From Thermodesulfovibrio sp. 3462-1 (GTDB taxonomy: Bacteria > Nitrospirota > Thermodesulfovibrionia > Thermodesulfovibrionales > Thermodesulfovibrionaceae), in assembly GCF_040451425.1 (NCBI RefSeq), contig NZ_CP144374.1, forward strand, positions 620,001 to 684,000: 64,000 bases of DNA. Direction: 5' to 3'. A program made the position numbers and the translations under genes. Below, piece by piece: positions 1 through 64,000 of this stretch; the first letter of the stretch is position 1, and each line of letters starts with the position of its first letter. Under the pieces are notes generated by a model. That model worked only from the letters and a program-made list of their open reading frames with translations, was not told the origin of the DNA and did no database searches.

Positions 1-96
1 AATATCCAAGTCATCAACTGCTTTTTCTACCGCAATTTTTAGGTTTTGGATTGCTTTTTCAAAATCAAAAAATGTTCTTTTAACCCTTTCTCTCAT
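1..96 (-). CDS. HEPN-domain (HepT-like) protein, N-terminal 32 codons only
   Basis: The reading frame starts at an ATG at 96 and runs out of the window, so only the first 32 residues are seen (MRERVKRTFFDFEKAIQN and on). A short basic start followed by a DFEKAIxNL helix is typical of the first helix of HEPN proteins that partner small MNT nucleotidyltransferases. The start overlaps the end of the upstream gene by 17 bp, and that gene ends in an MNT domain, which is the usual MntA/HepT layout. The catalytic RX4-6H motif would lie outside the window, so RNase toxicity cannot be judged. The call rests mostly on context. Confidence 0.6.
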   Translation of the reverse strand, partial: MRERVKRTFFDFEKAIQNLKIAVEKAVDDLDI

Positions 97-1399
97 AAAT
101 TATTATTCCTTCTCTTTCTATCTTTTCTTTAAGTTCTTTATTTGCTTTTTTTAAATCAACTATATCTATTGGAGCAATGATATCTATTCCACCTATGAAT
201 TTTCCGCTCTCAACTGCAATATCAATATCTGCGTTTCTATGAGCATCTCCTCTTGCCCTTGAACCGAAAAGAATTATCTTTTTAGGTAAAATTTGGTTTT
301 CTATCTTATGAATAATATTATTTAAAATTTTTGGCTGTGATAAAATATATTCCTTACCTTTATTTTTTAATTCATTCCAGAATTCATCAATGAGTTTATA
401 ATCTGGTTTTTGAATCCTACTACCAGCTTTTATAATTGTTCCTTCTTCTAAGAACTCACTTGATAAGCGTATAACAAGCCAAGCAAAACCATTTATTGTT
501 TTAATTAATTTAAAAATTAATGGAGATGACCGACGATTTATTTTTATGTTCCCTTTTTCAGCAATGGCATGTTTTCTTGGTAATCCAAAGACTGCTGTAT
601 CTAAAACATTAGATTTATGTTCTTTCCTAAAATCTAAATAAATCTTGCCTATATTATTTAAAGCATCTTTCCAGTTAGGAAATAGCTGGTTGGAGATAAT
701 TATTCTTGAAAAAGATAGATTTGAATATTCTGAAACAAAATTTGAAGGAAGGCCTCCTCTTACGATTTCAAAACATTTATGAAGATTTCCCTTTAACCAA
801 TTGAAAATTTCATCTGAACTGCTTCCTTTGGGGATAAAATTAATTCCATATGTCTCACCTTCTATCTTTTTTACAATAATATTTCCTCCACCTCTTCTTG
901 CCCTTGTTCCAAAACCACCAAGATAAATTGATGCCCAGAGAGAGGCAATAGCATTTTTGAAAGATTTTTCATCAAAGGAGGATAGCTCTATATTAAATTC
1001 AAATCCATCTTTTATAAATTTTCTTTCCTGTCTTGGCAAAACCGTTGAATAAAGTAAATATCCTATTCCAGCATCCTTCCCTGCCAATGATTGAGTATCT
1101 TTATCAAAGTGCCAATCTAAACCATAGTCATTTTTTAAATTCCATCCAATGAACTGATGGGCTCGCTGAGGAATCACTTTTATCCTTACCTTGCTTTTTC
1201 CTTCCTTCTCTCCTGTCCCACCGAAAATCTCTGCCTCTTCTTTTTTCAATTTATCAATATCACTTTCAGCCCTTATTGCCCTCCACCAAAACCTCATCAT
1301 ACCTTTAAATTCAGATGGTCTTAACTCAGGAGTTCTACTATCCGCTCCTGCTATAAACATTGGCGTTATGACTTGGCATAAAAGACTACATCTGTTCAT
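80..1399 (-). CDS. Cmr1-type RAMP protein fused to a C-terminal MNT nucleotidyltransferase
   Basis: Residues 1 to about 355 match Cmr1 (Cas7-like RAMP of type III-B CRISPR complexes): VITPMFIAGAD and ELRPSEFKGMMRFWWRA near the start, FGGTGEKEGKSKVRI near 60-75 and LGGFGTRARRGGG in the middle. Cmr1 normally binds the 3' end of the crRNA and target in the Cmr effector. Residues 359-439 are a complete minimal nucleotidyltransferase with GSX10DXD (G379, S380, D391, D393), a later VDL-type strand and an IEREGIIIYER ending, as in MntA antitoxins. No stop or frameshift separates the two parts. A GGAGGTGAG ribosome site precedes the ATG, and cas3'' ends 4 bp upstream. Fusion of these two families is unusual; it could be functional or a deletion scar in a decaying locus. 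Confidence 0.85.
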   Translation of the reverse strand: MNRCSLLCQVITPMFIAGADSRTPELRPSEFKGMMRFWWRAIRAESDIDKLKKEEAEIFGGTGEKEGKSKVRIKVIPQRAHQFIGWNLKNDYGLDWHFDKDTQSLAGKDAGIGYLLYSTVLPRQERKFIKDGFEFNIELSSFDEKSFKNAIASLWASIYLGGFGTRARRGGGNIIVKKIEGETYGINFIPKGSSSDEIFNWLKGNLHKCFEIVRGGLPSNFVSEYSNLSFSRIIISNQLFPNWKDALNNIGKIYLDFRKEHKSNVLDTAVFGLPRKHAIAEKGNIKINRRSSPLIFKLIKTINGFAWLVIRLSSEFLEEGTIIKAGSRIQKPDYKLIDEFWNELKNKGKEYILSQPKILNNIIHKIENQILPKKIILFGSRARGDAHRNADIDIAVESGKFIGGIDIIAPIDIVDLKKANKELKEKIEREGIIIYERKG

Positions 1400-1403
1400 T
1401 TGC

Positions 1404-2144
1404 TCACCTCCTTACATTCACACTATTAACATATTTTACAATATCCTCCACCATTAACCATCCACCATAGCAATCTTTGTCATCTTCTTTCAGATATCCT
1501 TTTCTTTCCACTGCAGCAGAAATATTGCAGAGTTTTAATATGTGATGAATTAAATATGCCTGAAGCCTTCTTTGATGCTGTTCTAACAGCCTGCAACCTT
1601 TAGCCCAGACTCTTAGATCTCTTGCCATATCTTTTAAATCCGCAACTTTAAGACTTTTTGCTTCATTTGGAAAATATTTTTTATCCAATTTATCTATTTC
1701 TTTATGCCAATCTATATTTCCATCAAAGTCAGCTATTCCATCAACAATCGCTTGTACATCAGGTCTCTCGATATTATCTCCAAGAAGTCCGCTATCAGTA
1801 TGATGAATTGCTATAGCAAAAATTACTGCATTTTTTAAATTTTCATCTACATCTTCATTTGTTAATTTTTTATAAAGAAACCCTGCACCAATTGGAGCAT
1901 GAGATGGAAGCTTTTTATTTGTACGTAAATTTTCCTGCCATTTTTTTGTCAGTTTCCCAAGGTCGTGAAACAAAACTATCTGTTTTAATATATCTTTGCA
2001 GACAGATGCATCTCTTAAATTAAAAATCCTTAAAATTGTCTTTTCAAATAAAGGATAAATTACTTCGAATTTCTCTAATGCTTTTTCAATGTGATCAGTA
2101 TAGCTTTCATCTGGAGCACTTTTAAATAAAATATGATGTGTCAT
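1404..2144 (-). CDS. cas3'': CRISPR-associated HD nuclease Cas3''
   Basis: 246-residue stand-alone HD domain. The metal-binding set is visible in order: H18 (YTDHIEKA), H60-D61 (LFHDLGKLTKKWQ), H82 (SHAPIGAGF) and H114-H115 (AIAIHHTDSG). This is the order of Cas3'' proteins, which degrade single-stranded DNA together with the Cas3' helicase in type I interference. The gene overlaps the 3' end of the cas3' remnant by 23 bp and is 4 bp from cmr1, so it sits in one operon. It looks intact although its helicase partner next door is broken. Family assignment is firm; activity without a helicase is doubtful. Confidence 0.8.
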   Translation of the reverse strand: MTHHILFKSAPDESYTDHIEKALEKFEVIYPLFEKTILRIFNLRDASVCKDILKQIVLFHDLGKLTKKWQENLRTNKKLPSHAPIGAGFLYKKLTNEDVDENLKNAVIFAIAIHHTDSGLLGDNIERPDVQAIVDGIADFDGNIDWHKEIDKLDKKYFPNEAKSLKVADLKDMARDLRVWAKGCRLLEQHQRRLQAYLIHHILKLCNISAAVERKGYLKEDDKDCYGGWLMVEDIVKYVNSVNVRR

Positions 2145-2882
2145 TTTTCACTCCTATGTTTTCATCATAATCATTTTTCTCAAGAATATACTTGCTAAAT
2201 GGGGTAATTTTTCTTATCTCTTCAAAATACCATTTTTTAGAATCAATGTCATATTTAACCTTGTATTTTAAGATTTTATTTTCAAAAAGCATCCATGCTA
2301 CACCTATGTCAACATCTATTGAATTTTCTTTAAAATTAGTATTGTTAATGCTGTCTTGGATTCTATCCTTTTCTTTTACCTTCTCCAATAGAAAAGTCAA
2401 CCACAACTAAGGTTACTGGTTTGCTATTTCTTACCTGAATGTTTTCTGGTTTTCTATCAGCATATAAAACGCATTCATACAAATCAATTAAACGTATCTC
2501 TTGCCTCATAATCGCTTGCTTTATAATCAAGGGTTTCGTTGACAAAACGGCAGACCTCTAAAAAATGGCGAATTGGGATATCGCCATGCTGGACTTTAAC
2601 AGTAATGTGTGGAGAAATTTTTTCAGCATATTTTTTAATTCTCTCTGCGATACTATTTACAAGAACTCTCATCGGCAATACATAAATCATACAAGGTGCT
2701 ATTTCAAACTTATTATTGATAAATTGTGATAAAAAGGGCACTAAAACTGCTTCTGTTTTTCCAGAGCCTGCTGGAGCTTTAAACAGAATTGGAAGATTTC
2801 CTTGATATATTTCCTCCGACACTTTAATTTGAAACTCATAAGGCTTAAATCCAAAAATTTTCTGGAAAACTTCCATTCTCAA
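2122..2882 (-). pseudogene. Decayed cas3' helicase (internal deletion plus two frameshifts)
   Basis: The first ~103 codons from the ATG at 2882 read as a normal Cas3' start: Q motif region, Walker A PAGSGKTEA (38-43), motif Ia YVLPMRVLVNSIAERI and QHGDIP. The DEAH box and motifs III-VI never follow. After about position 2573 the frame enters RFVNETLDYKASDYEARD, stops, and resumes in a second frame (LYECVLYADRKPENIQVRN) and then a third (VKEKDRIQDSIN to FSKYILEKNDYDENIGV), which resembles the C-terminal accessory domain of Cas3 helicases. The gene has therefore lost the middle of the helicase and suffered at least two indels. It cannot give a working Cas3'. The reconstruction of the C-terminal frames is by eye. 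Confidence 0.75.
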
Positions 2883-2980
2883 CTTACTTCCTTCATTTTC
2901 CTTTTTTACTTTAAATCATATCAAAGTCTCTCCCTCTGTATCAATCCCATGGAGGGGATGAGGCTTAATTTTGCTTCAAT

Positions 2981-3748
2981 TCATTCTTTATCTTTTCTTT
3001 CGCTTCTCCATACCTCTATACATCCAAAGCCAAGGGAGTTTTTTGCGCCAATGCCTGCTTCAAAAGCCATTGTAAAAAGTTCTTCTGGAAGATTGAGTTC
3101 AAATACTCCATCCCATCCCTTTATCACTGTGTTTTTGTAAATAACGATCCTCTGGTCTTTTGAGTTTACTTTGTAAGGTTTTATTGAGCCTTCCAGTATT
3201 GTGCTTCCTCGCCATGTTCTTAGCTTTCTTTGCAAATTTTTAATTAACAATTTTTCAAACTCTTTTTCAAAGGGACAGTAATAGTAGGTTTTTCTTTTTC
3301 CATTAGCGGTTTCAAGGGTGCTATAAACAGTGATAGGTGAAAGAGTTTTAACATAGATTCTGTCTTTGTAAGCAGGTGGTCCTTCTACCTGTACTGATGA
3401 TAAAATCATGTTTTCACTGCCAATTCTTAATGTGCCAGCTTTAAGCAGAGTCATTGCAAAGGATTGAATAAAATCATTAAACGGAGATGAGATAATTAGA
3501 CTTACATTGCCATACAAGTATATCTTACCTTCTTTTACATGGGCTTTTTCAGAGGGAATAAGCCTTGAAAAGGTAAAAAATTTCATCCTTCGTTGTGTCT
3601 CAGGGTCTTTAAAGCCTCTGTCATGAAGATTTTCTCCAATATGAGATTCAAGATGATGATATATAAATCCCTGAATGATTTCGTTGTAATGGCAGGGTAG
3701 GGTGATAAAGGATTTTTCAGGATGATAGAATTTAATTTTAAGTCGCAT
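2981..3748 (-). CDS. cas6: CRISPR repeat endoribonuclease Cas6
   Basis: 255 residues, the usual size of Cas6, which cuts the CRISPR precursor transcript within each repeat. The start MRLKIKFYHPEKSFITLPCHYNEIIQGFIYHHL is the first ferredoxin-like strand and helix of the family, with several histidines that could supply the general acid. The C-terminal glycine-rich RNA-binding loop GIGAKNSLGFGCIEV lies at 232-246. It is the first gene of the minus-strand cas group, with a 98-bp gap before the cas3' remnant. It is intact, so it could still serve an array elsewhere in the genome; none is in this window. Confidence 0.9.
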   Translation of the reverse strand: MRLKIKFYHPEKSFITLPCHYNEIIQGFIYHHLESHIGENLHDRGFKDPETQRRMKFFTFSRLIPSEKAHVKEGKIYLYGNVSLIISSPFNDFIQSFAMTLLKAGTLRIGSENMILSSVQVEGPPAYKDRIYVKTLSPITVYSTLETANGKRKTYYYCPFEKEFEKLLIKNLQRKLRTWRGSTILEGSIKPYKVNSKDQRIVIYKNTVIKGWDGVFELNLPEELFTMAFEAGIGAKNSLGFGCIEVWRSERKDKE

Positions 3749-3832
3749 TTTTACCTCTCTAATTCATTTGAGTTTAATTTATTTGAGACTGTTTAAAAAC
3801 TTGAAATTTCCTGAAAATAATGTTTTTTTCAT

Positions 3833-4240
3833 TTATTCTCCTTCTGGTTTGTATTCAATGTAGGGTTTTATATCAAGAATCGGAGTTCCATCATACATAT
3901 CAAGTCTTCTTACTTTGATTATGTTATCTCTTACATCAATAACTTCAAGCACAGAAAGTCCTATTGGATTTGGTCTGTGAGGTGAACATGTGCTGAAAAC
4001 CCCTCTTGTTTCGTTTAAATGCGGTGGCTTCTGAATAAGTTTTTCAGGGCTGAATGCAGGAGATTTGTGAAAGCAAAATATGACAACTATTTTATCTCCT
4101 GCCTTTATATCCCTTAATCCAGGCTGATACTCTGGCTTAATAACAATCTCTCCTTCCACATCAGAGACACTCCAGTGTCTTGGAAGGCTTTCTGCTTTAG
4201 TTTTTACATACCCAATTGGTTTGAACTTATACTCTTTCAT
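3833..4240 (-). CDS. trmO: tRNA (adenine-N6)-methyltransferase TrmO (TsaA family)
   Basis: 135-residue single-domain protein of the TsaA/TrmO (UPF0066) beta-barrel family, which adds the N6-methyl group to t6A37 in some tRNAs using S-adenosylmethionine. Family marks are the start FKPIGYVKT, the central TRGVFSTCSPHRPNPIGLSVLEV stretch and the C-terminal DMYDGTPILDIKPYI. E. coli TrmO carries an extra C-terminal domain that is missing here; archaeal-type members are this short. It stands alone on the minus strand, divergent from the MoaE-like gene, about 80 bp upstream of cas6. Family is secure; substrate is inferred. Confidence 0.85.
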   Translation of the reverse strand: MKEYKFKPIGYVKTKAESLPRHWSVSDVEGEIVIKPEYQPGLRDIKAGDKIVVIFCFHKSPAFSPEKLIQKPPHLNETRGVFSTCSPHRPNPIGLSVLEVIDVRDNIIKVRRLDMYDGTPILDIKPYIEYKPEGE

Positions 4241-4385
4241 AAATCTTCTGAAGTCTGTTCAAACATTAAAAATTTAGTTTAAGTATATCATTTTTTTACC
4301 ATTTTCAACAACTTCAATGACAATTCTTAATCTCATTTTATGACTTTAAAGATTAATTATTTTTGTGATAATATAGTTCTATTAA

Positions 4386-4736
4386 ATGATTGAGAACTGG
4401 ATCAGTGAAATAAAAAGACATCCTGAAAGCAGTTCCATAGGAATGATTCTTATTCATAATGGAATTGTCAGAGCAACTTCTAAAAATGGAAAACCTGTGA
4501 GGGGTATGCGTCTTTCTTATAATGCTAAAAAGTTAAATATGCTCATTGAAGAGATTAAAAAGCAACAAGGAATTGTAGAGATTAAAGTCTGGATAAATGA
4601 GGGAGAATTAAAAATTGGTGATGATATAATGAAGGTGCTTGTGGCAGGCAGGCTTCGCACTGATGTTTTTCCTGCGTTACAGGAGCTTGTAAGTAAAATA
4701 AAAAATGAAGTTGTCAATGAAGAAGAGATTTTTTAA
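4386..4736 (+). CDS. MoaE-like protein (molybdopterin synthase large-subunit fold)
   Basis: 116 residues aligning by eye with MoaE: a beta strand with HNGIVRATSKNGKPVRGMRLSYN (the GxVR and LxY positions), a helix, then VWINEGELKIGDDIMKVLVAGRLRTDVFPALQELVSKIKNEV. MoaE transfers sulfur from MoaD thiocarboxylate to precursor Z. The C-terminal segment that carries the catalytic lysines and a conserved Trp in typical MoaE is missing; the chain ends at NEEEIF. It may be a divergent MoaE or a MoaE-fold protein with another role. No moaD is adjacent. The next gene starts inside its 3' end, so the two are probably co-translated. Confidence 0.6.
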   Translation: MIENWISEIKRHPESSSIGMILIHNGIVRATSKNGKPVRGMRLSYNAKKLNMLIEEIKKQQGIVEIKVWINEGELKIGDDIMKVLVAGRLRTDVFPALQELVSKIKNEVVNEEEIF

Positions 4737-5997
4737 GTTTTTCATTTTCTTTTTACCTTTTTTACTTTTTGCTTGTATTCAGGAGATAGACCCTCTTTCT
4801 GGTAAGAAAGTTTACACTCTGCTTTCTACTGAGCAGGAGATATCCATTGGGCATCAGATCATTGCCTCTGCAATAAATGAAAATGATGGTTTATATCCTG
4901 ACAGAGAAGTTCAGAACTATATAAGAGGGATTGGAGAAAAGATTGCTTCAATTACACCAAGAAAAGTTGATTACCGTTTTTATGTTGTAAACTCTTCTGA
5001 AATAAATGCTTTTGCCCTGCCCGGAGGACCGGTTTTTATAACAAGAGGGATTTTATTAAAAATGGATAAAGAAAGCGAACTCGTGGGAGTCCTTGCACAT
5101 GAACTTGGACATATCAATGCAAGACATCATGCCAAATTTCTGGAAAAAACTTATGGAATGAATATTCTTTTAAACATTCTTGGCATAGCATTGCATGAAA
5201 GTAAATATGCTGATGCAGTAATGAGTCTTGCCCAGGTTTCATCAGGACTTCTTCAGCTTAAATTTAGCCGTGATCAGGAAAATGAAGCAGACTCTCTTGG
5301 GGTAAAATTCAGTTATCAGGCTGGCTATGATCCAGAAGGCCTTTTAAGCATGTTTGAAAAGTTCAAAGCAATGCAAAAGGGTGGAAATGTTGAATGGCTG
5401 AGCACTCATCCTCTGCCTGATACAAGAATAAAAAATGTTCAGCAAATGATTTCAAGACAGTATCCTGATTCTTATAGACTTAAGCAGGATAGCGAAAATT
5501 TTCATAGGATTCAATCAATTCTTAGATCTACTAAAGAATCTTATGATTATGTTGAAAGAGCAAAGAAATACATAAAATTCCATAATTACTCAGAGGCTTT
5601 AAGTCTTCTTGATAAGGCAATAGCAGTTTATGGAAGTAATCAGGCATACACTTATAGAGCACTTGTAAATTTAAATTTAAAAAGATACTCTGAAGCAATA
5701 AACGATGCTAATAGAGCTATACAGCTTGACAGTCTTTATTTCTATCCATTGCTTATAAAAGGAGTAGCTTTGACTCATACAGGAAGATGGAATGACAGTA
5801 TAAATACTCTTGAAAAAGCTAAAAAATTAGTTAGTGAAAATCCTGATACATATTACTATCTTGGTGTTGATTATCAGGCAGTGGGAAATAGGGCTAAAGC
5901 TATAGAAAATCTCTCCACAGCACTGCAATTTACTGATGGAAAGCGTGGCTGGGAAGCAGATGCACAGAGGAGATTGAGAGTTTTAAGAGGATATTAA
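4717..5997 (+). CDS. M48 zinc metalloprotease lipoprotein with C-terminal TPRs (BepA-like)
   Basis: Counted from the ATG at 4717 (an ATG 12 bp earlier would only add four residues before the signal peptide) the protein has 426 residues. A signal peptide ends in the lipobox LLFAC (C20), so it should be a lipoprotein facing the periplasm. HELGH at 128-132 and the third zinc ligand E190 in ENEAD define an M48 peptidase; residues from about 270 on form TPR repeats. This is the BepA/YfgC layout, a periplasmic protease that clears stalled outer-membrane protein assembly intermediates. BamD, its likely functional neighbour, is two genes downstream. It overlaps the MoaE-like gene by 20 bp. Confidence 0.85.
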   Translation: MKKRFFKFFIFFLPFLLFACIQEIDPLSGKKVYTLLSTEQEISIGHQIIASAINENDGLYPDREVQNYIRGIGEKIASITPRKVDYRFYVVNSSEINAFALPGGPVFITRGILLKMDKESELVGVLAHELGHINARHHAKFLEKTYGMNILLNILGIALHESKYADAVMSLAQVSSGLLQLKFSRDQENEADSLGVKFSYQAGYDPEGLLSMFEKFKAMQKGGNVEWLSTHPLPDTRIKNVQQMISRQYPDSYRLKQDSENFHRIQSILRSTKESYDYVERAKKYIKFHNYSEALSLLDKAIAVYGSNQAYTYRALVNLNLKRYSEAINDANRAIQLDSLYFYPLLIKGVALTHTGRWNDSINTLEKAKKLVSENPDTYYYLGVDYQAVGNRAKAIENLSTALQFTDGKRGWEADAQRRLRVLRGY

Positions 5998-6007
5998 GGA
6001 GTGAACA

Positions 6008-6283
6008 ATGAAAAGAGCGCATCTTTTTATAAGTGGAAGGGTTCAGGGAGTTTTTTACAGAGCATTCACACAGGAAGTTGCTCATTCTTTAAAATTAAAT
6101 GGATGGGTGAGAAATTTAAGAGACGGAAGAGTTGAGGCAGTATTTGAAGGTGATGAGAATGCGATCTCTCATGCTATTCAAAGATGCAAGGAAGGACCGC
6201 CTTATGCAAGGGTTGACAATATTGAGATAATATGGGAAGAACCTGAAGGATTGAAGGGATTTGAAATAAGAAGAACAGCTTGA
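6008..6283 (+). CDS. acyP: Acylphosphatase
   Basis: 91-residue ferredoxin-like acylphosphatase that hydrolyses carboxyl-phosphate bonds. The phosphate loop and catalytic arginine are in SGRVQGVFYRAF (R18), and the second catalytic residue is N36 in GWVRNLRDGRVE. The strand order and the end KGFEIRRTA match the family. A TAAGGAG site 6 bp upstream supports the ATG. It follows the M48 protease by 10 bp, so it is likely in the same transcript; no functional link to the neighbours is evident. Confidence 0.93.
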   Translation: MKRAHLFISGRVQGVFYRAFTQEVAHSLKLNGWVRNLRDGRVEAVFEGDENAISHAIQRCKEGPPYARVDNIEIIWEEPEGLKGFEIRRTA

Positions 6284-6336
6284 CTAAACTAAAGTTTAAA
6301 AGTTTTAATAAATGCTAAAGAACAAGGGGTATCCCA

Positions 6337-7083
6337 ATGAAAACACTCATTAAATTATTTGTTTTGATTGTTATTTTTTCTTTACTCCTTAGTTGTGGTG
6401 GGAAAGAGGCTATTAAAAAAGAAGAGTTTGATCCTGTAGTTTATCTAAAGAAAGCAGATGAACTTATAAGTAAAAAAGAGTATGAAGAGGCAAGAAAACT
6501 TCTTCTTGAAATAAAAAACAGAGAATCAGCAAAGGAGTATGCTCCTCTTGCTCAGCTCAAGATAGCTGAGTCGTATTTAAAAGAAGATGAACCTGAGCTT
6601 GCAATTACTGAATACAGAAGATTCCTGGAACTTTACCCTGAATCTACCTATGCTCCTTATGCTCAATACAGCATCGGAATGGCTTATTTCAGACAGATAG
6701 AAGGTGCTGAAAGAGGAGCAGGCACTGCTCAAAAAGCACTGAATGAATTTTTAAAGCTTGAAAAGATGTATCCAAGACATCCTTATGGAGAAATTCTTCC
6801 TTTGAGAATTCAGAAATGTAGGAACATTATTGCAGAGGGCGAGCTTTTAATTGGTAAATTTTATCACAAAAAAGGCTCTTATAAAGCTGCTATTGGAAGA
6901 TTTGAGGGAATTTTGAAAAACTATCCAGATTTTAAAAATCTTGATGAAACTCTTTATTTACTTGCAGATTCATATAAAAATCTCAATATGACAGACATGG
7001 CAAAGCAGTATATTCAGCTTTTAAAGGAAAAATTTCCAGACAGTCATTTTGCAAAAAAAGCAGAAGGACTTAAAATTCAATAA
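6337..7083 (+). CDS. bamD: Outer-membrane assembly lipoprotein BamD
   Basis: 248 residues. The signal peptide ends in LLLSC (C20), giving a lipoprotein. The mature part is a run of TPR helices: KKADELISKKEYEEARKLL, AITEYRRFLELYPESTYAPYAQYSIGMAYFRQ, then ALNEFLKLEKMYPRHPYG and a last pair near 190-240. The YPxSxYAPYAQY helix and size match BamD (YfiO), which holds BamA for outer-membrane protein folding. The stop is immediately followed by the ATG of the next gene, so translation is probably coupled. A general TPR lipoprotein is the alternative. Confidence 0.85.
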   Translation: MKTLIKLFVLIVIFSLLLSCGGKEAIKKEEFDPVVYLKKADELISKKEYEEARKLLLEIKNRESAKEYAPLAQLKIAESYLKEDEPELAITEYRRFLELYPESTYAPYAQYSIGMAYFRQIEGAERGAGTAQKALNEFLKLEKMYPRHPYGEILPLRIQKCRNIIAEGELLIGKFYHKKGSYKAAIGRFEGILKNYPDFKNLDETLYLLADSYKNLNMTDMAKQYIQLLKEKFPDSHFAKKAEGLKIQ

Positions 7084-7719
7084 ATGGCTAAGCTTTTTCC
7101 AGCTTTTATTGACATAAAAGGTAAAAAGTGTGTTGTAGTTGGGGGTGGTAGGGTTGCTGAAAGAAAGATAAAAACACTGCTTCATTATGGAGCAAGAATA
7201 ACACTAATAAGTCCTGAAATTAACGAGAACATAAGAAAAATCGTTGAAAAAGGTCAGATAGAGTATATAAAAAAGCAATTCAGTAAAGAAGACATTGATG
7301 ATGCGATTTTAGTTGTGGCTGCTACATCAGATGAGAAACTTAATGCTCAGATAGTAAAGAATGCTAAATTTTTGGTAAACTGTGTCACTGCTACAGATGT
7401 CTCAGAAATTGGCGGTTTGTTGTATAATGTTCCAGCAATTTTTAATAAAGCAGATTTAACCATAGCTATTTCTACTGATTTTCCCGCATTGAGTAAACTT
7501 CTCAGGGATGAAATCTCAAAATCATATGGCAAAGAATTTGCATTATATTTGAGATATCTTAAAAAGCTTAGAAAAGAAATTCAGAAAAAAATCCCTGAAA
7601 CTAAAAGAAGGCAGGAAATTTTTAAAAAAATTGCTTCAAAGAAAATTGTGTCAATTTTGAAACAGTATGGTTTTAAAAAAGCAAAACAGGAGGTTGAAAA
7701 AATCCTAAATGAAATTTAA
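7084..7719 (+). CDS. Precorrin-2 dehydrogenase / sirohydrochlorin ferrochelatase (CysG N-terminal type)
   Basis: 211 residues matching the NAD-binding half of CysG (Met8p/SirC family). FPAFIDIKGKKCVVVGGGRVAERKI is the N-terminal dinucleotide fold, ISPEI the following strand, and AATSDEKLN plus FNKADLTIAISTDFPALSKLLR the family blocks. It oxidises precorrin-2 to sirohydrochlorin and may insert iron to give siroheme, the cofactor of sulfite reductases. The precorrin-2 would come from the CobA half of the fusion at 17726. It has no spacer from bamD and overlaps the next gene by 11 bp. Confidence 0.88.
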   Translation: MAKLFPAFIDIKGKKCVVVGGGRVAERKIKTLLHYGARITLISPEINENIRKIVEKGQIEYIKKQFSKEDIDDAILVVAATSDEKLNAQIVKNAKFLVNCVTATDVSEIGGLLYNVPAIFNKADLTIAISTDFPALSKLLRDEISKSYGKEFALYLRYLKKLRKEIQKKIPETKRRQEIFKKIASKKIVSILKQYGFKKAKQEVEKILNEI

Positions 7720-8638
7720 GGTAGCGGTGATAGGTGCTGGATATTTTGGACAAAGACATATAAAAATGCTCACTCAGATGCCTGATGTGGAGATTGTTGG
7801 TATTGTAGATAAAGATGTAGAAAAAGCTAAAGAAGTTGCACAGCAGTATAAATTGAAATATTATGTTGATTATGCGGATTTATTGAAATTTACTCCTATT
7901 TTTTTTGTTGTAACACCAACAATAACTCATTTTGATATAGGAATGGATTTAATAAAACATGGTAAAGCAATTTTTATAGAAAAGCCTTTAACTGGAAGAC
8001 CTGTTTTTGCAGAGATGCTTCTTGATGAGGCAAAAAAAAGAGATGTAATAATTCAGGCTGGATTAATAGAAAGATATAATCCTGTAGTGAAAACTTTCTT
8101 TGAACATTTGAAAGAACCTTTTTTTATTCAAACAAAAAGAGTATCTCCTTTTGTTGGAAGGGCCACTGATACAGATGTTACTTATGATCTTATGATACAT
8201 GACCTTGATTTAATATGGATGATGCTTAAAAAATCTGGAGATTTTGAGTTGACAGATATAAAAGTATTTACCCAGAGTATTATAACTTCAAGGATTGATT
8301 ATGCCTCTGTCTGGATGGAGTTTGAGACACAGAAAGGAATTACTAAAGCTCATCTTACAGCAAGTAGAGTTTCCTCGGAGTTTTGCAGAGAAATCTCTGC
8401 TGTGCAGCAAAATAGTGTAATTTATGCTGATTTGATAAATAAAAAATTAAAAGAAGTTGATAAAGATGGTAAGATTAATGAAATTCCTGTGCATAATGTA
8501 GACAGTCATCCTTTATATGAGGAAATAAGAGATTTTTTAAACTCAGTAAAACAAAAAAAGTTTTCTCAACAGGCAGCATCTCCTCAGGAAATAATTGAAG
8601 TGCTCAAAATAATAGATAAAATAAACGAAGGGAGATAG
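7709..8638 (+). CDS. gnnA: Gfo/Idh/MocA oxidoreductase, probable UDP-GlcNAc 3-dehydrogenase GnnA
   Basis: 309 residues. The N-terminal Rossmann fold shows VAVIGAGYFGQRHIKML; EKPLTGRP is the conserved lysine loop and HDLDLIWMM the catalytic-domain histidine block. Its specific role comes from context: the next genes are a DegT-type aminotransferase and lpxB. In Acidithiobacillus the pair GnnA (this family) and GnnB (DegT family) next to lpx genes oxidises then transaminates UDP-GlcNAc to the 3-amino sugar used for amide-rich lipid A. Overlap of 11 bp with the upstream gene and 1 bp spacing to gnnB support one operon. The family is certain, the substrate inferred. Confidence 0.75.
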   Translation: MKFKVAVIGAGYFGQRHIKMLTQMPDVEIVGIVDKDVEKAKEVAQQYKLKYYVDYADLLKFTPIFFVVTPTITHFDIGMDLIKHGKAIFIEKPLTGRPVFAEMLLDEAKKRDVIIQAGLIERYNPVVKTFFEHLKEPFFIQTKRVSPFVGRATDTDVTYDLMIHDLDLIWMMLKKSGDFELTDIKVFTQSIITSRIDYASVWMEFETQKGITKAHLTASRVSSEFCREISAVQQNSVIYADLINKKLKEVDKDGKINEIPVHNVDSHPLYEEIRDFLNSVKQKKFSQQAASPQEIIEVLKIIDKINEGR

Positions 8639-8639
8639 G

Positions 8640-9740
8640 ATGAAACCATTTATTGACTTGCAAACACAATACAGAAATATCAAAGATGAGATTATCACAT
8701 GCATAAATGAAATTCTTGAAAGTTCCCATTATATTCTTGGCAAAAATGTAAAAGCCTTTGAAGAGGAAGTCAAATCATATCTTGGTGTAGCAGATGCAAT
8801 TGGAGTTGCCTCAGGCACAGATGCCCTTCATCTTGCTCTTAAAGCTTTAGACATAGGTTATGGAGATGAAGTAATAACAACTCCTTTTACTTTTTTTGCC
8901 ACAGTTGAAGCTATTCTTTATGTGGGAGCAAAGCCTGTTTTTGTTGACATTGAAGAGGATACTTACAATATTGATCCTGAGAAAATTGAAGAAAAGATTA
9001 CTCCAAGAACAAAGGCAATTATTCCAGTTCATATATTCGGAGCTCCAGCAGATATGATAAAGATAAATGAAATTGCCAGGAAATACGACTTAAAAGTAAT
9101 TGAAGATGCTGCACAGGCTTTTGGCGCAAGAATTGGAAATAAAAAAGTAGGAAGTTTTGGTGATGCTGGTTGTTTTAGTTTCTATCCAAGCAAAAATCTC
9201 GGATGTTTTGGTGATGGTGGAATGGTTGTTACAAACGATATGAAAATAGCAGAAAAAATAAAGATACTCAGAAATCATGGTTCCAGAGGAAGATATCTTC
9301 ATGAAACCATTGGTTTAAATTCAAGGCTTGATGAAATTCAAGCAGGAATTTTAAGGATTAAAATGAAGCATATAGAAGAATACAACGAGCAAAGAAGAAA
9401 AAAAGCATTTCTTTACACTAAACTTTTAAGTGATGCTGTAATAACGCCGAAAGACAAGGATAATTTCTATCATGTATATCATCTTTACAGTATTCGATCT
9501 TCAAAGAGAGATAAAATAAAAGAAACTTTATCAAATCATGGAATTCCTTCAGTAGTTTACTATCCTCAACCAATGCATTTGCAGAAAGCCTTAAATTTTC
9601 TTGGTTATAAAGAAGGGGACTTACCTGTTGCAGAGGCTGTAGCAGGAGAGATTCTTTCTTTACCAATGTATCCTGAACTTCCCGATGAGGAAGTTTATGA
9701 AATATCACAGATTATATTGAGATGTCTGCAAAACTCTTAA
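8640..9740 (+). CDS. gnnB: DegT/DnrJ/EryC1 aminotransferase, probable GnnB
   Basis: 366 residues, a PLP-dependent sugar aminotransferase. Visible: ASGTDALHLALKAL (cofactor phosphate), TPFTFFATVEAI, EDAAQAFGA (D156) and the Schiff-base lysine K185 in FYPSKNLGCFGDGGM, then RNHGSRGRYLHETIGLNSRLDEIQA and the C-terminal VVYYPQPMHLQKAL. Located directly after the GnnA candidate and overlapping lpxB by 19 bp, it is most likely the enzyme that gives UDP-2,3-diamino-glucose precursor for lipid A. Another nucleotide-sugar transaminase is possible. RBS GAAGGGAGATAGG supports the start. Confidence 0.8.
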   Translation: MKPFIDLQTQYRNIKDEIITCINEILESSHYILGKNVKAFEEEVKSYLGVADAIGVASGTDALHLALKALDIGYGDEVITTPFTFFATVEAILYVGAKPVFVDIEEDTYNIDPEKIEEKITPRTKAIIPVHIFGAPADMIKINEIARKYDLKVIEDAAQAFGARIGNKKVGSFGDAGCFSFYPSKNLGCFGDGGMVVTNDMKIAEKIKILRNHGSRGRYLHETIGLNSRLDEIQAGILRIKMKHIEEYNEQRRKKAFLYTKLLSDAVITPKDKDNFYHVYHLYSIRSSKRDKIKETLSNHGIPSVVYYPQPMHLQKALNFLGYKEGDLPVAEAVAGEILSLPMYPELPDEEVYEISQIILRCLQNS

Positions 9741-10852
9741 TAGTTGCAGGTGAATCATCAGGAGAGCTTTACGGTTCTTTGCTTGCTTCATATCTTAAAG
9801 AAAAATTTGAACTTATTGGAATAGGCGGTAAATACATGGCTCAATCTGGAGTGAAGCTTATCGGAGAGATTACCCATTCTTTTGGTGGCTTTGAGGTGCT
9901 CGGACATATAAAAAAAATAAGAAAAAATATGGAAGCTGCTACAAAAGCCTTGAAAGAAGTTCAGGGTGTTATATTAATTGATTTTCCTGATTTTAATCTT
10001 ACTCTTGCCAAAAAAGCTAAGGAAATGGGAAAAAAGGTTCTTTATTATGTGAGTCCTCAGATTTGGGCATGGAGACATGGAAGAATAAATATCATCAGGA
10101 AAGTTGTTGATTTTATGGCTGTTGTTTTACCATTTGAAGAAACTATATATAAAAAAGCAGGTGTTCCTGTGAAATTTGTTGGTCATCCTATGTTTGAAGC
10201 TATGATAGAGGAATTGCCAGATGAAGAACATACACAGTATAGAAAATTTTTAAGAGAAAAATACGGAATTAGTCAGGATACAGTAGTCACATTAATGCCT
10301 GGTAGCAGACCTTCTGAAATAAAGAGAAAAATGCCTTTAATGTTAGAACTTATAAAGATTTTCCCTTCCTACCATTTCATAATTCCAAAAGCACCAAATA
10401 TTGAATTCAGTGAAAGCACTCTTAAGAAAATCACATCTTCAGGAAATGTAACAATTTTGAAAGAAAAATCCTTTACTGCACTGGCAATGAGCGATGTTGC
10501 AGTAATTACATCAGGCACATCCACACTTCAGGCAACTTTGCTTAAAATTCCTATGGTTGTTATTTATAGGTTAAATCCTCTATCATACGTTATTGGTAAA
10601 GCTATCATTAAAGGCGTGAAACACATTACTTTGCCTAATGTTATTGCTGATTTTATGAATCTGGGCGATGTTAGAGTGCCTGAATTTATTCAGAAGTTTG
10701 ATACGAAAATAATCGCAGAACAGGTTAATCTTTTACTTTATGACAATGCTTACAGAGAAAAGATTATTAATTTTCTTGACAGCATCAGAAAATATTTTGT
10801 CGGGAAAAAAGCTTCCCTGGAAGTTTCGGAGATATGCAAGCAACTTTTTTAA
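9722..10852 (+). CDS. lpxB: Lipid-A-disaccharide synthase LpxB
   Basis: 376 residues, normal length for LpxB, a GT19 glycosyltransferase that joins lipid X and UDP-diacylglucosamine at the inner face of the inner membrane. Motifs: VAGESSGELYGS at the N-terminus, GVILIDFPDFNLTLAKKA, YYVSPQIWAWRHGRI, LMPGSRPSEIKR and TSGTSTLQATLLKIPMVVIYRLNPL. The start lies inside gnnB and the end inside waaA, so the four lipid A genes are translationally coupled. If gnnAB make the diamino sugar, this LpxB must accept it. Confidence 0.95.
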   Translation: MSAKLLIVAGESSGELYGSLLASYLKEKFELIGIGGKYMAQSGVKLIGEITHSFGGFEVLGHIKKIRKNMEAATKALKEVQGVILIDFPDFNLTLAKKAKEMGKKVLYYVSPQIWAWRHGRINIIRKVVDFMAVVLPFEETIYKKAGVPVKFVGHPMFEAMIEELPDEEHTQYRKFLREKYGISQDTVVTLMPGSRPSEIKRKMPLMLELIKIFPSYHFIIPKAPNIEFSESTLKKITSSGNVTILKEKSFTALAMSDVAVITSGTSTLQATLLKIPMVVIYRLNPLSYVIGKAIIKGVKHITLPNVIADFMNLGDVRVPEFIQKFDTKIIAEQVNLLLYDNAYREKIINFLDSIRKYFVGKKASLEVSEICKQLF

Positions 10853-12099
10853 TTTACAGTTTTTTATATTTAGTCGCTCTAATGTTTCTGCTTCCTTTTG
10901 AATACTTTAAAAGACCTGTTTCTTTAAGAAAAAGATGGATAAGGGAAAAATTCGGATTTTTTAAAAAAAATGACAAGATTGAAGTATTCAAGCCTAAAAT
11001 ATTGATTCATGCGGTCTCAGTTGGAGAAGTAGTGGCTGTATCAAGGATGATTAAAGAGCTTTCCAGTAAGTATGAGATAATTCTAAGCACAATCACTGAC
11101 ACTGGACAGAAGATAGCTCAGGATAGATTTAAGAATCACAATGTGAAGGTAATTTATATACCTTTTGACATTCCATTTGCAATTAATAAAACTTTAAGAC
11201 ATTTTAAGCCTGTTGCACTGATTCTCACTGAAACAGAACTTTGGCCTAATTTGATAAGAATCTCTTCTAAAAAAATTCCCGTAATCCTTGTAAATGGAAG
11301 AATGAGTGATAAATCTTTTAACGGCTATAGTAAGATTAAGTTCTTCATTAAGTCTTTACTTAAACGATTGACTCTACTGTGTGTTCAGGAAGAGAGATAC
11401 AAGGAGAGATTTTTAAATATTGGTGCAGAGGAACAAAAAATCCATGTGACAGGGAATATGAAGTTTGACATTGAGTTAAGGGAGATTCACTTTCCTTGGG
11501 AAAATGCTATTGAACAACCTGTTATCCTTGCGGGAAGCACCCATGAACCAGAAGAGGAGATTATTTTAGATGCTTTCCTCAAGCTTAATATTACTGGCAC
11601 TCTTATAATTGCACCAAGACATCCAGAAAGATTTGAAGTAGTTGAAACTCTTATAAAGAGAAAAATTGCTGAGTCAAGTAAAGAAATCTCTTTTTCAAAA
11701 TTAAGTGAAATGCCTTCTGTCTTCAGTGTTAAACCTTTAGCCTATGTTGTCCTTGTTGATCAGATGGGAATACTTGGCAGTCTTTATCGTATCTGTGATA
11801 TTGCAATTATAGGAGGAAGTTTTATTGCCCATGGAGGGCAAAATCCTCTGGAGCCAGCTTATTGGAGGAAACCTATAGTCTGCGGTCCCTTTATGCATAA
11901 TTTTCCATTCATAGAAGAATTTTTAAATCACAAAGCATGTATAATGATTGATAAAGCCTCTTTACCAGAAATTTTGAAAGAATTAGCAGAAAATTCAGAA
12001 CTAAGACAGACAATAGGTAATAGAGCCTATCAACTTTTTTTGAATAAATCAGGTGCAACAGAAAAAACCTTGAGGCTGATTGAGAAAGTTATTCCTTAG
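10834..12099 (+). CDS. waaA: 3-deoxy-D-manno-octulosonic acid transferase WaaA (KdtA)
   Basis: 421-residue GT30 enzyme that adds Kdo to lipid A. A single N-terminal membrane anchor (FLIYSFLYLVALMFLLPF) precedes HAVSVGEVVA, LTETELWPNLIR, GRMSDKSFNGY, and the C-terminal GGSFIAHGGQNPLEPAYWRKPIVCGPFMHNF donor-binding stretch. It overlaps lpxB by 19 bp and its last 11 bp overlap the end of the convergent K+ channel gene. Only one Kdo transferase is seen here; mono- or bifunctionality cannot be told. Confidence 0.95.
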   Translation: MQATFLIYSFLYLVALMFLLPFEYFKRPVSLRKRWIREKFGFFKKNDKIEVFKPKILIHAVSVGEVVAVSRMIKELSSKYEIILSTITDTGQKIAQDRFKNHNVKVIYIPFDIPFAINKTLRHFKPVALILTETELWPNLIRISSKKIPVILVNGRMSDKSFNGYSKIKFFIKSLLKRLTLLCVQEERYKERFLNIGAEEQKIHVTGNMKFDIELREIHFPWENAIEQPVILAGSTHEPEEEIILDAFLKLNITGTLIIAPRHPERFEVVETLIKRKIAESSKEISFSKLSEMPSVFSVKPLAYVVLVDQMGILGSLYRICDIAIIGGSFIAHGGQNPLEPAYWRKPIVCGPFMHNFPFIEEFLNHKACIMIDKASLPEILKELAENSELRQTIGNRAYQLFLNKSGATEKTLRLIEKVIP

Positions 12100-13084
12100 C
12101 AAGTTTTTCAAGTAGGGAAAGTTTATCAGTCTGTCCTATTACAATCAATGTGTCTCCTTCTTTAATAAGAGTTTGCGATGTTGGATTGAATTTCATTCTT
12201 CCATCTGCTCTTTTTATTCCAAGTATGATGACTCCAATGTCCCTTCCTATACCACTCTGGGCAATTGTTTTTCCGACAAGACCTGAACCTGAAGAAACTT
12301 TTATTTCTTCTATCTGAATCTCAATATGTTCAGAACGGGTTGCAAATTCAATAAAATCCACTACAGTAGGTCTCAAAATTGTATGGGCAATTCTAAGTCC
12401 ACCGATAAAATAAGGAGATACTACTTTGTCTGCTCCAGCTCTCTTAAGTTTAGATTCTGCTTCTTTATCAATTGCCCTTGCTACTATAAATAGATCAGGG
12501 TTTAATTCCCGTGCACTTAAAACTACATAAAGATTTTCTGCATCTGATGGCAGAACTGTAATAAGTCCCTTAGCTTTTTCTATCCCTGCAGACTTTAAAA
12601 CATCGTCATGCGTTGCATCACCTTCTACATATACAAATTCTTCATCTTCAGGGAGATTAATTTTATTTTTTTCAATAACTACAACTGGCATATTATTAGC
12701 CTTAAGTTCTTTAACTATAATGCTTCCCATTCTTCCATAGCCACATACAATGTAATGTTGTGCTAATCCATCAATTTTTTTTCTCATTCTTCTTTTTTTG
12801 AAAACCTCCTTTATTTCTCCTTCAATTATTATTTTAGCTCCTGTGGTAAGACTATAGGTAAAGATTCTAAAACCATTCAATATAAGAATAATTGTAAAAA
12901 TTTTACCAGGCTCATCAAGGTCTTTAACTTCTTTAAAACCAACTGTTGCGAGAGTAATTACAGTCATATAAAATGCATCAATAAACTTCATATCTTCAAT
13001 AATCATATATCCTGCTGTTCCGAAAACAAGCACTGCAATGATAAGAAGTAAAATCAAAACAAATTTCCTGCGAATGAGATTCAT
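12089..13084 (-). CDS. Potassium channel protein with RCK (TrkA-N/TrkA-C) domains
   Basis: 331 residues from the ATG at 13084, which has an AAAGG site 7 bp upstream; a start 42 bp further upstream lacks one. Two transmembrane helices flank a pore loop with TLATVGFKEV, a variant of TVGYGD seen in some bacterial RCK channels. An RCK Rossmann domain (HYIVCGYGRMGSIIVKEL, GDATHDDVL) and a TrkA-C domain (LVGKTIAQSGI to LIVIGQTDKL) follow. This is a ligand-gated K+ channel of the MthK/GsuK type in the inner membrane. It is convergent with waaA. Confidence 0.88.
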   Translation of the reverse strand: MNLIRRKFVLILLLIIAVLVFGTAGYMIIEDMKFIDAFYMTVITLATVGFKEVKDLDEPGKIFTIILILNGFRIFTYSLTTGAKIIIEGEIKEVFKKRRMRKKIDGLAQHYIVCGYGRMGSIIVKELKANNMPVVVIEKNKINLPEDEEFVYVEGDATHDDVLKSAGIEKAKGLITVLPSDAENLYVVLSARELNPDLFIVARAIDKEAESKLKRAGADKVVSPYFIGGLRIAHTILRPTVVDFIEFATRSEHIEIQIEEIKVSSGSGLVGKTIAQSGIGRDIGVIILGIKRADGRMKFNPTSQTLIKEGDTLIVIGQTDKLSLLEKLAKE

Positions 13085-13241
13085 TATAATACCTTTCTTC
13101 TTTCTGAACCAAACATTATGGTTCAAAGCATGGGTGATATTTACGATGATAAGTTAAATGAAGTCTTCTGAAAAAATCAAGACTCAGGATTAAGTGAAAA
13201 ATACGGAATTTAATTTGGAGTTAAATAGCTTTTTCCCACAA

Positions 13242-13272
13242 TTGACTATTTATAGCACAAGTCTATTATAAT
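13242..13272 (+). promoter_or_regulatory. Likely sigma-70 promoter of the repeat-protein operon
   Basis: TTGACT at 13242-13247 and TATAAT at 13267-13272 are 19 bp apart; an overlapping TATTAT at 13264 gives a 16-bp spacer. It lies 34 bp before the ATG at 13306, which has an AAGGAG ribosome site. The upstream gene is divergent, so a promoter is expected here. Confidence 0.5.
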
Positions 13273-13305
13273 TATCTATTCTAACTCTAACTTAAGGAGA
13301 TTGTT

Positions 13306-14004
13306 ATGGATGAGAAAACCTTATCAAATTTAATAAGAGAGGCAGTAAGACAGGAAATCAATCTTTTAAAAAATGAATTAAAGGAAGAGCTTAAAAATTT
13401 TGCAACGAAGGAAGATCTGAAAGCCTTTGCAACGAAGGAAGATCTGAAAGCCTTTGCAACGAAGGAAGATCTGAAAGCCTTTGCAACGAAGGATGACCTG
13501 AAAGCCTTTGCAACGAAGGAAGATCTGAAAGCCTTTGCAACGAAGGATGACCTGAAAGCCTTTGCAACGAAGGAAGATCTGAAAGCCTTTGCAACGAAGG
13601 AGGACCTGAAAGCCTTTGCAACGAAGGAAGATCTGAAAGCCTTTGCAACGAAGGAAGATCTGAAAGCCTTTGCAACGAAGGAAGATCTGAAAGCCTTTGC
13701 AACGAAGGAGGACCTGAAAGCCTTTGCAACGAAGGATGACTTTCTTGAGTTTGAAAGGCGGTTAAGTGATGCTATTGAAAAAATAAGAGAAGGAGTAAGG
13801 CTTTATTTGTATGAATTGGAGAGACAGATTGTTGAGATAAAAAGTAAATTAAGATTCTATGACTTTGATTTTATAGCAAGACAGAATGACACGATGATAA
13901 AAATTTTAAAGGATCTTTATGAGGAAAAAACGGTCATATCAAATAAACTTAAAGAACATGAAACCAGATTAGAAGAGATTGAGGTTATGTTAAAGAGTTC
14001 TTAA
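13306..14004 (+). CDS. Helical protein with 13 tandem nine-residue repeats
   Basis: 232 residues. After a helical start, residues 32-148 are 13 tandem copies of FATKEDLKA (variants KDDLKA; the last copy degenerates to FATKDDFLE). The rest, about 150-232, is charged and helical (YLYELERQIVEIKSKL, LKEHETRLEEIEVML) and would form a coiled coil. No signal peptide or membrane segment. Similar ATKEDL repeats occur in bacterial coiled-coil proteins of unclear function. It is the first gene after a promoter and is followed 2 bp later by a P-loop protein and the heme genes; function unknown. Confidence 0.7.
   Translation: MDEKTLSNLIREAVRQEINLLKNELKEELKNFATKEDLKAFATKEDLKAFATKEDLKAFATKDDLKAFATKEDLKAFATKDDLKAFATKEDLKAFATKEDLKAFATKEDLKAFATKEDLKAFATKEDLKAFATKEDLKAFATKDDFLEFERRLSDAIEKIREGVRLYLYELERQIVEIKSKLRFYDFDFIARQNDTMIKILKDLYEEKTVISNKLKEHETRLEEIEVMLKSS
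13399..13749 (+). repeat. Tandem 27-bp repeat array inside a gene, 12 full units plus one degenerate
   Basis: Each unit starts TTTGCAACGAAGGA and ends CTGAAAGCC. Twelve units fill 13399-13722 and a thirteenth, diverged at its end, 13723-13749. Units differ only at the KED/KDD codons (GAAGAT, GATGAC or GAGGAC). This near-identity at the DNA level, including third positions, points to recent unit duplication, so copy number probably varies between strains. Confidence 0.97.
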
Positions 14005-14006
14005 GA

Positions 14007-14693
14007 ATGTTTTTTTCTCTAAGTATAGGAGTGGGAGGAAGTAAAAGTGGAACTGGTAAGACCCTTTTCATAGAAAGTTTTATAAAAATATTAAAAAAAC
14101 AATTTCCTGCTCAAATCAATATTATTGCAGTAAAATATACAAAAACATCTCTCTATTCCTCAATTATTAAAGAGCCTTCAATTATTGAAACAGAAGGAAA
14201 AGACACATCAAGGATAAAAAAAGCTGGAGCAGACTATGTTTACTTGGTAAAGGCTACAGAAAATGATTTACCAGAGATTGCTGAAAGGTTAAAAAAGGAG
14301 TTTTTGGGTCATATATACCAGAATGATAAAAAAAGGGTTGTTTTCATTATTGAGGGGAATTCTCTGGTAAGAATTATGCAGCCTGATGTTATAATATTTC
14401 TTAAAGGTCAAAATGATGAGCACATAAAACCTTCAGGTAAAGCTATTTTAGAGATAGCTGATATAGTTATTGAAGGAAAATACTCTATGGAGGAAGTTAT
14501 GGAAGAGATTGAAACAATTCAGCAAAGAAAACTCATTGAAAAGCTTCTTAAAGAAAGAAGCAATAGCGGAAAGATTACATGTGCAGAAGCAAGAAAGATT
14601 GCTGAAGAAATAGGAGTTCCCTATATTGAAGTTGGAAGAGCAGCGAATGAACTCAATATAAAAATCCGTAAGTGTGAGCTTGGCTGTTTCTGA
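14007..14693 (+). CDS. MobB-like P-loop protein with a small C-terminal Cys domain
   Basis: 228 residues. Walker A GGSKSGTGKT (about 10-19) and a following helix FIESFIKIL resemble MobB, the GTP-binding partner of molybdenum-cofactor guanylylation; FIIEGNSLVRIMQPDVIIFL would hold the second acidic strand. Residues about 187-228 (KITCAEARKIAEEIGVPY to KIRKCELGCF) form a separate helical module ending in a CxxxC pair, which I recall on other molybdopterin-related proteins but cannot name with certainty. It lies between the repeat protein and the hemX-like gene and is followed directly by the latter. Function is open. Confidence 0.55.
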   Translation: MFFSLSIGVGGSKSGTGKTLFIESFIKILKKQFPAQINIIAVKYTKTSLYSSIIKEPSIIETEGKDTSRIKKAGADYVYLVKATENDLPEIAERLKKEFLGHIYQNDKKRVVFIIEGNSLVRIMQPDVIIFLKGQNDEHIKPSGKAILEIADIVIEGKYSMEEVMEEIETIQQRKLIEKLLKERSNSGKITCAEARKIAEEIGVPYIEVGRAANELNIKIRKCELGCF

Positions 14694-15499
14694 TGGGAAC
14701 AGTATTTTTTGAACTCGCTCTCACTTTTTATTTCGCTGGCTTTCTTTTAAGTCTTGCCGGAATTATTAGAAAAAAGGACGACCTTGACAGAGCTGTTTTT
14801 TTACTGAGCATGGGAGGTTTCACTCTTCATACGGTTTATTTTGCTATAAGATACATAAAATCAGGACAAGCGCCTGTTTTTTCAATGCATGAGGCGATCT
14901 CATTTTTTGCATGGAGCATTCTTTTAATATCTCTCTGCATTAGATTTTCATACAAAGCAAGGGTTTTAAATTTTGGAGTGATTCTGATTTTTACCTTCAT
15001 GTTTGTAAGTGCTTTTTTCCCGAGAAACATTCCTTTTATTAAGCCTGAGTTAAAAAGTCTTTTAATTGATATTCATGCTTTGATGGCTGTTTTTGGCATA
15101 GCTTTATTCAGCATGGCATTTGTTTTCAGCGTTCTTTATCTTATTCAGGAAAGAGCAATAAAATTCAAAAAATTTGGAGGGCTTGATAGAATTCTTCCAA
15201 GTCTTGAGGTTCTTGACAAAATAAACTATCGTCTTATATTCTGGGGATTTCCCATTTATACCTTTGCCATTGTCTTAGGTATGATTAAATATATCAATTT
15301 ACTTGGTTTTCATTTTGATCCGAAGGAAATATGGAGTTTCTTGATATGGATTGTTTATCTTACTATTTTTTATTTTAGAGTAAAAGAAGACTGGAGAAAG
15401 AAAAAAGCAGCCTATCTTACAATAATAGGTTTTCTTCTTGTTATATTTGGCTTTTTTGGTATAAATCTTTTAACAGAGAGTTTTCATAAAAGGCTATGA
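14693..15499 (+). CDS. HemX/CcsA-type cytochrome c assembly membrane protein
   Basis: 268 residues with eight hydrophobic segments, the CcsA/HemX fold. The tryptophan-rich WGxxWxWD heme-binding motif of true CcsA is not obvious, while conserved histidines stay (FTLHTVYF, MHEAISFFAW, DIHALMAV). Such HemX-like proteins commonly precede hemA and are thought to influence glutamyl-tRNA reductase level or heme handling. The ATG overlaps the stop of the P-loop gene and its own end overlaps hemA by 4 bp. Confidence 0.75.
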   Translation: MGTVFFELALTFYFAGFLLSLAGIIRKKDDLDRAVFLLSMGGFTLHTVYFAIRYIKSGQAPVFSMHEAISFFAWSILLISLCIRFSYKARVLNFGVILIFTFMFVSAFFPRNIPFIKPELKSLLIDIHALMAVFGIALFSMAFVFSVLYLIQERAIKFKKFGGLDRILPSLEVLDKINYRLIFWGFPIYTFAIVLGMIKYINLLGFHFDPKEIWSFLIWIVYLTIFYFRVKEDWRKKKAAYLTIIGFLLVIFGFFGINLLTESFHKRL

Positions 15500-16770
15500 A
15501 CCTGATAGTTTTAGGATTGAATCATAAGACAGCCCCTGTTGAGATAAGAGAAAAGCTTGCCTTTAATACACAGGAAAGTATCAGAGAAGGATTAAAGAGA
15601 TTAATTCAGACTGAGGGTATTAATGAGGCTGTAATCTTTTCAACATGTAACAGGGTTGAAGTTTATGCTTACTCTAACGAGGGAAATGAAAAAATTATAG
15701 AAAACATTAAGCATTTTCTTTCAGTGTTTCACCATATTCCAGTAAAAGATTTTGAAAAGTATCTTTACATTTACACTGACAGAGATGCAGTAAGTCATCT
15801 TTTCAAGGTTGCATCAAGCCTCGACTCAATGATTGTTGGAGAACCCCAGATTACAGGACAGGTGAAAGACTCTTATGAGATAGCACTTTCAGAGAGGGCT
15901 ACTTCTTTAATACTCAATCATTTAATGAATAGGGCACTTTTTACTGCTAAAAGGGTGAGAAATGAAACGAGAATTGGAGAAAATCCTGTTTCTGTAAGCT
16001 ATGCAGCAGTAGGACTTATTAAGAAAGTTTTTGATGAGCTTTCAAAGAAATCCATTCTTCTTGTGGGAGCTGGTGAGATGGCAGAGCTTGCAATGCGTCA
16101 TCTCATAGGAAGCGGAATAAAAAATGTTTATGTTACAAACAGAACATATGCCCGTGCAGAAGAGCTTGCAAGAGAGTTCAGTGGCAGTGCAGTTGCATTT
16201 GAAAACCTTAAAGAGCAGATTGCGAGGTGTGACATTATCATATGTTCCACTGGTGCTCCCAATTATGTCATAACAGAGCAGATGATTAAAGAAGTTATGC
16301 CTTTAAGGAAGTATAAACCTTTGTTTTTAATTGACATATCAGTGCCAAGAAATATTGACCCTGCCTGCAATAATCTGGACAATGTTTATCTTTACAACAT
16401 AGACGACCTTCAGGATGTGGTGGACTCTAACATTCTTGAAAGAAAAAGAGAGGCAGAGAAAGCTTTAAATATTGTAGATGAAGAAACAGAAAAGTTCTTT
16501 CAGTGGCTTAATTCACTTCAAAGCGTGCCAGTTATTGTTTCAATCAGAAATAAGGCTGAACAGATAAGGCAGGAAGAGCTTAAAAAATTCAAATCCCGTT
16601 TTAAAGAGCTTCCGCCAGAGGTTTTATCTTCTGTGGATTATCTCACTCAAAGTATAATAAACAAGATAATGCATTCTCCAACAGTGGCATTGAAAAATAA
16701 CTGTGATAGCAATGAAATTCTTATTTTTGCAGCAAGGAGGTTATTTGGACTTGACAGTGACGAGGAATAA
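15496..16770 (+). CDS. hemA: Glutamyl-tRNA reductase HemA
   Basis: 424 residues, usual length. It reduces glutamyl-tRNA to glutamate-1-semialdehyde, the first step of C5 tetrapyrrole synthesis. Motifs: GLNHKTAPVEIREKLAF, the catalytic cysteine in FSTCNRVEVYA, SSLDSMIVGEPQITGQVKD, the NADPH fold LLVGAGEMAELAM and the C-terminal dimerisation helices. It overlaps the hemX-like gene by 4 bp and hemC starts within its last codons. Confidence 0.96.
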   Translation: MNLIVLGLNHKTAPVEIREKLAFNTQESIREGLKRLIQTEGINEAVIFSTCNRVEVYAYSNEGNEKIIENIKHFLSVFHHIPVKDFEKYLYIYTDRDAVSHLFKVASSLDSMIVGEPQITGQVKDSYEIALSERATSLILNHLMNRALFTAKRVRNETRIGENPVSVSYAAVGLIKKVFDELSKKSILLVGAGEMAELAMRHLIGSGIKNVYVTNRTYARAEELAREFSGSAVAFENLKEQIARCDIIICSTGAPNYVITEQMIKEVMPLRKYKPLFLIDISVPRNIDPACNNLDNVYLYNIDDLQDVVDSNILERKREAEKALNIVDEETEKFFQWLNSLQSVPVIVSIRNKAEQIRQEELKKFKSRFKELPPEVLSSVDYLTQSIINKIMHSPTVALKNNCDSNEILIFAARRLFGLDSDEE

Positions 16771-17704
16771 GTTAGTCATTGGAACACGGGGCAGTAAACT
16801 TGCACTCTGGCAGGCAAACTGGGTTAAGGAAAAGCTTGAAAATCTTTATCCAGAATTAAGGATTGAGATAGAAAAGATTAAAACAACAGGAGATAAAATT
16901 CTTGATGCATCTCTGGCAAAAATTGGTGGCAAAGGCTTGTTTGTAAAGGAGATAGAAGAGGCATTGCTTTCAGGTAGAGTTGACATCGCAGTTCACAGCA
17001 TGAAAGATGTTCCAGTAGAGATTCCAGAAGGATTACATATTTCTGCCATATGTGAAAGAGAAGACCCCAAAGATGCCTTTATAAGCATTAATGGGAAATC
17101 TTTAAAAGAGCTTGAGAAAGGAGCTGTTGTTGGAACAAGCAGTCTCAGAAGAAGTGTTCAGCTTAAAGCATTAAGAGGTGATTTAAATATAGCTTCCCTG
17201 AGAGGCAATGTGGATACAAGATTAAGAAAGCTTAAAGAAGGCAAATTTCATGCAGTTGTCCTTGCAATGGCTGGATTAAAAAGAATGGGTTTTGAGCACA
17301 TGGTTACAGAGCCTCTTTCAGAGGATTTAATGATTCCTGCCGTAGGTCAGGGAGCAATCGGTATTGAAACAAGAATTGATGATGATTTTGTAAATGAAAT
17401 TATAAAACCCCTTAATCATGAAGAGACAGCAATCTGTGTTCTTGCAGAGAGAGCATTTTTATCTGTTGTGGGAGGAGGATGTCAGGTTCCTCTTGCCTGT
17501 CATGCAAGAATAGAGAAACTTCAGTCTTCAGCCTTAAGCCTGAAAATAACTGCAATGATAGGTGATCCTGAAGGTAAAATGCCTATAATAAGAGGCTTTC
17601 GTCAAGGAAACATGTCTCAGGCTCAAAATCTTGGAGTAGAACTCGCAAAAGAACTACTTGAAAGGGGCGGAAGCAGGATACTTGAGAAAATAGGAGTTTC
17701 ATGA
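16745..17704 (+). CDS. hemC: Porphobilinogen deaminase HemC
   Basis: About 319 residues from TTG 16745; TTG 16751 and GTG 16757 are the other possible starts. A strong AAGGAGG at 16734-16740 lies just before them, whereas the longer frame from ATG 16703 has no ribosome site and lies deep in hemA. Motifs: LVIGTRGSKLALWQANW, VHSMKDVP, GTSSLRRSVQLK, LRGNVDTRLRKL and GGGCQVPLACHA with the cysteine that carries the dipyrromethane cofactor. It condenses four porphobilinogens to hydroxymethylbilane, which the HemD half of the next gene closes. Confidence 0.93.
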   Translation: MDLTVTRNKLVIGTRGSKLALWQANWVKEKLENLYPELRIEIEKIKTTGDKILDASLAKIGGKGLFVKEIEEALLSGRVDIAVHSMKDVPVEIPEGLHISAICEREDPKDAFISINGKSLKELEKGAVVGTSSLRRSVQLKALRGDLNIASLRGNVDTRLRKLKEGKFHAVVLAMAGLKRMGFEHMVTEPLSEDLMIPAVGQGAIGIETRIDDDFVNEIIKPLNHEETAICVLAERAFLSVVGGGCQVPLACHARIEKLQSSALSLKITAMIGDPEGKMPIIRGFRQGNMSQAQNLGVELAKELLERGGSRILEKIGVS

Positions 17705-17725
17705 AACTTATACGGAGAGAAAAAG

Positions 17726-19249
17726 ATGAATAAAGGTAAAGTTTATCTTGTTGGTGCAGGCCCTGGAGATGCTGGCTTGATTACCCTGAAAGGTATCAGG
17801 GTAATTCAGCAGGCAGACTGTATTGTTTATGATTTTCATATAAATCCAAGACTTTTAACCTATGCAAAAAAAGATGCTGAACTGATATATGCTGGTAAAA
17901 GAGGTGGACATCATGAGATGACTCAGGATGAGATAAATAGAGTTCTTGTTGAAAAGGCAAAGGAAGGTAAGATTGTATGCAGACTTAAAGGAGGAGATCC
18001 TTTTGTATTTGGTAGAGGAGGTGAAGAGATTGAAGTTCTTGCAGATGAAGGAATTGATTTTGAGATAATTCCAGGGATAAGCTCTGTTATTGCAGTTCCA
18101 GCATATGCAGGAATTCCTGTTACCCATCGCAGAGTTGCTTCAGCATTTACAGTTATTACAGGTAATGAAGACCTTTCAAAACAAGAAAGGATTTTTACTC
18201 ATATAAGGGCATCAAATCAGGCTGAAACAATGATTTTTCTTATGTGCGTGAGAAATCTTGATACGATTACAAACAAATTAATTGATGAGGGATTGTCTAC
18301 AGAGACACCTTCAGCAATCATCCGCTGGGGAACAAGAGCTGAACAAAAAGTTATCACTGGAACAATCTCAGAGATTGCATCACTTGCAAAGGAGCACAAA
18401 ATTTCACCACCTGCAATTCTTGTTATTGGCGATGTTGTAAGGCTCAGAGAGAAACTCGCCTGGTATGAAAAAAAGCCCCTTCATGGTCATAGAATTCTCA
18501 TTACAAGGCAACTGTCCGATGAATATCTGAAACTTGAAGACCTTGGAGCAGAATTGTTTGTTTTTCCTACAATTGATTTTTTACCACCTGAGGATTTTAA
18601 AGAACTTGACAGAGCTATAAAAGAGATAGAGCATTACACCTTCATAGTGTTTCCTTCACCACGGGCAGTTAAATTTTTCTTTGAAAGATTCTTAACTCTT
18701 GGCAGAGATATGAGAGATTTAAAGGGAATTACAGTCTGTGCAATTGGGAAAGAAACTTCAAAGAGCTTAAGAACTTACGGGATAAATGCTGACCTGGTTC
18801 CTGATGAATATAATTCAGAGGCTCTAACAAAAATGTTTAAGGAAAAAATTTTAAATCTTCAACCTTCAGCCTGCCGAATCCTCTATCCTCGCTCTAATAT
18901 TGCCCTTAAAGGCTTTGTTGAGACAATGCAATCACTTGGGATAAAAGTGGATGCACCAATTACATACAAAACAGTAAAACCATTTGAACATGGGAAAAGG
19001 CTTGTGAAATTCCTTAGAGAAGGCAGAATAACAATTGCCACATTTACATCTCCTTCAAGTTTTTTGAACTTGATTGATATCCTCAAGGACGATGTAAAGG
19101 AGATGCTTAAAGATGTAACGATTGTAGCAATTGGAAAAACAACAGCAAAGGCAATTGAAGATGCTGGCTACAGAGTCAGCATAATACCTGAAAAATCAAC
19201 AATAAAAGACATGGTGGAGGCAATAATTAAATGGGTAAAGCAGAAGTAG
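17726..19249 (+). CDS. cobA-hemD: CobA-HemD fusion: uroporphyrinogen-III methyltransferase / synthase
   Basis: 507 residues in two enzymes. Residues 1 to about 245 are SUMT: KVYLVGAGPGDAGLITLKG, RLKGGDPFVFGRGGEE, PGISSVIAVPAYAGIPVTHR. Residues about 255-507 are uroporphyrinogen-III synthase (RILITRQLSDEY, FPSPRAVKFFFERF, VCAIGKETSKSL, TFTSPSSFLNLI, VAIGKTTAKAIEDAGY). The fusion closes hydroxymethylbilane to uroporphyrinogen III and methylates it to precorrin-2, feeding siroheme through the dehydrogenase at 7084. Such fusions are common in Firmicutes and other anaerobes. It overlaps the next gene by 19 bp. Confidence 0.95.
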   Translation: MNKGKVYLVGAGPGDAGLITLKGIRVIQQADCIVYDFHINPRLLTYAKKDAELIYAGKRGGHHEMTQDEINRVLVEKAKEGKIVCRLKGGDPFVFGRGGEEIEVLADEGIDFEIIPGISSVIAVPAYAGIPVTHRRVASAFTVITGNEDLSKQERIFTHIRASNQAETMIFLMCVRNLDTITNKLIDEGLSTETPSAIIRWGTRAEQKVITGTISEIASLAKEHKISPPAILVIGDVVRLREKLAWYEKKPLHGHRILITRQLSDEYLKLEDLGAELFVFPTIDFLPPEDFKELDRAIKEIEHYTFIVFPSPRAVKFFFERFLTLGRDMRDLKGITVCAIGKETSKSLRTYGINADLVPDEYNSEALTKMFKEKILNLQPSACRILYPRSNIALKGFVETMQSLGIKVDAPITYKTVKPFEHGKRLVKFLREGRITIATFTSPSSFLNLIDILKDDVKEMLKDVTIVAIGKTTAKAIEDAGYRVSIIPEKSTIKDMVEAIIKWVKQK

Positions 19250-20574
19250 TTATAGTTGGTGGAGGCATTTCAGGATTAAGCCTTGCATACTTTTTACTGA
19301 AAAGAAACCCTCAACTTGATATAAAAATAATTGAAGCAGAAAAAAGAGCAGGTGGAAAAATAGTTACTGAAAATGTATCAGGTTTTTTATGTGAAGGTGG
19401 AGTTAATGGATTTTTAAACAATAAGCCTTCAACAATTTGTCTTGCAAAGCAGCTGGGTATTGAACCATTAAAGGGAAGTGAGGATTCACAGGTCAGATAC
19501 ATCCTGATAAATGGCAGACTTGTAAAAGTTTTTCAGAATCCTGTTAAGTTTTTCCTTTCTCCGCTTCTTTCTTTTTCAGGGAAATTAAGAATGATAGGAG
19601 AGTATTTTATCCCTCCATTAAAAGAAGAAATTGATGAAACAGTTGAAAGCTTTGTATCCCGTAGAGTTGGAAGAGAGTTTTACGAAAAGCTCATTGATGC
19701 TATGTCAACTGGAATATATGCTGGAGATCCTTCACGAATGAGCATGAAAAGCTGTTTTCCTAAAGTTTACTATCTTGAAAAAAAATATGGTGGTCTTATA
19801 AAGGGCTTGCTTGCCTTAAAAAAAGAAAAGAAAGATGTAAAGGCTCAGCCTGAAGCTGTTTTAATGTCCTTTAAAGGCGGGATGTCAGATTTAATAAATG
19901 CTCTTGAAATTAAACTTTCATCAAAAATTATAAAGGCTAAAAAGGTTGTAAACATAAGCAAAAATAACAGCTTTTACACTGTTTATTTTAATGATGGACA
20001 GATTGATGCAGAAAAGGTTATTTTCGCATGTCCTGCTTATGAATCAGCAGAGATATTGAAAGAGCTTGACTGGGAAATTTCAGATATTTTAAAAACAATT
20101 CCCTATCCACCTTTAAGCGTTGTTGCCTTTGGTTTTAAAAAGCAACAAATAGGATTTGGCACATCCTTATATGGATTTTTAATTCCTTACAGAGAAAAAA
20201 GAAAGATTCTTGGCACACTTTTTGATTCAAGCATTTTCCCTAACAGGGCACCTGATGGTTATGTTTTATTAAGAAGCATGATAGGAGGAAGAAGATCACC
20301 AGAGCTTGCAATGCTAAATGATGAAAAACTTATTGATACAGCTTTGACAGAATTAAGAGATATCTTACAAATCAAAGGAGAGCCTTATTTTATAAAAATA
20401 TTCCGATGGCAAAAAGCTATTCCTCAGTATGAACTGGGTCATGAAGAAAAACTTATGAAGATTGAGCAGAGACTTCAAAAATTTCCAGGGCTTTATCTTA
20501 CAGGTAATGCTTACAGAGGAGTGAGCGTTAATGACTGCATAGAAAACTCTCTTAAGCTTTCTGAAAGAATTTAA
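19231..20574 (+). CDS. hemY: HemY-type protoporphyrinogen/coproporphyrinogen oxidase
   Basis: 447-residue FAD protein. The N-terminal dinucleotide motif is VVIVGGGISGLSLAYFL with E at the end of the second strand (KIIEAEKRAGGKI). GGVNGFLNNKPSTICLAKQLG, FVSRRVGREFYEKLIDAMSTGIYAGDP and the C-terminal GLYLTGNAYRGVSVNDCIENSLK are HemY/CgoX blocks. It oxidises protoporphyrinogen IX (or coproporphyrinogen III), normally with oxygen. Its position at the end of the hem operon of a presumed anaerobe is noteworthy. hemB, hemL, hemE and hemN are not in this window. Confidence 0.9.
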   Translation: MGKAEVVIVGGGISGLSLAYFLLKRNPQLDIKIIEAEKRAGGKIVTENVSGFLCEGGVNGFLNNKPSTICLAKQLGIEPLKGSEDSQVRYILINGRLVKVFQNPVKFFLSPLLSFSGKLRMIGEYFIPPLKEEIDETVESFVSRRVGREFYEKLIDAMSTGIYAGDPSRMSMKSCFPKVYYLEKKYGGLIKGLLALKKEKKDVKAQPEAVLMSFKGGMSDLINALEIKLSSKIIKAKKVVNISKNNSFYTVYFNDGQIDAEKVIFACPAYESAEILKELDWEISDILKTIPYPPLSVVAFGFKKQQIGFGTSLYGFLIPYREKRKILGTLFDSSIFPNRAPDGYVLLRSMIGGRRSPELAMLNDEKLIDTALTELRDILQIKGEPYFIKIFRWQKAIPQYELGHEEKLMKIEQRLQKFPGLYLTGNAYRGVSVNDCIENSLKLSERI

Positions 20575-20594
20575 CTTCAGTTCTGCTAAAAAAT

Positions 20595-21515
20595 ATGCTT
20601 TTTGATATTTTTCTGTTTATACTGACAGGTTTAGCCCTGAGATTTCTTTTTACAGCCTTAGGTATTTGTCCTGAAAAAATTGATTCAATCCGTGATAGAA
20701 TCAACTACTTTGTTTTTTATTACATTATCCCTCTTGTGTGTTTTAAAACCGCATATACAATGCCATTCAGTTTGAGTCATTTAAAGATTTCCCTGGTTGC
20801 AAATCTTACAATATTGAGTTGCGTTGCTTTATCGTGGCTGATTTACCGGAGGATTGCTTTAAAAAGAGCTATTAAGCCTGAAGTAATGGGTTCGCTCATT
20901 ATGTGTTCTGCATTTGGAAATGTTCTTTACATAGGGCTTCCAATTTTAACAAAGCTTTATGGAGCAGAAGGCATGAGTTATGCCTTTACCTACGATTTTT
21001 TAGCAAGCACTCCTCTTACATGGACAGTTGCTGTTGCAGTTTGCATGAAGTATGGAAAGGCAAAGAGTTTTAAACTGAAAGATTCCTTCTTAACAATTCT
21101 TAAGATTCCGCCTATCTGGGGATTGCTACTCGGGCTCAGCTTGAGAGAGTTAAACATCCCGTTACAGGATTTATTAATCATTACTTTAAAAGCGATTTCA
21201 AGCTATGTTACTTATTTAATGCTCGTAATAGTTGGTATTTCAATTAAAGCAGTTTCACCTCAAAAGTTTGCTCTACTTTTGCCTGCTATAATAATTAAGA
21301 TAATAATATCACCCTTTCTTGCGTTTTCTTTTGGCAGTCTTACAGGACTTTCAGGTGTACCATTTAATGTTTGTATTATAGATGCAGCAATGCCTTCAAT
21401 GATTCTCAGTATGATTTTTGCGACAGCCTTTGGTGTGGATTTAAGAACTGCGATTGAGATGATTTTTCTTACCACCGTTAGTTTTTTATCATTGTTTGTA
21501 ATATTTGCAATTTAA
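20595..21515 (+). CDS. AEC-family permease (auxin efflux carrier-like)
   Basis: 306 residues with ten hydrophobic segments. The layout matches the auxin-efflux-carrier family: an N-terminal helix group with NYFVFYYIIPLVCFKTAY, SLIMCSAFGNVLYIGLPIL (the conserved Asn/Gly break in the middle), then a second bundle with PFNVCIIDAAMPSMILSMIFATAFGVD. Bacterial members export or import small carboxylates such as malate or malonate. No neighbour fixes the substrate. It is convergent with the gene at 21517, only 1 bp away. Confidence 0.8.
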   Translation: MLFDIFLFILTGLALRFLFTALGICPEKIDSIRDRINYFVFYYIIPLVCFKTAYTMPFSLSHLKISLVANLTILSCVALSWLIYRRIALKRAIKPEVMGSLIMCSAFGNVLYIGLPILTKLYGAEGMSYAFTYDFLASTPLTWTVAVAVCMKYGKAKSFKLKDSFLTILKIPPIWGLLLGLSLRELNIPLQDLLIITLKAISSYVTYLMLVIVGISIKAVSPQKFALLLPAIIIKIIISPFLAFSFGSLTGLSGVPFNVCIIDAAMPSMILSMIFATAFGVDLRTAIEMIFLTTVSFLSLFVIFAI

Positions 21516-21516
21516 C

Positions 21517-22011
21517 TTATTCATCCTGCATGTGTTTTTTTATAAATTCATCTATATACATCTGAGTAACTATGTCATTGAATAGTACCATATCAAGCTG
21601 TTTTGTGTAAGCTGTTAATTTTCCAAGTATTTCAAGTTTTCTTTCAATTGTTGGTATATCGTATTTTGTTAATATGGCGTCTATAAAATCTTCTTTTGTA
21701 GAAACTCTAAAACCCATTTTTTTAAGGATTTCAGTTATCAATTTTACTCTTCTTAGTCTTCTGTCAATGCCTGAACCTCCACCTTTAAAGAAAAATTTAA
21801 TATAATTATCGTTTATATTTTCTCCTGCGTAAGCCTCAATCATTGAAAAGTGATAGCCAAGACGAATGCTGAAGTTCATATAATTTTTTGTAACAATGCA
21901 AAAACTTTTTTTACCTGTCTCTTTTAATTCATCTTCAGGGATGGAAACTGTATGAGCAACCATCTCAAGAAATCCTTTTGCATCTACAGGAGGAGGTCCT
22001 GGCCATTGCAT
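21517..22011 (-). CDS. C-terminal part of a PEP-synthase-like protein, separated by an in-frame stop
   Basis: 164 residues (WPGPPPVDAKGF near the start; YMNFSIRLGYHFSMIEAYAG; FFFKGGGSGIDRRLRR). I recall this module as the C-terminus of long (~850-residue) PEP/pyruvate-binding-domain proteins. Its ATG follows the TAA of the upstream gene with no gap and in the same frame (CGC TAA ATG), so one base change would join the two into 854 codons. No separate ribosome site is seen. Either a recent nonsense mutation or a two-gene version translated by termination-reinitiation. The catalytic PEP-binding TIM barrel of PpsA is not present. Confidence 0.6.
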   Translation of the reverse strand: MQWPGPPPVDAKGFLEMVAHTVSIPEDELKETGKKSFCIVTKNYMNFSIRLGYHFSMIEAYAGENINDNYIKFFFKGGGSGIDRRLRRVKLITEILKKMGFRVSTKEDFIDAILTKYDIPTIERKLEILGKLTAYTKQLDMVLFNDIVTQMYIDEFIKKHMQDE

Positions 22012-24081
22012 TTAGCGCATTCCTTTTAGGATGGCTTTTAAGGGGATTGAATATATATCATTTGGAGTAGCCTTTTTTATTCCTTCTTTTAATCCTCCTT
22101 CAATGTCAAGCACTAAAACTCCGATAGGAATATCAGCTATAAGTGGGACAGCATGAACCTCACTTTCTTCATATTGATTCCACATTGTAAACATTTCATG
22201 CATAACCATTTCATGGCAGAATCTTGTAATGTCATGGAAAGTCTTACAATTTTCAGGTTTGAAATCTTCACTTGTAGGATCAACAAGATAAAGAGGTACA
22301 ATAAATTTTAGGACTTTTTCAAGAGTTTTATAAATCAATGTTTCTTTAAATGGTTGTTTTTGTTCTTTAAAAAATTCAATGAGTTTTTCAACTTTTCCTT
22401 CATAAATTAAACAGTTTGTAGCATCTACTGTGATTTCCTGCCCATGTTTTATTATTTTTGTTGCAATCTCAGTATTAATTAATGTTGGCACGTTATATTC
22501 TCTTGAAAGAGATGCCATATGACCTGTTGGACTTCCGACATCAGTAACAATTGCTGATGCTTTGTTCATAACAATCACATATTTTGGATTTGTATGTCTT
22601 GCCACAAGGATATGTCCTTCAGGAAAATCATTAAGTTGCTCTTCATTTGTCAGAATAAAAGCTTTCCCATATCCTACTCCTTTACAAGCAGTAATACCTT
22701 TATTAAGAAGAACTCTATAGCCTTCTACTGGAGTTGGTAATACTTTTTTTTCTTTAAAGAGTTTTTGTTCAACTAACTTTAAAGGACTTATTTTAAGTGG
22801 TCTTGCTTGAAGAATAAAGATATTGTCTTGTTCATCAATTGCCCATTCAATATCTTGAGGGCATTTATAATATTCTTCAATTTTTATTGCAAATTTTGAC
22901 AGTTCCAGAATTTGTTCATCACTTAAGGAAATTTGTGAAATACTGCCAGGCAAAGGAATTTCCTCTATGTCTCCGTGTTCTTTACAAATAAGCATTTTGT
23001 TTTGCTTTCCTGGAATTTTTTCTATAATTTCACCACTTCTGCTTACTATATAGGTTTCTGGTATTACTGTTCCATCAACAACTAATTTGCCAAGTCCTTT
23101 AACTGCATTTATTATTATATGGTCGCTTTCAGGATTATTTGGATTTTTTGAATAAATAACGCCTGCAGCTTTGGCATTTACCATAGAGAGAACTCCTACT
23201 GCCATAACCATTTCTGTTTCGAAAAATCCTTTTGTTTTGTAATAAAAAATCGCTCTTGGATTAAAAAGACTTGCAACAACTTTTTTGTAACTCTGAAGTA
23301 TTAATTCTTCAGGCACATTTAAAAAGGAAGAGTACTGTCCTGCAAAGCTAAAGTCAGAGTCCTCATGAATTGCGCTACTTCTAATAGAGACCATACATTT
23401 TTTGTTAAGTTTTTTACATAAATTTTCATAGGCTAATTTTATTGAATCTTCAATTTCTCGAGGAATTTCTGAATTTAAAATTAATTCTTGAATTTTTTTA
23501 CTTGCTGCATTAAGTTCATCAATTTTATTAATTTCAATATTGTTTAGGATTTCAGAGATTTGCTTTTTTAACTGAGCTTTCTCAAGAAATTGCATAAATG
23601 CGTATGATGTAATAGAAAATCCCCCTGGAGTAGGTATCTGGAGAATATTTTTAAGTTCTGCAAGATGAGCGATTTTGCCACCTGCAATTAATACAGAGTT
23701 TTGATCAAGTGATTCAATGGGTAAAGTGAAATCAGTTTTAGGAATTTCTATTTTTGAAGTTAAGATTTTTTCTATTTTTTCTTTAATTTGGGCATAAATT
23801 TTCTCTAATTCAGAATACTTCCCATCAGAAAGAGTATTTAAATTTTTTATTATTTCTAAGACTGCTTTTGATACAGCTTCCACATTACTTTGAATGTAAT
23901 GTATATCAAAAATATATTCACCAGAGAGTTTTTCTTCAAGATCTGCCATTATACTTAAAGCATGATTATTTTCATTGAGAATATTTTGAAAGTATAAGTA
24001 TTTTTCCTTTAAAAGTTGTTTCAACTTTTCCCTTTCTTCAATTTTTTTCTTTTTATGTTTAAAAAAACCAAAAAAATTCAT
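22012..24081 (-). CDS. PEP/pyruvate-binding domain protein (PEP synthase-like, no TIM barrel)
   Basis: 689 residues. About 1-120 are helical; about 130-440 are the ATP-grasp domain of PEP synthase/PPDK (GGKIAHLAELKNI, PTPGGFSITSYAFMQFLE, MVSIRSSAIHEDSDFSFAGQYSSFLNV, CPQDIEWAIDEQDNIFILQARP). The swivelling phosphohistidine domain follows (VTDVGSPTGHMASLSREYNVPTLI, H in TGHMAS). The remaining 130 residues and the next gene (21517-22011) have a module I cannot name instead of the PEP-binding barrel. Probably ATP-dependent autophosphorylation on His with an unknown acceptor. It is divergent from the CBS/permease genes. Confidence 0.75.
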   Translation of the reverse strand: MNFFGFFKHKKKKIEEREKLKQLLKEKYLYFQNILNENNHALSIMADLEEKLSGEYIFDIHYIQSNVEAVSKAVLEIIKNLNTLSDGKYSELEKIYAQIKEKIEKILTSKIEIPKTDFTLPIESLDQNSVLIAGGKIAHLAELKNILQIPTPGGFSITSYAFMQFLEKAQLKKQISEILNNIEINKIDELNAASKKIQELILNSEIPREIEDSIKLAYENLCKKLNKKCMVSIRSSAIHEDSDFSFAGQYSSFLNVPEELILQSYKKVVASLFNPRAIFYYKTKGFFETEMVMAVGVLSMVNAKAAGVIYSKNPNNPESDHIIINAVKGLGKLVVDGTVIPETYIVSRSGEIIEKIPGKQNKMLICKEHGDIEEIPLPGSISQISLSDEQILELSKFAIKIEEYYKCPQDIEWAIDEQDNIFILQARPLKISPLKLVEQKLFKEKKVLPTPVEGYRVLLNKGITACKGVGYGKAFILTNEEQLNDFPEGHILVARHTNPKYVIVMNKASAIVTDVGSPTGHMASLSREYNVPTLINTEIATKIIKHGQEITVDATNCLIYEGKVEKLIEFFKEQKQPFKETLIYKTLEKVLKFIVPLYLVDPTSEDFKPENCKTFHDITRFCHEMVMHEMFTMWNQYEESEVHAVPLIADIPIGVLVLDIEGGLKEGIKKATPNDIYSIPLKAILKGMR

Positions 24082-24136
24082 TTATCTTAATTATAAATGA
24101 TTTCAAAATTAATTTAAAATTATGCTACATTAAAAA

Positions 24137-24342
24137 ATGGTTGAATTAATTAATAGAAGTAGACATGAAAAGCTTTACCTTCAATTATTTAAGCTTTTAA
24201 AGAAAAAATTGAAAGCGGGTAATGGACAGCAGGAATGCAGATTCCAGTTGAAGATGAATCATTTAAAATGTTTAATGTAATTAGAGCAACTGTGAGAGAT
24301 GGTAACAAGTTATTTATAGCTTTACAGCTAAAAGTATTATAA
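24137..24342 (+). pseudogene. Possible small gene broken by a one-base shift
   Basis: An ATG at 24137 opens MVELINRSRHEKLYLQLFKL and more. At about 24219 that frame loses sense, while the next frame reads WTAGMQIPVEDESFKMFNVI and ends IALQLKVL at a TAA at 24342. A one-base insertion near 24221 would unite the two into a protein of about 68 residues. I do not recognise the family. The 280-bp gap between the divergent genes holds nothing else that I can see except the AAGGAGG site of the CBS gene at its end. Confidence 0.4.
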
Positions 24343-24360
24343 AACTCAAGGAGGTATGGT

Positions 24361-24879
24361 ATGTCCCATACAAAATTAGTAAAAGATGTAATGCTTGAAA
24401 TATTTGAATATCCTCATATACCTTACTGGTTCAGTATTGAACAGACCATTAAAGTTGTTAAGGCTTCTTTCATTCAGCCTCAAAAGCATATGAATCCCCT
24501 TGCTGTATTAGTATTTGATGAAAAGTATAATCTTTTGGGAATTGTTACACTTAAGGATATTTTAAAGGGGCTTGAACCTGTATGTGTTAAGTCACATTCA
24601 AAAATAGAAGTTCCACAGAAGGAACAAACAGAACTTACAAATGTCTGGGACAGCCTTTTTAAAGAGGAATCAAAAAAGCTTGCTCAGAAACCTGTAAGTG
24701 AAATAATGGTTCCAGCGAAACATTTTGTTGATCCCAGTGATCCTGTTACAAAAGCTGCTTATTTGTTAATTTATTATGATTTGCCTTTATTACCAGTCAT
24801 TGAAGACAACCGAAAGCTTATTGGCATTGTAAGAATGGTTGAGGTATTTGATGCAATTTCAGAAGAAATTGTTAAATAG
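24361..24879 (+). CDS. CBS-pair domain protein
   Basis: 172 residues with two CBS motifs: about 30-75 (MNPLAVLVFDEKYNLLGIVTLKDIL) and about 115-165 (PVSEIMVPAKHFVDPSDPVTKAAYLL to LPVIEDNRKLIGIVRMVEVFD). CBS pairs bind adenine nucleotides and sense energy state. There is a perfect AAGGAGG ribosome site. The gene is 18 bp before an ion permease and in the same operon as a universal stress protein, so it may regulate the transporter as a stand-alone nucleotide sensor; this is inference. Confidence 0.85.
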   Translation: MSHTKLVKDVMLEIFEYPHIPYWFSIEQTIKVVKASFIQPQKHMNPLAVLVFDEKYNLLGIVTLKDILKGLEPVCVKSHSKIEVPQKEQTELTNVWDSLFKEESKKLAQKPVSEIMVPAKHFVDPSDPVTKAAYLLIYYDLPLLPVIEDNRKLIGIVRMVEVFDAISEEIVK

Positions 24880-24897
24880 CAAGGAGCAGGCTACTTA

Positions 24898-26622
24898 ATG
24901 AAGAAGCTATTTATTTTAATAGTGATGGTTTTTATTTTAAATAATTCTGCATTGGCTGTAGAAACTCAAAAAGATGTGGATATATTTTATATTTCAGGGA
25001 CAATTCTTGATTCCCATAAAGAGCCTGTAAAGGAAGCTGAAATCCGTCTTCTCGTAAATGGGCAGCCACATAAGATAATTACAGACCATAAAGAAATTGA
25101 TAAAACTACTACATCTTCACATGCAACATTCCAGATAAAATTTCAACTTCCAAAAGATGCAATTGATACAGCAAAAATTCAGATTGAAATTGTAAAAAGC
25201 TCATTTAATAAAACAATCATTGACTTCAAAAAAGATGATTTTGCAGTTAAAGGAAACGAGTTTTATATAAGCAAGGATATAATTATTCAGCGTCATATTG
25301 GACCTGCTTTTTGGATTGCAACTGCAATATTTTTAATTGTCTATGCTTTGATTTCTTTTGAACTTCTTCATAGAACAGTGGCTGCCATGATTGGTGCGGC
25401 AACAATGCTTATAATTACCTATACACTTGGCACCTTGAATCCAGAGTTTCATATAATCTCCTTTGAAAGGGCAATTCAGGCAATTGATATGAATGTTGTA
25501 TTTCTTCTTATGGGAATGATGATAATTATTGGAGTTTTGAAACACACAGGAGTTTTTCAGTGGTGTGCTTACATGTCCTATAAAATTGCAAAAGGAAATA
25601 TAATGATTCTTGCAGTAATTTCATGCTTTTTTATTGCAGCGACTTCTGCATTTCTTGACAATGTGACAGCAATGCTTCTTTACACACCTGTTTTAATAGA
25701 GATAGCAATTGCTTTAAAAATTAATCCTTTATCTTTACTTATTCCCGGTATTATGGCATCAAATGTTGGTGGAACAGCAACCCTTATCGGTGACCCACCA
25801 AACATAATGATTGGCTCATATGCAGGGCTTACTTTTATGCAGTTTGTCTATGCTTTCACTCCTGTGTGTATTGCAGCTTTGCTTGCTCTTGTTTTATACA
25901 ACAAATTTTTCTACTCAAAGGAATACAAAAAGGGTAGAGTTGAAGATGTCAATGGTTTTATTAGCCATCTTAGAGAAGAATACAAGATCACTGACAAAAA
26001 TCTTCTTACTTATGGAGCTTTTATAATGGCAATTGTTATGGCTTTTTTTGCAACCCATGGGATATGCCATATGCAAGTAAGCATTCCAGCACTTTTTGGT
26101 GCAGGACTTCTTTTCACATATGCTGTTGTTACAAAAAAAGTGAAAATGCTTGAACTTATTGAAAAAGATATTGAGTGGAGCACGCTTTTATTTTTTATCT
26201 TTCTTTTTATAATTGTTGGTGCAGTTGAGGAAGTAGGGCTTCTTGCTACAGTTGCAGATTGGATTCATCAGCTTTCAGCAGGAAATCTTACTGTTGCCAT
26301 ATGCTTGATTTTGTGGGTTTCTGCAATAATGAGTGCTTTTGTTGACAACATTCCATTTACTGCAACTATGCTTCCTATTGTTGCCTATCTAAGCAAGATT
26401 ATCCCGGGCGCAGAAAACAATGTTCTTTGGTGGGCAGTTGCACTTGGTGCATGTTTTGGCGGAAATGGAACAATGATTGGTGCCAGTGCCAATGTTGTAA
26501 CAATGGGAATTGCAGAAGCTGCTGGATATAGGATAAGCTTTTTTGGTTTTTTTAAATATGCTTTTTTATATATGATAATAAGCGTAGGTATTAGTAATTT
26601 GTGGCTATTGCTTTTTTACTAA
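24898..26622 (+). CDS. ArsB/NhaD-type permease with a periplasmic N-terminal domain
   Basis: 574 residues. A cleavable-looking signal peptide (KKLFILIVMVFILNNSALA) is followed by about 110 residues of a beta-sandwich resembling carboxypeptidase-regulatory/Ig-like domains (FYISGTILDSHKEPVKEAEIRL). From about 140 on there are 11-12 hydrophobic helices of the ion-transporter superfamily: FLDNVTAMLLYTPVLIEIA, GGTATLIGDPPNIMIGSYAG and, in the second half, FVDNIPFTATMLPI and GGNGTMIGASANVV, the paired motifs of ArsB, NhaD and SLC13 carriers. The substrate may be Na+, arsenite or an organic or sulfur anion; the TauE and stress genes nearby do not settle it. Confidence 0.8.
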   Translation: MKKLFILIVMVFILNNSALAVETQKDVDIFYISGTILDSHKEPVKEAEIRLLVNGQPHKIITDHKEIDKTTTSSHATFQIKFQLPKDAIDTAKIQIEIVKSSFNKTIIDFKKDDFAVKGNEFYISKDIIIQRHIGPAFWIATAIFLIVYALISFELLHRTVAAMIGAATMLIITYTLGTLNPEFHIISFERAIQAIDMNVVFLLMGMMIIIGVLKHTGVFQWCAYMSYKIAKGNIMILAVISCFFIAATSAFLDNVTAMLLYTPVLIEIAIALKINPLSLLIPGIMASNVGGTATLIGDPPNIMIGSYAGLTFMQFVYAFTPVCIAALLALVLYNKFFYSKEYKKGRVEDVNGFISHLREEYKITDKNLLTYGAFIMAIVMAFFATHGICHMQVSIPALFGAGLLFTYAVVTKKVKMLELIEKDIEWSTLLFFIFLFIIVGAVEEVGLLATVADWIHQLSAGNLTVAICLILWVSAIMSAFVDNIPFTATMLPIVAYLSKIIPGAENNVLWWAVALGACFGGNGTMIGASANVVTMGIAEAAGYRISFFGFFKYAFLYMIISVGISNLWLLLFY

Positions 26623-26706
26623 AAGGCTGTTTAATAAGATGAGAATTTACCTGTTATTCTAAGGGGTTTGATGCTCCGGGGAATTTTTTATAAGGAGGTC
26701 TAAAAT

Positions 26707-27642
26707 ATGATAAGCTGTCCATTTGAAAGGGTTTTACTGCCTGTTGACAGAAGTGATAATTCAAATAGAGCTATAAAATTTGCTGCCGCAGTCATTTCAA
26801 ACATTGAAAGTGCAGATATTACAATTCTTTATGTAATGACTGGTGGATACTTGAGTGAACGCATGAAAAACATTGATTTTAGAGCAGAGCTAATAAAGGA
26901 GTCAGAGATTTTTAAAAAGATTAAAGCTAAACATATTGAAAACAATATTGTGCCTTTTTTGAATGAGTATGAGAGTATTCTGAAAACTGCAGGAGTAAAA
27001 GCCAGAATAATCAAGAGAATTGAAGAAGGTGATCCAGGGAATAAGATAATTGAAATTGTCACTAACGAAGGCTTTCAAACAGTAATGCTTGCCCGTAGAG
27101 GTATGTCAGAAGTTAGGGGTTTTTTACTTGGAAGTGTTTCAAATAAAGTTATTCACGGTTTGTTAAATCAAAATATTTATATTGTGGGAGAGAAAATTTC
27201 AGAACAAAGCCCTCTCTGCCGAATTTTAGTTCCTGTTGATGGTTCTGAGTATTCGATGAAAGCATTGGAACACTCAGTGGGTCTCGCAAAAACAATAAAA
27301 GGGATAGAAAACATCACAATTTTAAGGGTGATAAATATTTCTTTTTATTTTGAAAGAGTAAAACAGGGAATAGACCCTGAAGCAGAAGCAGAGGAGATAC
27401 TCAATAAGGCAAAAAAGAGATTTATTGATGAGAATATATCTGATGAAAAGTTAGTCATAACAAAAATCAGAGTAGGATTGCCTGCTGTTGAGATTTTAAA
27501 GGAGATTGAAGAGGGTGGATATAGTCTGATAATCATGGGAAGAAAGGGACGCTCAGCCCTGCGAGACCTTGTTTTTGGCGGTGTAAGTTCAGCAGTTATA
27601 AATAAATGTTTTGAGCCAACAGTGGCAATAATAAATCAATAA
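26707..27642 (+). CDS. Tandem universal stress protein (two UspA domains)
   Basis: 311 residues. Domain 1 (about 1-155) begins FERVLLPVDRSDNSNRAIKFA and has the nucleotide loop ARRGMSEVRGFLLGSVSNKV; domain 2 (about 165-311) begins RILVPVDGSEYSMKALEHS and has GRKGRSALRDLVFGGVSSAVI. Both loops fit the G-2x-G-9x-G(S/T) ATP-binding pattern. ATAAGGAGG supports the start. It follows the permease by 84 bp and probably shares its transcript. A similar two-domain protein lies at 38598. Confidence 0.93.
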   Translation: MISCPFERVLLPVDRSDNSNRAIKFAAAVISNIESADITILYVMTGGYLSERMKNIDFRAELIKESEIFKKIKAKHIENNIVPFLNEYESILKTAGVKARIIKRIEEGDPGNKIIEIVTNEGFQTVMLARRGMSEVRGFLLGSVSNKVIHGLLNQNIYIVGEKISEQSPLCRILVPVDGSEYSMKALEHSVGLAKTIKGIENITILRVINISFYFERVKQGIDPEAEAEEILNKAKKRFIDENISDEKLVITKIRVGLPAVEILKEIEEGGYSLIIMGRKGRSALRDLVFGGVSSAVINKCFEPTVAIINQ

Positions 27643-27654
27643 ATTCTGCTGTTT

Positions 27655-28071
27655 TTAATGTCCTCCTATATGTAGAATTCCGCTTGCAGCAAGAATTAAT
27701 ATAAAGCATTCAATTATTGAAAATATAAAATAGACAATATCTTTCTTTTTCAGAAAAATTGGTAAAATTCTTATATAACATAAAATTGTTATACCACCTA
27801 AAATTGCAATTGGAACAAAATTTAAAAAATCACTTTTTATTATAAGCTTTAACCATGCCCATCCAGGATGCAATCCTGCAGAGAGCAAATACTCATAAGC
27901 TTTCATTTTCCAGTATTTTGGTAATTCAGAAATTGGAATTTGCGGAGATAGTATTCCAGTTATATAAATAATGAATGTAAGAATAAGTAAAATCAAACCA
28001 ATTTTCATTCCCCAATCAAGCCATTTTGCATAGACAATCTGTTCTTCTTTTACATTTTTGTCAACAGTCAT
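27655..28071 (-). CDS. Small membrane protein paired with a TauE permease
   Basis: 138 residues with three clear transmembrane segments (MKIGLILLILTFIIYITGIL; FVPIAILGGITILCYIRIL; YFIFSIIECFILILAASGIL) and a short charged cytoplasmic start. It resembles the DUF1634-type membrane proteins often encoded next to TauE/SafE permeases, but the match is weak. It starts 21 bp after the TauE gene at 28093, so it is the second gene of that operon and may be an accessory subunit. Confidence 0.6.
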   Translation of the reverse strand: MTVDKNVKEEQIVYAKWLDWGMKIGLILLILTFIIYITGILSPQIPISELPKYWKMKAYEYLLSAGLHPGWAWLKLIIKSDFLNFVPIAILGGITILCYIRILPIFLKKKDIVYFIFSIIECFILILAASGILHIGGH

Positions 28072-28092
28072 GACTTTACCTCCTTTTTTTAC

Positions 28093-29037
28093 TTATTTCC
28101 ATATTCCAAGCCCTTTAAGAAGAGCTCTTAATCCAGCAAAAAGTAACATACCAATAACAATGTATCTGACGATTTTAGGCTTTGCAACAGCGAGAATTCT
28201 TACTCCAACAACAGATCCAAGCATTATCCCAATGATACTTGGCACAACAATCATTGGTAAAACTGCACCATTGTTAAGATAAATCCATGCAGCTGAAGTA
28301 TCTGTTATTGAAAGAAGAAATTTACTTGTTGCAACAGATACTTTAAGTGGCGCTCCCATTAAAAGATTCAGCACAGGAACATTTGCCCACCCAGCACCAA
28401 GACCAAACATACCAGCCATTATTCCAATTGCTACAAAAAGAAAAAGAGCCTGAGGAGTTCTGTGAACCTTCCATTCAATTTCTTTTCCTGTTGATATTTC
28501 GTGATAAATTCCACTTATTCTTAATGCTTGAGAAAGTGCATCTGCTTTTTTTACTTCAGGGTATTCCGATTTTTTTGCAAGAAGCATAATTACAACAATC
28601 ATTAATATTGTGATTCCTAAGGCAATATTGACAATGTTTGATGGAAGAGCAAGTCCTATCATTGCACCAATAATAGATGAAGCAGAAGCTATTAATGCAA
28701 GAGGCATGGCTAATCTTAAGTCAGCAAATCCTTTTTTTAGCAGCCCGGGTCCTGCAGCAAGAGCTCCTGAAAGAGCTACAAACAAGCCAGCACCTCTGAC
28801 AAAGTCCATATTGAATGGGAAAAATCCTCCTACAATCGGGACAAATAAGACGCCACCACCAACACCGCCTAAAACAGCTAACACTCCAAGAATAAAGGTT
28901 GCAACAAATAAAATTAGAGGCCATACCCACCAGGGGATAGAACTGTCTGCAGGAGTTGCTGATTCTGCATAAGCACAGTTAATAAAAAGAAGAGAAAATA
29001 GCAAAAGGAAAACCACACCAAGAGCTCTTATTTTCAT
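28093..29037 (-). CDS. TauE/SafE-family sulfite exporter-type permease
   Basis: 314 residues. A signal-like first helix ending in CAYAES is followed by eight hydrophobic helices in two repeats with the family's glycine-rich turns: VLGGVGGGVLFVPIVGG and MAGMFGLGAGWANVPVLNLLMG. TauE/SafE proteins export sulfite, sulfoacetate or thiosulfate, or import related anions. AGGAGGTTAGG precedes the start. In a sulfate reducer it might move sulfite or thiosulfate. A second member is at 37434. Confidence 0.85.
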   Translation of the reverse strand: MKIRALGVVFLLLFSLLFINCAYAESATPADSSIPWWVWPLILFVATFILGVLAVLGGVGGGVLFVPIVGGFFPFNMDFVRGAGLFVALSGALAAGPGLLKKGFADLRLAMPLALIASASSIIGAMIGLALPSNIVNIALGITILMIVVIMLLAKKSEYPEVKKADALSQALRISGIYHEISTGKEIEWKVHRTPQALFLFVAIGIMAGMFGLGAGWANVPVLNLLMGAPLKVSVATSKFLLSITDTSAAWIYLNNGAVLPMIVVPSIIGIMLGSVVGVRILAVAKPKIVRYIVIGMLLFAGLRALLKGLGIWK

Positions 29038-29121
29038 CCTAACCTCCTAATTTTTAAATATATAAATTATTACATAAATGAGCTCAAAAAAGGATATTAT
29101 AATTTTTTATACTTTAATAAT

Positions 29122-29271
29122 TTATAATTGCTTTACATTTATTGATTTTTTACCTTTGCATATATCACTAATCAATCCTGCGGATTCTTTTATTAAGGCA
29201 AGATGATTGTTAATTTCGTGTGTGAAGTCTGAGATAATTTTTCCAATAAAGGCAATAGGTTTTTCTATCAT
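29122..29271 (-). CDS. Truncated histidine kinase stub (HisKA H-box only)
   Basis: 49 residues, shorter than most gene calls. It contains ISDFTHEINNHLALIKESAG, a HisKA phospho-acceptor helix with His followed by Glu, but no HATPase domain: it stops at 29122. The ATG overlaps the stop of the receiver gene (ATGA), with a GGAGG upstream, so translation is coupled. Most likely the head of a sensor kinase whose rest was deleted, although a dedicated phosphotransfer stub cannot be excluded. Confidence 0.5.
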   Translation of the reverse strand: MIEKPIAFIGKIISDFTHEINNHLALIKESAGLISDICKGKKSINVKQL

Positions 29272-29645
29272 TCTATTTCCTCCTTTTTTAATCTCGCGGT
29301 TTCAATCTTCGAAACTAATTCTTCAATATCAACAGGTTTTATTAAATAATCAAATGCTCCGTAACTAAGGCTTTTCTTTATTTTTTCGTCATCTCCATAT
29401 CCTGAAAGCATTATTAATTGAATAGAAGGATTGAATTCTTTTATTTTTTTTAAAACTTCCAAGCCATCTATATCTGGTAGGCCAATATCCAATATAATAA
29501 CATCTGGAAATTCGGTTAAAAATTTAACTGCCTCAGCAAAATTTGTAACACCATGAGCATCATATCATCTTAGAATAAGTCTTTCAGTTAAAGTAGATAC
29601 GAATTCAGTTTCATCATCAATTATTAATAATTTTGCTTTTTTCAT
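29268..29645 (-). pseudogene. Response regulator receiver interrupted by in-frame TGA
   Basis: The frame from ATG 29645 reads MKKAKLLIIDDETEFVSTL, meets TGA at codon 27 (29567-29565), and continues in the same frame as YDAHGVTNFAEAV, ILDIGLPDIDGLEVL (phospho-acceptor D), IMLSGYG and YLIKPVDIEEL to the stop at 29268. Only the TGA breaks an otherwise normal receiver of about 125 residues. The position is the Gly/Asn before the conserved Tyr, so GGA to TGA is a likely change. ATGA overlaps on both sides keep it in a kinase-receiver-kinase operon. Confidence 0.8.
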
Positions 29646-31346
29646 TTAATTTCCTCCAGTTCTGGATTGATGGGAATTTTTATTGTAAAGATTGTTCCTT
29701 TTCCAACTTCGCTTTCAACATGAATATCACCTCCGAGTTTTTTAATGATCCCATAAGAAATGTACAATCCCAGACCTGTCCCTTTTTTCTTAGTAGTATA
29801 AAATGGTTCAAAGATATGTTTCAATTTATCCTTAGGGATTCCATGCCCATTATCTTTAATTGATATAGCTATATGATTCGTATCAATCTGTTGGGTTTTA
29901 ATCTCGATCCTACCACCCTGCTCTACAGCATCAACTGCATTGTTAATAATGTTTAATAAAACCTGTTGAAGCTGCCCTTTATTTGAGGTAATTTTGGGTA
30001 AATTTTCTTGTAAATCATAAATCATATTTATCCCTCTTATCTGAATTTCTTTTTCTATAAATCCTATCACTTCTTTAATTGCTTCGTTTATATCAAAATC
30101 TTCTCTTACTGTATCAATTCTTTTTGAAAAGCTTAAAAGTCTATGAGTTATTGTTCTGCATCTTGCAACGCTATCTTGAATTGAACTTACAAGTTGAAGA
30201 AATTTATCTTTGTTTTGAGATAAATCATTGTATTCAATAAGGTCTTTCATGAGTCCTGCTTTTTCATTAATAATTGCAAGAGGATTGTTAATTTCATGAG
30301 CTACACCAGCAGCGAGTCTTCCAATTGAAGCAAGTTTATCAGCGTGTTCAGCATTTGCAATAGCAATTTCTCTTTCATGGTCTGCTTTCTGTATCCTGTT
30401 AATTAATGTGCTTATTGATTTTGTTATTACAATAAAAGTGATAACAATGCTCAGGATACTTATCAATGCTACTTCTTTTGTGAAGAAAGACGGAATTTTT
30501 TCATAAGGCTTTGAACATATTATTGTTACAAGCATCCATCGAGTGTTTTTAATAGGAACATAGGCTACATAAGCTTGCTTTTTATTGAACTCAGTACCAT
30601 AAATTGTAACAGCTTTTTTGTCTGTTTGTAATTTAATATTATTTAATTGCAAAGGATCAAGAGCCTGACCAAACAGTTTTGAATTGGTCTGAAGAACGCG
30701 TTCTTTGTTTATAAGAAAAGCATCATCCTGAGGGTCAAATTTCAAGATTTGAAACAAATTTCTGCAAAATATCTATATTTATTGATACTCTAATAAGCCA
30801 GAATTTATTATGGTGGCTTGATTCTTTTTTTACAATAATAGAAAAATGGGGAAATTTTCTATAACTAAGAAATACATCTGTTACATAATCAGTTTTTAAA
30901 AGCATTGTTTTAAACCATTCTGTCTGAGAGTAATCTTTTCCTTTAAGTTTATAAGGACCTGCATATAATATCTGAATTCCTTCTTCATCTATTACTCCCA
31001 TATCTACAATACCTTCAAATTCATTTTTTAAATTATAAAATAGTTGAGAAAAATTTCTTTCATCCAGAAAATATTCCTCAGGATAAGAAACAGCAAGAAA
31101 TTTTAAAGCTGAAATTCGTTCAGAGATAAAAAACTCAAGAGAATGTCTTGTTTCTTCCATCTGCCATTTGAGATTATTTTTGAATTCCTCATGAACTATT
31201 TTATGAATTAAAAAGTAGGTGATTGTAATAACAATAATGAGTGGTATTACAGAGAAGAAAGTGTTTAACAAGATCAGTCTACATTTAAGATAAAAGTATC
31301 TATCTGATGTGAGTTTTGCAATAAAATTTTTTATTAGAACAAACAT
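29642..31346 (-). pseudogene. Sensor histidine kinase split by a frameshift
   Basis: The first part (31346-30735, 203 residues) has a transmembrane helix (LNTFFSVIPLIIVITITYFL) and most of a double-Cache sensor domain. It stops at FVSNLEI. The next part (30757-29642) continues in another frame with KFDPQDDAFLINKERVLQTN, completing the Cache domain, a second helix (ALISILSIVITFIVITKSI), HisKA with VAHEINNPLAI and a full HATPase (N box, GHGIPKDKL, GTGLGLYISYGI). Removing one base near 30740 restores about 565 codons. No ribosome site precedes the internal ATG, so the second part is probably not made as a free protein. Real decay or a base-call error. Confidence 0.75.
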
Positions 31347-31371
31347 GTTTATCTTATTATATCAAACCTAA

Positions 31372-32715
31372 TTAATCTTCTAAATCATAATTTTTCATCT
31401 TTCTCCACAAAGATACTCTGTCAATGCCAAGTATCTGAGCAGCTACTGTTTTATTGCCAACTTCTTTTAAAACCCATTTTATGTATTCTTTTTCTAATTC
31501 TTCCAGAGTCATGAATTTACCTTCTTTTTTAACAAAAACCTGAATTTTTAATTCCTTAAGATCATCTGGAAGATGTTCAACTTCCACTTGAGATGAATTG
31601 CAAATTACAACTGCTCTTTCAATGATATTTTCAAGTTCTCTTATATTACCGGGATAATCATAATTTATAAGTAAATTTAATGCCTCTTCTGAAATTTTAA
31701 AAACTTCTTTTTTCATAATTGAAGAATATTTTTTTAGAAAATATGCAACCAGTAAAGGAATATCATCTTTTCTTTCTCTTAATGGTGGAATTTCCAGATT
31801 AACTACATTTAATCTGTAATAAAGGTCTTCTCTGAATTTTCCTTTTTTGACCTCATCACGAATATCCCTGTTTGTTGCTGCTATAAATCTTACATCCACA
31901 CTGATTGGCTGAGTGCCTCCTAATCTTAAGAATTCTTTTTCCTGAATTACTCTTAGAAATTTAGCCTGCATTGTTGGAGACATCTCTGTTATTTCATCGA
32001 GAAATAAAGTGCCTGAAGAGGCCATTTCAATTAATCCTTTTTTCAGGGTTGTAGCTCCTGTAAAGGCTCCTTTTTCGTGTCCGAAAAGCTCATTACTGAG
32101 GAGTTCTTCAGTAAAAGCTCCACAGTTTATAGCGAGAAAAGGGCCTGATTTTCTTAAAGAATTCAGGTGAATATATCTTGCAAAGAGTTCTTTTCCTGTG
32201 CCAGACTCACCAGTAATTAAAACATTGCAATCTGTTGGAGATATCTGTCGAGCAATCTCTAAAAGTTTGAGCATTTTAATGTTTTGAGTAATTATGTTGA
32301 CTTTTTCACGAAAATCAAGTTGCTCTCTGAGTTGTTTAACCTCTTTTTTAAGATTCACTTTTTCAGAGGCTTCTTTGACAATTTTGCGAATAATTTCCAA
32401 TTTAAAAGGTTTTGAAATATAGTAAAATGCTCCTTCCTTCATTGCTTCAACAGCGTTTTCTACTGTAGCATAACCTGTTATCATTATTACTTCCGTATCT
32501 GGATAGAGAGTTTTACACTTTCTTAATATTTCAAATCCATCAACTTTTTCCATTTTTATATCAGTTAAAATTATATCAAATGGTTGTTTTTCAATGAGTT
32601 TTAAAGCTTCTACACCACTCTGAGTAGCTGTCACTTCATAACCTTCTTTTTTCAGCACATGTTCCAGGTTTTTTAAAGTTATTTTTTCATCATCTACTAC
32701 CAGAATTTTTGTCAT
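31372..32715 (-). CDS. Sigma-54-dependent response regulator (NtrC family)
   Basis: 447 residues in three domains. Receiver about 1-120 (ILVVDDEK, phospho-acceptor in LTDIKMEKVDGFEIL, KPFK). AAA+ about 140-375 with GESGTGKELFARYIH, the sigma-54 contact loop GAFTGA, and FLDEITEMSP. A Fis-type helix-turn-helix ends the protein (NKTVAAQILGIDRVSLWRKM). It begins 1 bp after the sensor kinase at 32717, its likely partner. Its receiver closely resembles the one inside the Lon protein at 34534. Matching palindromes with -24/-12 promoters at 34288 and 36650 are its probable targets. Confidence 0.93.
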   Translation of the reverse strand: MTKILVVDDEKITLKNLEHVLKKEGYEVTATQSGVEALKLIEKQPFDIILTDIKMEKVDGFEILRKCKTLYPDTEVIMITGYATVENAVEAMKEGAFYYISKPFKLEIIRKIVKEASEKVNLKKEVKQLREQLDFREKVNIITQNIKMLKLLEIARQISPTDCNVLITGESGTGKELFARYIHLNSLRKSGPFLAINCGAFTEELLSNELFGHEKGAFTGATTLKKGLIEMASSGTLFLDEITEMSPTMQAKFLRVIQEKEFLRLGGTQPISVDVRFIAATNRDIRDEVKKGKFREDLYYRLNVVNLEIPPLRERKDDIPLLVAYFLKKYSSIMKKEVFKISEEALNLLINYDYPGNIRELENIIERAVVICNSSQVEVEHLPDDLKELKIQVFVKKEGKFMTLEELEKEYIKWVLKEVGNKTVAAQILGIDRVSLWRKMKNYDLED

Positions 32716-32716
32716 T

Positions 32717-34177
32717 TTATCGTCTCGGAAGCATTACTATAAATGTTGTTCCCTGTCCAGGAGTACTGTCCACACATATACAGCCATCGTGGTCTTTGAT
32801 TAATTCTTGAGTTATAAAAAGTCCTAATCCTGAACCTTTGTTTTCTTTAGTAGTGAAGAATGGTTCAAAGATTTTTGAGATGTTCTCTTGAGGAATGCCA
32901 GGTCCATTGTCTTTTACCTCTAAGATAACGAACTCTTTATTAAGAGAAATTTCTCCTACACATTTTCCTTCTTTTTTAAGAAACAGATATTTATCAAGAG
33001 CTTCCTGGCTGTATGAGTAAGCCCTGATTTTTACTTCTCCTTGTAGTGCAGATGCCTGGATAGCGTTTTTAATAAGATTCAAAAGAACCTGCTGAATTCG
33101 TTGTTTATCCGCATATATTGTAAGATTTTCTTCTACATCAATAATTAAGTTAATTTTTGTTGGGATTTCACCTTTAATTAAAACAATCGTTTCTTCAATT
33201 AAATTCTGTGCAGAAATGTTTTCCTTCTGCAGTTCTTTTCTTCTTGAAAAATCAAGGACTGTTTTTATAATGTTTTTAGCTCTCTCAGTCTGAGATTCTA
33301 TTGCATGAAGAAGTTCTTTTTTATATTCAGTATCTGCTTCTTCAAATTCTTCAATAAGTATCTGACATGATGTTGAAATGTTAGATAAAGGATTGTTAAG
33401 TTCATGGGCAATTCCAGAAAGCAGTGTTCCAAGAGAAGACAGTTTTTCAGCCTGTATAAGCTGTTTTTGTTTTGATTCAAGTTCTTTTAAAACTTTATTA
33501 AAAGTATCTACAAGTGAAAGAATTTCTTTATCATTAGATTTAACTTCAATAGAATATATTTTACCCTCTGCGATCTTTTTCATTTTATCTTCAAGCTCTT
33601 TCAATGGTTTTGAAATTAATCTTGTAAGACCTAAACCAAAAGAAATAAATGGGATGACAAAAAATATGATTATCAAAAAAATACTGTATTTCAAGATGTT
33701 ATTCAGACTGTCTTTTATTAATCTACGTTCTGTTGTTTTAATATTTTCTGCAATATGGGTAAGCATTTTACCTTTTTCCCTTATTGACTGTTCAAGATTA
33801 TGAACCGAGGGAGAATTTATTTTTTCTTTTAACTGTAACATTAGTAATTCATAAATTTGCAGAGTATTTGATAATTCTTTAATTGATTTTTCTATTTTTA
33901 ATCCTTCAAATTTTTGATCAGTGATAAAATTTTTAACAGTCTTAATGTACTCTAAGTTGTCACGATAGTCTGTTTCATTTCTATAAAGAAAAAAATTCTT
34001 CTCTGTTCTTCTTATTTCCTGAATTGTTTCAAATAAATTAAAGATACTCTCTTCCACCTCTATTTTTTGTTTGATTAGCCATATATCATATAGAACAACC
34101 ACTGATAAACCGATAGTAACAAGGATTCCACTAATGTAAAAAAGCATTATTTTTTGTGCAATGCTTTTAGGAAACAT
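32717..34177 (-). CDS. Sensor histidine kinase, partner of the NtrC-type regulator
   Basis: 486 residues. Two membrane helices (about 10-32 and 165-190) bracket a roughly 130-residue helical periplasmic region (a four-helix-bundle type sensor). HAMP about 190-240 and a coiled linker follow, then HisKA with SGIAHELNNPLSNIS, N box NLIKNAIQAS, DNGPGIPQENISKIFEPFFTT and GSGLGLFITQELI. This is a complete inner-membrane kinase. It is the first gene of a minus-strand operon and is divergent from the small FAEAGEF gene at 34343; the shared gap carries the palindrome and a sigma-54 promoter. Confidence 0.92.
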   Translation of the reverse strand: MFPKSIAQKIMLFYISGILVTIGLSVVVLYDIWLIKQKIEVEESIFNLFETIQEIRRTEKNFFLYRNETDYRDNLEYIKTVKNFITDQKFEGLKIEKSIKELSNTLQIYELLMLQLKEKINSPSVHNLEQSIREKGKMLTHIAENIKTTERRLIKDSLNNILKYSIFLIIIFFVIPFISFGLGLTRLISKPLKELEDKMKKIAEGKIYSIEVKSNDKEILSLVDTFNKVLKELESKQKQLIQAEKLSSLGTLLSGIAHELNNPLSNISTSCQILIEEFEEADTEYKKELLHAIESQTERAKNIIKTVLDFSRRKELQKENISAQNLIEETIVLIKGEIPTKINLIIDVEENLTIYADKQRIQQVLLNLIKNAIQASALQGEVKIRAYSYSQEALDKYLFLKKEGKCVGEISLNKEFVILEVKDNGPGIPQENISKIFEPFFTTKENKGSGLGLFITQELIKDHDGCICVDSTPGQGTTFIVMLPRR

Positions 34178-34199
34178 AGTTTAATTTAAAATATATAGA

Positions 34200-34212
34200 T
34201 TGCAAAATGCAA
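34200..34212. promoter_or_regulatory. 13-bp palindrome, probable regulator (enhancer) site
   Basis: TTGCAAAATGCAA, a near-perfect palindrome. Its reverse complement TTGCATTTTGCAA differs at one base from the site at 36552 and at two from the site at 36573. It lies about 100 bp upstream of the predicted start of the sigma-54 promoter at 34288, the usual distance for NtrC-type enhancer binding. A weaker likeness lies about 20 bp nearer the promoter. Confidence 0.6.
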
Positions 34213-34287
34213 CAATTAGTTTATTTCTGAAACAATTGATGAGAATTATTAATAGTAAAAACTTAGGTAATTTAAGAAGATTCTTTC

Positions 34288-34302
34288 TGGCATAAAAAAT
34301 GC
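34288..34302 (+). promoter_or_regulatory. Sigma-54 (-24/-12) promoter
   Basis: TGGCATAAAAAATGC has GG and GC exactly 10 bp apart, the invariant spacing of sigma-54 promoters. It lies 41 bp before the ATG at 34343, and an NtrC-type activator is encoded next door. Confidence 0.75.
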
Positions 34303-34342
34303 TAATTTATTTATTAGAAAATTTAAAGAGGGGGTTTAAAAA

Positions 34343-34510
34343 ATGTTTAAAAAAATTGTACAACTTTTTGAAAATTTATTTGTAGCTATTAGTTTTGCTG
34401 AGGCAGGAGAGTTTGATACAGCCAGAGAAATTCTGAGACAGCAAGATATCCATAGAAAAAAAGACAGGGTAAGGCCTCAGCAGCATATAAGACCCAGTAT
34501 GAGAGCTTAG
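34343..34510 (+). CDS. Small FAEAGEF-motif protein (55 residues)
   Basis: Encodes MFKKIVQLFENLFVAISFAE and on to 55 residues, with an AGAGGGGG ribosome site 12 bp upstream. The segment SFAEAGEFDTAREILRQ closely matches residues 17-33 of the larger protein at 36692 (TFAEAGEFYTAQQILRK); both genes follow similar -24/-12 promoters. The C-terminal third is short and strongly basic (HRKKDRVRPQQHIRPSMRA). No membrane segment or signal peptide. I do not recognise a named family. It is convergent with the receiver-Lon gene, which ends 23 bp away. Confidence 0.7.
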   Translation: MFKKIVQLFENLFVAISFAEAGEFDTAREILRQQDIHRKKDRVRPQQHIRPSMRA

Positions 34511-34513
34511 TAA

Positions 34514-34532
34514 AAGGGGCTATATGCCCCTT
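34514..34532. terminator. Bidirectional hairpin terminator
   Basis: AAGGGGC, a five-base loop TATAT, and GCCCCTT form a 7-bp stem between two convergent genes. On the minus strand it is followed by a run of T. It should end both the small gene and the lon-like gene. Confidence 0.7.
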
Positions 34533-34533
34533 C

Positions 34534-36537
34534 TTAAATCAACACTATATTAACTACATCTTCAATCTTTTCCATAAATATAATTTTCAATCCTCTTTTA
34601 AAGTCTTCTGGTAGATTATCAATATCTACTTTGTTTCTGTGAGGAACTATGACTGTTTTGACTCCTGCTCTTTTTGCTGCTAAAATTTTTTCTTTAATAC
34701 CTCCAACAGGAAGTATTCTTCCACTCAAGGTAAGCTCTCCTGTAATTGCAATATCTCTTCTTGCAGGCCTATTTGTAAATAGGGAAATTAAAGCCATTGC
34801 TATTGTTGCTCCTGCTGAAGGGCCATCTTTGGGAATTGCTCCCTGAGGAACATGAATGTGTATGTCCTGATTCTCAAATATCTCCTCTGAAATACCAAAC
34901 ACAGAAGCATTGCTTTTTATATAGCTCAGCGCTGCCTGGGCAGATTCTCTCATTATGTTTCCAAGAGAACCAGTAAGAATTAGTTCTCTTTTGCCTTTCA
35001 TTTTGGCTGCTTCCACAAATATTATGTCACCGCCTGTTTCTGTCCATACAAGTCCGGTAACAACGCCAACTCTGTTTTTTGCATCAGCCACTTCAAAGTA
35101 ATATCTTCTTGGACCAAGATATTTTTCCACCATTTCTGGAGTTATTTTTACTGGAGTTTTTGGCTTACTTCCTTTTACAATTTCGGTTGCCAGTTTTCTG
35201 CATATTGTTGCGATCATTCTTTCAAGATTTCTTATTCCAGCTTCTCTTGTATATTCCTGAATAATTTTTAAAATAGCCTCCTCAGTAAACGCAGGAGGAA
35301 ACTCAGTAAGACCCTGCTCAGTTATCTGTTTGGGAATTAAATGTTTCAATGCTATGTTTTTCTTTTCTTCTTCTGTGTATCCTGAAAACTCTATGACCTC
35401 CATTCTGTCAAGCAGAGCTGGTTGAATATTATCAGGTATATTTGCTGTTACTATAAACATAACTCCTGAAAGGTCAAAGGGAACATCAAGGTAATGGTCA
35501 ATAAATGCATAGTTTTGCTCGGGGTCAAGAGCTTCAAGAAGCGCTGAAGCAGGGTCTCCTTTGAAATCCTGACAGATTTTGTCAATCTCATCAAGCATTA
35601 AAACAGGATTAGCAACACCTGTTCTTCTAATTTCTTCTATAATTCTGCCTGGTTTTGCACCTGCATAGGTTCTTCTGTGCCCTCTTATTTCTGCCTCATC
35701 TTTTATTCCACCGAGTGAGATTCTTGCAAATTTTCTTCCAAGAGCATCAGCGATTGATTTTCCGAGAGATGTTTTTCCTGTTCCAGGAGGACCTGCAAAG
35801 CATAGAATTGAACCTTTTGTGGAAATTGTTGAAACTCTGTCTTCTGATGCCTGTTTTATTGATAGCTTTACTTCTTCTATTTTAAAAGGTTTGGCAATAT
35901 AATGAAAGGCTCCTCTTTTTATTGCTTCAACTGCATTGTCCACAGCAGCATAGGCTGTTATCATTATAACTTTTGTATTTGGATATTTTGCTTTTACTTT
36001 ATCAAGTATAGCAAAGCCATCTAATCCCTCCATTTTGATATCAGTAAGCACTATTTCAAATTCTTGTTCATCAAGAAGTTTGAAAGCTTCTGCACCATTT
36101 TTAGCAGTAACCACTTCGTAGTTTTCTTTTTTTAAAATGTGTTCAAGGTTTTTCCTCGCTATTTCTTCATCATCAACTATTAATATTCTTGGATTCCGAT
36201 TTGAAGATAAAATTTTTACCGCAAGATGCTCAAGAATTCTATTTTTTACTCCATAAAGACCATAATGTCTTTCATTCAAAATTCTTTCTGCTCTTTCCAG
36301 GTCAAGATTATCAGCTGTTTTTTTATTCCATGGAAGTGTTGTAAGGTATTCTATGTAGGTTAGACTAATAGTGTATTCTGCTGCTGTAGGATTCATCTTG
36401 GAAAGTAAATCAAGCTCTGCAAGTGCAATATCTCTTACCTGAGAAGGCATTTCGGATTGAAAAATTTTTCTTCTCAGTTCTTCAACTATAGTATTCTTGT
36501 TTTCTTCGCTATGATCTGTTTTTTTGAAAATTTTCAT
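34534..36537 (-). CDS. Lon protease with a CheY-like receiver inserted before the P-loop
   Basis: 667 residues. Residues 1-112 are the last helices before and the first helix of the Lon AAA+ module ([49 protein letters not shown]). The N-terminal substrate-binding domain of Lon is absent. Residues about 117-235 are a full receiver (VDDEE 121-125, phospho-acceptor D166, T194, K216). The Lon sequence then resumes: Walker [10 protein letters not shown] at 249, Walker B VLMLDEID at 312, and the S16 protease with S574 (KDGPSAGA) and K615 (GGIKEKIL). All active residues are kept, so it should be an ATP-dependent protease gated by phosphorylation. Its receiver is a close match to that of the regulator at 31372. 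Divergent from 36692. Confidence 0.93.
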
Positions 36538-36551
36538 TTTTGTTCTCTTTA

Positions 36552-36585
36552 TTGCATTTTACAAATATGGCGATGCAATTTGCAA
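36552..36585. promoter_or_regulatory. Two 13-bp regulator sites 21 bp apart
   Basis: TTGCATTTTACAA (36552-36564) and ATGCAATTTGCAA (36573-36585) match the palindrome at 34200 (reverse complement TTGCATTTTGCAA) at 12 and 11 of 13 positions. Their centres are 21 bp apart, two helical turns. They lie about 95-120 bp upstream of the predicted start from the -24/-12 element at 36650 and also just upstream of the receiver-Lon start at 36537. Confidence 0.6.
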
Positions 36586-36649
36586 CATAAAATTTTTTGT
36601 TCTGAAAAATTTCTTAACTAAAATCAAATAATTTACTCAATTAAATTTC

Positions 36650-36664
36650 TGGCATAGTAATTGT
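36650..36664 (+). promoter_or_regulatory. Probable sigma-54 promoter (variant -12)
   Basis: TGGCATAGTAATTGT keeps TGGCAT at -24, the same as the element at 34288, and TTG with the correct 10-bp spacing; the -12 GC is GT. It lies 28 bp before the ATG at 36692. Confidence 0.6.
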
Positions 36665-36691
36665 TTATTTAAAAAAGTGGAGGGATTGAAG

Positions 36692-37114
36692 ATGAGAATA
36701 AAAGATTTGATAAGCAAATTTGAAAATTATATGTCAGCCGTCACTTTTGCTGAGGCAGGAGAGTTTTATACAGCCCAGCAAATTTTAAGAAAAAAGCCTG
36801 ATATTGTGGTAATTATTTCAGGAACTCAAGAGGATGAGTATTCATTAAAGTACGCTTTAAATTTAAGCAAAAGAGTGAGTGGTCTATTAAGAGTTTTATG
36901 GAAAAAAGAAGTTTCAACAAATCATATAAAAAAATTAAAGGATGGGGATGTGAACTATGAAATTTTGCAGTATGATAGTTTTTCAGAACAAAAGATAAGA
37001 AATCTTTTAGAGAAAGCTGATCTTATAATTACAGCAGATGAAAAAATCTTAGGAAGACTTTCAAATGGTTATGTAGTTTTTGTTCAACCAAATAAAAATT
37101 TAATAGGAGGTTAA
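36692..37114 (+). CDS. FAEAGEF-motif protein with a USP-like domain
   Basis: 140 residues from the ATG at 36692, which has GGAGGG 7 bp upstream; a GTG 15 bp earlier lies in the ribosome site. Residues 1-35 (KDLISKFENYMSAVTFAEAGEFYTAQQILRKK) match the small protein at 34343. The rest looks like a shortened universal stress protein: IVVIISGTQEDEYSLKYALNLSKRVSG is the first strand and helix, but the ATP-binding glycine loop is reduced to ADEKILGRLSNGYVVFV. First gene of an operon with a two-helix membrane protein and a TauE permease (spacings 1 and 24 bp). Role unknown; probably cytoplasmic partner or sensor for the transporter. Confidence 0.75.
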   Translation: MRIKDLISKFENYMSAVTFAEAGEFYTAQQILRKKPDIVVIISGTQEDEYSLKYALNLSKRVSGLLRVLWKKEVSTNHIKKLKDGDVNYEILQYDSFSEQKIRNLLEKADLIITADEKILGRLSNGYVVFVQPNKNLIGG

Positions 37115-37115
37115 G

Positions 37116-37409
37116 ATGCCAAGAAAAAACAAATCTTTATTTAAGCTGTTGTTTTATGGTGCAATTACCGTAACTCTCTATGCAGGTTTATTTCTGAATG
37201 AGCCAATAGTAAAGTCATTATGTGCAAGAGGAGGCTTATATGCTTTATTTCCAGTGGTAACTGCTTTTATTTTCTCTTTTGTCCATGGTAACTTTACAAA
37301 CTATTTCTGGCAGACGCTTGGAATTGAAGCAAAGAAGAAGAGAGTTGAATTGACAGAACATGACAGAGCTGTTGAGAGAAAAGAGATCAGAACTCAGTTA
37401 CGAGCATAA
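37116..37409 (+). CDS. Small two-helix membrane protein of the TauE operon
   Basis: 97 residues. Two hydrophobic helices (FKLLFYGAITVTLYAGLFL and GLYALFPVVTAFIFSFVHGNF) and a charged cytoplasmic tail (KKKRVELTEHDRAVERKEIRTQ). AGGAGG precedes the ATG. It begins 1 bp after the FAEAGEF/USP-like gene and ends 24 bp before the TauE gene. I do not recognise the family; the position suggests a small subunit or regulator of the permease. Confidence 0.7.
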   Translation: MPRKNKSLFKLLFYGAITVTLYAGLFLNEPIVKSLCARGGLYALFPVVTAFIFSFVHGNFTNYFWQTLGIEAKKKRVELTEHDRAVERKEIRTQLRA

Positions 37410-37433
37410 AAAATAAGGAAAGGAGGATAAAAA

Positions 37434-38519
37434 ATGATTGAACTTACAACAAATTTTGTTGATTTAAACTGGATGAATGTGATGTATTTATTTTTTGTAG
37501 GACTTGTAGGAGGACTTGTAAGCGGATTTATTGGTTCAGGTGGAGCTTTTGTTCTGACACCCGGCATGATGAGCATGGGTGTTCCAGGACTTGTAGCTGT
37601 TGCATCAAATATGTGTCATAAGTTTCCAAAGGCACTTGTAGGAGCTATAAAAAGAACTAAATTCGGTCAGGTTGATGTTAAACTCGGTCTTGTTATGGGA
37701 GCCTCTGCTGAGGCAGGAGTTTTGTTCGGTGCTCATGTTCAGGAATACATAAAGAAGACATTTGGTGATGTAGGTTCAAATCTCTATGTGAGTGCGGCTT
37801 TTGTTGTTGTCCTTAGCATTGTGGGTACATATGTGCTTTTAGATGCGATAAAGACCAAAAATAATGATAAAGCAAAAAAACCAGAAGAAACTACAAAAAT
37901 TGCAAAGTGGCTTCAGTCAATCTATATTCCAGGAACTATGGTTTATTTCAGAAGCCTAAATGCAAAAGTCTCTGTTCTTTTTACAATTCCACTTGGCTTT
38001 GCAACAGGCATGCTTGCAGCCACAATAGCAGTAGGAGGATTTATCGGAGTTCCTGCTATGATGTATGTGCTTGGTGTACCAGCAATAATGGCATCTGCAA
38101 CTGAACTTGTTATTGCCTTTGTTATGGGTCTTGTTGGTTCTTTCAAATATGCAATGAGTGGTTTTGTTGATATAAGGCTTGCAATGATAATTCTGGCAGG
38201 TTCTCTTTTCGGTGTTCAACTTGGAGCAATAGGAACAACCTATGTTAAAGATTATATGATTAAAATCGTCATGGGAGTTATCATGCTAATTGTACTTGTT
38301 AGCAGAGGTTTAATGATTCCAGTTTATCTCGGTCAGCTTGGAATAATATCTCCTTTATCAGTAGCTACAGTTACAACACTTAAAACTTTAAGTTTTGCTA
38401 TTATGGTAACAGCTCTTGTAGTGGGAGCAGGAATTATATGTATGGCATTGTTTAAGGGTTTACGGGAAGAAAGGAAAATTCAGAAGATTGTTGCAACCTC
38501 TTCAGTCACAGTTAAGTAG
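37434..38519 (+). CDS. TauE/SafE-family permease
   Basis: 361 residues, larger than the usual 250-270. Eight or nine helices, the repeat turns FVGLVGGLVSGFIGSGGAFVLTP and AVGGFIGVPAMMYVLGVPA, and a cytoplasmic loop of about 60 residues between the halves (about 145-180, KTKNNDKAKKPEETTK). It probably exports or exchanges a sulfur oxyanion, as other members do with sulfite, sulfoacetate or thiosulfate. AAAGGAGG precedes the start. It is the last gene before a strong terminator and the third gene of the sigma-54 operon. Confidence 0.85.
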   Translation: MIELTTNFVDLNWMNVMYLFFVGLVGGLVSGFIGSGGAFVLTPGMMSMGVPGLVAVASNMCHKFPKALVGAIKRTKFGQVDVKLGLVMGASAEAGVLFGAHVQEYIKKTFGDVGSNLYVSAAFVVVLSIVGTYVLLDAIKTKNNDKAKKPEETTKIAKWLQSIYIPGTMVYFRSLNAKVSVLFTIPLGFATGMLAATIAVGGFIGVPAMMYVLGVPAIMASATELVIAFVMGLVGSFKYAMSGFVDIRLAMIILAGSLFGVQLGAIGTTYVKDYMIKIVMGVIMLIVLVSRGLMIPVYLGQLGIISPLSVATVTTLKTLSFAIMVTALVVGAGIICMALFKGLREERKIQKIVATSSVTVK

Positions 38520-38531
38520 AATTTTAAACCT

Positions 38532-38566
38532 AAAAAAGGGGTGGAATAAATCCCCCCCCTTTTTTA
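38532..38566 (+). terminator. Rho-independent terminator after the TauE permease
   Basis: AAAAAAGGGG pairs with CCCC TTTTTT across a loop containing GTGGAATAAAT, followed by a T-rich tract. The stress-protein gene downstream must then have its own promoter or rely on read-through. Confidence 0.8.
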
Positions 38567-38597
38567 TATAATTTTAAAAAATACATAGGAGGCAAAG

Positions 38598-39452
38598 ATG
38601 GCTCTTTACAGAAGAATGCTTGTATGCATTGATGGCTCAGAGGAAAGTTTCCATGCTTTTGAAGAGGCTGTTAGATTTGCAAAAGAAAAAAACATTACAG
38701 TCTTTGTCCTGACTGTTGCTCCATCCTATTATGGAGATTTAAGTCTTGTAGGTATTGGAGTATCTGTTGAGGAGATCTGTAAACCTTATAAGGAAAATCT
38801 TTCAAAAGCTAAAGATATAGCTGAGAAACATCAAGTTCTCGTGAAAACTCTTTATGAAGAAGGAGAACCCTTTGAAAAGATTATTGATGTAGGTGAGGAA
38901 ATCTCAGCAGACTTAATAATTATGGGCAAAAAAGGTATAAGCGCTCTTCAGCAGGTTTTAATTGGAAGCGTGACAGAACGAGTGATTGGTTATAGTAATA
39001 CTGATGTTTTAGTTGTCCCGAAGAATTCAACGATCAAATGGAACAGATGCCTTGTGGCTGTTGATATTTCAAAATATGGAGAAAAAGTTTGCAATAAAGC
39101 AATAGAGATTGCAAGAGATTTTCAATCAGAGATAAATCTGATTTCTGTGGTAGAAGTTCCTTCAGCAGTTTTTGCAGTGAAGCCTGAACTTTATGATGAA
39201 CAGGTAAATAAAACAAAAAAATATTTAAAAGAGCTTGAACTTAAATTTCACGGTGAAAACATATCTCCCAGAATTTTTATAGAAGAAGGAGAGCCTTATA
39301 AAAAGATTCTTGAGAAGGCAGATGAGATTCAAGCTGATATTATTGTTGTGAGCTCTCATGGAAGAACAGGACTTAAAAGGCTTCTTATGGGAAGCGTATG
39401 CCAGAGAGTAATCGGGCTTTCAAAGATACCTGTCTTAGTTGTGAAATCATAA
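38598..39452 (+). CDS. Tandem universal stress protein (two UspA domains)
   Basis: 284 residues, two UspA domains. The first (1-142) starts RRMLVCIDGSEESFHAFEEAV and holds GKKGISALQQVLIGSVTERVI; the second (145-284) starts NRCLVAVDISKYGEKVCNKAI and ends SSHGRTGLKRLLMGSVCQRVI. Both ATP loops are intact. AGGAGGC precedes the ATG. The next gene begins immediately after its TAA. It is the paralogue of the protein at 26707. Confidence 0.93.
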   Translation: MALYRRMLVCIDGSEESFHAFEEAVRFAKEKNITVFVLTVAPSYYGDLSLVGIGVSVEEICKPYKENLSKAKDIAEKHQVLVKTLYEEGEPFEKIIDVGEEISADLIIMGKKGISALQQVLIGSVTERVIGYSNTDVLVVPKNSTIKWNRCLVAVDISKYGEKVCNKAIEIARDFQSEINLISVVEVPSAVFAVKPELYDEQVNKTKKYLKELELKFHGENISPRIFIEEGEPYKKILEKADEIQADIIVVSSHGRTGLKRLLMGSVCQRVIGLSKIPVLVVKS

Positions 39453-40043
39453 ATGAAATATTTCATATCAGGTTGGGCAGGATTTAGAGAAGCACTGAAT
39501 GTGCCAGAGGACTGGCATTTTTTAGCTCCTTTTATTGATTTAGATGAAGTGGGGATTTTAGACTTTTTTAATGATAAATCAGGCAATATACTTATTGGCT
39601 GGTCAACAGGTGGACATATTGTTCTTAAACATTTTCACTTTTTTTCTGAAAAATTTGAAAAAATTTTTATTATTGCAGGATTCAAAAAGTTTACCGATTA
39701 CATTCATCCAAAAATTATAAAAAGAATGATTCAAAAAATGGATAGTGAACCACAGGATGTTATAAAAGAATTTCATTTAAATGCAGGATTAAAACCTTAT
39801 ATTCCTGAAAATATCAATAAACATGCACTTATTGAGGGTTTAAAATTTTTAATTAATTCTGATTTTGAATATTTAAGCTGTGAAAAAAACAACATAACAC
39901 TTCTTCATGGAAGCATGGATAAAATTCTGCCTCCAAAAGCTTTACATGATTTAAAAAAACTATGCCCTTTTGCTCAGGCTTATGTTATATCCGGTTTTCA
40001 CTGGATTCCCTTTAAAGTTTTAAATTCTATTTTACATTCCTAA
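39453..40043 (+). CDS. Alpha/beta hydrolase, BioH/BioG-like esterase candidate
   Basis: 196 residues, small for the fold. Catalytic triad visible: S51 in IGWSTGGH (nucleophile elbow), D156 in HGSMDKILPP and H183 in GFHWIP. The layout (short lid, ISGW start, GWSTGG elbow) resembles pimeloyl-ACP methyl-ester esterases BioH/BioG, and bioF lies 10 kb away, but they are not in one operon. The ATG directly follows the TAA of the stress protein, so it is co-translated with it. Substrate unproven. Its last 12 bp overlap the convergent livF end. Confidence 0.6.
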   Translation: MKYFISGWAGFREALNVPEDWHFLAPFIDLDEVGILDFFNDKSGNILIGWSTGGHIVLKHFHFFSEKFEKIFIIAGFKKFTDYIHPKIIKRMIQKMDSEPQDVIKEFHLNAGLKPYIPENINKHALIEGLKFLINSDFEYLSCEKNNITLLHGSMDKILPPKALHDLKKLCPFAQAYVISGFHWIPFKVLNSILHS

Positions 40044-40736
40044 ATAAGTTTCTTTTATTTGCGGATGTTCAAGAAGCTCCTTTGAACGTCCTGATATTTT
40101 TATTTCTCCAACTTCCATAACATATGCTCTGTCACTTATTTCCAGCGCCATATGAACATCCTGTTCAACCAGTAAAATACTTACTCCAGATTTATTGATT
40201 TTTTTTACGACATCAACAAGTATTTCAACTATTGTTGGAGCAAGTCCCAATGTAAATTCATCAATTAAAAGAAGTTCTGGCTCATTCATAAGAGCTCTTC
40301 CTATTGCAAGCATCTGTTGTTCTCCCCCAGAAAGGTCTCCTCCAAGATGATTTTTTCTTTCATAAAGTCTTGGTAAAATGGAAAAAACTTTTTCCATTCT
40401 TTCTTTTAATCCGTTTCTTCTGCGATATGCTCCTATTTCAAGATTTTCTTTTACAGTCATACCAGAAAATATCCTTCTTCTTTCCGGGCATAGACTTATT
40501 CCCATTTTTACAATTTTGTCTGGTGAAAGATTGGCAATGTTTTCATCTTTAAAAATAATTTCTCCACTCCATACTCTTAACCTTCCTACAATTGCTCTCA
40601 TCAGCGTGCTTTTCCCTGCACCATTTGAGCCAAGAAGAGCAACTATTTCACCTTTGTTGATTTCAAGAGAAATATTTCTTAATATATGTAAATCACCGTA
40701 GCCTGTATTGAGATTTTTTATTTCAAAGAATTTCAT
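40032..40736 (-). CDS. livF: Branched-chain amino-acid ABC transporter ATPase LivF
   Basis: 234 residues. Walker A GSNGAGKST, signature LSGGEQQMLAIGRALM and Walker B LLLIDEFTLGLAP are intact. The short C-terminus and KMGISLCPERRRIFSGMTVKENLEIGA are typical of LivF. Start codon overlaps the end of livG by one base. It is the last gene of livHMGF and is convergent with the hydrolase at 39453. It powers uptake with LivG. Confidence 0.94.
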   Translation of the reverse strand: MKFFEIKNLNTGYGDLHILRNISLEINKGEIVALLGSNGAGKSTLMRAIVGRLRVWSGEIIFKDENIANLSPDKIVKMGISLCPERRRIFSGMTVKENLEIGAYRRRNGLKERMEKVFSILPRLYERKNHLGGDLSGGEQQMLAIGRALMNEPELLLIDEFTLGLAPTIVEILVDVVKKINKSGVSILLVEQDVHMALEISDRAYVMEVGEIKISGRSKELLEHPQIKETYLGM

Positions 40737-41479
40737 TATGCCACCCCTTTTTGTGCGAATTTACTTCCTAAATAAGCTTCAATTACCTGAGGATGATTGC
40801 AAACTTCATGAGGTTTTCCATCGCAAATAAGCTCTCCTAAGTGTAGAACAACAACTCTATCTGATATCCCCATGATAACTTTCATAACATGTTCAATTGC
40901 TATTATCGTTATTCCTCTTTCTTTCAAAAGCAAAATTTCTTTCATTATATCATCAAGCTCCTTAGGATTAAGTCCTGCCATAACCTCATCAAGAATTAAA
41001 AGTTCAGGGTCCATTGCCAGCGCTCTTGCAAGTTCAAGTTTTTTACGCTGAGCAATTGGTAAGATGCTTGGTTCTTTATCTTTTTCATTTAAAAGTCCAA
41101 CTATTTTTAAGGCTTCCATTGCTATGTCTTTTGCTTCTGCATTAGTTTTTGCATTTTTTCTACCATAAAATGCTCCGACCATGACATTTTCCAAAACTGT
41201 AAGACCCTTAAATGGCTTAACAACCTGAAATGTTCTTGCTATGCCCATTTTTGAGATCTCATATGATTTCTTATTGTTGATTAATTCTCCTTTGTAATAG
41301 ATTTCACCTCTTGTTATGTCAGTCAAACGACATATAAGATTCATTAAAGTTGTTTTTCCTGCTCCATTAGGTCCTATTAATCCAAGGATTTCTCCTTTGT
41401 ATACTTTAAGGTTTACATTATTTAAAACCTCAAGGCCACCATATTTTTTTGCAAGATTTTTTGTTTCAAGTATTATCAT
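40736..41479 (-). CDS. livG: Branched-chain amino-acid ABC transporter ATPase LivG
   Basis: 247 residues. Walker A GPNGAGKTT, KMGIARTFQVVKPFKGLTVLENVMVGA (LivG type), the signature region PIAQRKKLELARALA and Walker B LLILDEVMAGLNP. The ABC signature is LPIAQRKK rather than LSGGQ, a known LivG-like variant. It starts 11 bp after livM and is the partner of LivF. Confidence 0.93.
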   Translation of the reverse strand: MIILETKNLAKKYGGLEVLNNVNLKVYKGEILGLIGPNGAGKTTLMNLICRLTDITRGEIYYKGELINNKKSYEISKMGIARTFQVVKPFKGLTVLENVMVGAFYGRKNAKTNAEAKDIAMEALKIVGLLNEKDKEPSILPIAQRKKLELARALAMDPELLILDEVMAGLNPKELDDIMKEILLLKERGITIIAIEHVMKVIMGISDRVVVLHLGELICDGKPHEVCNHPQVIEAYLGSKFAQKGVA

Positions 41480-41490
41480 CTCTCAGCACC

Positions 41491-42447
41491 TCAAAGTTTA
41501 TTTTCTTTCAGATTAATAATAATTTTTCTAAGAGAAAATCCTTCTTTAAATGTTTCAAATAGTCCCTTAGGAATAAAAATTACTATTAATATGATTAGCA
41601 GTCCGAGTATCATTCCATGAATTTCTATAAATTTGCTCCATACCAATTCTGAGATAAGCTCAAGAATAAAAGCTCCTATCATTGGACCCAGGACAGTTGT
41701 TCCACCACCAAGCAAAATCATTGCAAACATTTTTACAGAATAAGAAGTTTGAAAAACTGTAGAAGAATCAATATATGTTAACCAATAAGCATATGCTCCA
41801 CCAGCTATGCCAACAAGAGCTCCACTTATAGCCCATGATATTGTTTTAAAAAGTGGTGTATTTATACCGATTACAGATGCCGCATCTTCATCGATTCTTA
41901 TTGCTCTCAAGGCATATCCAAATTTTGAACGAAATATTAAAAAAGCTATCAAAACAGTAAGCAACATTATTGAAAGGATTGCATAGTAGAAAAATTTATA
42001 TATATAAGCAGGGTCACCTTCCATAATAGGCAATGTAAGTCCCATACCTCCGCCTGTTATTTCTGTCATATTATCAACAATTTCTTTTATAGCTTCCATT
42101 ACTCCAATTGTAGCAATTGCAAAATAGTGTCCTTTAAGTCTTAAAAGCGGTATGCCTAAAAGTGTAGCAATTATAAATCCTGATAATGCACAGAAAGGAA
42201 GAGTCAATAAAAAGGAGAAACCATATTTTGTCATCAATACTCCAGTTACATATGCTCCTATTCCAAAAAAGGCTATATTTCCAAATGCTGGATATCCTGT
42301 AAATCCTATGATTATGTTACTTCCTGTAGCAATTGCTGCAAACATAAATGTTTGAGTTAAAACCCTGAGCCAGTATCCTGATATTAAGAATGGCAGAATC
42401 GCCAATACAGCAATAAATATAAAAAATAAAATTACACTTTTTTTCAT
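41491..42447 (-). CDS. livM: Branched-chain amino-acid ABC permease LivM
   Basis: 318 residues with about nine membrane helices. The LivM core is visible: NIIIGFTGYPAFGNIAFFGIGAYVTGVL near the start, LRLKGHYFAIATIGVMEAI in the middle and the EAA-like coupling helix GFALRAIRIDEDAASVIGIN (here KFGYALRAIRIDEDAAS). It starts 1 bp after livH ends, and forms the channel with LivH. Confidence 0.92.
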   Translation of the reverse strand: MKKSVILFFIFIAVLAILPFLISGYWLRVLTQTFMFAAIATGSNIIIGFTGYPAFGNIAFFGIGAYVTGVLMTKYGFSFLLTLPFCALSGFIIATLLGIPLLRLKGHYFAIATIGVMEAIKEIVDNMTEITGGGMGLTLPIMEGDPAYIYKFFYYAILSIMLLTVLIAFLIFRSKFGYALRAIRIDEDAASVIGINTPLFKTISWAISGALVGIAGGAYAYWLTYIDSSTVFQTSYSVKMFAMILLGGGTTVLGPMIGAFILELISELVWSKFIEIHGMILGLLIILIVIFIPKGLFETFKEGFSLRKIIINLKENKL

Positions 42448-42448
42448 A

Positions 42449-43327
42449 TCAATGCTTTACCTCCGCAAAGTATTTTTTCCCTAAGATTCCTGTAGGTTTT
42501 ATTACGAGAACCAGTACCATTATTGCAAGAGTAATTGCATTTTTATAGCTTTCTCCAATAATGTAAGAACTCAGAGTTTCAACAATTCCAAGAATAATAC
42601 CACCCAGAAGAGCTCCTTCAACTCTTCCAAGTCCACCAAGAATACTTACAATAAAGGCTCTTAGTGTTAAAGAGCCTGCTACTGATGGAGAAAATGCCTG
42701 CGTTAATGAGAAAAGACTTCCAGCAACGCCTGCCAATCCTGAAGCAATTGCAAAGGTTATTGCAAAAATTTTTGCTGGGTTTATTCCCACCATCATTGCA
42801 GCATCAATATCAAGAGATGTGGCTTTAATTGCCTTTCCAGTCCATGTTTTATTGAGAAATAGACTTAAAAGTAATGTAATTAACACACATATTGCAAATA
42901 CACCCAATCTTATATAGGGTATAACAATATCTCCTACTATTAAGCTTTCTCCAGCGTAATCAGGAGTAACAGATCTGAAGTCAGCTGAGAAAAAGGTTGT
43001 CATAAAATTTACAAGGAATATCTCTACTCCAAAAGTCAGTATAAGAAGCATAAAAATCTGTGCTTTAACAACTAAATTGAGTAAATATCTTTGCAAAATA
43101 TATCCAAAGATAAAAAGAGGTATAAAACTGAATGGAAGGCTTAAAAAAGGATCAAGTCCATAATGCTGAAACAAAAATAAAGTAATATATGCTCCTAAGA
43201 GAGCTATCGCTCCGTGAGCAAGGTTAATTATATTTGTTACTCCCCAGACAAGAGAAAAACCCACACCAATAAGAGCATAAAATCCTCCAAGAAGAATACC
43301 ATTTAAAAGAATTTGTAATAATATCAT
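42449..43327 (-). CDS. livH: Branched-chain amino-acid ABC permease LivH
   Basis: 292 residues with eight helices. LivH marks: GILLGGFYALIGVGFSLVWGVTNIINLAHGA at the N-terminus, TGKAIKATSLDIDAAMMVGIN (coupling helix) and GGLGRVEGALLGGIILGIVETL near the end. First of the four membrane and ATPase genes after the liv terminator. GAGGGAGGAT precedes the start. Confidence 0.92.
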   Translation of the reverse strand: MILLQILLNGILLGGFYALIGVGFSLVWGVTNIINLAHGAIALLGAYITLFLFQHYGLDPFLSLPFSFIPLFIFGYILQRYLLNLVVKAQIFMLLILTFGVEIFLVNFMTTFFSADFRSVTPDYAGESLIVGDIVIPYIRLGVFAICVLITLLLSLFLNKTWTGKAIKATSLDIDAAMMVGINPAKIFAITFAIASGLAGVAGSLFSLTQAFSPSVAGSLTLRAFIVSILGGLGRVEGALLGGIILGIVETLSSYIIGESYKNAITLAIMVLVLVIKPTGILGKKYFAEVKH

Positions 43328-43360
43328 ATCCTCCCTCGTTTTAATTTAATAAAATAAAAA

Positions 43361-43380
43361 AGCCCGGAGCTTGCCGGGCT
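43361..43380 (-). terminator. Hairpin terminator between livK and livH
   Basis: AGCCCGG, a six-base loop and CCGGGCT form a perfect 7-bp stem; read on the minus strand it is followed by TTTTTTATTTTA. It lies directly after the livK stop, so it should end most transcripts after livK and lower livHMGF expression. Confidence 0.85.
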
Positions 43381-43387
43381 TTCAGGA

Positions 43388-44590
43388 TTATCTCCATGCT
43401 GGCTTTGGATATACTGGTTTAGCTTCAGCAGCTGCCTCAGGATATACTGTTTTTTGTTGCCCTCTCAGTATCTGGATGACAGGCATTCCTTTGCCAACAA
43501 CTTTTCCTGTTGCATCAAATCTGATTTTTCCAAAGAGAGTTTCTTCATTAAAGCTTGCAAGTGCATGTCTTATTTTGTTTATATCTGTAAAAGTGCCTGC
43601 TTTCTCAATAGCTCTCTGGAATATAACTGCAGCAGCAGCACCACCAGCAGCATGATAGTTTGGTTCCACGCCAAATTTTGCTTTAAAGGCTTTTACAAAA
43701 TTTGCATTTGACCCAAAAACAGGATCTTTATATTTCAAAGTTGGAGTCCATTGAGCTGAACCAAAAATGTATTCAGCATCACCTTTAAGTGCTGTTACAA
43801 AATCTGGTAAAGTTGGGCCAACTGAAAATGCTATTGCCTTTGGATTTAATTTATAATCTTTACTCTGTTTAACTATTACAACAGTATCTTGAAAATGGCC
43901 ACATCCAATAAGAATATCAGGATTTTTAGCTTTAATTTCCACAATAACTGTAGACAGATCCTGTGTTCCTTTTGGATAGTCCTTGTAATACACTACTTTA
44001 TATCCATATTTCTGAGCTGAAGCATATGCACCCTGTGCAACCTGAGTGGAGAAAAGATCATTTGAGTAAACAATTGCAACAGTATTTGGTTTAGGAGTTT
44101 TATTTCTTAGCATTTTTAAAGTATCATCCATGTATTCAGTAGCTACTGTATAAATTCCAAATAGATTTTTAAAGCCTCTTGTGTAAAGTTTGTCTGCAGC
44201 AGCACCACCCTGAACCATTAAAGCTCCGTACTTCTCAGTAATCGCAGATGTTGAGAAAACTGACTCACTGCCGTATGGACCTAAAATGAGTTTAATACCA
44301 TCTTCGGTTATGAGTTTTTCCACAAGCTTGGCTGCTCTGTTTGGATCACTTTCATCATCGTAGTATTTAATATCCACTTTGTAATATTTATTTCCTACCT
44401 TGATACCACCTCTTTTGTTTACAGTTTCTTTCCACAGTTCGTAACCGTTCTTTACGAGATTTCCTTCCTTTGCAAGTTTTCCTGTAAGAGACAGAGCTGC
44501 GCCAAATCTGATTACATCAGCTGAATAAACCTGAGCTACTAACAACAGAATTAAACTTAAAACTAACATCATCAAACCTGCCCTTTTCAT
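43388..44590 (-). CDS. livK: Periplasmic branched-chain amino-acid binding protein (LivK/LivJ-like)
   Basis: 400 residues. A signal peptide (MKRAGLMMLVLSLILLLVAQ, cleavage after YSA) and the type I periplasmic-binding fold: IRFGAALSLTGKLAKEGN, DDESDPNRAAKLVEKLI, ILGPYGSESVFSTSAI and VVYYKDYPKGTQDLSTVI. Amino acids or other amides are possible ligands. It is the first gene of the liv operon with an AGGAGG site; the terminator after it separates it from the permease genes, as is common when the binding protein is needed in excess. Confidence 0.9.
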   Translation of the reverse strand: MKRAGLMMLVLSLILLLVAQVYSADVIRFGAALSLTGKLAKEGNLVKNGYELWKETVNKRGGIKVGNKYYKVDIKYYDDESDPNRAAKLVEKLITEDGIKLILGPYGSESVFSTSAITEKYGALMVQGGAAADKLYTRGFKNLFGIYTVATEYMDDTLKMLRNKTPKPNTVAIVYSNDLFSTQVAQGAYASAQKYGYKVVYYKDYPKGTQDLSTVIVEIKAKNPDILIGCGHFQDTVVIVKQSKDYKLNPKAIAFSVGPTLPDFVTALKGDAEYIFGSAQWTPTLKYKDPVFGSNANFVKAFKAKFGVEPNYHAAGGAAAAVIFQRAIEKAGTFTDINKIRHALASFNEETLFGKIRFDATGKVVGKGMPVIQILRGQQKTVYPEAAAEAKPVYPKPAWR

Positions 44591-44650
44591 TTTCCCCTCC
44601 TTTTTTAGATTTTAATGATGATATTAAAAATTTTTAAAAAATTTCAACAT

Positions 44651-46054
44651 CTACCTCGCTAATCCAAGTTTTTTAGCTTTTTCTGCCACTGCATGAGAAA
44701 CCATCTGAGCAACTTTCTTATTGAATATACTTGGAATAATATAGTCTTCGTTAAGTTCTTCATCTTTAATTATGTTTGCGATGGCATTAGCAGCAGCAAA
44801 GAAAATTTCTTTATCAACTCCTTTTGCACGCACCTCAAGTAAGCCCTTAAACAATCCTGGAAAAGCAAGAACATTGTTAATCTGATTGGGATAGTCAGAC
44901 CTTCCAGTTGCCATTATTCTGACAAGGGGCATTGCAAGCTCTGGTGCAATTTCAGGGTCTGGATTGGCAAGAGCAAAAACAACCCGTGGAGGATTCATCC
45001 TTTTTAAATCATCTGGAGTTATTATATTTGGGGCTGAAAGTCCGATAAAAACATCTGCTCCTTCCATTGCATCAGAAATTGTTCCTTTAATTTTTCCTGG
45101 ATTAGTCTTTTTTGCGAGCTCTTCTTTATGAGGATCCATATCCTTTGTTCTTCCCTCATAAAGAGCACCGGCTCTATCACACACAATTATGTCTTTTACT
45201 CCGTAGTCAAGAAGCATATAGACTGTGGCAGTTCCTGCTGCACCAGCTCCAGCTATAACTACTTTAAACTCTCTAATATCTCTCTTAAGAATTCTTCCCA
45301 CATTTATCAATGCAGCTAAAACAACAATAGCTGTCCCATGCTGGTCATCATGAACAACTGGAATATCAAGCTCCTGCCTGAGTCTTTTCTCTACTTCAAA
45401 ACAGCGTGGTGCAGCAATGTCTTCAAGATTTATTCCACCAAAGGGAGTTGATATTTTTTTGATTATATCCACAAGCTCATCTACATCAGTTGTTCTTATT
45501 GCAATTGGGAAAGCATCCACCCCACCAAATTCTTTAAAAAGCATACACTTGCCTTCCATCACAGGCATTGCTGCATCAGGTCCTATGTTTCCAAGTCCAA
45601 GCACTGCTGTTCCATCGGTAATTACTGCTACAGTGTTTCCTTTGATGGTGTATCTGTAAACATGTTCAGGATTTTTCTTAATATCAAGGCAGACTCTGGC
45701 AACACCTGGAGTGTAGACTCTGGAGAGGTCTTCTCTACCTTTAACATTAATTTTATTATAAGTTCCGATTTTACCACCTTCATGGACAAGAAATGTTTTA
45801 TCCATTACCCTGAGGATTTTGATTCCTTCAATGTGTTTGAGTGCCTTGATAATTTTCTTTTCATGCTCTTCATCCCTTGCATTCACTGTTATGTCTCTTA
45901 TTATTTTTCCTTTTTCCACTTTTACAATATCAATTGAACCAAGGTCTCCACCTGCTCCACTTATGGCTGAAGCAATTTTTGCAAACATTCCAATGCGATT
46001 TTCAATTTCAACACGGACCGTTATACTGTAACTTGGACTTGGTACATATCCCAT
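44651..46054 (-). CDS. NAD(P)-malic enzyme with N-terminal ACT domain
   Basis: 467 residues. Residues 7-85 are an ACT domain (ITVRVEIENRIGMFAKIASAIS), which normally binds an amino acid and gives allosteric control. The malic enzyme follows: VYTPGVARVC (catalytic Tyr), GKCMLFKEFGGVDAFPI, EDIAAPRCFEVE and VHDDQHGTAIVVLAAL (metal site), and the nucleotide fold VVIAGAGAAGTATVYML. It decarboxylates malate to pyruvate, or carries out the reverse. It is divergent from the fumarate reductase genes, its natural metabolic neighbours. Confidence 0.92.
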   Translation of the reverse strand: MGYVPSPSYSITVRVEIENRIGMFAKIASAISGAGGDLGSIDIVKVEKGKIIRDITVNARDEEHEKKIIKALKHIEGIKILRVMDKTFLVHEGGKIGTYNKINVKGREDLSRVYTPGVARVCLDIKKNPEHVYRYTIKGNTVAVITDGTAVLGLGNIGPDAAMPVMEGKCMLFKEFGGVDAFPIAIRTTDVDELVDIIKKISTPFGGINLEDIAAPRCFEVEKRLRQELDIPVVHDDQHGTAIVVLAALINVGRILKRDIREFKVVIAGAGAAGTATVYMLLDYGVKDIIVCDRAGALYEGRTKDMDPHKEELAKKTNPGKIKGTISDAMEGADVFIGLSAPNIITPDDLKRMNPPRVVFALANPDPEIAPELAMPLVRIMATGRSDYPNQINNVLAFPGLFKGLLEVRAKGVDKEIFFAAANAIANIIKDEELNEDYIIPSIFNKKVAQMVSHAVAEKAKKLGLAR

Positions 46055-46070
46055 TTTTGTCCTCCCATGC

Positions 46071-46099
46071 TTGACATTGTGTTATAAATTATACAAAAT
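46071..46099 (+). promoter_or_regulatory. Possible promoter of the fumarate reductase operon
   Basis: TTGACA at 46071-46076 is a perfect -35. The -10 is less clear: CAAAAT at 46094-46099 has the best spacing (17 bp) but only fair sequence. It is about 33 bp before the GTG start of sdhA. Confidence 0.35.
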
Positions 46100-46131
46100 A
46101 AAATAATTTTTGCAAATAGGGAGGAGTATAG

Positions 46132-47865
46132 GTGGAGATTAACAGACACTACTTTGACACAATTATTATTGGTTCAGGACTTGCAGGTTGTCGTGCTGCC
46201 ATTGAATGTATCAATCAAGGAACAGTTGGAGTTTTAAGCAAACTTTATCCAACTCGTTCCCATTCAACAGCAGCACAGGGAGGAATTGGTGCTGCTTTAG
46301 GTAATGAAGAAGAGGACTCTCCTGAGTGGCATACCTATGATACTGTTAAGGGAAGCGATTTTTTAGGAGACCAGGATGCCATTGAAATTATGTGCTATGA
46401 TGCCATTCCAACAATAATTGAACTTGAACACATGGGTGTGCCTTTTTCCAGGACACCTGAAGGGAAGATTGCACAGAGAAGATTCGGGGGACACACAAGG
46501 GAGTTTGGTAAAGCACCTGTTCGCAGAGCCTGTTATTCTGCTGACAGAACTGGCCATGCAGTGCTTTTTGCCCTTTATGAACAGTGTCAGCTTAAAGGTG
46601 TAAAATTTTTTCAGGAGTTTGAAGTTCTTGATATTGTCATAGAAAACAATGCTATTCAGGGAGTTATTGCAATAAACATAAAGGATGGTTCAATTCATGT
46701 ATTTGAGTCCAAAGCAGTGATAATAGCAAGTGGTGGATATGGAAAGATTTTTAAAGTCACCTCCAATGCTTATGCAAGCACAGGTGAGTGTCTGAGCATG
46801 CTTTTCAGGCAGGGACTTCCTCTTGAAGACATGGAGTTCTTTCAGTTCCATCCTACAGGACTTTACGGACTTGGAATATTGATTACTGAAGGAGCAAGAG
46901 GTGAAGGAGGAGTTCTAATTAATGGAAAGGGCGAGAGATTTATGGAAAGGTATGCACCAACCATAAAAGACCTTGCTCCCCGTGATATGGTGTCCCGTGC
47001 GATTCTTACTGAAATAAAAGAAGGAAGAGGTATTGATGGTAAAGACTATGTTTACCTTGATCTCAGACATGTGGACAGAAAAATTCTTGAAGAAAGGCTT
47101 CCAGAAATAACCACCTTCTGTAAAATCTACATGGGAATTGATCCTTCTCAGGCACCAATTCCTGTTGTTCCCACTGCTCATTATGCAATGGGTGGAATTC
47201 CAACAGACAATGATGGCAGAGTTTTAAGAGATGTTGATGGCTCTGTTGTTTACGGACTTTATGCTGCTGGTGAGTGTGCTTGCGTGTCTGTTCACGGAGC
47301 AAACAGGCTTGGATGCAATTCCTTACTTGATACTGTTGTATTTGGAAGAAGAGCAGGAAAAGCTGTCTCAGAAATTCTTAAATCAAACACAACAGGAAAG
47401 GTTAAGAAAGAAAGAATTCAGGCAGTTGTTGACTGCATTAATATGATTAAAAACTCCAATGGAAGAGAAAGTATTGCCTCTGTAAGAAAAGATTTACAAT
47501 CAGTTATGATGGATAAATGCTCTGTATTTAGAACTGAGGAAGGACTGAAAACACTTCTTGAAGAAATCCAGAACTTAAAAGAACGATATAAAGAGATAAC
47601 CATTACTGATAAATCAAAAACCTTCAATACAGAGCTTCTTGAAGCCATAGAACTCGGACACATGCTCACCCTCGCAGAAGTAATAACCTGCAGTGCTTTA
47701 CAGAGAACAGAAAGCAGGGGCGCTCACTACAGGGAAGATTATCCAAAGAGAGACGACGAAAACTGGCTCAAGCATACCTTTGCTTTTCTTACTGATAAAG
47801 GCATTTCTTTCAAATTTAAACCCGTTAAAATAACAAGATTTAAACCAGAGGAGAGGAAATACTGA
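46132..47865 (+). CDS. sdhA: Fumarate reductase/succinate dehydrogenase flavoprotein
   Basis: 577 residues from a GTG start with GGGAGGAG 5 bp upstream. FAD fold [18 protein letters not shown], the His that carries covalent FAD in [24 protein letters not shown]-type loop ([11 protein letters not shown]), [19 protein letters not shown] and [21 protein letters not shown], and a C-terminal helical domain with [11 protein letters not shown]. It interconverts fumarate and succinate at the cytoplasmic face of the inner membrane. It overlaps the iron-sulfur subunit by 1 bp. Direction (FrdA or SdhA) cannot be told from sequence. Confidence 0.95.
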
Positions 47866-48584
47866 TGGAAAAATATTACACCTTTAGAATCAAAAGATAT
47901 TTACCAGATGAAGATCCCCCTCAAAGATGGGATGAGTTTAGAATTAAGCTTAACAGCATGGAAAGGGTTTTAGATGGACTTATTAAGATTAAAGAGACAA
48001 GAGATGGAACTCTCACATTCAGAAAATCCTGTGCTCATGGAGTATGCGGTTCCTGTGCAATGAAAATCAATGGTAAAAACAGGCTTGCCTGTCAAACACT
48101 GGTAAAGGATCTGCCAGAAGTTATAGAAATTGAGCCTTTACCTTCTTTACCAGTAATAAAAGATCTTGTTGTTGACATGACCTTATTTTTTGAAAAAAAT
48201 GACAAGGTTCTGCCCTATTTGATAAATGATGAGCCTGCACCTGAAAGGGAAAGGATTCAATCACCAGAGGATCAGCATAAAATTCTTGAGTCAATAACAT
48301 GCATTATGTGTGGAAGTTGCACCACATCTTGTCCAGTATTCTGGGCTGACAAAGAATATCTTGGACCAAGCGCTCTTCTTAAAGCTTACAGATTCATTTT
48401 TGACAGTCGTGACAGAGCAACAGAGCAAAGACTTGAGGCAATTACAGGAGAACACGGACTGTGGCGTTGTCATTCAATCTTTAACTGTGTTGAAGTCTGT
48501 CCAAAGGAGATTGACATTACAAAGCACATTTTAAAATTAAAACGACAGGCAGTAAAAAAAGGCTTTACTGGAGGTGAAAAATGA
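47865..48584 (+). CDS. sdhB: Fumarate reductase/succinate dehydrogenase iron-sulfur subunit
   Basis: 239 residues. [2Fe-2S] ligands in SCAHGVCGSCAM and LACQ, [4Fe-4S] in CIMCGSCTTSCPVFW and [3Fe-4S] in CHSIFNCVEVCPKEI, with the extra C of the third motif closing [4Fe-4S]. This is the normal three-cluster electron wire from flavin to heme or quinone. ATG overlaps the sdhA stop. Confidence 0.96.
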   Translation: MEKYYTFRIKRYLPDEDPPQRWDEFRIKLNSMERVLDGLIKIKETRDGTLTFRKSCAHGVCGSCAMKINGKNRLACQTLVKDLPEVIEIEPLPSLPVIKDLVVDMTLFFEKNDKVLPYLINDEPAPERERIQSPEDQHKILESITCIMCGSCTTSCPVFWADKEYLGPSALLKAYRFIFDSRDRATEQRLEAITGEHGLWRCHSIFNCVEVCPKEIDITKHILKLKRQAVKKGFTGGEK

Positions 48585-48925
48585 GATATAAATGGAATAC
48601 AGGTTCAATTGCTTGGCTTGTGCACAGAGTTACAGGAATAATTCTTACATCTTATCTAATTGCCCACATTTATGTCTTAAGCCATTTAAAGGACGCTGCG
48701 GCATATAATAAAATAATGGCATTGATGAAAAATCCTGTTATTAAAATTGGCGAACTTGTTCTTTTTGCAGTGGTTTTGAAACATGTTTTTGCAGGAATAA
48801 GAATTACACTTCTTGAAATAGGAGTGTCAACAAAGTATCAAAAACAAATGGTTTATGCTGGAGCAGCATTTGTAGCAGTTTTATGGTTTATTGGTGCTTT
48901 TTACTTCTTAAAGGAGGTATTCTAA
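48581..48925 (+). CDS. sdhC: Succinate dehydrogenase cytochrome b subunit SdhC
   Basis: 114 residues, three membrane helices. The family motif WLVHRVTGIIL is at the start, with heme-ligand candidates in LIAHIYVLSH and LKHVFAGIRI. Overlaps the iron-sulfur gene by 4 bp and the sdhD gene by one base. It anchors the soluble part and binds heme b or quinone. Confidence 0.88.
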   Translation: MRYKWNTGSIAWLVHRVTGIILTSYLIAHIYVLSHLKDAAAYNKIMALMKNPVIKIGELVLFAVVLKHVFAGIRITLLEIGVSTKYQKQMVYAGAAFVAVLWFIGAFYFLKEVF

Positions 48926-49239
48926 TGTGGAGCTGGCTTTTACATAGAATAACAGGTGTGATTCTTGCTTTTGGTTTAGTTTATCATTTTTTTATGATGC
49001 ACTTTATTCAACCTGAGGCATATTCCTATGAAGCTGTAATTCAAAGGCTGAGCGAGCCATCCTGGAAGGTTTTCAATATTGTTTTTCTTCTGTCAGTTTT
49101 ATATCACGGTTTTTATGGATTAAATGGGCTTGTTACAGAGTATGTAAAAAACAATTCATTGAAAAGATTTTTGAAAATTATGGTATTTATTATTCCATTA
49201 GGACTTGCTTTCTTTGGGTTTAAAATTGTATTTTTATAA
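48925..49239 (+). CDS. sdhD: Succinate dehydrogenase membrane anchor SdhD
   Basis: 104 residues from ATG 48925, which has AAAGGAGG 8 bp upstream; an earlier frame start at 48883 lies in sdhC and is not needed. Three membrane helices. WLLHRITGVILAFGLVYHFFMMH and SVLYHGFYGLNGL repeat the HRxTG and HGxxG pattern of SdhC, so the two anchors are homologous and both may offer heme ligands. Confidence 0.87.
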   Translation: MWSWLLHRITGVILAFGLVYHFFMMHFIQPEAYSYEAVIQRLSEPSWKVFNIVFLLSVLYHGFYGLNGLVTEYVKNNSLKRFLKIMVFIIPLGLAFFGFKIVFL

Positions 49240-49258
49240 AAAATTGAGAGGTTTTTAA

Positions 49259-50470
49259 ATGCCTACAACTTTTATCTGGAAAGGTAGAACAGAAGAAGGA
49301 CTTCCAGTAACAGGTGAAACAGAAGCTGAAAACGAAGGAGAACTTCTTTTAGCCTTAAGAAAAAAGGGAATAATTCTAAGGTATGTAAAAGAAAAGGAAG
49401 AAAAGAAGTTTTTCAGTTTGAAAGGAGTCTCTCAGAAAGATATTCTGTTTTTTACTCGCCAGTTTGCAACTCTTTTTTCCTCAGGTGTGCCTGTTGTTCA
49501 GGCTTTTGATGCATTGATTGGTCAGGTCAAAAATAAAAGTTTTAAAAAAGTTCTTATAAATTTAAGAAACGATATAGAAAAAGGCTCCTCCCTGGCTGAT
49601 GCAATGAAAAAACATCCAAGAGTATTTAGTTCACTTTTTGTAAATATGGTTAGAGCAGGTGAGGAAGGTGGAATGCTTGATAAGGTTCTTCAAAGAATGG
49701 CTGATTATTTTGAAAAAATGATAAAACTACGCAGAAAAATCATCGGCGCTATGATATATCCAGCTCTGGTAATAGCTGTTGCTGTTGTTGTTGTGGCAAT
49801 TATTATGATATTTGTTATTCCAACATTTGCAAAGTTGTTTGCTGAAATGGGACTTGATCTTCCTCTTCCTACAAAAATCACCATTGCTATGAGCAATTTT
49901 ATGGCAAGATCAGGAATTTTTATACTTTTAGGCGTTATTGGATTTTTCATATTTATAAAATTTTTGCGAAGCTCTGCTAAAGGTAAAAAAATAACGGATA
50001 GCATTTTTTTAAAAATTCCTCTTTTAGGAGTTATTTTGCTCAAAGCCTCTCTTTCAAGATTTTCAAGAACACTTGGAACACTTCTTGGCAGCGGAGTCCC
50101 CATACTTAACAGCATGGAGATTTCAGCAAGAGCCTCAGGAAATAAAGTTATAGAAGATATTGTTATTGAAATGAGAGAGGATGTCACTGCAGGTAAATCT
50201 CTTACAGAGGTTTTAAAATCAAGGCCTGTAATTTTCCCGCCAATCTTTGTTCAGATGGTAAGTGTTGGAGAGTCAACAGGTAAGACAGATGAGATGCTTA
50301 ATAAAGTTGCTGATTTTTATGATGAGGAAGTTGACAATGCTGTTGCAAATCTTATGAGCATGCTTGAGCCTGCTTTAATAGTATTTCTTGGCGTTACAAT
50401 AGGATTTATTGTCATATCTCTTTATCTTCCTATATTCAAACTGGGCGAAGTTGCTGGCAAAGGAGGTTAA
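49259..50470 (+). CDS. PilC/GspF-family inner-membrane platform protein
   Basis: 403 residues, usual size. An N-terminal FIWKGRTEEGLPVTGETEAE region is followed by two GspF repeats (FFTRQFATLFSSGVPVVQAFDAL and LSRFSRTLGTLLGSGVPILNSMEI) and three hydrophobic stretches (near 165-195, 215-235, 365-390). It is the inner-membrane platform for type IV pili or type II secretion. No pilB, pilT or pilin genes are nearby, so it is a stray pil gene. Its last 35 bp overlap the end of convergent bioF. Confidence 0.9.
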   Translation: MPTTFIWKGRTEEGLPVTGETEAENEGELLLALRKKGIILRYVKEKEEKKFFSLKGVSQKDILFFTRQFATLFSSGVPVVQAFDALIGQVKNKSFKKVLINLRNDIEKGSSLADAMKKHPRVFSSLFVNMVRAGEEGGMLDKVLQRMADYFEKMIKLRRKIIGAMIYPALVIAVAVVVVAIIMIFVIPTFAKLFAEMGLDLPLPTKITIAMSNFMARSGIFILLGVIGFFIFIKFLRSSAKGKKITDSIFLKIPLLGVILLKASLSRFSRTLGTLLGSGVPILNSMEISARASGNKVIEDIVIEMREDVTAGKSLTEVLKSRPVIFPPIFVQMVSVGESTGKTDEMLNKVADFYDEEVDNAVANLMSMLEPALIVFLGVTIGFIVISLYLPIFKLGEVAGKGG

Positions 50471-51611
50471 AAGCCTCAACAAGCATTTCAATATCTCTGT
50501 CTGTATGTCCTGCACTTATGGTGATTCTGATCCTTGGCATTTTTACTGTAGGTGGTCTGATAGCAGGTGCATAGATACCTAAATCATTAAAGATTTTTGA
50601 AGCCTTTGTTGCTTCTTCTACATTATTGAAGAGAATTGGAATGATGGGAGTTTGTGTGTTTGTTGTTTTTAGCTCCAGGTTTTTTATGGCTTCCATAACT
50701 TTTTCAATATTTTGCCAGAGTTTTTTAATAATAGTTTTATCTTCCATAATGATTTTTACAGAAGCGTAAGCAGAGGCAATTACACTTGCTGGCAAAGCAG
50801 TTGAAAAAATAAGTCCTCTTGCAGAGTTTATAAACCATTGTATAAAAATGTTTGCTCCGCATACAAAAGCTCCAAAGCTACCAATTGCTTTTGAAAGCGT
50901 ACCCATTTGAATTACCAGTTTGTCTTGAGGAAGATTAAAGTGTTTCCACGCACCATGTCCCTGTCCAAGAACACCTGTTCCATGAGCATCATCAATATAA
51001 AGAATTGCCTCCTCAGACTTGCATATTTCATAAAGCTCTTGCAGTGGCGCAATATCTCCATCCATACTGAAGACTGTATCTGTTATTATAATTTTTTTGC
51101 CATTACATGAAGTTTCTTTTATCTTTTTGCATAAATCATTCATATCAGCGTGTTTATAAATAATTTTTTTTGCTTTACTGAGTCTCACTCCATCAATTAT
51201 GCTTGCATGATTAAGTTCGTCACTGAAGATTATATCTTCTTCATCAGCCAGTGCTGGAATTAAGGAAGTATTAGCTGTATAACCGGAGTTAAGAACAATG
51301 GAGCTTTCAGTGCCTTTAAATTCACATAAAAGTTCTTCCAGTTTTTTATGTAAAATCGTGCCACCACTCAGCAGTCTTGATGCAGAAGCTCCTGCGCCAA
51401 AGAGTTCAACTGCTGTCTTTGCTGCTTCTTTTACAACTGGATGCTGACTCAATCCAAGATAGTCGTTGGATGAAAAATTTATGTAGTTTTTTCCATCAAT
51501 TGTAATCTCCATCATATTCCTTGATTCCATATCATTTATTGAACGGTAGATATTTTCTTGTTTAAGTTTTTCAAGCTTTTTTTCAAAAATTTCAAAAATT
51601 TTTTTACTCAT
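50436..51611 (-). CDS. bioF: 8-amino-7-oxononanoate synthase BioF (or KBL-like paralogue)
   Basis: 391 residues, a PLP-dependent alpha-oxoamine synthase. NFSSNDYLGLSQHP, GAGASASRLLSGGTILHKKLEE, DELNHASIIDGVRLSKA, the DDAHGTGVLG loop, and the Schiff-base lysine in MGTLSKAIGSFGAFVCG. In biotin synthesis it joins pimeloyl-ACP and alanine. No other bio genes are adjacent. 2-amino-3-ketobutyrate ligase is the closest alternative, but the length and GAGASASRLLSG favour BioF. Confidence 0.85.
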   Translation of the reverse strand: MSKKIFEIFEKKLEKLKQENIYRSINDMESRNMMEITIDGKNYINFSSNDYLGLSQHPVVKEAAKTAVELFGAGASASRLLSGGTILHKKLEELLCEFKGTESSIVLNSGYTANTSLIPALADEEDIIFSDELNHASIIDGVRLSKAKKIIYKHADMNDLCKKIKETSCNGKKIIITDTVFSMDGDIAPLQELYEICKSEEAILYIDDAHGTGVLGQGHGAWKHFNLPQDKLVIQMGTLSKAIGSFGAFVCGANIFIQWFINSARGLIFSTALPASVIASAYASVKIIMEDKTIIKKLWQNIEKVMEAIKNLELKTTNTQTPIIPILFNNVEEATKASKIFNDLGIYAPAIRPPTVKMPRIRITISAGHTDRDIEMLVEAFNLLCQQLRPV

Positions 51612-51623
51612 ATAAATAACCTC

Positions 51624-51650
51624 TTGACAAAAATTTCACCTTAGTATAAT
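51624..51650 (+). promoter_or_regulatory. Promoter of the dcw (division and cell wall) operon
   Basis: TTGACA (51624-51629) and TATAAT (51645-51650) are both consensus, with a short 15-bp spacer. Transcription would start at about 51657, inside the MraZ repeat. Confidence 0.75.
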
Positions 51651-51654
51651 ATTG

Positions 51655-51678
51655 GTGGTAAATAGTGGTGGAAAGTGG
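51655..51678 (+). promoter_or_regulatory. MraZ operator: three GTGG repeats at 10-bp spacing
   Basis: GTGG occurs at 51655, 51665 and 51675. MraZ proteins are known to bind direct G-rich repeats about one helical turn apart upstream of mraZ. Placement over the predicted transcription start suggests autorepression of the operon. Confidence 0.75.
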
Positions 51679-51681
51679 AGC

Positions 51682-52137
51682 ATGATATCTTTCATAGGAA
51701 AATATTACCATAATCTTGATCAAAAAGGAAGAGTTATTCTGCCAGCTCCTCTTAGAGAGGTTTTGTCAACAAAGTACTCTTCAGGCAAACTTTATCTTAC
51801 AAATGCTCCATTTGATAAGGCGTTGCATCTTTATCCTCTTGAAGAATGGCTAAAGCTTGAAGAAAAAATAAGGCAACTTCCAAAGTCTGACGAAGCAGTA
51901 ATGTATTTTTTAAGAAGAGTTATAGCTTCTGCTGTTCCATGCGAATTAGATAAACAAGGGAGGATTCTTATTCCCTACGAACACAGGCAGGATGCTGGAA
52001 TTAATTCAGAGGTTGTTATTGTTGGGCAGATTGACAGAGTAGAAATATGGGATAAGCCTACATGGGATAGCATTACAGATCCTTCAAAGGTAGATATAAA
52101 GAGGATACAAGATGGTCTTGCAAAGTATGGATTATAA
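51682..52137 (+). CDS. mraZ: Transcriptional regulator MraZ
   Basis: 151 residues from the ATG at 51682; an upstream TTG would translate the operator itself. The two MraZ repeats are visible: [23 protein letters not shown] and [25 protein letters not shown], each with the DxKGR DNA-contact motif. As in other bacteria it heads the dcw cluster and binds GTGG repeats just upstream. It overlaps rsmH by 26 bp. Confidence 0.95.
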
Positions 52138-53005
52138 AATACATGTTCCTGTGATGGTTAAAGAAGTGATAGAACTTCTTAATCCTGTATTTCATGGAGT
52201 CTATGTTGATGCAACTGTAGGCTGTGGTGGTCATTCTATGGAAATACTTAAAAGACTCGGCTCTAACGGAAGATTAATTGGCATTGACAGAGATGAATCT
52301 GCAATACAGATAGCACAGCAGTATTTAAATGATTCAAGAGTTATTTTAAAAAGAGCAAGATTTTCTCAGCTCAAAGAGATTTTAAAAGAGCTGAATATTC
52401 AAAATATTGATGGAATTCTTTTTGACTTAGGAGTTTCAATGCTTCAGCTAAAGGATTTTTCAAGGGGATTTAGTTTTTATTCAGATGAAAATCTTGATAT
52501 GAGAATGGATCAAACAGGTTCTTTAACAGCCTGGGATGTGATAAACAAGTATTCAGAGAGAGAGCTTGAAAGAATTTTAAGAGAATATGGTGATGAACCC
52601 TTTTCAAGAAGAATAGCAAGAGAGATTGTGAGACAGAGAGGCAAAAAAACAATTGATACATGTAAGGAACTTGCAGGCTTGATTAAAAGAATCATTCCAA
52701 GACATGGAAGGCTTCATCCTGCAACTCAGGTTTTTCAAGCAATAAGAATAGAAGTGAATAAAGAAATTGACGAATTAAGAGAAGGACTTTCCCAGGCATT
52801 GGAATTATTAAAATCAGGTGGAAGGATATGCGTTATTTCCTACCATTCAGGTGAGGATAGAGTTGTAAAGAATTTTTTCAGAGAAAAACAACATGCAGGT
52901 ATTCTCAGGATTGTCACTAAAAAACCTATTTTACCATCTCTTGAAGAAGTTTCCAGAAATCCTTCATCAAGAAGTGCAAGACTCAGAGGAGGTGAAAAAA
53001 TATGA
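52112..53005 (+). CDS. rsmH: 16S rRNA (cytosine-1402-N4)-methyltransferase RsmH
   Basis: 297 residues. [15 protein letters not shown], the S-adenosylmethionine site [33 protein letters not shown] and [10 protein letters not shown]-type helix, and the end [15 protein letters not shown] are characteristic. GAGG lies 7 bp before ATG 52112; the internal ATG at 52127 has none. It methylates C1402 in the ribosomal P site. Confidence 0.95.
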
Positions 53006-53295
53006 AATATTTTATTTCAATAGTTTTTGTTCTCTTTGCAATTTTTGCCATTTTATGGGTAAGGTCAAATGTAATTTCTGTAGAGTACAGACTAAGCAGT
53101 CTTGAAGAGAAAAAAAAAGCTTTACTCAGGGAAAACAAGAATTTACTTGCTCAAAAGTCAAGCTTAACATCCTTTGTAAGAATTAATAATGCCGAGGAGC
53201 ATTTGCTGGTATTTCCTGACAGAAAAAAAGTTGTTTATATAGAAGGGAGACCTGAGAATTTAGTAAAAACAATAAGTTTTAACAAAAAGAATTAA
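53002..53295 (+). CDS. ftsL: Cell division protein FtsL
   Basis: 97 residues: short cytoplasmic start, one membrane helix ([18 protein letters not shown]) and a leucine-zipper coiled coil ([23 protein letters not shown]). FtsL is poorly conserved; assignment rests on topology and on location between rsmH and ftsI, which is universal. Overlaps rsmH by 4 bp. Confidence 0.85.
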
Positions 53296-53297
53296 AA

Positions 53298-55028
53298 ATG
53301 CAGAAAAGGTTTATTTTACTGAAAATAATCCTTTTAATATGTTTTGCTTCTGTTATTTTTCGTCTTGGTTTAATCATGTTTGTTGAACATGAGGCTTATT
53401 TTGCAAGAGCAAAAATTCAGCAAATAAAAAAGGAAGAGATTATTCCAAAGAGAGGTAACATATATGACAGAATGGGCAGGGAACTGGCAATTTCTCTTGA
53501 AAAGGAGTCTCTATTCATTGATCCTGCATCTTTAAAGTCAGTCCAGGCAGTTAATGTTTTAAAAAACTATGTTAAAGTTAACCCTGAGCAGATAGAAAAA
53601 TTGTCAGAAAAAAACATAAGATTTTTATGGCTTCAGAGAAAAGTTGATTCAGATCTGGCAGAAAAAATAAAAGCTTTAAAGATTGAAGGAGTTGGTTCTG
53701 TAATAGAAGGCGCAAGATTTTATCCAAAAGGATTTTTAGCATCTCATGTGATTGGATTTGTGAATATCGATGAACAGGGCATGGAAGGATTAGAAAGACA
53801 ATATGATCAATATCTTAGAGCAGAAAAAACTTTGAAAACAGTTACTGTAGATGCCAGAGGGAAAAAACTTTCTCAGGGAGATTTAAAAGATGTAAAAGGA
53901 AATGATGTTTTTATAACAATTGATGAAGGTTTACAATACATTGTTGAAAAATACCTTGATGAAGCAGTAAAAAAATGGCAGGCTTCTTCTGCTACTGCAA
54001 TAATGATGGATCCATTTACAGGTGAGATTCTTGCTCTTGCAAACAGACCAACCTATGATCCCAATAATTTAAAATCAATAAAAAATATTGGTATAATAAG
54101 AAATCGAGCAATAACAGACCTGTATGAACCAGGTTCAACATTTAAAATAGTTACAGCAACTGCAGCACTGGAAGAAGGCATTGTAAAGCCTTATACTAAA
54201 TTTGATTGTTCTCAGGGTTATATAGAAGTAGGGGGTAAAAAAATAAAAGATGTTCACAGAAATGGAGTTCTTACTTTTGAAGAAGTTATTCAGAAGTCTT
54301 CAAATGTGGGAACAATAAAGATAGCAATGATGCTTGGAAAGGAAAAACTTTATCAATACATAAAAAAATTTGGCTTTGGTGAAAAAACCGGAATAGACCT
54401 TCCCGGAGAGATATCAGGCTATATAAGAGCCCCACAAAAATGGTCTGGCACATCCATAGGAGCCATTCCAATTGGACAGGAGGTGGGAGTTACAGCATTG
54501 CAAATCCTTAGAGCCTACTCTGCAATTGCCAATGGAGGTTATCTTGTAAAGCCTTTTGTAGTGTCTGATATTCGCTCTCCTGATGGAAATATTTTATACA
54601 AAAGCGTTATTCAGAGACAAAAAATTATTTCCGACAAAACAGCGAAAATAATGAGAGAAATACTTAAAAAAGTTACAGAACAAGGAGGCACAGCTACTCA
54701 AGCAAAGCTTGATGGAAATGACGTTGCAGGTAAAACAGGAACTGCTCAAAAATATGATCCAAAAACTCACAGATACTCAAAAGACAGATTTGTAAGCTCT
54801 TTTGTTGGATTTATTCCTGCTCAGAATCCCCGTATTGCCATGATAGTTGTAATTCAGGATTCAAAAGGTGCTCACTATGGAGGAGTTGTTGCTGCGCCTG
54901 TATTCAAAGCAATTGCTGATGAAGCTCTGGCTTATCTTAATGTTCCAAGAGATGATGCCAGACAAAAGGGTCTTGTTGTAACTTTTGATACACAAACAAA
55001 TGAGAAAGTTGCGGTAGTAAGACGATGA
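53298..55028 (+). CDS. ftsI: Peptidoglycan D,D-transpeptidase FtsI (PBP3)
   Basis: 576 residues. One N-terminal membrane anchor (ILLKIILLICFASVIFRLGLIMF), a PBP dimerisation domain starting RGNIYDRMGRELAIS, and the transpeptidase: nucleophile in EPGSTFKIVTA (SxxK), SSNVG (SxN) and AGKTGTAQ (KTG). There is no PASTA repeat; it ends shortly after the transpeptidase. It crosslinks septal peptidoglycan. It overlaps murE by 4 bp. Confidence 0.95.
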   Translation: MQKRFILLKIILLICFASVIFRLGLIMFVEHEAYFARAKIQQIKKEEIIPKRGNIYDRMGRELAISLEKESLFIDPASLKSVQAVNVLKNYVKVNPEQIEKLSEKNIRFLWLQRKVDSDLAEKIKALKIEGVGSVIEGARFYPKGFLASHVIGFVNIDEQGMEGLERQYDQYLRAEKTLKTVTVDARGKKLSQGDLKDVKGNDVFITIDEGLQYIVEKYLDEAVKKWQASSATAIMMDPFTGEILALANRPTYDPNNLKSIKNIGIIRNRAITDLYEPGSTFKIVTATAALEEGIVKPYTKFDCSQGYIEVGGKKIKDVHRNGVLTFEEVIQKSSNVGTIKIAMMLGKEKLYQYIKKFGFGEKTGIDLPGEISGYIRAPQKWSGTSIGAIPIGQEVGVTALQILRAYSAIANGGYLVKPFVVSDIRSPDGNILYKSVIQRQKIISDKTAKIMREILKKVTEQGGTATQAKLDGNDVAGKTGTAQKYDPKTHRYSKDRFVSSFVGFIPAQNPRIAMIVVIQDSKGAHYGGVVAAPVFKAIADEALAYLNVPRDDARQKGLVVTFDTQTNEKVAVVRR

Positions 55029-56497
55029 TCTTAAGAGAACTTTTAAGAAAAGATTTTGATGTTAAAGGAGACATAAACAGGGAAATATTAAATCTATGTT
55101 ACAATTCGAAGGATGTAAAAGAAGGAAGTATTTTTGTTGCAATATCAGGTGGAAAAACCGATGGTCATCTTTTTATTGAAGAAGCAATAAAAAATGGTAG
55201 CATTGCAATTGTTTATGAGAAGGGAAAAATTTTACCTCAAAACGACTCTGTTACATGGATAGCTGTTAATGACACAAGGAATGCTCTTGCGTGGCTTAGT
55301 TCAAGATTTTATGGAAATCCCTCTGAGAAAGTTAAAATGATAGGGATAACAGGAACAAATGGAAAAACCACCACTTCTTATCTCATAAGAGAAATATTGA
55401 AGAAATACGGGAAAAAAACAGGAATTATTGGAACAATTAAATATTTGATCGATGAAGAAGAAAAAGCAGCAATTCATACAACTCCAGAGGCTCCTGAGTT
55501 TCAAGGACTTCTTCATGAGATGGTCCAAAAAGGTGTGGAATATGTTATTTCAGAGGTTTCTTCCCATGCTCTTGCTTTAAAAAGAGTTGATTATACTCAG
55601 TTTGATGTAGCTGTATTTACGAATCTTTCAAGAGACCATCTTGATTTTCATAAGGATATGGATGATTATTTTCAGGCAAAAAAAAGACTTTTCACTGATT
55701 TACTTAAAGAAGAAGGCATTGCGGTTATAAACATAGACGATGAATATGGAAGAAGGCTTGCGCAAGAAATAAAAAATGAAAAAATTCTGTATTCTCTGCA
55801 AAATCCTGAGGCACATATTTATGTGAAAAATTATAGATTGAAGTTTAAAGAAACAGAGATTGTTTTTTCCATTAATGATGAAGAATTATTTGTTAAAACA
55901 TCTCTTTTAGGAGTTCCAAATATTTATAATGTTGCCTCTGCTGTGTCTGTTGCTTTTAGCTTAAACATACCACCTGATATTATTGTGTCTGCTCTCTCAG
56001 AGGTCTGCTCTCCAGAGGGAAGATTTGAAAAAGTTGATGTTGGGCAGGATTTTCTTGTTTTTGTTGATTATGCACACACACCTGATGCTCTTGAGAGATT
56101 GCTTTTAAGTGTAAAAAAATTAAAAGAGAATTTATCAAAGGATGGCAGAATAATAACAGTCTTTGGTTGCGGTGGTAATCGTGATAAAGGTAAAAGACCT
56201 GAGATGGGAAAAATTGCTACAGAGTTAAGCGATATGGTTATTCTTACTTCTGATAATCCAAGATGGGAAGAACCAGGAGAAATAATTAAAGATATAGAAG
56301 AAGGCATCTCAAAGGATAACTACATTGTTGTTCCAGACAGGGCTATGAGTTTATGGATCGCTACAAGAATATGCAAAAATGGAGATATTTTAATTGTTGC
56401 TGGTAAAGGGCATGAAGACTATCAGGAAATAAAAGGGAGGAGATACCATCTAAGTGATAAAGAAGTTTTGACAAAGGCTTTGAAAGGATTGAAATAA
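55025..56497 (+). CDS. murE: UDP-MurNAc-tripeptide synthetase MurE (meso-DAP type)
   Basis: 490 residues, the three Mur ligase domains. ATP loop GITGTNGKTTTSY, carbamate lysine region TNLSRDHLDFHKDMDDYFQAKK and the amino-acid selecting motif TSDNPRWEEPGEI. DNPR is the signature for meso-diaminopimelate; lysine-adding enzymes have DNPA or similar. So the cell wall should be of mDAP type. Confidence 0.95.
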   Translation: MILRELLRKDFDVKGDINREILNLCYNSKDVKEGSIFVAISGGKTDGHLFIEEAIKNGSIAIVYEKGKILPQNDSVTWIAVNDTRNALAWLSSRFYGNPSEKVKMIGITGTNGKTTTSYLIREILKKYGKKTGIIGTIKYLIDEEEKAAIHTTPEAPEFQGLLHEMVQKGVEYVISEVSSHALALKRVDYTQFDVAVFTNLSRDHLDFHKDMDDYFQAKKRLFTDLLKEEGIAVINIDDEYGRRLAQEIKNEKILYSLQNPEAHIYVKNYRLKFKETEIVFSINDEELFVKTSLLGVPNIYNVASAVSVAFSLNIPPDIIVSALSEVCSPEGRFEKVDVGQDFLVFVDYAHTPDALERLLLSVKKLKENLSKDGRIITVFGCGGNRDKGKRPEMGKIATELSDMVILTSDNPRWEEPGEIIKDIEEGISKDNYIVVPDRAMSLWIATRICKNGDILIVAGKGHEDYQEIKGRRYHLSDKEVLTKALKGLK

Positions 56498-56500
56498 GCT

Positions 56501-57853
56501 ATGTTTACTCTTGAAGATTTAATAAAAGCCACAGCAGGAAAGTTAATTTCCTTAGGGGAAGAAGCATTCAGAGGAGCATCAATTGATACAAGAACAATTA
56601 CAGAGAATGATTTATTTTTTGCTTTAAAAGGTTCTAAAAGAGATGGTCATGATTTTTTAATTGAGGCATTACAAAAATCATGTGGTGCAGTGATTTCTAA
56701 ACAAGCAGATATAAGTTTTCAAAATAAAACAGTAGTTGTGGTTGATGATACTCTAAAAGCATTACAGAATCTGGCGAGATATTTAAGAAAAAAATTTAGA
56801 GGAAAAGTTATTGCAGTTGTTGGAAGTAATGGTAAAACTACAACAAAGGAATTAATTGCTGGCATGTTGTCAAAAAAATATAAGATTCTTAAGACAGAGG
56901 GAAATTTCAATAACAATATAGGAGTTCCTCTCTGCCTTAGTAAAATTGAACATGATACCGAGATAATGGTTCTTGAACTTGGAACTAACAGACATGGAGA
57001 TATAAAAGAACTTTGCGAAATAGTGTATCCAGATTATGCAGTAATTACAAACATTGGATACGAGCACATTGAAGGATTTGGCTCAATTGAAGGAGTAAGA
57101 AAGGGAGAGCTTGAAATACTTCCTTTTGTTAAAACAGTTTTTGTAAATGGCGATGATGGCTTTCTCATGGAGGGGCTTAAAGATTACAAGGGAGAGATTT
57201 TAACATTTGGATTGGGAAGTCAGTGTGATTTTAGAGCTGAAAAAATTAATTTTTATGATGACTATGTTGAATTTGATTTTTGCACTGATATTCTGAGCTT
57301 TCCTGTAAAAACTTCTTTAACAGGAATATACAACATTTATAACATAACAGCAGCTGCTGCTGTTGCAACCTTCTTGGGTGTGTCAAAATGTATTGTCCAG
57401 AAAGTTTCAGAGCTCTTCAACCCTGTAGCCATGCGTGGAGAAATAATAAAAATTAATGGAATGGAAATATTTTTTGATGCTTACAATGCTAATCCTTCTT
57501 CAATGAGGGTAGCTTTAGAGGAACTTGCAAGGAGAAAAAAAACAAGAAAAGCAGTTGCAGTGCTCGGTGATATGCTTGAACTTGGAGAGTTTGCTCCAGT
57601 AGCTCATGAAGAAATTGGTAAATGGATTCATGAGTTAGGGATTGAAGTTTTTGTTGGAGTAGGCACATTTATGAAGAATGCTTTAAGATATGTTAAAGGA
57701 GAGGTTTTTGATGAGCCTGCCCTGGCAGCTCAGTTTTTAAAAGAACAGCTTACAGGTTCTGAAATTATTTTAATAAAAGGTTCAAGAGCCATGAAAATGG
57801 AGCAAATTCTTGATATATTACTTGAACAATCTAAGGAAAGAGGAAAAAGGTAA
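56501..57853 (+). CDS. murF: UDP-MurNAc-tripeptide:D-Ala-D-Ala ligase MurF
   Basis: 450 residues. VVGSNGKTTTKELIAGML (P-loop), GNFNNNIGVPLCLSKIE, ELGTNRHGDIKEL, NIGYEHIEGFGSIEGVRKGELE and VLGDMLELGEFAPVAHEEIG are MurF markers. Starts 3 bp after murE, stop overlaps the mraY ATG. Confidence 0.95.
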   Translation: MFTLEDLIKATAGKLISLGEEAFRGASIDTRTITENDLFFALKGSKRDGHDFLIEALQKSCGAVISKQADISFQNKTVVVVDDTLKALQNLARYLRKKFRGKVIAVVGSNGKTTTKELIAGMLSKKYKILKTEGNFNNNIGVPLCLSKIEHDTEIMVLELGTNRHGDIKELCEIVYPDYAVITNIGYEHIEGFGSIEGVRKGELEILPFVKTVFVNGDDGFLMEGLKDYKGEILTFGLGSQCDFRAEKINFYDDYVEFDFCTDILSFPVKTSLTGIYNIYNITAAAAVATFLGVSKCIVQKVSELFNPVAMRGEIIKINGMEIFFDAYNANPSSMRVALEELARRKKTRKAVAVLGDMLELGEFAPVAHEEIGKWIHELGIEVFVGVGTFMKNALRYVKGEVFDEPALAAQFLKEQLTGSEIILIKGSRAMKMEQILDILLEQSKERGKR

Positions 57854-58938
57854 TGCTTTATGAAATTCTTTACAGTTTAAGTGACCAGTTTTCAGTACTT
57901 AATGTATTTCGCTACATTACTTTTAGGACAATGCTTGCAATACTTACATCTTTCTTTTTTACATTTATTATTGCTCCTTCTTGCATAAGATGGCTTAAAA
58001 GATTAAGTCTTACCCAGCATATAAGAGATGATGGGCCAAAAACACACCTTAAGAAAGAAGGGACTCCTACAATGGGAGGAATAATAATAATTGCATCAGT
58101 TTTCCTCTCAGTCCTTTTATGGGCTAATCTGAGAAATCATTATGTATGGATTATGATTGTTAGTTTTTTAGGCTTTGGTTTTATAGGATTCGTAGATGAT
58201 TACTTAAAAATAACAAGAAAAAATTACAAAGGACTACCAGGTAGATATAAATTGGTTGCTCAATTTTTACTTGCTTTATCTGTAACTCTTTTTCTCTATT
58301 TTAATCCAAAGGATCCTTATACCACTGTTTTAAGTATTCCATTTTTCAAACAATGGCTTATTGATCTTGGAGTATTTTATCTGCCTTTTGCTATTTTTGT
58401 AATGGTTGGAACTTCAAATGCTGTTAATCTTACAGATGGAATGGATGGACTTGCAGCAGGTCTTGTAGGAATTGCCTCTATTGTAAATGCTGTTCTTCTT
58501 TATATATCAGGTCATGCTGTATTTGCTAAATATCTCTATGTTCTTTATATCCCGGGCACAGGGGAACTGGCAGTTTTCTGTGGAGCAATGCTTGGAGCCT
58601 GTCTTGGTTTTTTATGGTATAATTCTTATCCTGCTGAAGTTTTTATGGGAGATGTAGGCTCACTCAGTCTTGGAGGAGCTCTTGGAAGCCTTGCAGTTAT
58701 AACAAAACACGAGATAGTTCTGGCTCTGGTTGGTGGAATATTTGTTGTGGAGGCTTTATCTGTAATTCTTCAGGTGAGTTATTTTAAATTAACGAATGGC
58801 AAGAGAATTTTTCGCATGGCTCCCCTTCATCATCATTTTGAGTTAAAAAAGTGGCCAGAGCCGAAAGTTATCGTTCGATTCTGGATAATAGGAATAATAC
58901 TTGCTCTTTTAAGTCTTTTAACTTTAAAACTGAGGTGA
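57853..58938 (+). CDS. mraY: Phospho-MurNAc-pentapeptide transferase MraY
   Basis: 361 residues, ten membrane helices. The Mg2+-binding FVDDYLKITRKNYKGLPGRYK, NAVNLTDGMDGLAAG and the HHHFELKKWPEPKVIVRFW ending are all present. It makes lipid I at the inner membrane. Overlaps murF by 1 bp. Confidence 0.96.
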   Translation: MLYEILYSLSDQFSVLNVFRYITFRTMLAILTSFFFTFIIAPSCIRWLKRLSLTQHIRDDGPKTHLKKEGTPTMGGIIIIASVFLSVLLWANLRNHYVWIMIVSFLGFGFIGFVDDYLKITRKNYKGLPGRYKLVAQFLLALSVTLFLYFNPKDPYTTVLSIPFFKQWLIDLGVFYLPFAIFVMVGTSNAVNLTDGMDGLAAGLVGIASIVNAVLLYISGHAVFAKYLYVLYIPGTGELAVFCGAMLGACLGFLWYNSYPAEVFMGDVGSLSLGGALGSLAVITKHEIVLALVGGIFVVEALSVILQVSYFKLTNGKRIFRMAPLHHHFELKKWPEPKVIVRFWIIGIILALLSLLTLKLR

Positions 58939-58942
58939 GGAC

Positions 58943-59932
58943 ATGTTAAACCTTTCAAGTATTTTAGGAATTTTTTCAAAGATGGTTTTTTTATTTGTAT
59001 TTTTGCTTTATGCTTCTGCTGCATACTCTTCTCAGGATATTGATGCTCCAAGTGCTGTTGCAGTGGATGCTCAGACAGGTAAAATTCTTTATGGTAAGAA
59101 TCCTCACATGAAACTTCCACCAGCAAGCACAACAAAACTTGTCACAGTTATGGTTGCTCTTGAAAAACTTGACCCCGAGCAGAAAGTAACAATATCAAAA
59201 AAAGCAGCTCAAACCCCAGGTGTTTCACCTAAACTGATGCGAGGAGAAGTTTATACAGTGCGAGATCTTGTTTATCTTGCCTTGATGCGTTCTGTAAACT
59301 CTGCAGCAGTTGCTCTGGCAGAAGCTACAGCAGGAAGTGAGCAAAATTTTGTAAAGCTTATGAATGAAAAAGTAAAGTATATTGGAGCAAAGGATACGAA
59401 ATTTATAAATGCCAGTGGGCTGCCAGGTAAAGGACAGTGCACAACTGTTTATGACTTAACAAAAATAATGTCTCATGCTCTTGCCTATCCACTTATAAAG
59501 GAAGCTATAAATACCCGTGTTTATCTGGTAAAAGCTCAAAATGGCAGAGAACACTTTATTCAAAATACCAATCATCTGCTATGGTCAGAGGATAATATGA
59601 TAGGAGGTAAAACAGGATACACAAGAAAAGCAAGGCATTGTTTTGTTAGTGCTTATAAGGTAAAGGATAGACTTGTTTATACAGCAATTCTTGGAGATAC
59701 TAACAGGGAAAAACTGTGGGAAGATACCCAACAATTAATTGCCAGAGCAGAAGATGTTCTTGCAGGTAAAGGAGAGCCTGTGGTCAAACTTTCAGAAGAA
59801 AAACCAGTAATGCCAGTTTCTTACAAAAGCAAACAAAAATTAAGTAAAAAAGTAAAGGTAAATAAAAATAAAGTGAAAAAGACTTCCAAGAAGAGGGTAA
59901 AAAATGCAAAAAATAATAAACGAACTATCTGA
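58943..59932 (+). CDS. D-alanyl-D-alanine carboxypeptidase (PBP5/DacA family)
   Basis: 329 residues. A signal peptide (ILGIFSKMVFLFVFLLYASAAYS) and the S11 peptidase core: SxxK in PASTTKLVT, SxN in SVNSAAVAL, KTG in GGKTGYTRKARH. The C-terminal 50 residues are lysine-rich and basic (SKKVKVNKNKVKKTSKKRVK) instead of the amphipathic anchor helix of PBP5. It trims pentapeptides. Its place inside the dcw cluster between mraY and murD, overlapping murD by 29 bp, is unusual. Confidence 0.9.
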   Translation: MLNLSSILGIFSKMVFLFVFLLYASAAYSSQDIDAPSAVAVDAQTGKILYGKNPHMKLPPASTTKLVTVMVALEKLDPEQKVTISKKAAQTPGVSPKLMRGEVYTVRDLVYLALMRSVNSAAVALAEATAGSEQNFVKLMNEKVKYIGAKDTKFINASGLPGKGQCTTVYDLTKIMSHALAYPLIKEAINTRVYLVKAQNGREHFIQNTNHLLWSEDNMIGGKTGYTRKARHCFVSAYKVKDRLVYTAILGDTNREKLWEDTQQLIARAEDVLAGKGEPVVKLSEEKPVMPVSYKSKQKLSKKVKVNKNKVKKTSKKRVKNAKNNKRTI

Positions 59933-61364
59933 GCTGGAAAACAAAAAAGTAGCAATCATAGGAGCTGGTAAAAGTGGCCTGGCAGTAGCAAAACTTCTAT
60001 TGAGTCTTGGTGCAACATTAACAATAAATGATAAAAAAAGCGAAGAAGAAATCTTAAAAGATATTGAACAACTTAAAGAATTTGAATGCTTTGAACGCTT
60101 TAAAATAATAGGAGGTGGACATCCACCAGAAGCTTTTGAGGATGCTGAAGTGGTTGTTGTAAGTCCAGGAGTTCCATTAAGTACTCCTTCAATTGTTTCA
60201 GCAATCTATAAGGGAATTCCAGTTATTGGTGAGATAGAACTTAGCTGGCAGATACTGAATTTAGTGAATCCAGAGGTAAAGACAGTAGGCATTACAGGTT
60301 CTAATGGAAAATCTACAACTTCAACACTTGTTTATGAATTTTTAAGAAAAGATGGTAAAAGAGTATGCCTTGCAGGAAACATCGGGTATCCCATGGCAGA
60401 TGCTGTTTTAAAAATTTTAAATAAACAGCTGGATATTGAATATCTTGTTTTGGAGCTTTCAAGTTTTCAACTTGAAGGAATAAAAAACTTCAAACCAGAG
60501 CTTGCAACAATTTTAAATATTACTCGAGATCACATGGATAGATACTGTCAAATGAAAGAATATATTGAAGCAAAAGCAAAAATTTTTCAAAATCAGACAG
60601 GAGATGATTATTTAGTTTTAAATATGGATGACAAAAATACAGTAGCTGTTATTGAATATTTAAGAAACGTTTATCTTAAAAAAGGTAAACTTCCACAGAT
60701 TTTTTACTTTAGTAGATTTCAACGTGTCTATGGAGCTTATTTAAAAGACAATGAAGTTCGGTTCAATCCAAGAGAAGAGATTCCTCAGAGCATTTTTTCA
60801 GAGATGGAAAATACAGTGCTTCCTGTAAGCACATTTAAAATAAAGGGAGTTCATAACATTGAAAATATAATGGCAGCAGCTTTACTTGCTTTTTGTGCTG
60901 GATGCAGAGCAGAAAGCATAAAAGAAGTTGTTAAAGAATTTCCAGGGCTTCCGCATAGAATGGAATTTGTAAGGGAAATAAACGGGGTAGTCTATGTAAA
61001 TGATTCAAAGGGAACCAATGTTGATGCAGTAGCGAAGTCTCTTGAAAGTTTCCCTGACAATGTGATTTTAATTGCCGGAGGAAGAGACAAAGATGGAGAT
61101 TTTTCTCAGTTAAGGGAGATTGTAAAAAAGAAAGTAAAGGCTTTAGTGCTTATTGGTGAGGCAAAGCAAAAAATAGCAGATGCTCTTGGAGATTTAGTAC
61201 CCTATTATTTTGAGAACGATATGAAATCTGCTGTATTGAAAGCAAAAGAAATTGCCAGTGAAGGAGATGTAGTGCTTCTTTCTCCTGGATGCGCAAGCTT
61301 TGACATGTTCAGGAATTTTGAACATCGGGGAGAAGTATTTAAGGATATTGTGAACTCATTATGA
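59904..61364 (+). CDS. murD: UDP-MurNAc-L-Ala:D-glutamate ligase MurD
   Basis: 486 residues. Rossmann start VAIIGAGKSGLAVAKLLLSLG, SPGVPLSTPSI, ATP loop GITGSNGKSTTS, NITRDHMDRYCQMKEYIEAKAKIF and the C-terminal AGGRDKDGDF and LLSPGCASFDMFRNFEHRGEVF. Somewhat longer than E. coli MurD (438), the extra residues being in the middle domain (about 230-290). Overlaps ftsW by 4 bp. Confidence 0.95.
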   Translation: MQKIINELSELENKKVAIIGAGKSGLAVAKLLLSLGATLTINDKKSEEEILKDIEQLKEFECFERFKIIGGGHPPEAFEDAEVVVVSPGVPLSTPSIVSAIYKGIPVIGEIELSWQILNLVNPEVKTVGITGSNGKSTTSTLVYEFLRKDGKRVCLAGNIGYPMADAVLKILNKQLDIEYLVLELSSFQLEGIKNFKPELATILNITRDHMDRYCQMKEYIEAKAKIFQNQTGDDYLVLNMDDKNTVAVIEYLRNVYLKKGKLPQIFYFSRFQRVYGAYLKDNEVRFNPREEIPQSIFSEMENTVLPVSTFKIKGVHNIENIMAAALLAFCAGCRAESIKEVVKEFPGLPHRMEFVREINGVVYVNDSKGTNVDAVAKSLESFPDNVILIAGGRDKDGDFSQLREIVKKKVKALVLIGEAKQKIADALGDLVPYYFENDMKSAVLKAKEIASEGDVVLLSPGCASFDMFRNFEHRGEVFKDIVNSL

Positions 61365-62536
61365 AAAGAGGCTCTATTGATAAAACACTTATAATTGTAG
61401 TGGCTTTGCTTGTTGTAATCGGACTTATTGCAGTTTACAGTTCTACTTCTGTTTTAGCCTCTGTTAAGGCAAAATATGCAAATAAGGGAGGAATGATTTA
61501 TTTACAAAGACAACTTTTTACATTAATTATAAGTTTTTTCTTTATGATTGTGTTTATCTTTTTATCACCAGAAAAATTAAAAAAAATTGTTTTCCCATTG
61601 CTTATTATTTCTTTTATAATGCTTATAGCAGTTTTTACTCCTCTGGGAGTTACTGCAGGAGGAGCCAGAAGATGGCTCAGATTGTGGCCCAGTTCATTTC
61701 AGCCTTCAGAGCTTGTAAAGCTTGCAATGGTCTTTTTTCTTGCATGGTATTTGAGTAGAGATGGCTACAATAAAGAAAGTATCAAGCATTTTATAATTCC
61801 CATAGGATTGATGGCTATTTTTCAGTTGATTTTTCTAAAACAGCCGGATTTTGGTGCAGCAATGACGCTGGGAATAATTACTTTCCTTATGCTTTTTATA
61901 GGAGGAGTAAGCTTAAGATTCTTAGGAGGCACTGTTTTGCTTGCTATTCCTATTGTGTTCTATCTTGCTAAGGAGCCTTACAGGTGGAAAAGAATAATCT
62001 CTTTTCTTGACCCCTGGGCTGATCCTCAGGGAAGTGGATTCCAGCTTGTTCAATCATTGATTGCACTTGGAAGCGGAGGTCTTACAGGCCAGGGACTTGG
62101 AGAAGGAAAACAAAAGCTTGCCTTTTTACCTGAAATACATACTGATTTTATATTTGCTCATATTGGAGAAGAGATGGGATTTATAGGAGCAGCTACGGTG
62201 GTTGTTTTATTTTTTTTGATATGTCTCAAAGGATTAAGCATTGCTATGAAACAGTCAGAGCCTTTTTATTACTTTCTTGCTTCAGGGATTACAATTATGA
62301 TTTCTATTCAGGCATTGATAAACTTTGCTGTTGTAACAGGTATGGCACCAACAAAGGGACTTCCTCTGCCCTTTATAAGCTATGGTGGTTCTGCTCTGGT
62401 TATTAATTTTATTGCTATTGGAGTTTTGCTTAATCTTTCAAGATTCAACTCGGATAAAGGCTTGACAGAGGTATTACCTCAGAGAAAAACAAAATTAAGA
62501 ACATATAAATACTGGAGAGGTAAAAGATTTTCATGA
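61361..62536 (+). CDS. ftsW: Peptidoglycan glycosyltransferase FtsW
   Basis: 391 residues, ten helices of the SEDS family. ARRWLRLWPSSFQPSELVKLAM, QPDFGAAMT (catalytic Asp), SLIALGSGGLTGQGLGEGKQKL and the C-terminal GLPLPFISYGGSALVINF are characteristic. It polymerises septal glycan with FtsI. Overlaps murD and murG by 4 bp each. Confidence 0.95.
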   Translation: MKRGSIDKTLIIVVALLVVIGLIAVYSSTSVLASVKAKYANKGGMIYLQRQLFTLIISFFFMIVFIFLSPEKLKKIVFPLLIISFIMLIAVFTPLGVTAGGARRWLRLWPSSFQPSELVKLAMVFFLAWYLSRDGYNKESIKHFIIPIGLMAIFQLIFLKQPDFGAAMTLGIITFLMLFIGGVSLRFLGGTVLLAIPIVFYLAKEPYRWKRIISFLDPWADPQGSGFQLVQSLIALGSGGLTGQGLGEGKQKLAFLPEIHTDFIFAHIGEEMGFIGAATVVVLFFLICLKGLSIAMKQSEPFYYFLASGITIMISIQALINFAVVTGMAPTKGLPLPFISYGGSALVINFIAIGVLLNLSRFNSDKGLTEVLPQRKTKLRTYKYWRGKRFS

Positions 62537-63642
62537 AAGTTATCATAGCTGGTGGTGGAACAGGAGGACATCTTTTTCCTGGATTGGCTCTTGCAGAATG
62601 TATTGATCAGAAATATCCTGAAGCAAAGATTGTTTTTGTAGGAACTCAAAGAGGATTGGAATCAAAGGTTATTCCTAAGACAAAATATGAATTAAAATTT
62701 ATATCTATTCAAGGATTTGTTGGAAAGTCCGCTGGACAAAAACTAAAGAGTATTATAACTCTTTTTAAATCCATATCTGAATCAAAAAATATTTTAGAGG
62801 CTTTTTCACCGGATGTTGTTTTTGGTGTAGGAGGGTATGCTTCTTTTCCTGTTGTTTTAACAGCTGCTTTAAAAAAAATCCCTACAATTATTCTTGAACA
62901 AAATACTGTTCCAGGACTTGCAAATAAGATACTTGCAAGAGTTGCTTCAGCAGTTGCAGTAAGTTATCCTGAAACCATTGATTATTTTCCAAAACAAAAG
63001 GTTTATCTTACTGGAACGCCAATTAGAAAAAAAATCTTAGAAGGCGATTTAGAAAAAGCAAAACAACTTTTTAATATAAAAGAAGGAAAACTCACTATAC
63101 TGATTTTTGGAGGAAGTCTTGGTGCAAGAAAAATAAATAAAGCTATGACAGAAGCTCTTCCATATTTGCTTCCTTTAAAGGATAGGATTCAGATAATTCA
63201 TCAAACAGGACAGAACGATTTAAACTGGGTTTCTGCTGAATATAAAAATCTTTCATTCAAAGCCACTGTTTTACCCTTTATATATGATATGGCAGAGGCT
63301 TACAATGTAGCAGATTTAGTAATTTCAAGGGCAGGAGCCTCTACTGTAGCAGAGATTACAGCTATTGGCAAAGCGTCAATTCTGATTCCATATCCCTATG
63401 CTGCATATAATCATCAAGAGATGAATGCTCGAAGGCTTTTTAGTCGTGGTGCCTGTGAACTTATTCTTGATAGAGATTTAAATGGACAGAACCTTGCAAA
63501 AAAGATTAACGAGATTTTAAATAGTCCAGAAGTCATAAAAGAGATGCAGAGAGCAAGTCTTGCCTTTGGGAAACCAAAAGCAGGAGAAAAAATTATAGAG
63601 ATTGCTGAAACCCTGATAAGGAGGAGAAATGTATCATTATAA
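62533..63642 (+). CDS. murG: UDP-GlcNAc transferase MurG
   Basis: 369 residues, GT28. [61 protein letters not shown] and [26 protein letters not shown] bind lipid I and UDP-GlcNAc. It completes lipid II on the inner leaflet. Its last codons overlap murC by 14 bp. Confidence 0.96.
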
Positions 63643-64000
63643 AAAAATTCATTTTGTTGGTATTGGTGGAATTGGGATGAGTGGTATTGCTGAGGTTCTT
63701 CATAATATGGGTTATATTGTAACAGGCTCTGACATAAAAGAGTCTGATACTGTTAAAAGATTAAGAAATTTTGGAATAAAAGTATTCATCGGGCATAGCA
63801 AAGACAACATTGATGAAACAGATGTGGTCGTATTTTCTTCAGCAGTAAAGCCTGATAATCCTGAAATTGTCAAAGCAAAGGAGTTTGGAATTCCTGTTAT
63901 TCCAAGAGCTGAAATGCTTGCTGAACTCTGCAGACTGAAATATTCAATTCTGGTTGCTGGTGCCCACGGAAAAACAACAACCACTTCCTTAATTGCCACT
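63629..64000 (+). CDS. murC: UDP-MurNAc:L-alanine ligase MurC, N-terminal part
   Basis: Starts at ATG 63629 with AAGGAGG 5 bp upstream, inside the murG end, and runs out of the window after 124 codons. [17 protein letters not shown] is the MurC Rossmann start and [16 protein letters not shown] the ATP loop, both diagnostic. The rest of the dcw cluster (murB, ddl, ftsQAZ) is expected beyond the edge. Confidence 0.95.

Follow-up and report, generated by a model that had tools for sequence, protein, structure and literature searches.

A Cmr1–nucleotidyltransferase fusion and an adjoining HEPN gene form a conserved module of type III-B CRISPR operons

Results

Anatomy of the cmr1–MNT fusion gene

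The window, that is, the whole stretch of DNA that was analysed, comprises 64,000 nucleotides (G000:C1:620001-684000) of the 1.82 Mb chromosome of Thermodesulfovibrio sp. 3462-1, which is assembled as one contig. At its left edge a cmr1 gene fused to a minimal nucleotidyltransferase (MNT) domain lies between the start of a HEPN gene and several cas genes, with the following features.

1-96, minus strand: first 32 codons (5′ end) of HEPN, which continues beyond the window and is complete (133 aa) at L002:14695-15096; overlaps the end of the fusion gene by 17 bp (80-96)
80-1399, minus strand: cmr1–MNT fusion gene, 439 aa, a single ORF with Pfam and NCBIfam domains; AlphaFold mean pLDDT 87.6
80-328, minus strand: MntA-type MNT part, residues 358-439 and stop (PF18765, PF01909; NF047752)
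97-116, minus strand: predicted HEPN ribosome-binding stretch (AGGA, spacing 10) inside the codons of a conserved (K/R)EG(V/I); family-wide, with E430 and G431 invariant
164-166, minus strand: D412, likely the third catalytic carboxylate; almost invariant, with N in L056 alone, a locus with a truncated HEPN
221-265, minus strand: GSX10DXD catalytic motif, residues 379-393 (G379, S380, D391, D393), invariant in 13 fusions
329-1399, minus strand: Cmr1 (RAMP) part, residues 1-357 (PF03787, TIGR01894); the model matches Cmr1 structures
1404-2144, minus strand: cas3″ HD protein, upstream neighbour (TIGR01596)
2125-2882, minus strand: broken cas3′ helicase, a neighbour outside the module (PF00270 fragment; tblastn with the intact L048 homologue)
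2981-3748, minus strand: cas6, upstream neighbour (PF01881)

The fusion gene is one unbroken ORF with its stop codon at 80-82. The Pfam RAMPs profile matched residues 8-174 (71 bits, above the cut-off), and the score against the NCBIfam Cmr1 profile TIGR01894 was 64.8 bits (cut-off 28.65), which places the N-terminal part among Cmr1 proteins. Residues 360-438 were matched by the Polbeta and NTP_transf_2 profiles (47.5 and 34.6 bits, respectively, both above the cut-off). The catalytic motif GSX10DXD reads GSRARGDAHRNADID and is followed by a third aspartate, the sequence hallmarks of an MntA nucleotidyltransferase. The score against the NCBIfam profile MntA_antitoxin was 45.1 bits, under the equivalog cut-off of 60; the MntA profile NF047752 hit 13 of the 13 fusion-family members. 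A fold search with the AlphaFold model returned the Cmr1 structures 9l7c_A, 4w8x and 4l6u. The ORF, the profile matches and the position of the motif thus bear out the sequence-only reading, which had described a Cmr1 RAMP running on into a complete MNT domain with GSX10DXD at residues 379-393.

The HEPN partner and its probable translational coupling

The HEPN ATG is located at 94-96, 17 bp inside the fusion gene (overlap 80-96), in agreement with the 17-bp overlap claimed earlier. The same 17-bp overlap between HEPN ATG and fusion stop was found in 10 of the 16 loci with a readable start, the others having overlaps of 4, about 14, 20 or 29 bp. A Shine-Dalgarno-like stretch lies 8-12 bases 5′ of the HEPN start and is encoded by the (K/R)EG(V/I) of the MNT tail; the toxin's ribosome-binding site would therefore be within the antitoxin coding sequence, an arrangement that fits coupled translation in which the antitoxin is made first.

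The 133-aa HEPN protein matched the PF08780/HI0074 family with 98.9 bits (cut-off 31.8) and TIGR01987 with 83.9 bits (cut-off 55.8), and it reached 28.4 bits against NCBIfam HepT, under the equivalog cut-off of 60. As neither the MNT (45.1 bits) nor the HEPN (28.4 bits) reached the cut-off of 60, the pair is called MntA/HepT-like here, and its members are not termed MntA/HepT equivalogs. The catalytic motif, for which the sequence left of position 1 was inspected, is intact (RNRLVHEY, i.e. RX4HXY), and an RX4HXY HEPN adjoining an MNT is the arrangement of type VII toxin–antitoxin systems. The AlphaFold model of the HEPN from a relative, L064, had a pLDDT of 92.6; its closest fold was the Legionella HEPN toxin, including the AMPylated form 8xdj_B (TM 0.92/0.90, 28% identity), followed by Thermus and Haemophilus HI0074-type proteins and Shewanella HepT. 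By sequence and predicted fold, the HEPN is thus assigned to the HI0074/PF08780 branch, nearest to the Legionella HEPN–MNT pair, and is not a strict HepT equivalog. The MntA/HepT interpretation proposed earlier holds in part: the fusion does have a HepT-like partner with intact motifs on both sides, but the HEPN is of another branch and the scores stay below the equivalog cut-offs.

The operon around the fusion

The region past the window edge (L002, G000:C1:605001-624000) showed that the HEPN gene overlaps cmr2 by 17 bp and is followed by cmr2, cmr3, a CARF-RelE protein gene, cmr4, cmr5, cmr6 and a CARF protein gene. All of cmr2-6, whose absence would have pointed to a deletion, are present and intact by their profile matches, so that the fused Cmr1 sits in an operon with cmr2-6. 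The cmr2 product is a Cas10 with GGDD and an HDPxxK motif, and cmr4 keeps its catalytic Asp. A CRISPR array of 116 repeats is located about 27 kb from the fusion (G000:C1:585002-592722; L160:2-7722). The Cmr system of the window thus looks, from its genes, complete and supplied with crRNA.

Upstream of the fusion, cas3″ and cas6 look intact. In cas3′, residues ~128-397 of 550 are gone and the remainder lies in several frames (tblastn with the L048 homologue), implying an internal deletion with frame breaks, as the earlier remark on a broken cas3′ had it. Locus L048 from Thermodesulfobacterium has the same gene order as the window and a cas3′ of 550 aa.

Past cmr6 (L002:1435-6236, equal to G000:C1:606435-611236), cas8a-like pieces in two ORFs, cas8b and a gene for a CARF-PD-(D/E)XK nuclease were observed; the III-B cassette therefore sits between the cas3/cas6 and the cas8-type genes of a type I system. 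In two genomes of the same genus (G007 and G011; loci L004 and L005), Cmr1 is short (295 and 291 aa), with the first ~75 aa about 75% identical to those of the window's protein and a remainder that does not align, which suggests recombination within cmr1.

Spread and conservation of the module

When 296 genomes of the window's phylum were searched with the fusion as the single query sequence, four further fusions aligned over the full length (46-50% identity, from query residues 4-8 to 438-439). In addition, 84,980 species genomes were scanned with the Cmr1 part alone, which avoids a bias toward MNT, and 80 loci were obtained. ORF profile scans of these loci showed an MNT tail with an adjacent HEPN in Thermodesulfobacterium, Caldimicrobium, Caldicoprobacter, Caldanaerobacter, Calditrichota, Aminicenantes, an archaeal Methanophagales MAG, a Thermotoga MAG, Brocadia and several Nitrospirota. 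Altogether, intact MNT/HEPN pairs were found in 15 loci, the window included, from eight phyla, with one archaeal MAG among the carriers; in this count the Cmr1 part of L077 is itself frame-split, and some carriers are MAG contigs, for which the phylum is that of the bin. L057 from Thermoanaerobacter thermocopriae was set aside, as its cmr1, HEPN, cmr4 and cas10 are all frame-split, probably by sequencing errors. The search proposed in the sequence-only reading for other proteins with a Cmr1 N-terminus and an MNT C-terminus has thus yielded 14 further genomes. Cultured carriers are Thermodesulfobacterium thermophilum, Caldanaerobacter subterraneus and Caldicoprobacter oshimai.

The gene order cmr1–MNT, HEPN, cmr2 is common to the loci, with a second Cmr1 between HEPN and cmr2 in L055 and L077. 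G379, S380, R383, G384, D391 and D393 are invariant in the 13 aligned fusions, D412 nearly so, and R90, N91, L93, V94, H95 and Y97 are invariant in the 12 aligned HEPNs. No fusion was found in the 72,556 plasmids searched, IMG/VR gave no fusion and two short MNT-only matches, and the search of viral structures gave no significant fold match; carriage by mobile elements or viruses was ruled out on these results.

Three observations concern additional genes at these loci. A second, ordinary Cmr1-like RAMP was seen beside a long Cmr1 at L055:4681-5670, L077:11752-12618, L066:3553-4551 and L059:17074-18219, the long Cmr1 being fused or MNT-less depending on the locus; where it is fused, it may be an extra subunit. 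The Methanophagales operon in L055, which already has cmr1–MNT and HEPN, carries a second, unfused MNT–HEPN pair between cmr3 and cmr4 (L055:8614-9523; HEPN family PF05168). In Caldicoprobacter oshimai, the fusion is immediately preceded by MNT, HEPN-fragment and MNT ORFs (L052:8800-9786).

Coupled decay of MNT and HEPN

Three loci were damaged in both halves of the module, with the Cmr1 part intact in each. In L070 (Brocadia WS118), the MNT carries S380P and D391A and the HEPN is a frame-broken remnant; in L050 (Bacillota), the MNT is frame-broken beside a HEPN remnant; and in L056 (Acidobacteria), the MNT carries D412N and the HEPN is cut off before RX4H. An intact HEPN beside a broken MNT was found in none of the loci obtained. 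With 15 intact, three doubly damaged and no mixed loci, the probability of chance coincidence is 1/816 if the loci are independent; the three damaged ones are from different phyla, and the MNT damage in L056 is a single substitution. The MNT-less relatives (L051, L059 and others) lack the HEPN as well, and in them cmr2 follows cmr1 directly. Such coupled decay is the pattern expected if the HEPN is harmful without the MNT and Cmr1 needs neither of them to function.

The Cmr1 tree (53 rows) placed the fused proteins together, but with MNT-less relatives among them, and requires at least six changes, a topology that is readable as gain or as loss of the MNT. In the HEPN tree, the 15 Cmr-linked HEPNs grouped as a single clade (100/99), apart from 26 stand-alone HI0074-type HEPNs drawn from the window's phylum. 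Because the HEPNs form one clade, a single gain with later losses is preferred for the Cmr1 tree as well, and the simplest reading of both trees is that the module arose once, spread widely by horizontal transfer and was lost repeatedly.

Relation to deposited structures and known systems

A 438-aa chain deposited under the name 'Cmr1-MntA' occurs in PDB entries 9Z7Q, 9Z7V and 9Z7X. From end to end it is 100% identical to the fusion encoded in G029, a genome from the same order as that of the window, and the entries also comprise Cmr2, Cmr3, Cmr4 and Cmr6 of the same species; 9ARW, an entry for the same complex, contains Cmr2, Cmr3, Cmr4 and Cmr6 of that species without Cmr1-MntA. The G029 fusion is about 49% identical to the window protein over the whole length, including both domains and the linker. 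The deposited protein thus has the same family and domain order and comes from a different species, and a fusion of this family has already been recognised by others as a subunit of an assembled Cmr complex, a membership that the deposits show for this orthologue. No PDB chain closely resembles the partner HEPN, and the deposited Cmr1-MntA complexes contain none. A PDB fold search with the fusion (structures to 8 April 2026, a set that may predate the entry) did not have 9z7q among its matches. A literature search, in which subscription papers and bioRxiv were sparsely covered, gave no paper naming a Cmr1–MNT fusion; a survey of type III effectors has no text on Cmr1 or MNT (PMC11229360), and a survey of the HEPN superfamily does not contain 'Cmr' (PMC3710099). 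The HEPN partner, the spread and the coupled decay described here frame the question to be asked of the deposited complex.

Like Shewanella MntA/HepT (SO_3165/SO_3166), with its three catalytic aspartates (PMC7641770), the module pairs a GSX10DXD antitoxin with an RX4HXY HEPN; unlike there, the antitoxin is a domain of Cmr1 and the scores are below the MntA and HepT equivalog cut-offs. Legionella HEPN–MNT (8XDJ/8XEH) and HI0073/HI0074 share the closest solved HEPN fold and, by sequence search, the same HI0074-like branch, but these are stand-alone pairs without a CRISPR link. The Q44/E47 metal site proposed for Legionella (PMC11586414) is partly matched here, in that the alignment shows E kept and Q replaced by K. 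CreTA is alike in logic only, as there too a CRISPR effector keeps a toxin silent; in CreTA, Cascade represses an RNA toxin by means of an RNA guide (PMC12737573), whereas here the toxin would be a protein and the silencing probably covalent.

Discussion

The results demonstrate that the fusion with its HEPN partner is a conserved, built-in module. The view raised against it, that a deletion joined cmr1 to a downstream MNT gene, has the broken cas3′ next door in its favour; however, the cmr operon on the other side and the HEPN motif are intact, the same junction occurs in 14 further fusions (eight phyla in all), and Thermodesulfobacterium L048 has a cas3′ of intact length beside the same fusion, so that a scar is scarcely conceivable and the view was rejected. 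Assembly error was likewise discarded, as the identical junction recurs in independent genomes, including those of cultured DSM strains.

Using the motif and Asp residues that are also conserved in the fusion, MNTs of the MntA type attach AMPs to the Tyr of RX4HXY, which silences HEPN RNases (PMC7641770; PMC11586414). Given this homology and the invariance of both motif sets, the Cmr1-borne MNT very probably AMPylates this HEPN and thereby silences it. The contribution of the fusion to Cmr1 is less certain, with guarding of the complex as our first choice and release or activation by target binding as the second. As an antitoxin, the MNT domain at the Cmr1 C-terminus would move AMP from ATP onto Y97 of RX4HXY. 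This AMP would keep silent the HEPN RNase, which the following gene encodes and whose translation would be coupled to that of the fusion. With the antitoxin built into a Cmr subunit, silencing of the HEPN would last only as long as Cmr1 is produced, undamaged and able to act. Were the Cmr1-bearing complex removed, blocked or depleted by a virus or a mutation, or ATP drained, newly made HEPN would stay unmodified and cut cellular RNA, and the cell would arrest. We infer HEPN AMPylation, HEPN toxicity and release on Cmr1 loss, the CreTA-like release from the anatomy only. That a type VII-like (MntA/HepT-like) toxin–antitoxin system is in this way hard-wired into the III-B effector, with Cmr1 loss freeing the HEPN, we consider evenly poised between right and wrong. 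In its favour we count the full operon, the 14 other intact MNT/HEPN pairs, the invariant residues, the MntA chemistry described for these motifs, the HEPN fold match, the 17-bp overlap with its Shine-Dalgarno-like stretch in antitoxin codons, the coupled decay, the HEPN clade and the PDB complexes; against it count the MNT and HEPN scores below the MntA/HepT equivalog cut-offs and the Cmr loci that repeatedly lack or have lost the module. Such absence and loss imply that Cmr can function without the module, which would equally hold for an accessory effector. In addition, HEPN already AMPylated would stay silent, so that release would need new HEPN synthesis or de-AMPylation. Other outputs exist as well, the Cas10 GGDD/GGED and the Cmr4 aspartate being intact and CARF effectors being present in several loci, and the MNT/HEPN module would therefore add to the usual type III response and not replace it.

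Cmr1 is located at the crRNA 3′ end. A seed role of that end is described in PMC8376896. The MNT domain of Cmr1 might dock the HEPN on the Cmr complex, at the end where target RNA and the crRNA 3′ end come together, and target binding might alter the MNT or its access to the HEPN and in this way free the HEPN or leave it unmodified, giving an RNase arm at infection beside cyclic oligoadenylate signalling. The fusion is part of solved Cmr complexes, the HEPNs form a stable single clade, and cOA effectors coexist with the module, which makes a parallel output plausible; however, no quick removal of covalent AMP from a HEPN is known, and docking is putative, the deposited complexes having no HEPN chain. 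We regard this target-triggered release as a serious rival, though somewhat unlikely. Less likely again, and improbable overall, is the capture of an ordinary MNT–HEPN pair by the cmr operon, fused by chance at the stop codon, which would punish loss of the operon with no tie to infection. MNT–HEPN pairs are very common, unfused ones lie beside or inside cmr operons (the L052 and L055 pairs above), and the module has been lost repeatedly with Cmr1 intact, but one origin, wide transfer and a conserved junction suggest selection on the fusion itself. The pair might also be no toxin–antitoxin at all, the HEPN being a substrate-binding subunit and the MNT modifying the crRNA 3′ end, target RNA or another protein. 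HI0073/HI0074 pairs were first interpreted so (title of 1jog), and the HEPN is in that family; yet the RNase residues are typically lost where HEPNs of multidomain MNT proteins have been reduced to binding subunits (PMC3710099), whereas RX4HXY is invariant here, and the nearest solved relative, from Legionella, is an AMPylated RNase toxin. This makes a mere binding subunit very improbable.

Taking the guarding and the target-triggered readings together, we tentatively propose, with the odds slightly against us, that a Cmr subunit is the enzymatic antitoxin of a linked RNase toxin, in a module of single origin present in at least eight phyla of bacteria and archaea, through which complex integrity or target-binding state sets cell fate by AMPylation. 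If so, RNA-guided adaptive immunity would be physically joined to a toxin–antitoxin pair, in what would be a protein-based analogue of the RNA guard CreTA, and the cell could punish viruses that disable type III CRISPR. The existence of cultured carriers makes the module directly testable.

Two repeats were also observed. Within the CRISPR array L160:2-7722, a stretch of 300 bp is duplicated exactly (copies at 2410 and 3750), and a 232-aa ORF at 13306-14004 of the window contains a 27-bp tandem repeat (KAFATKEDL) and encodes a coiled-coil-like repeat protein.
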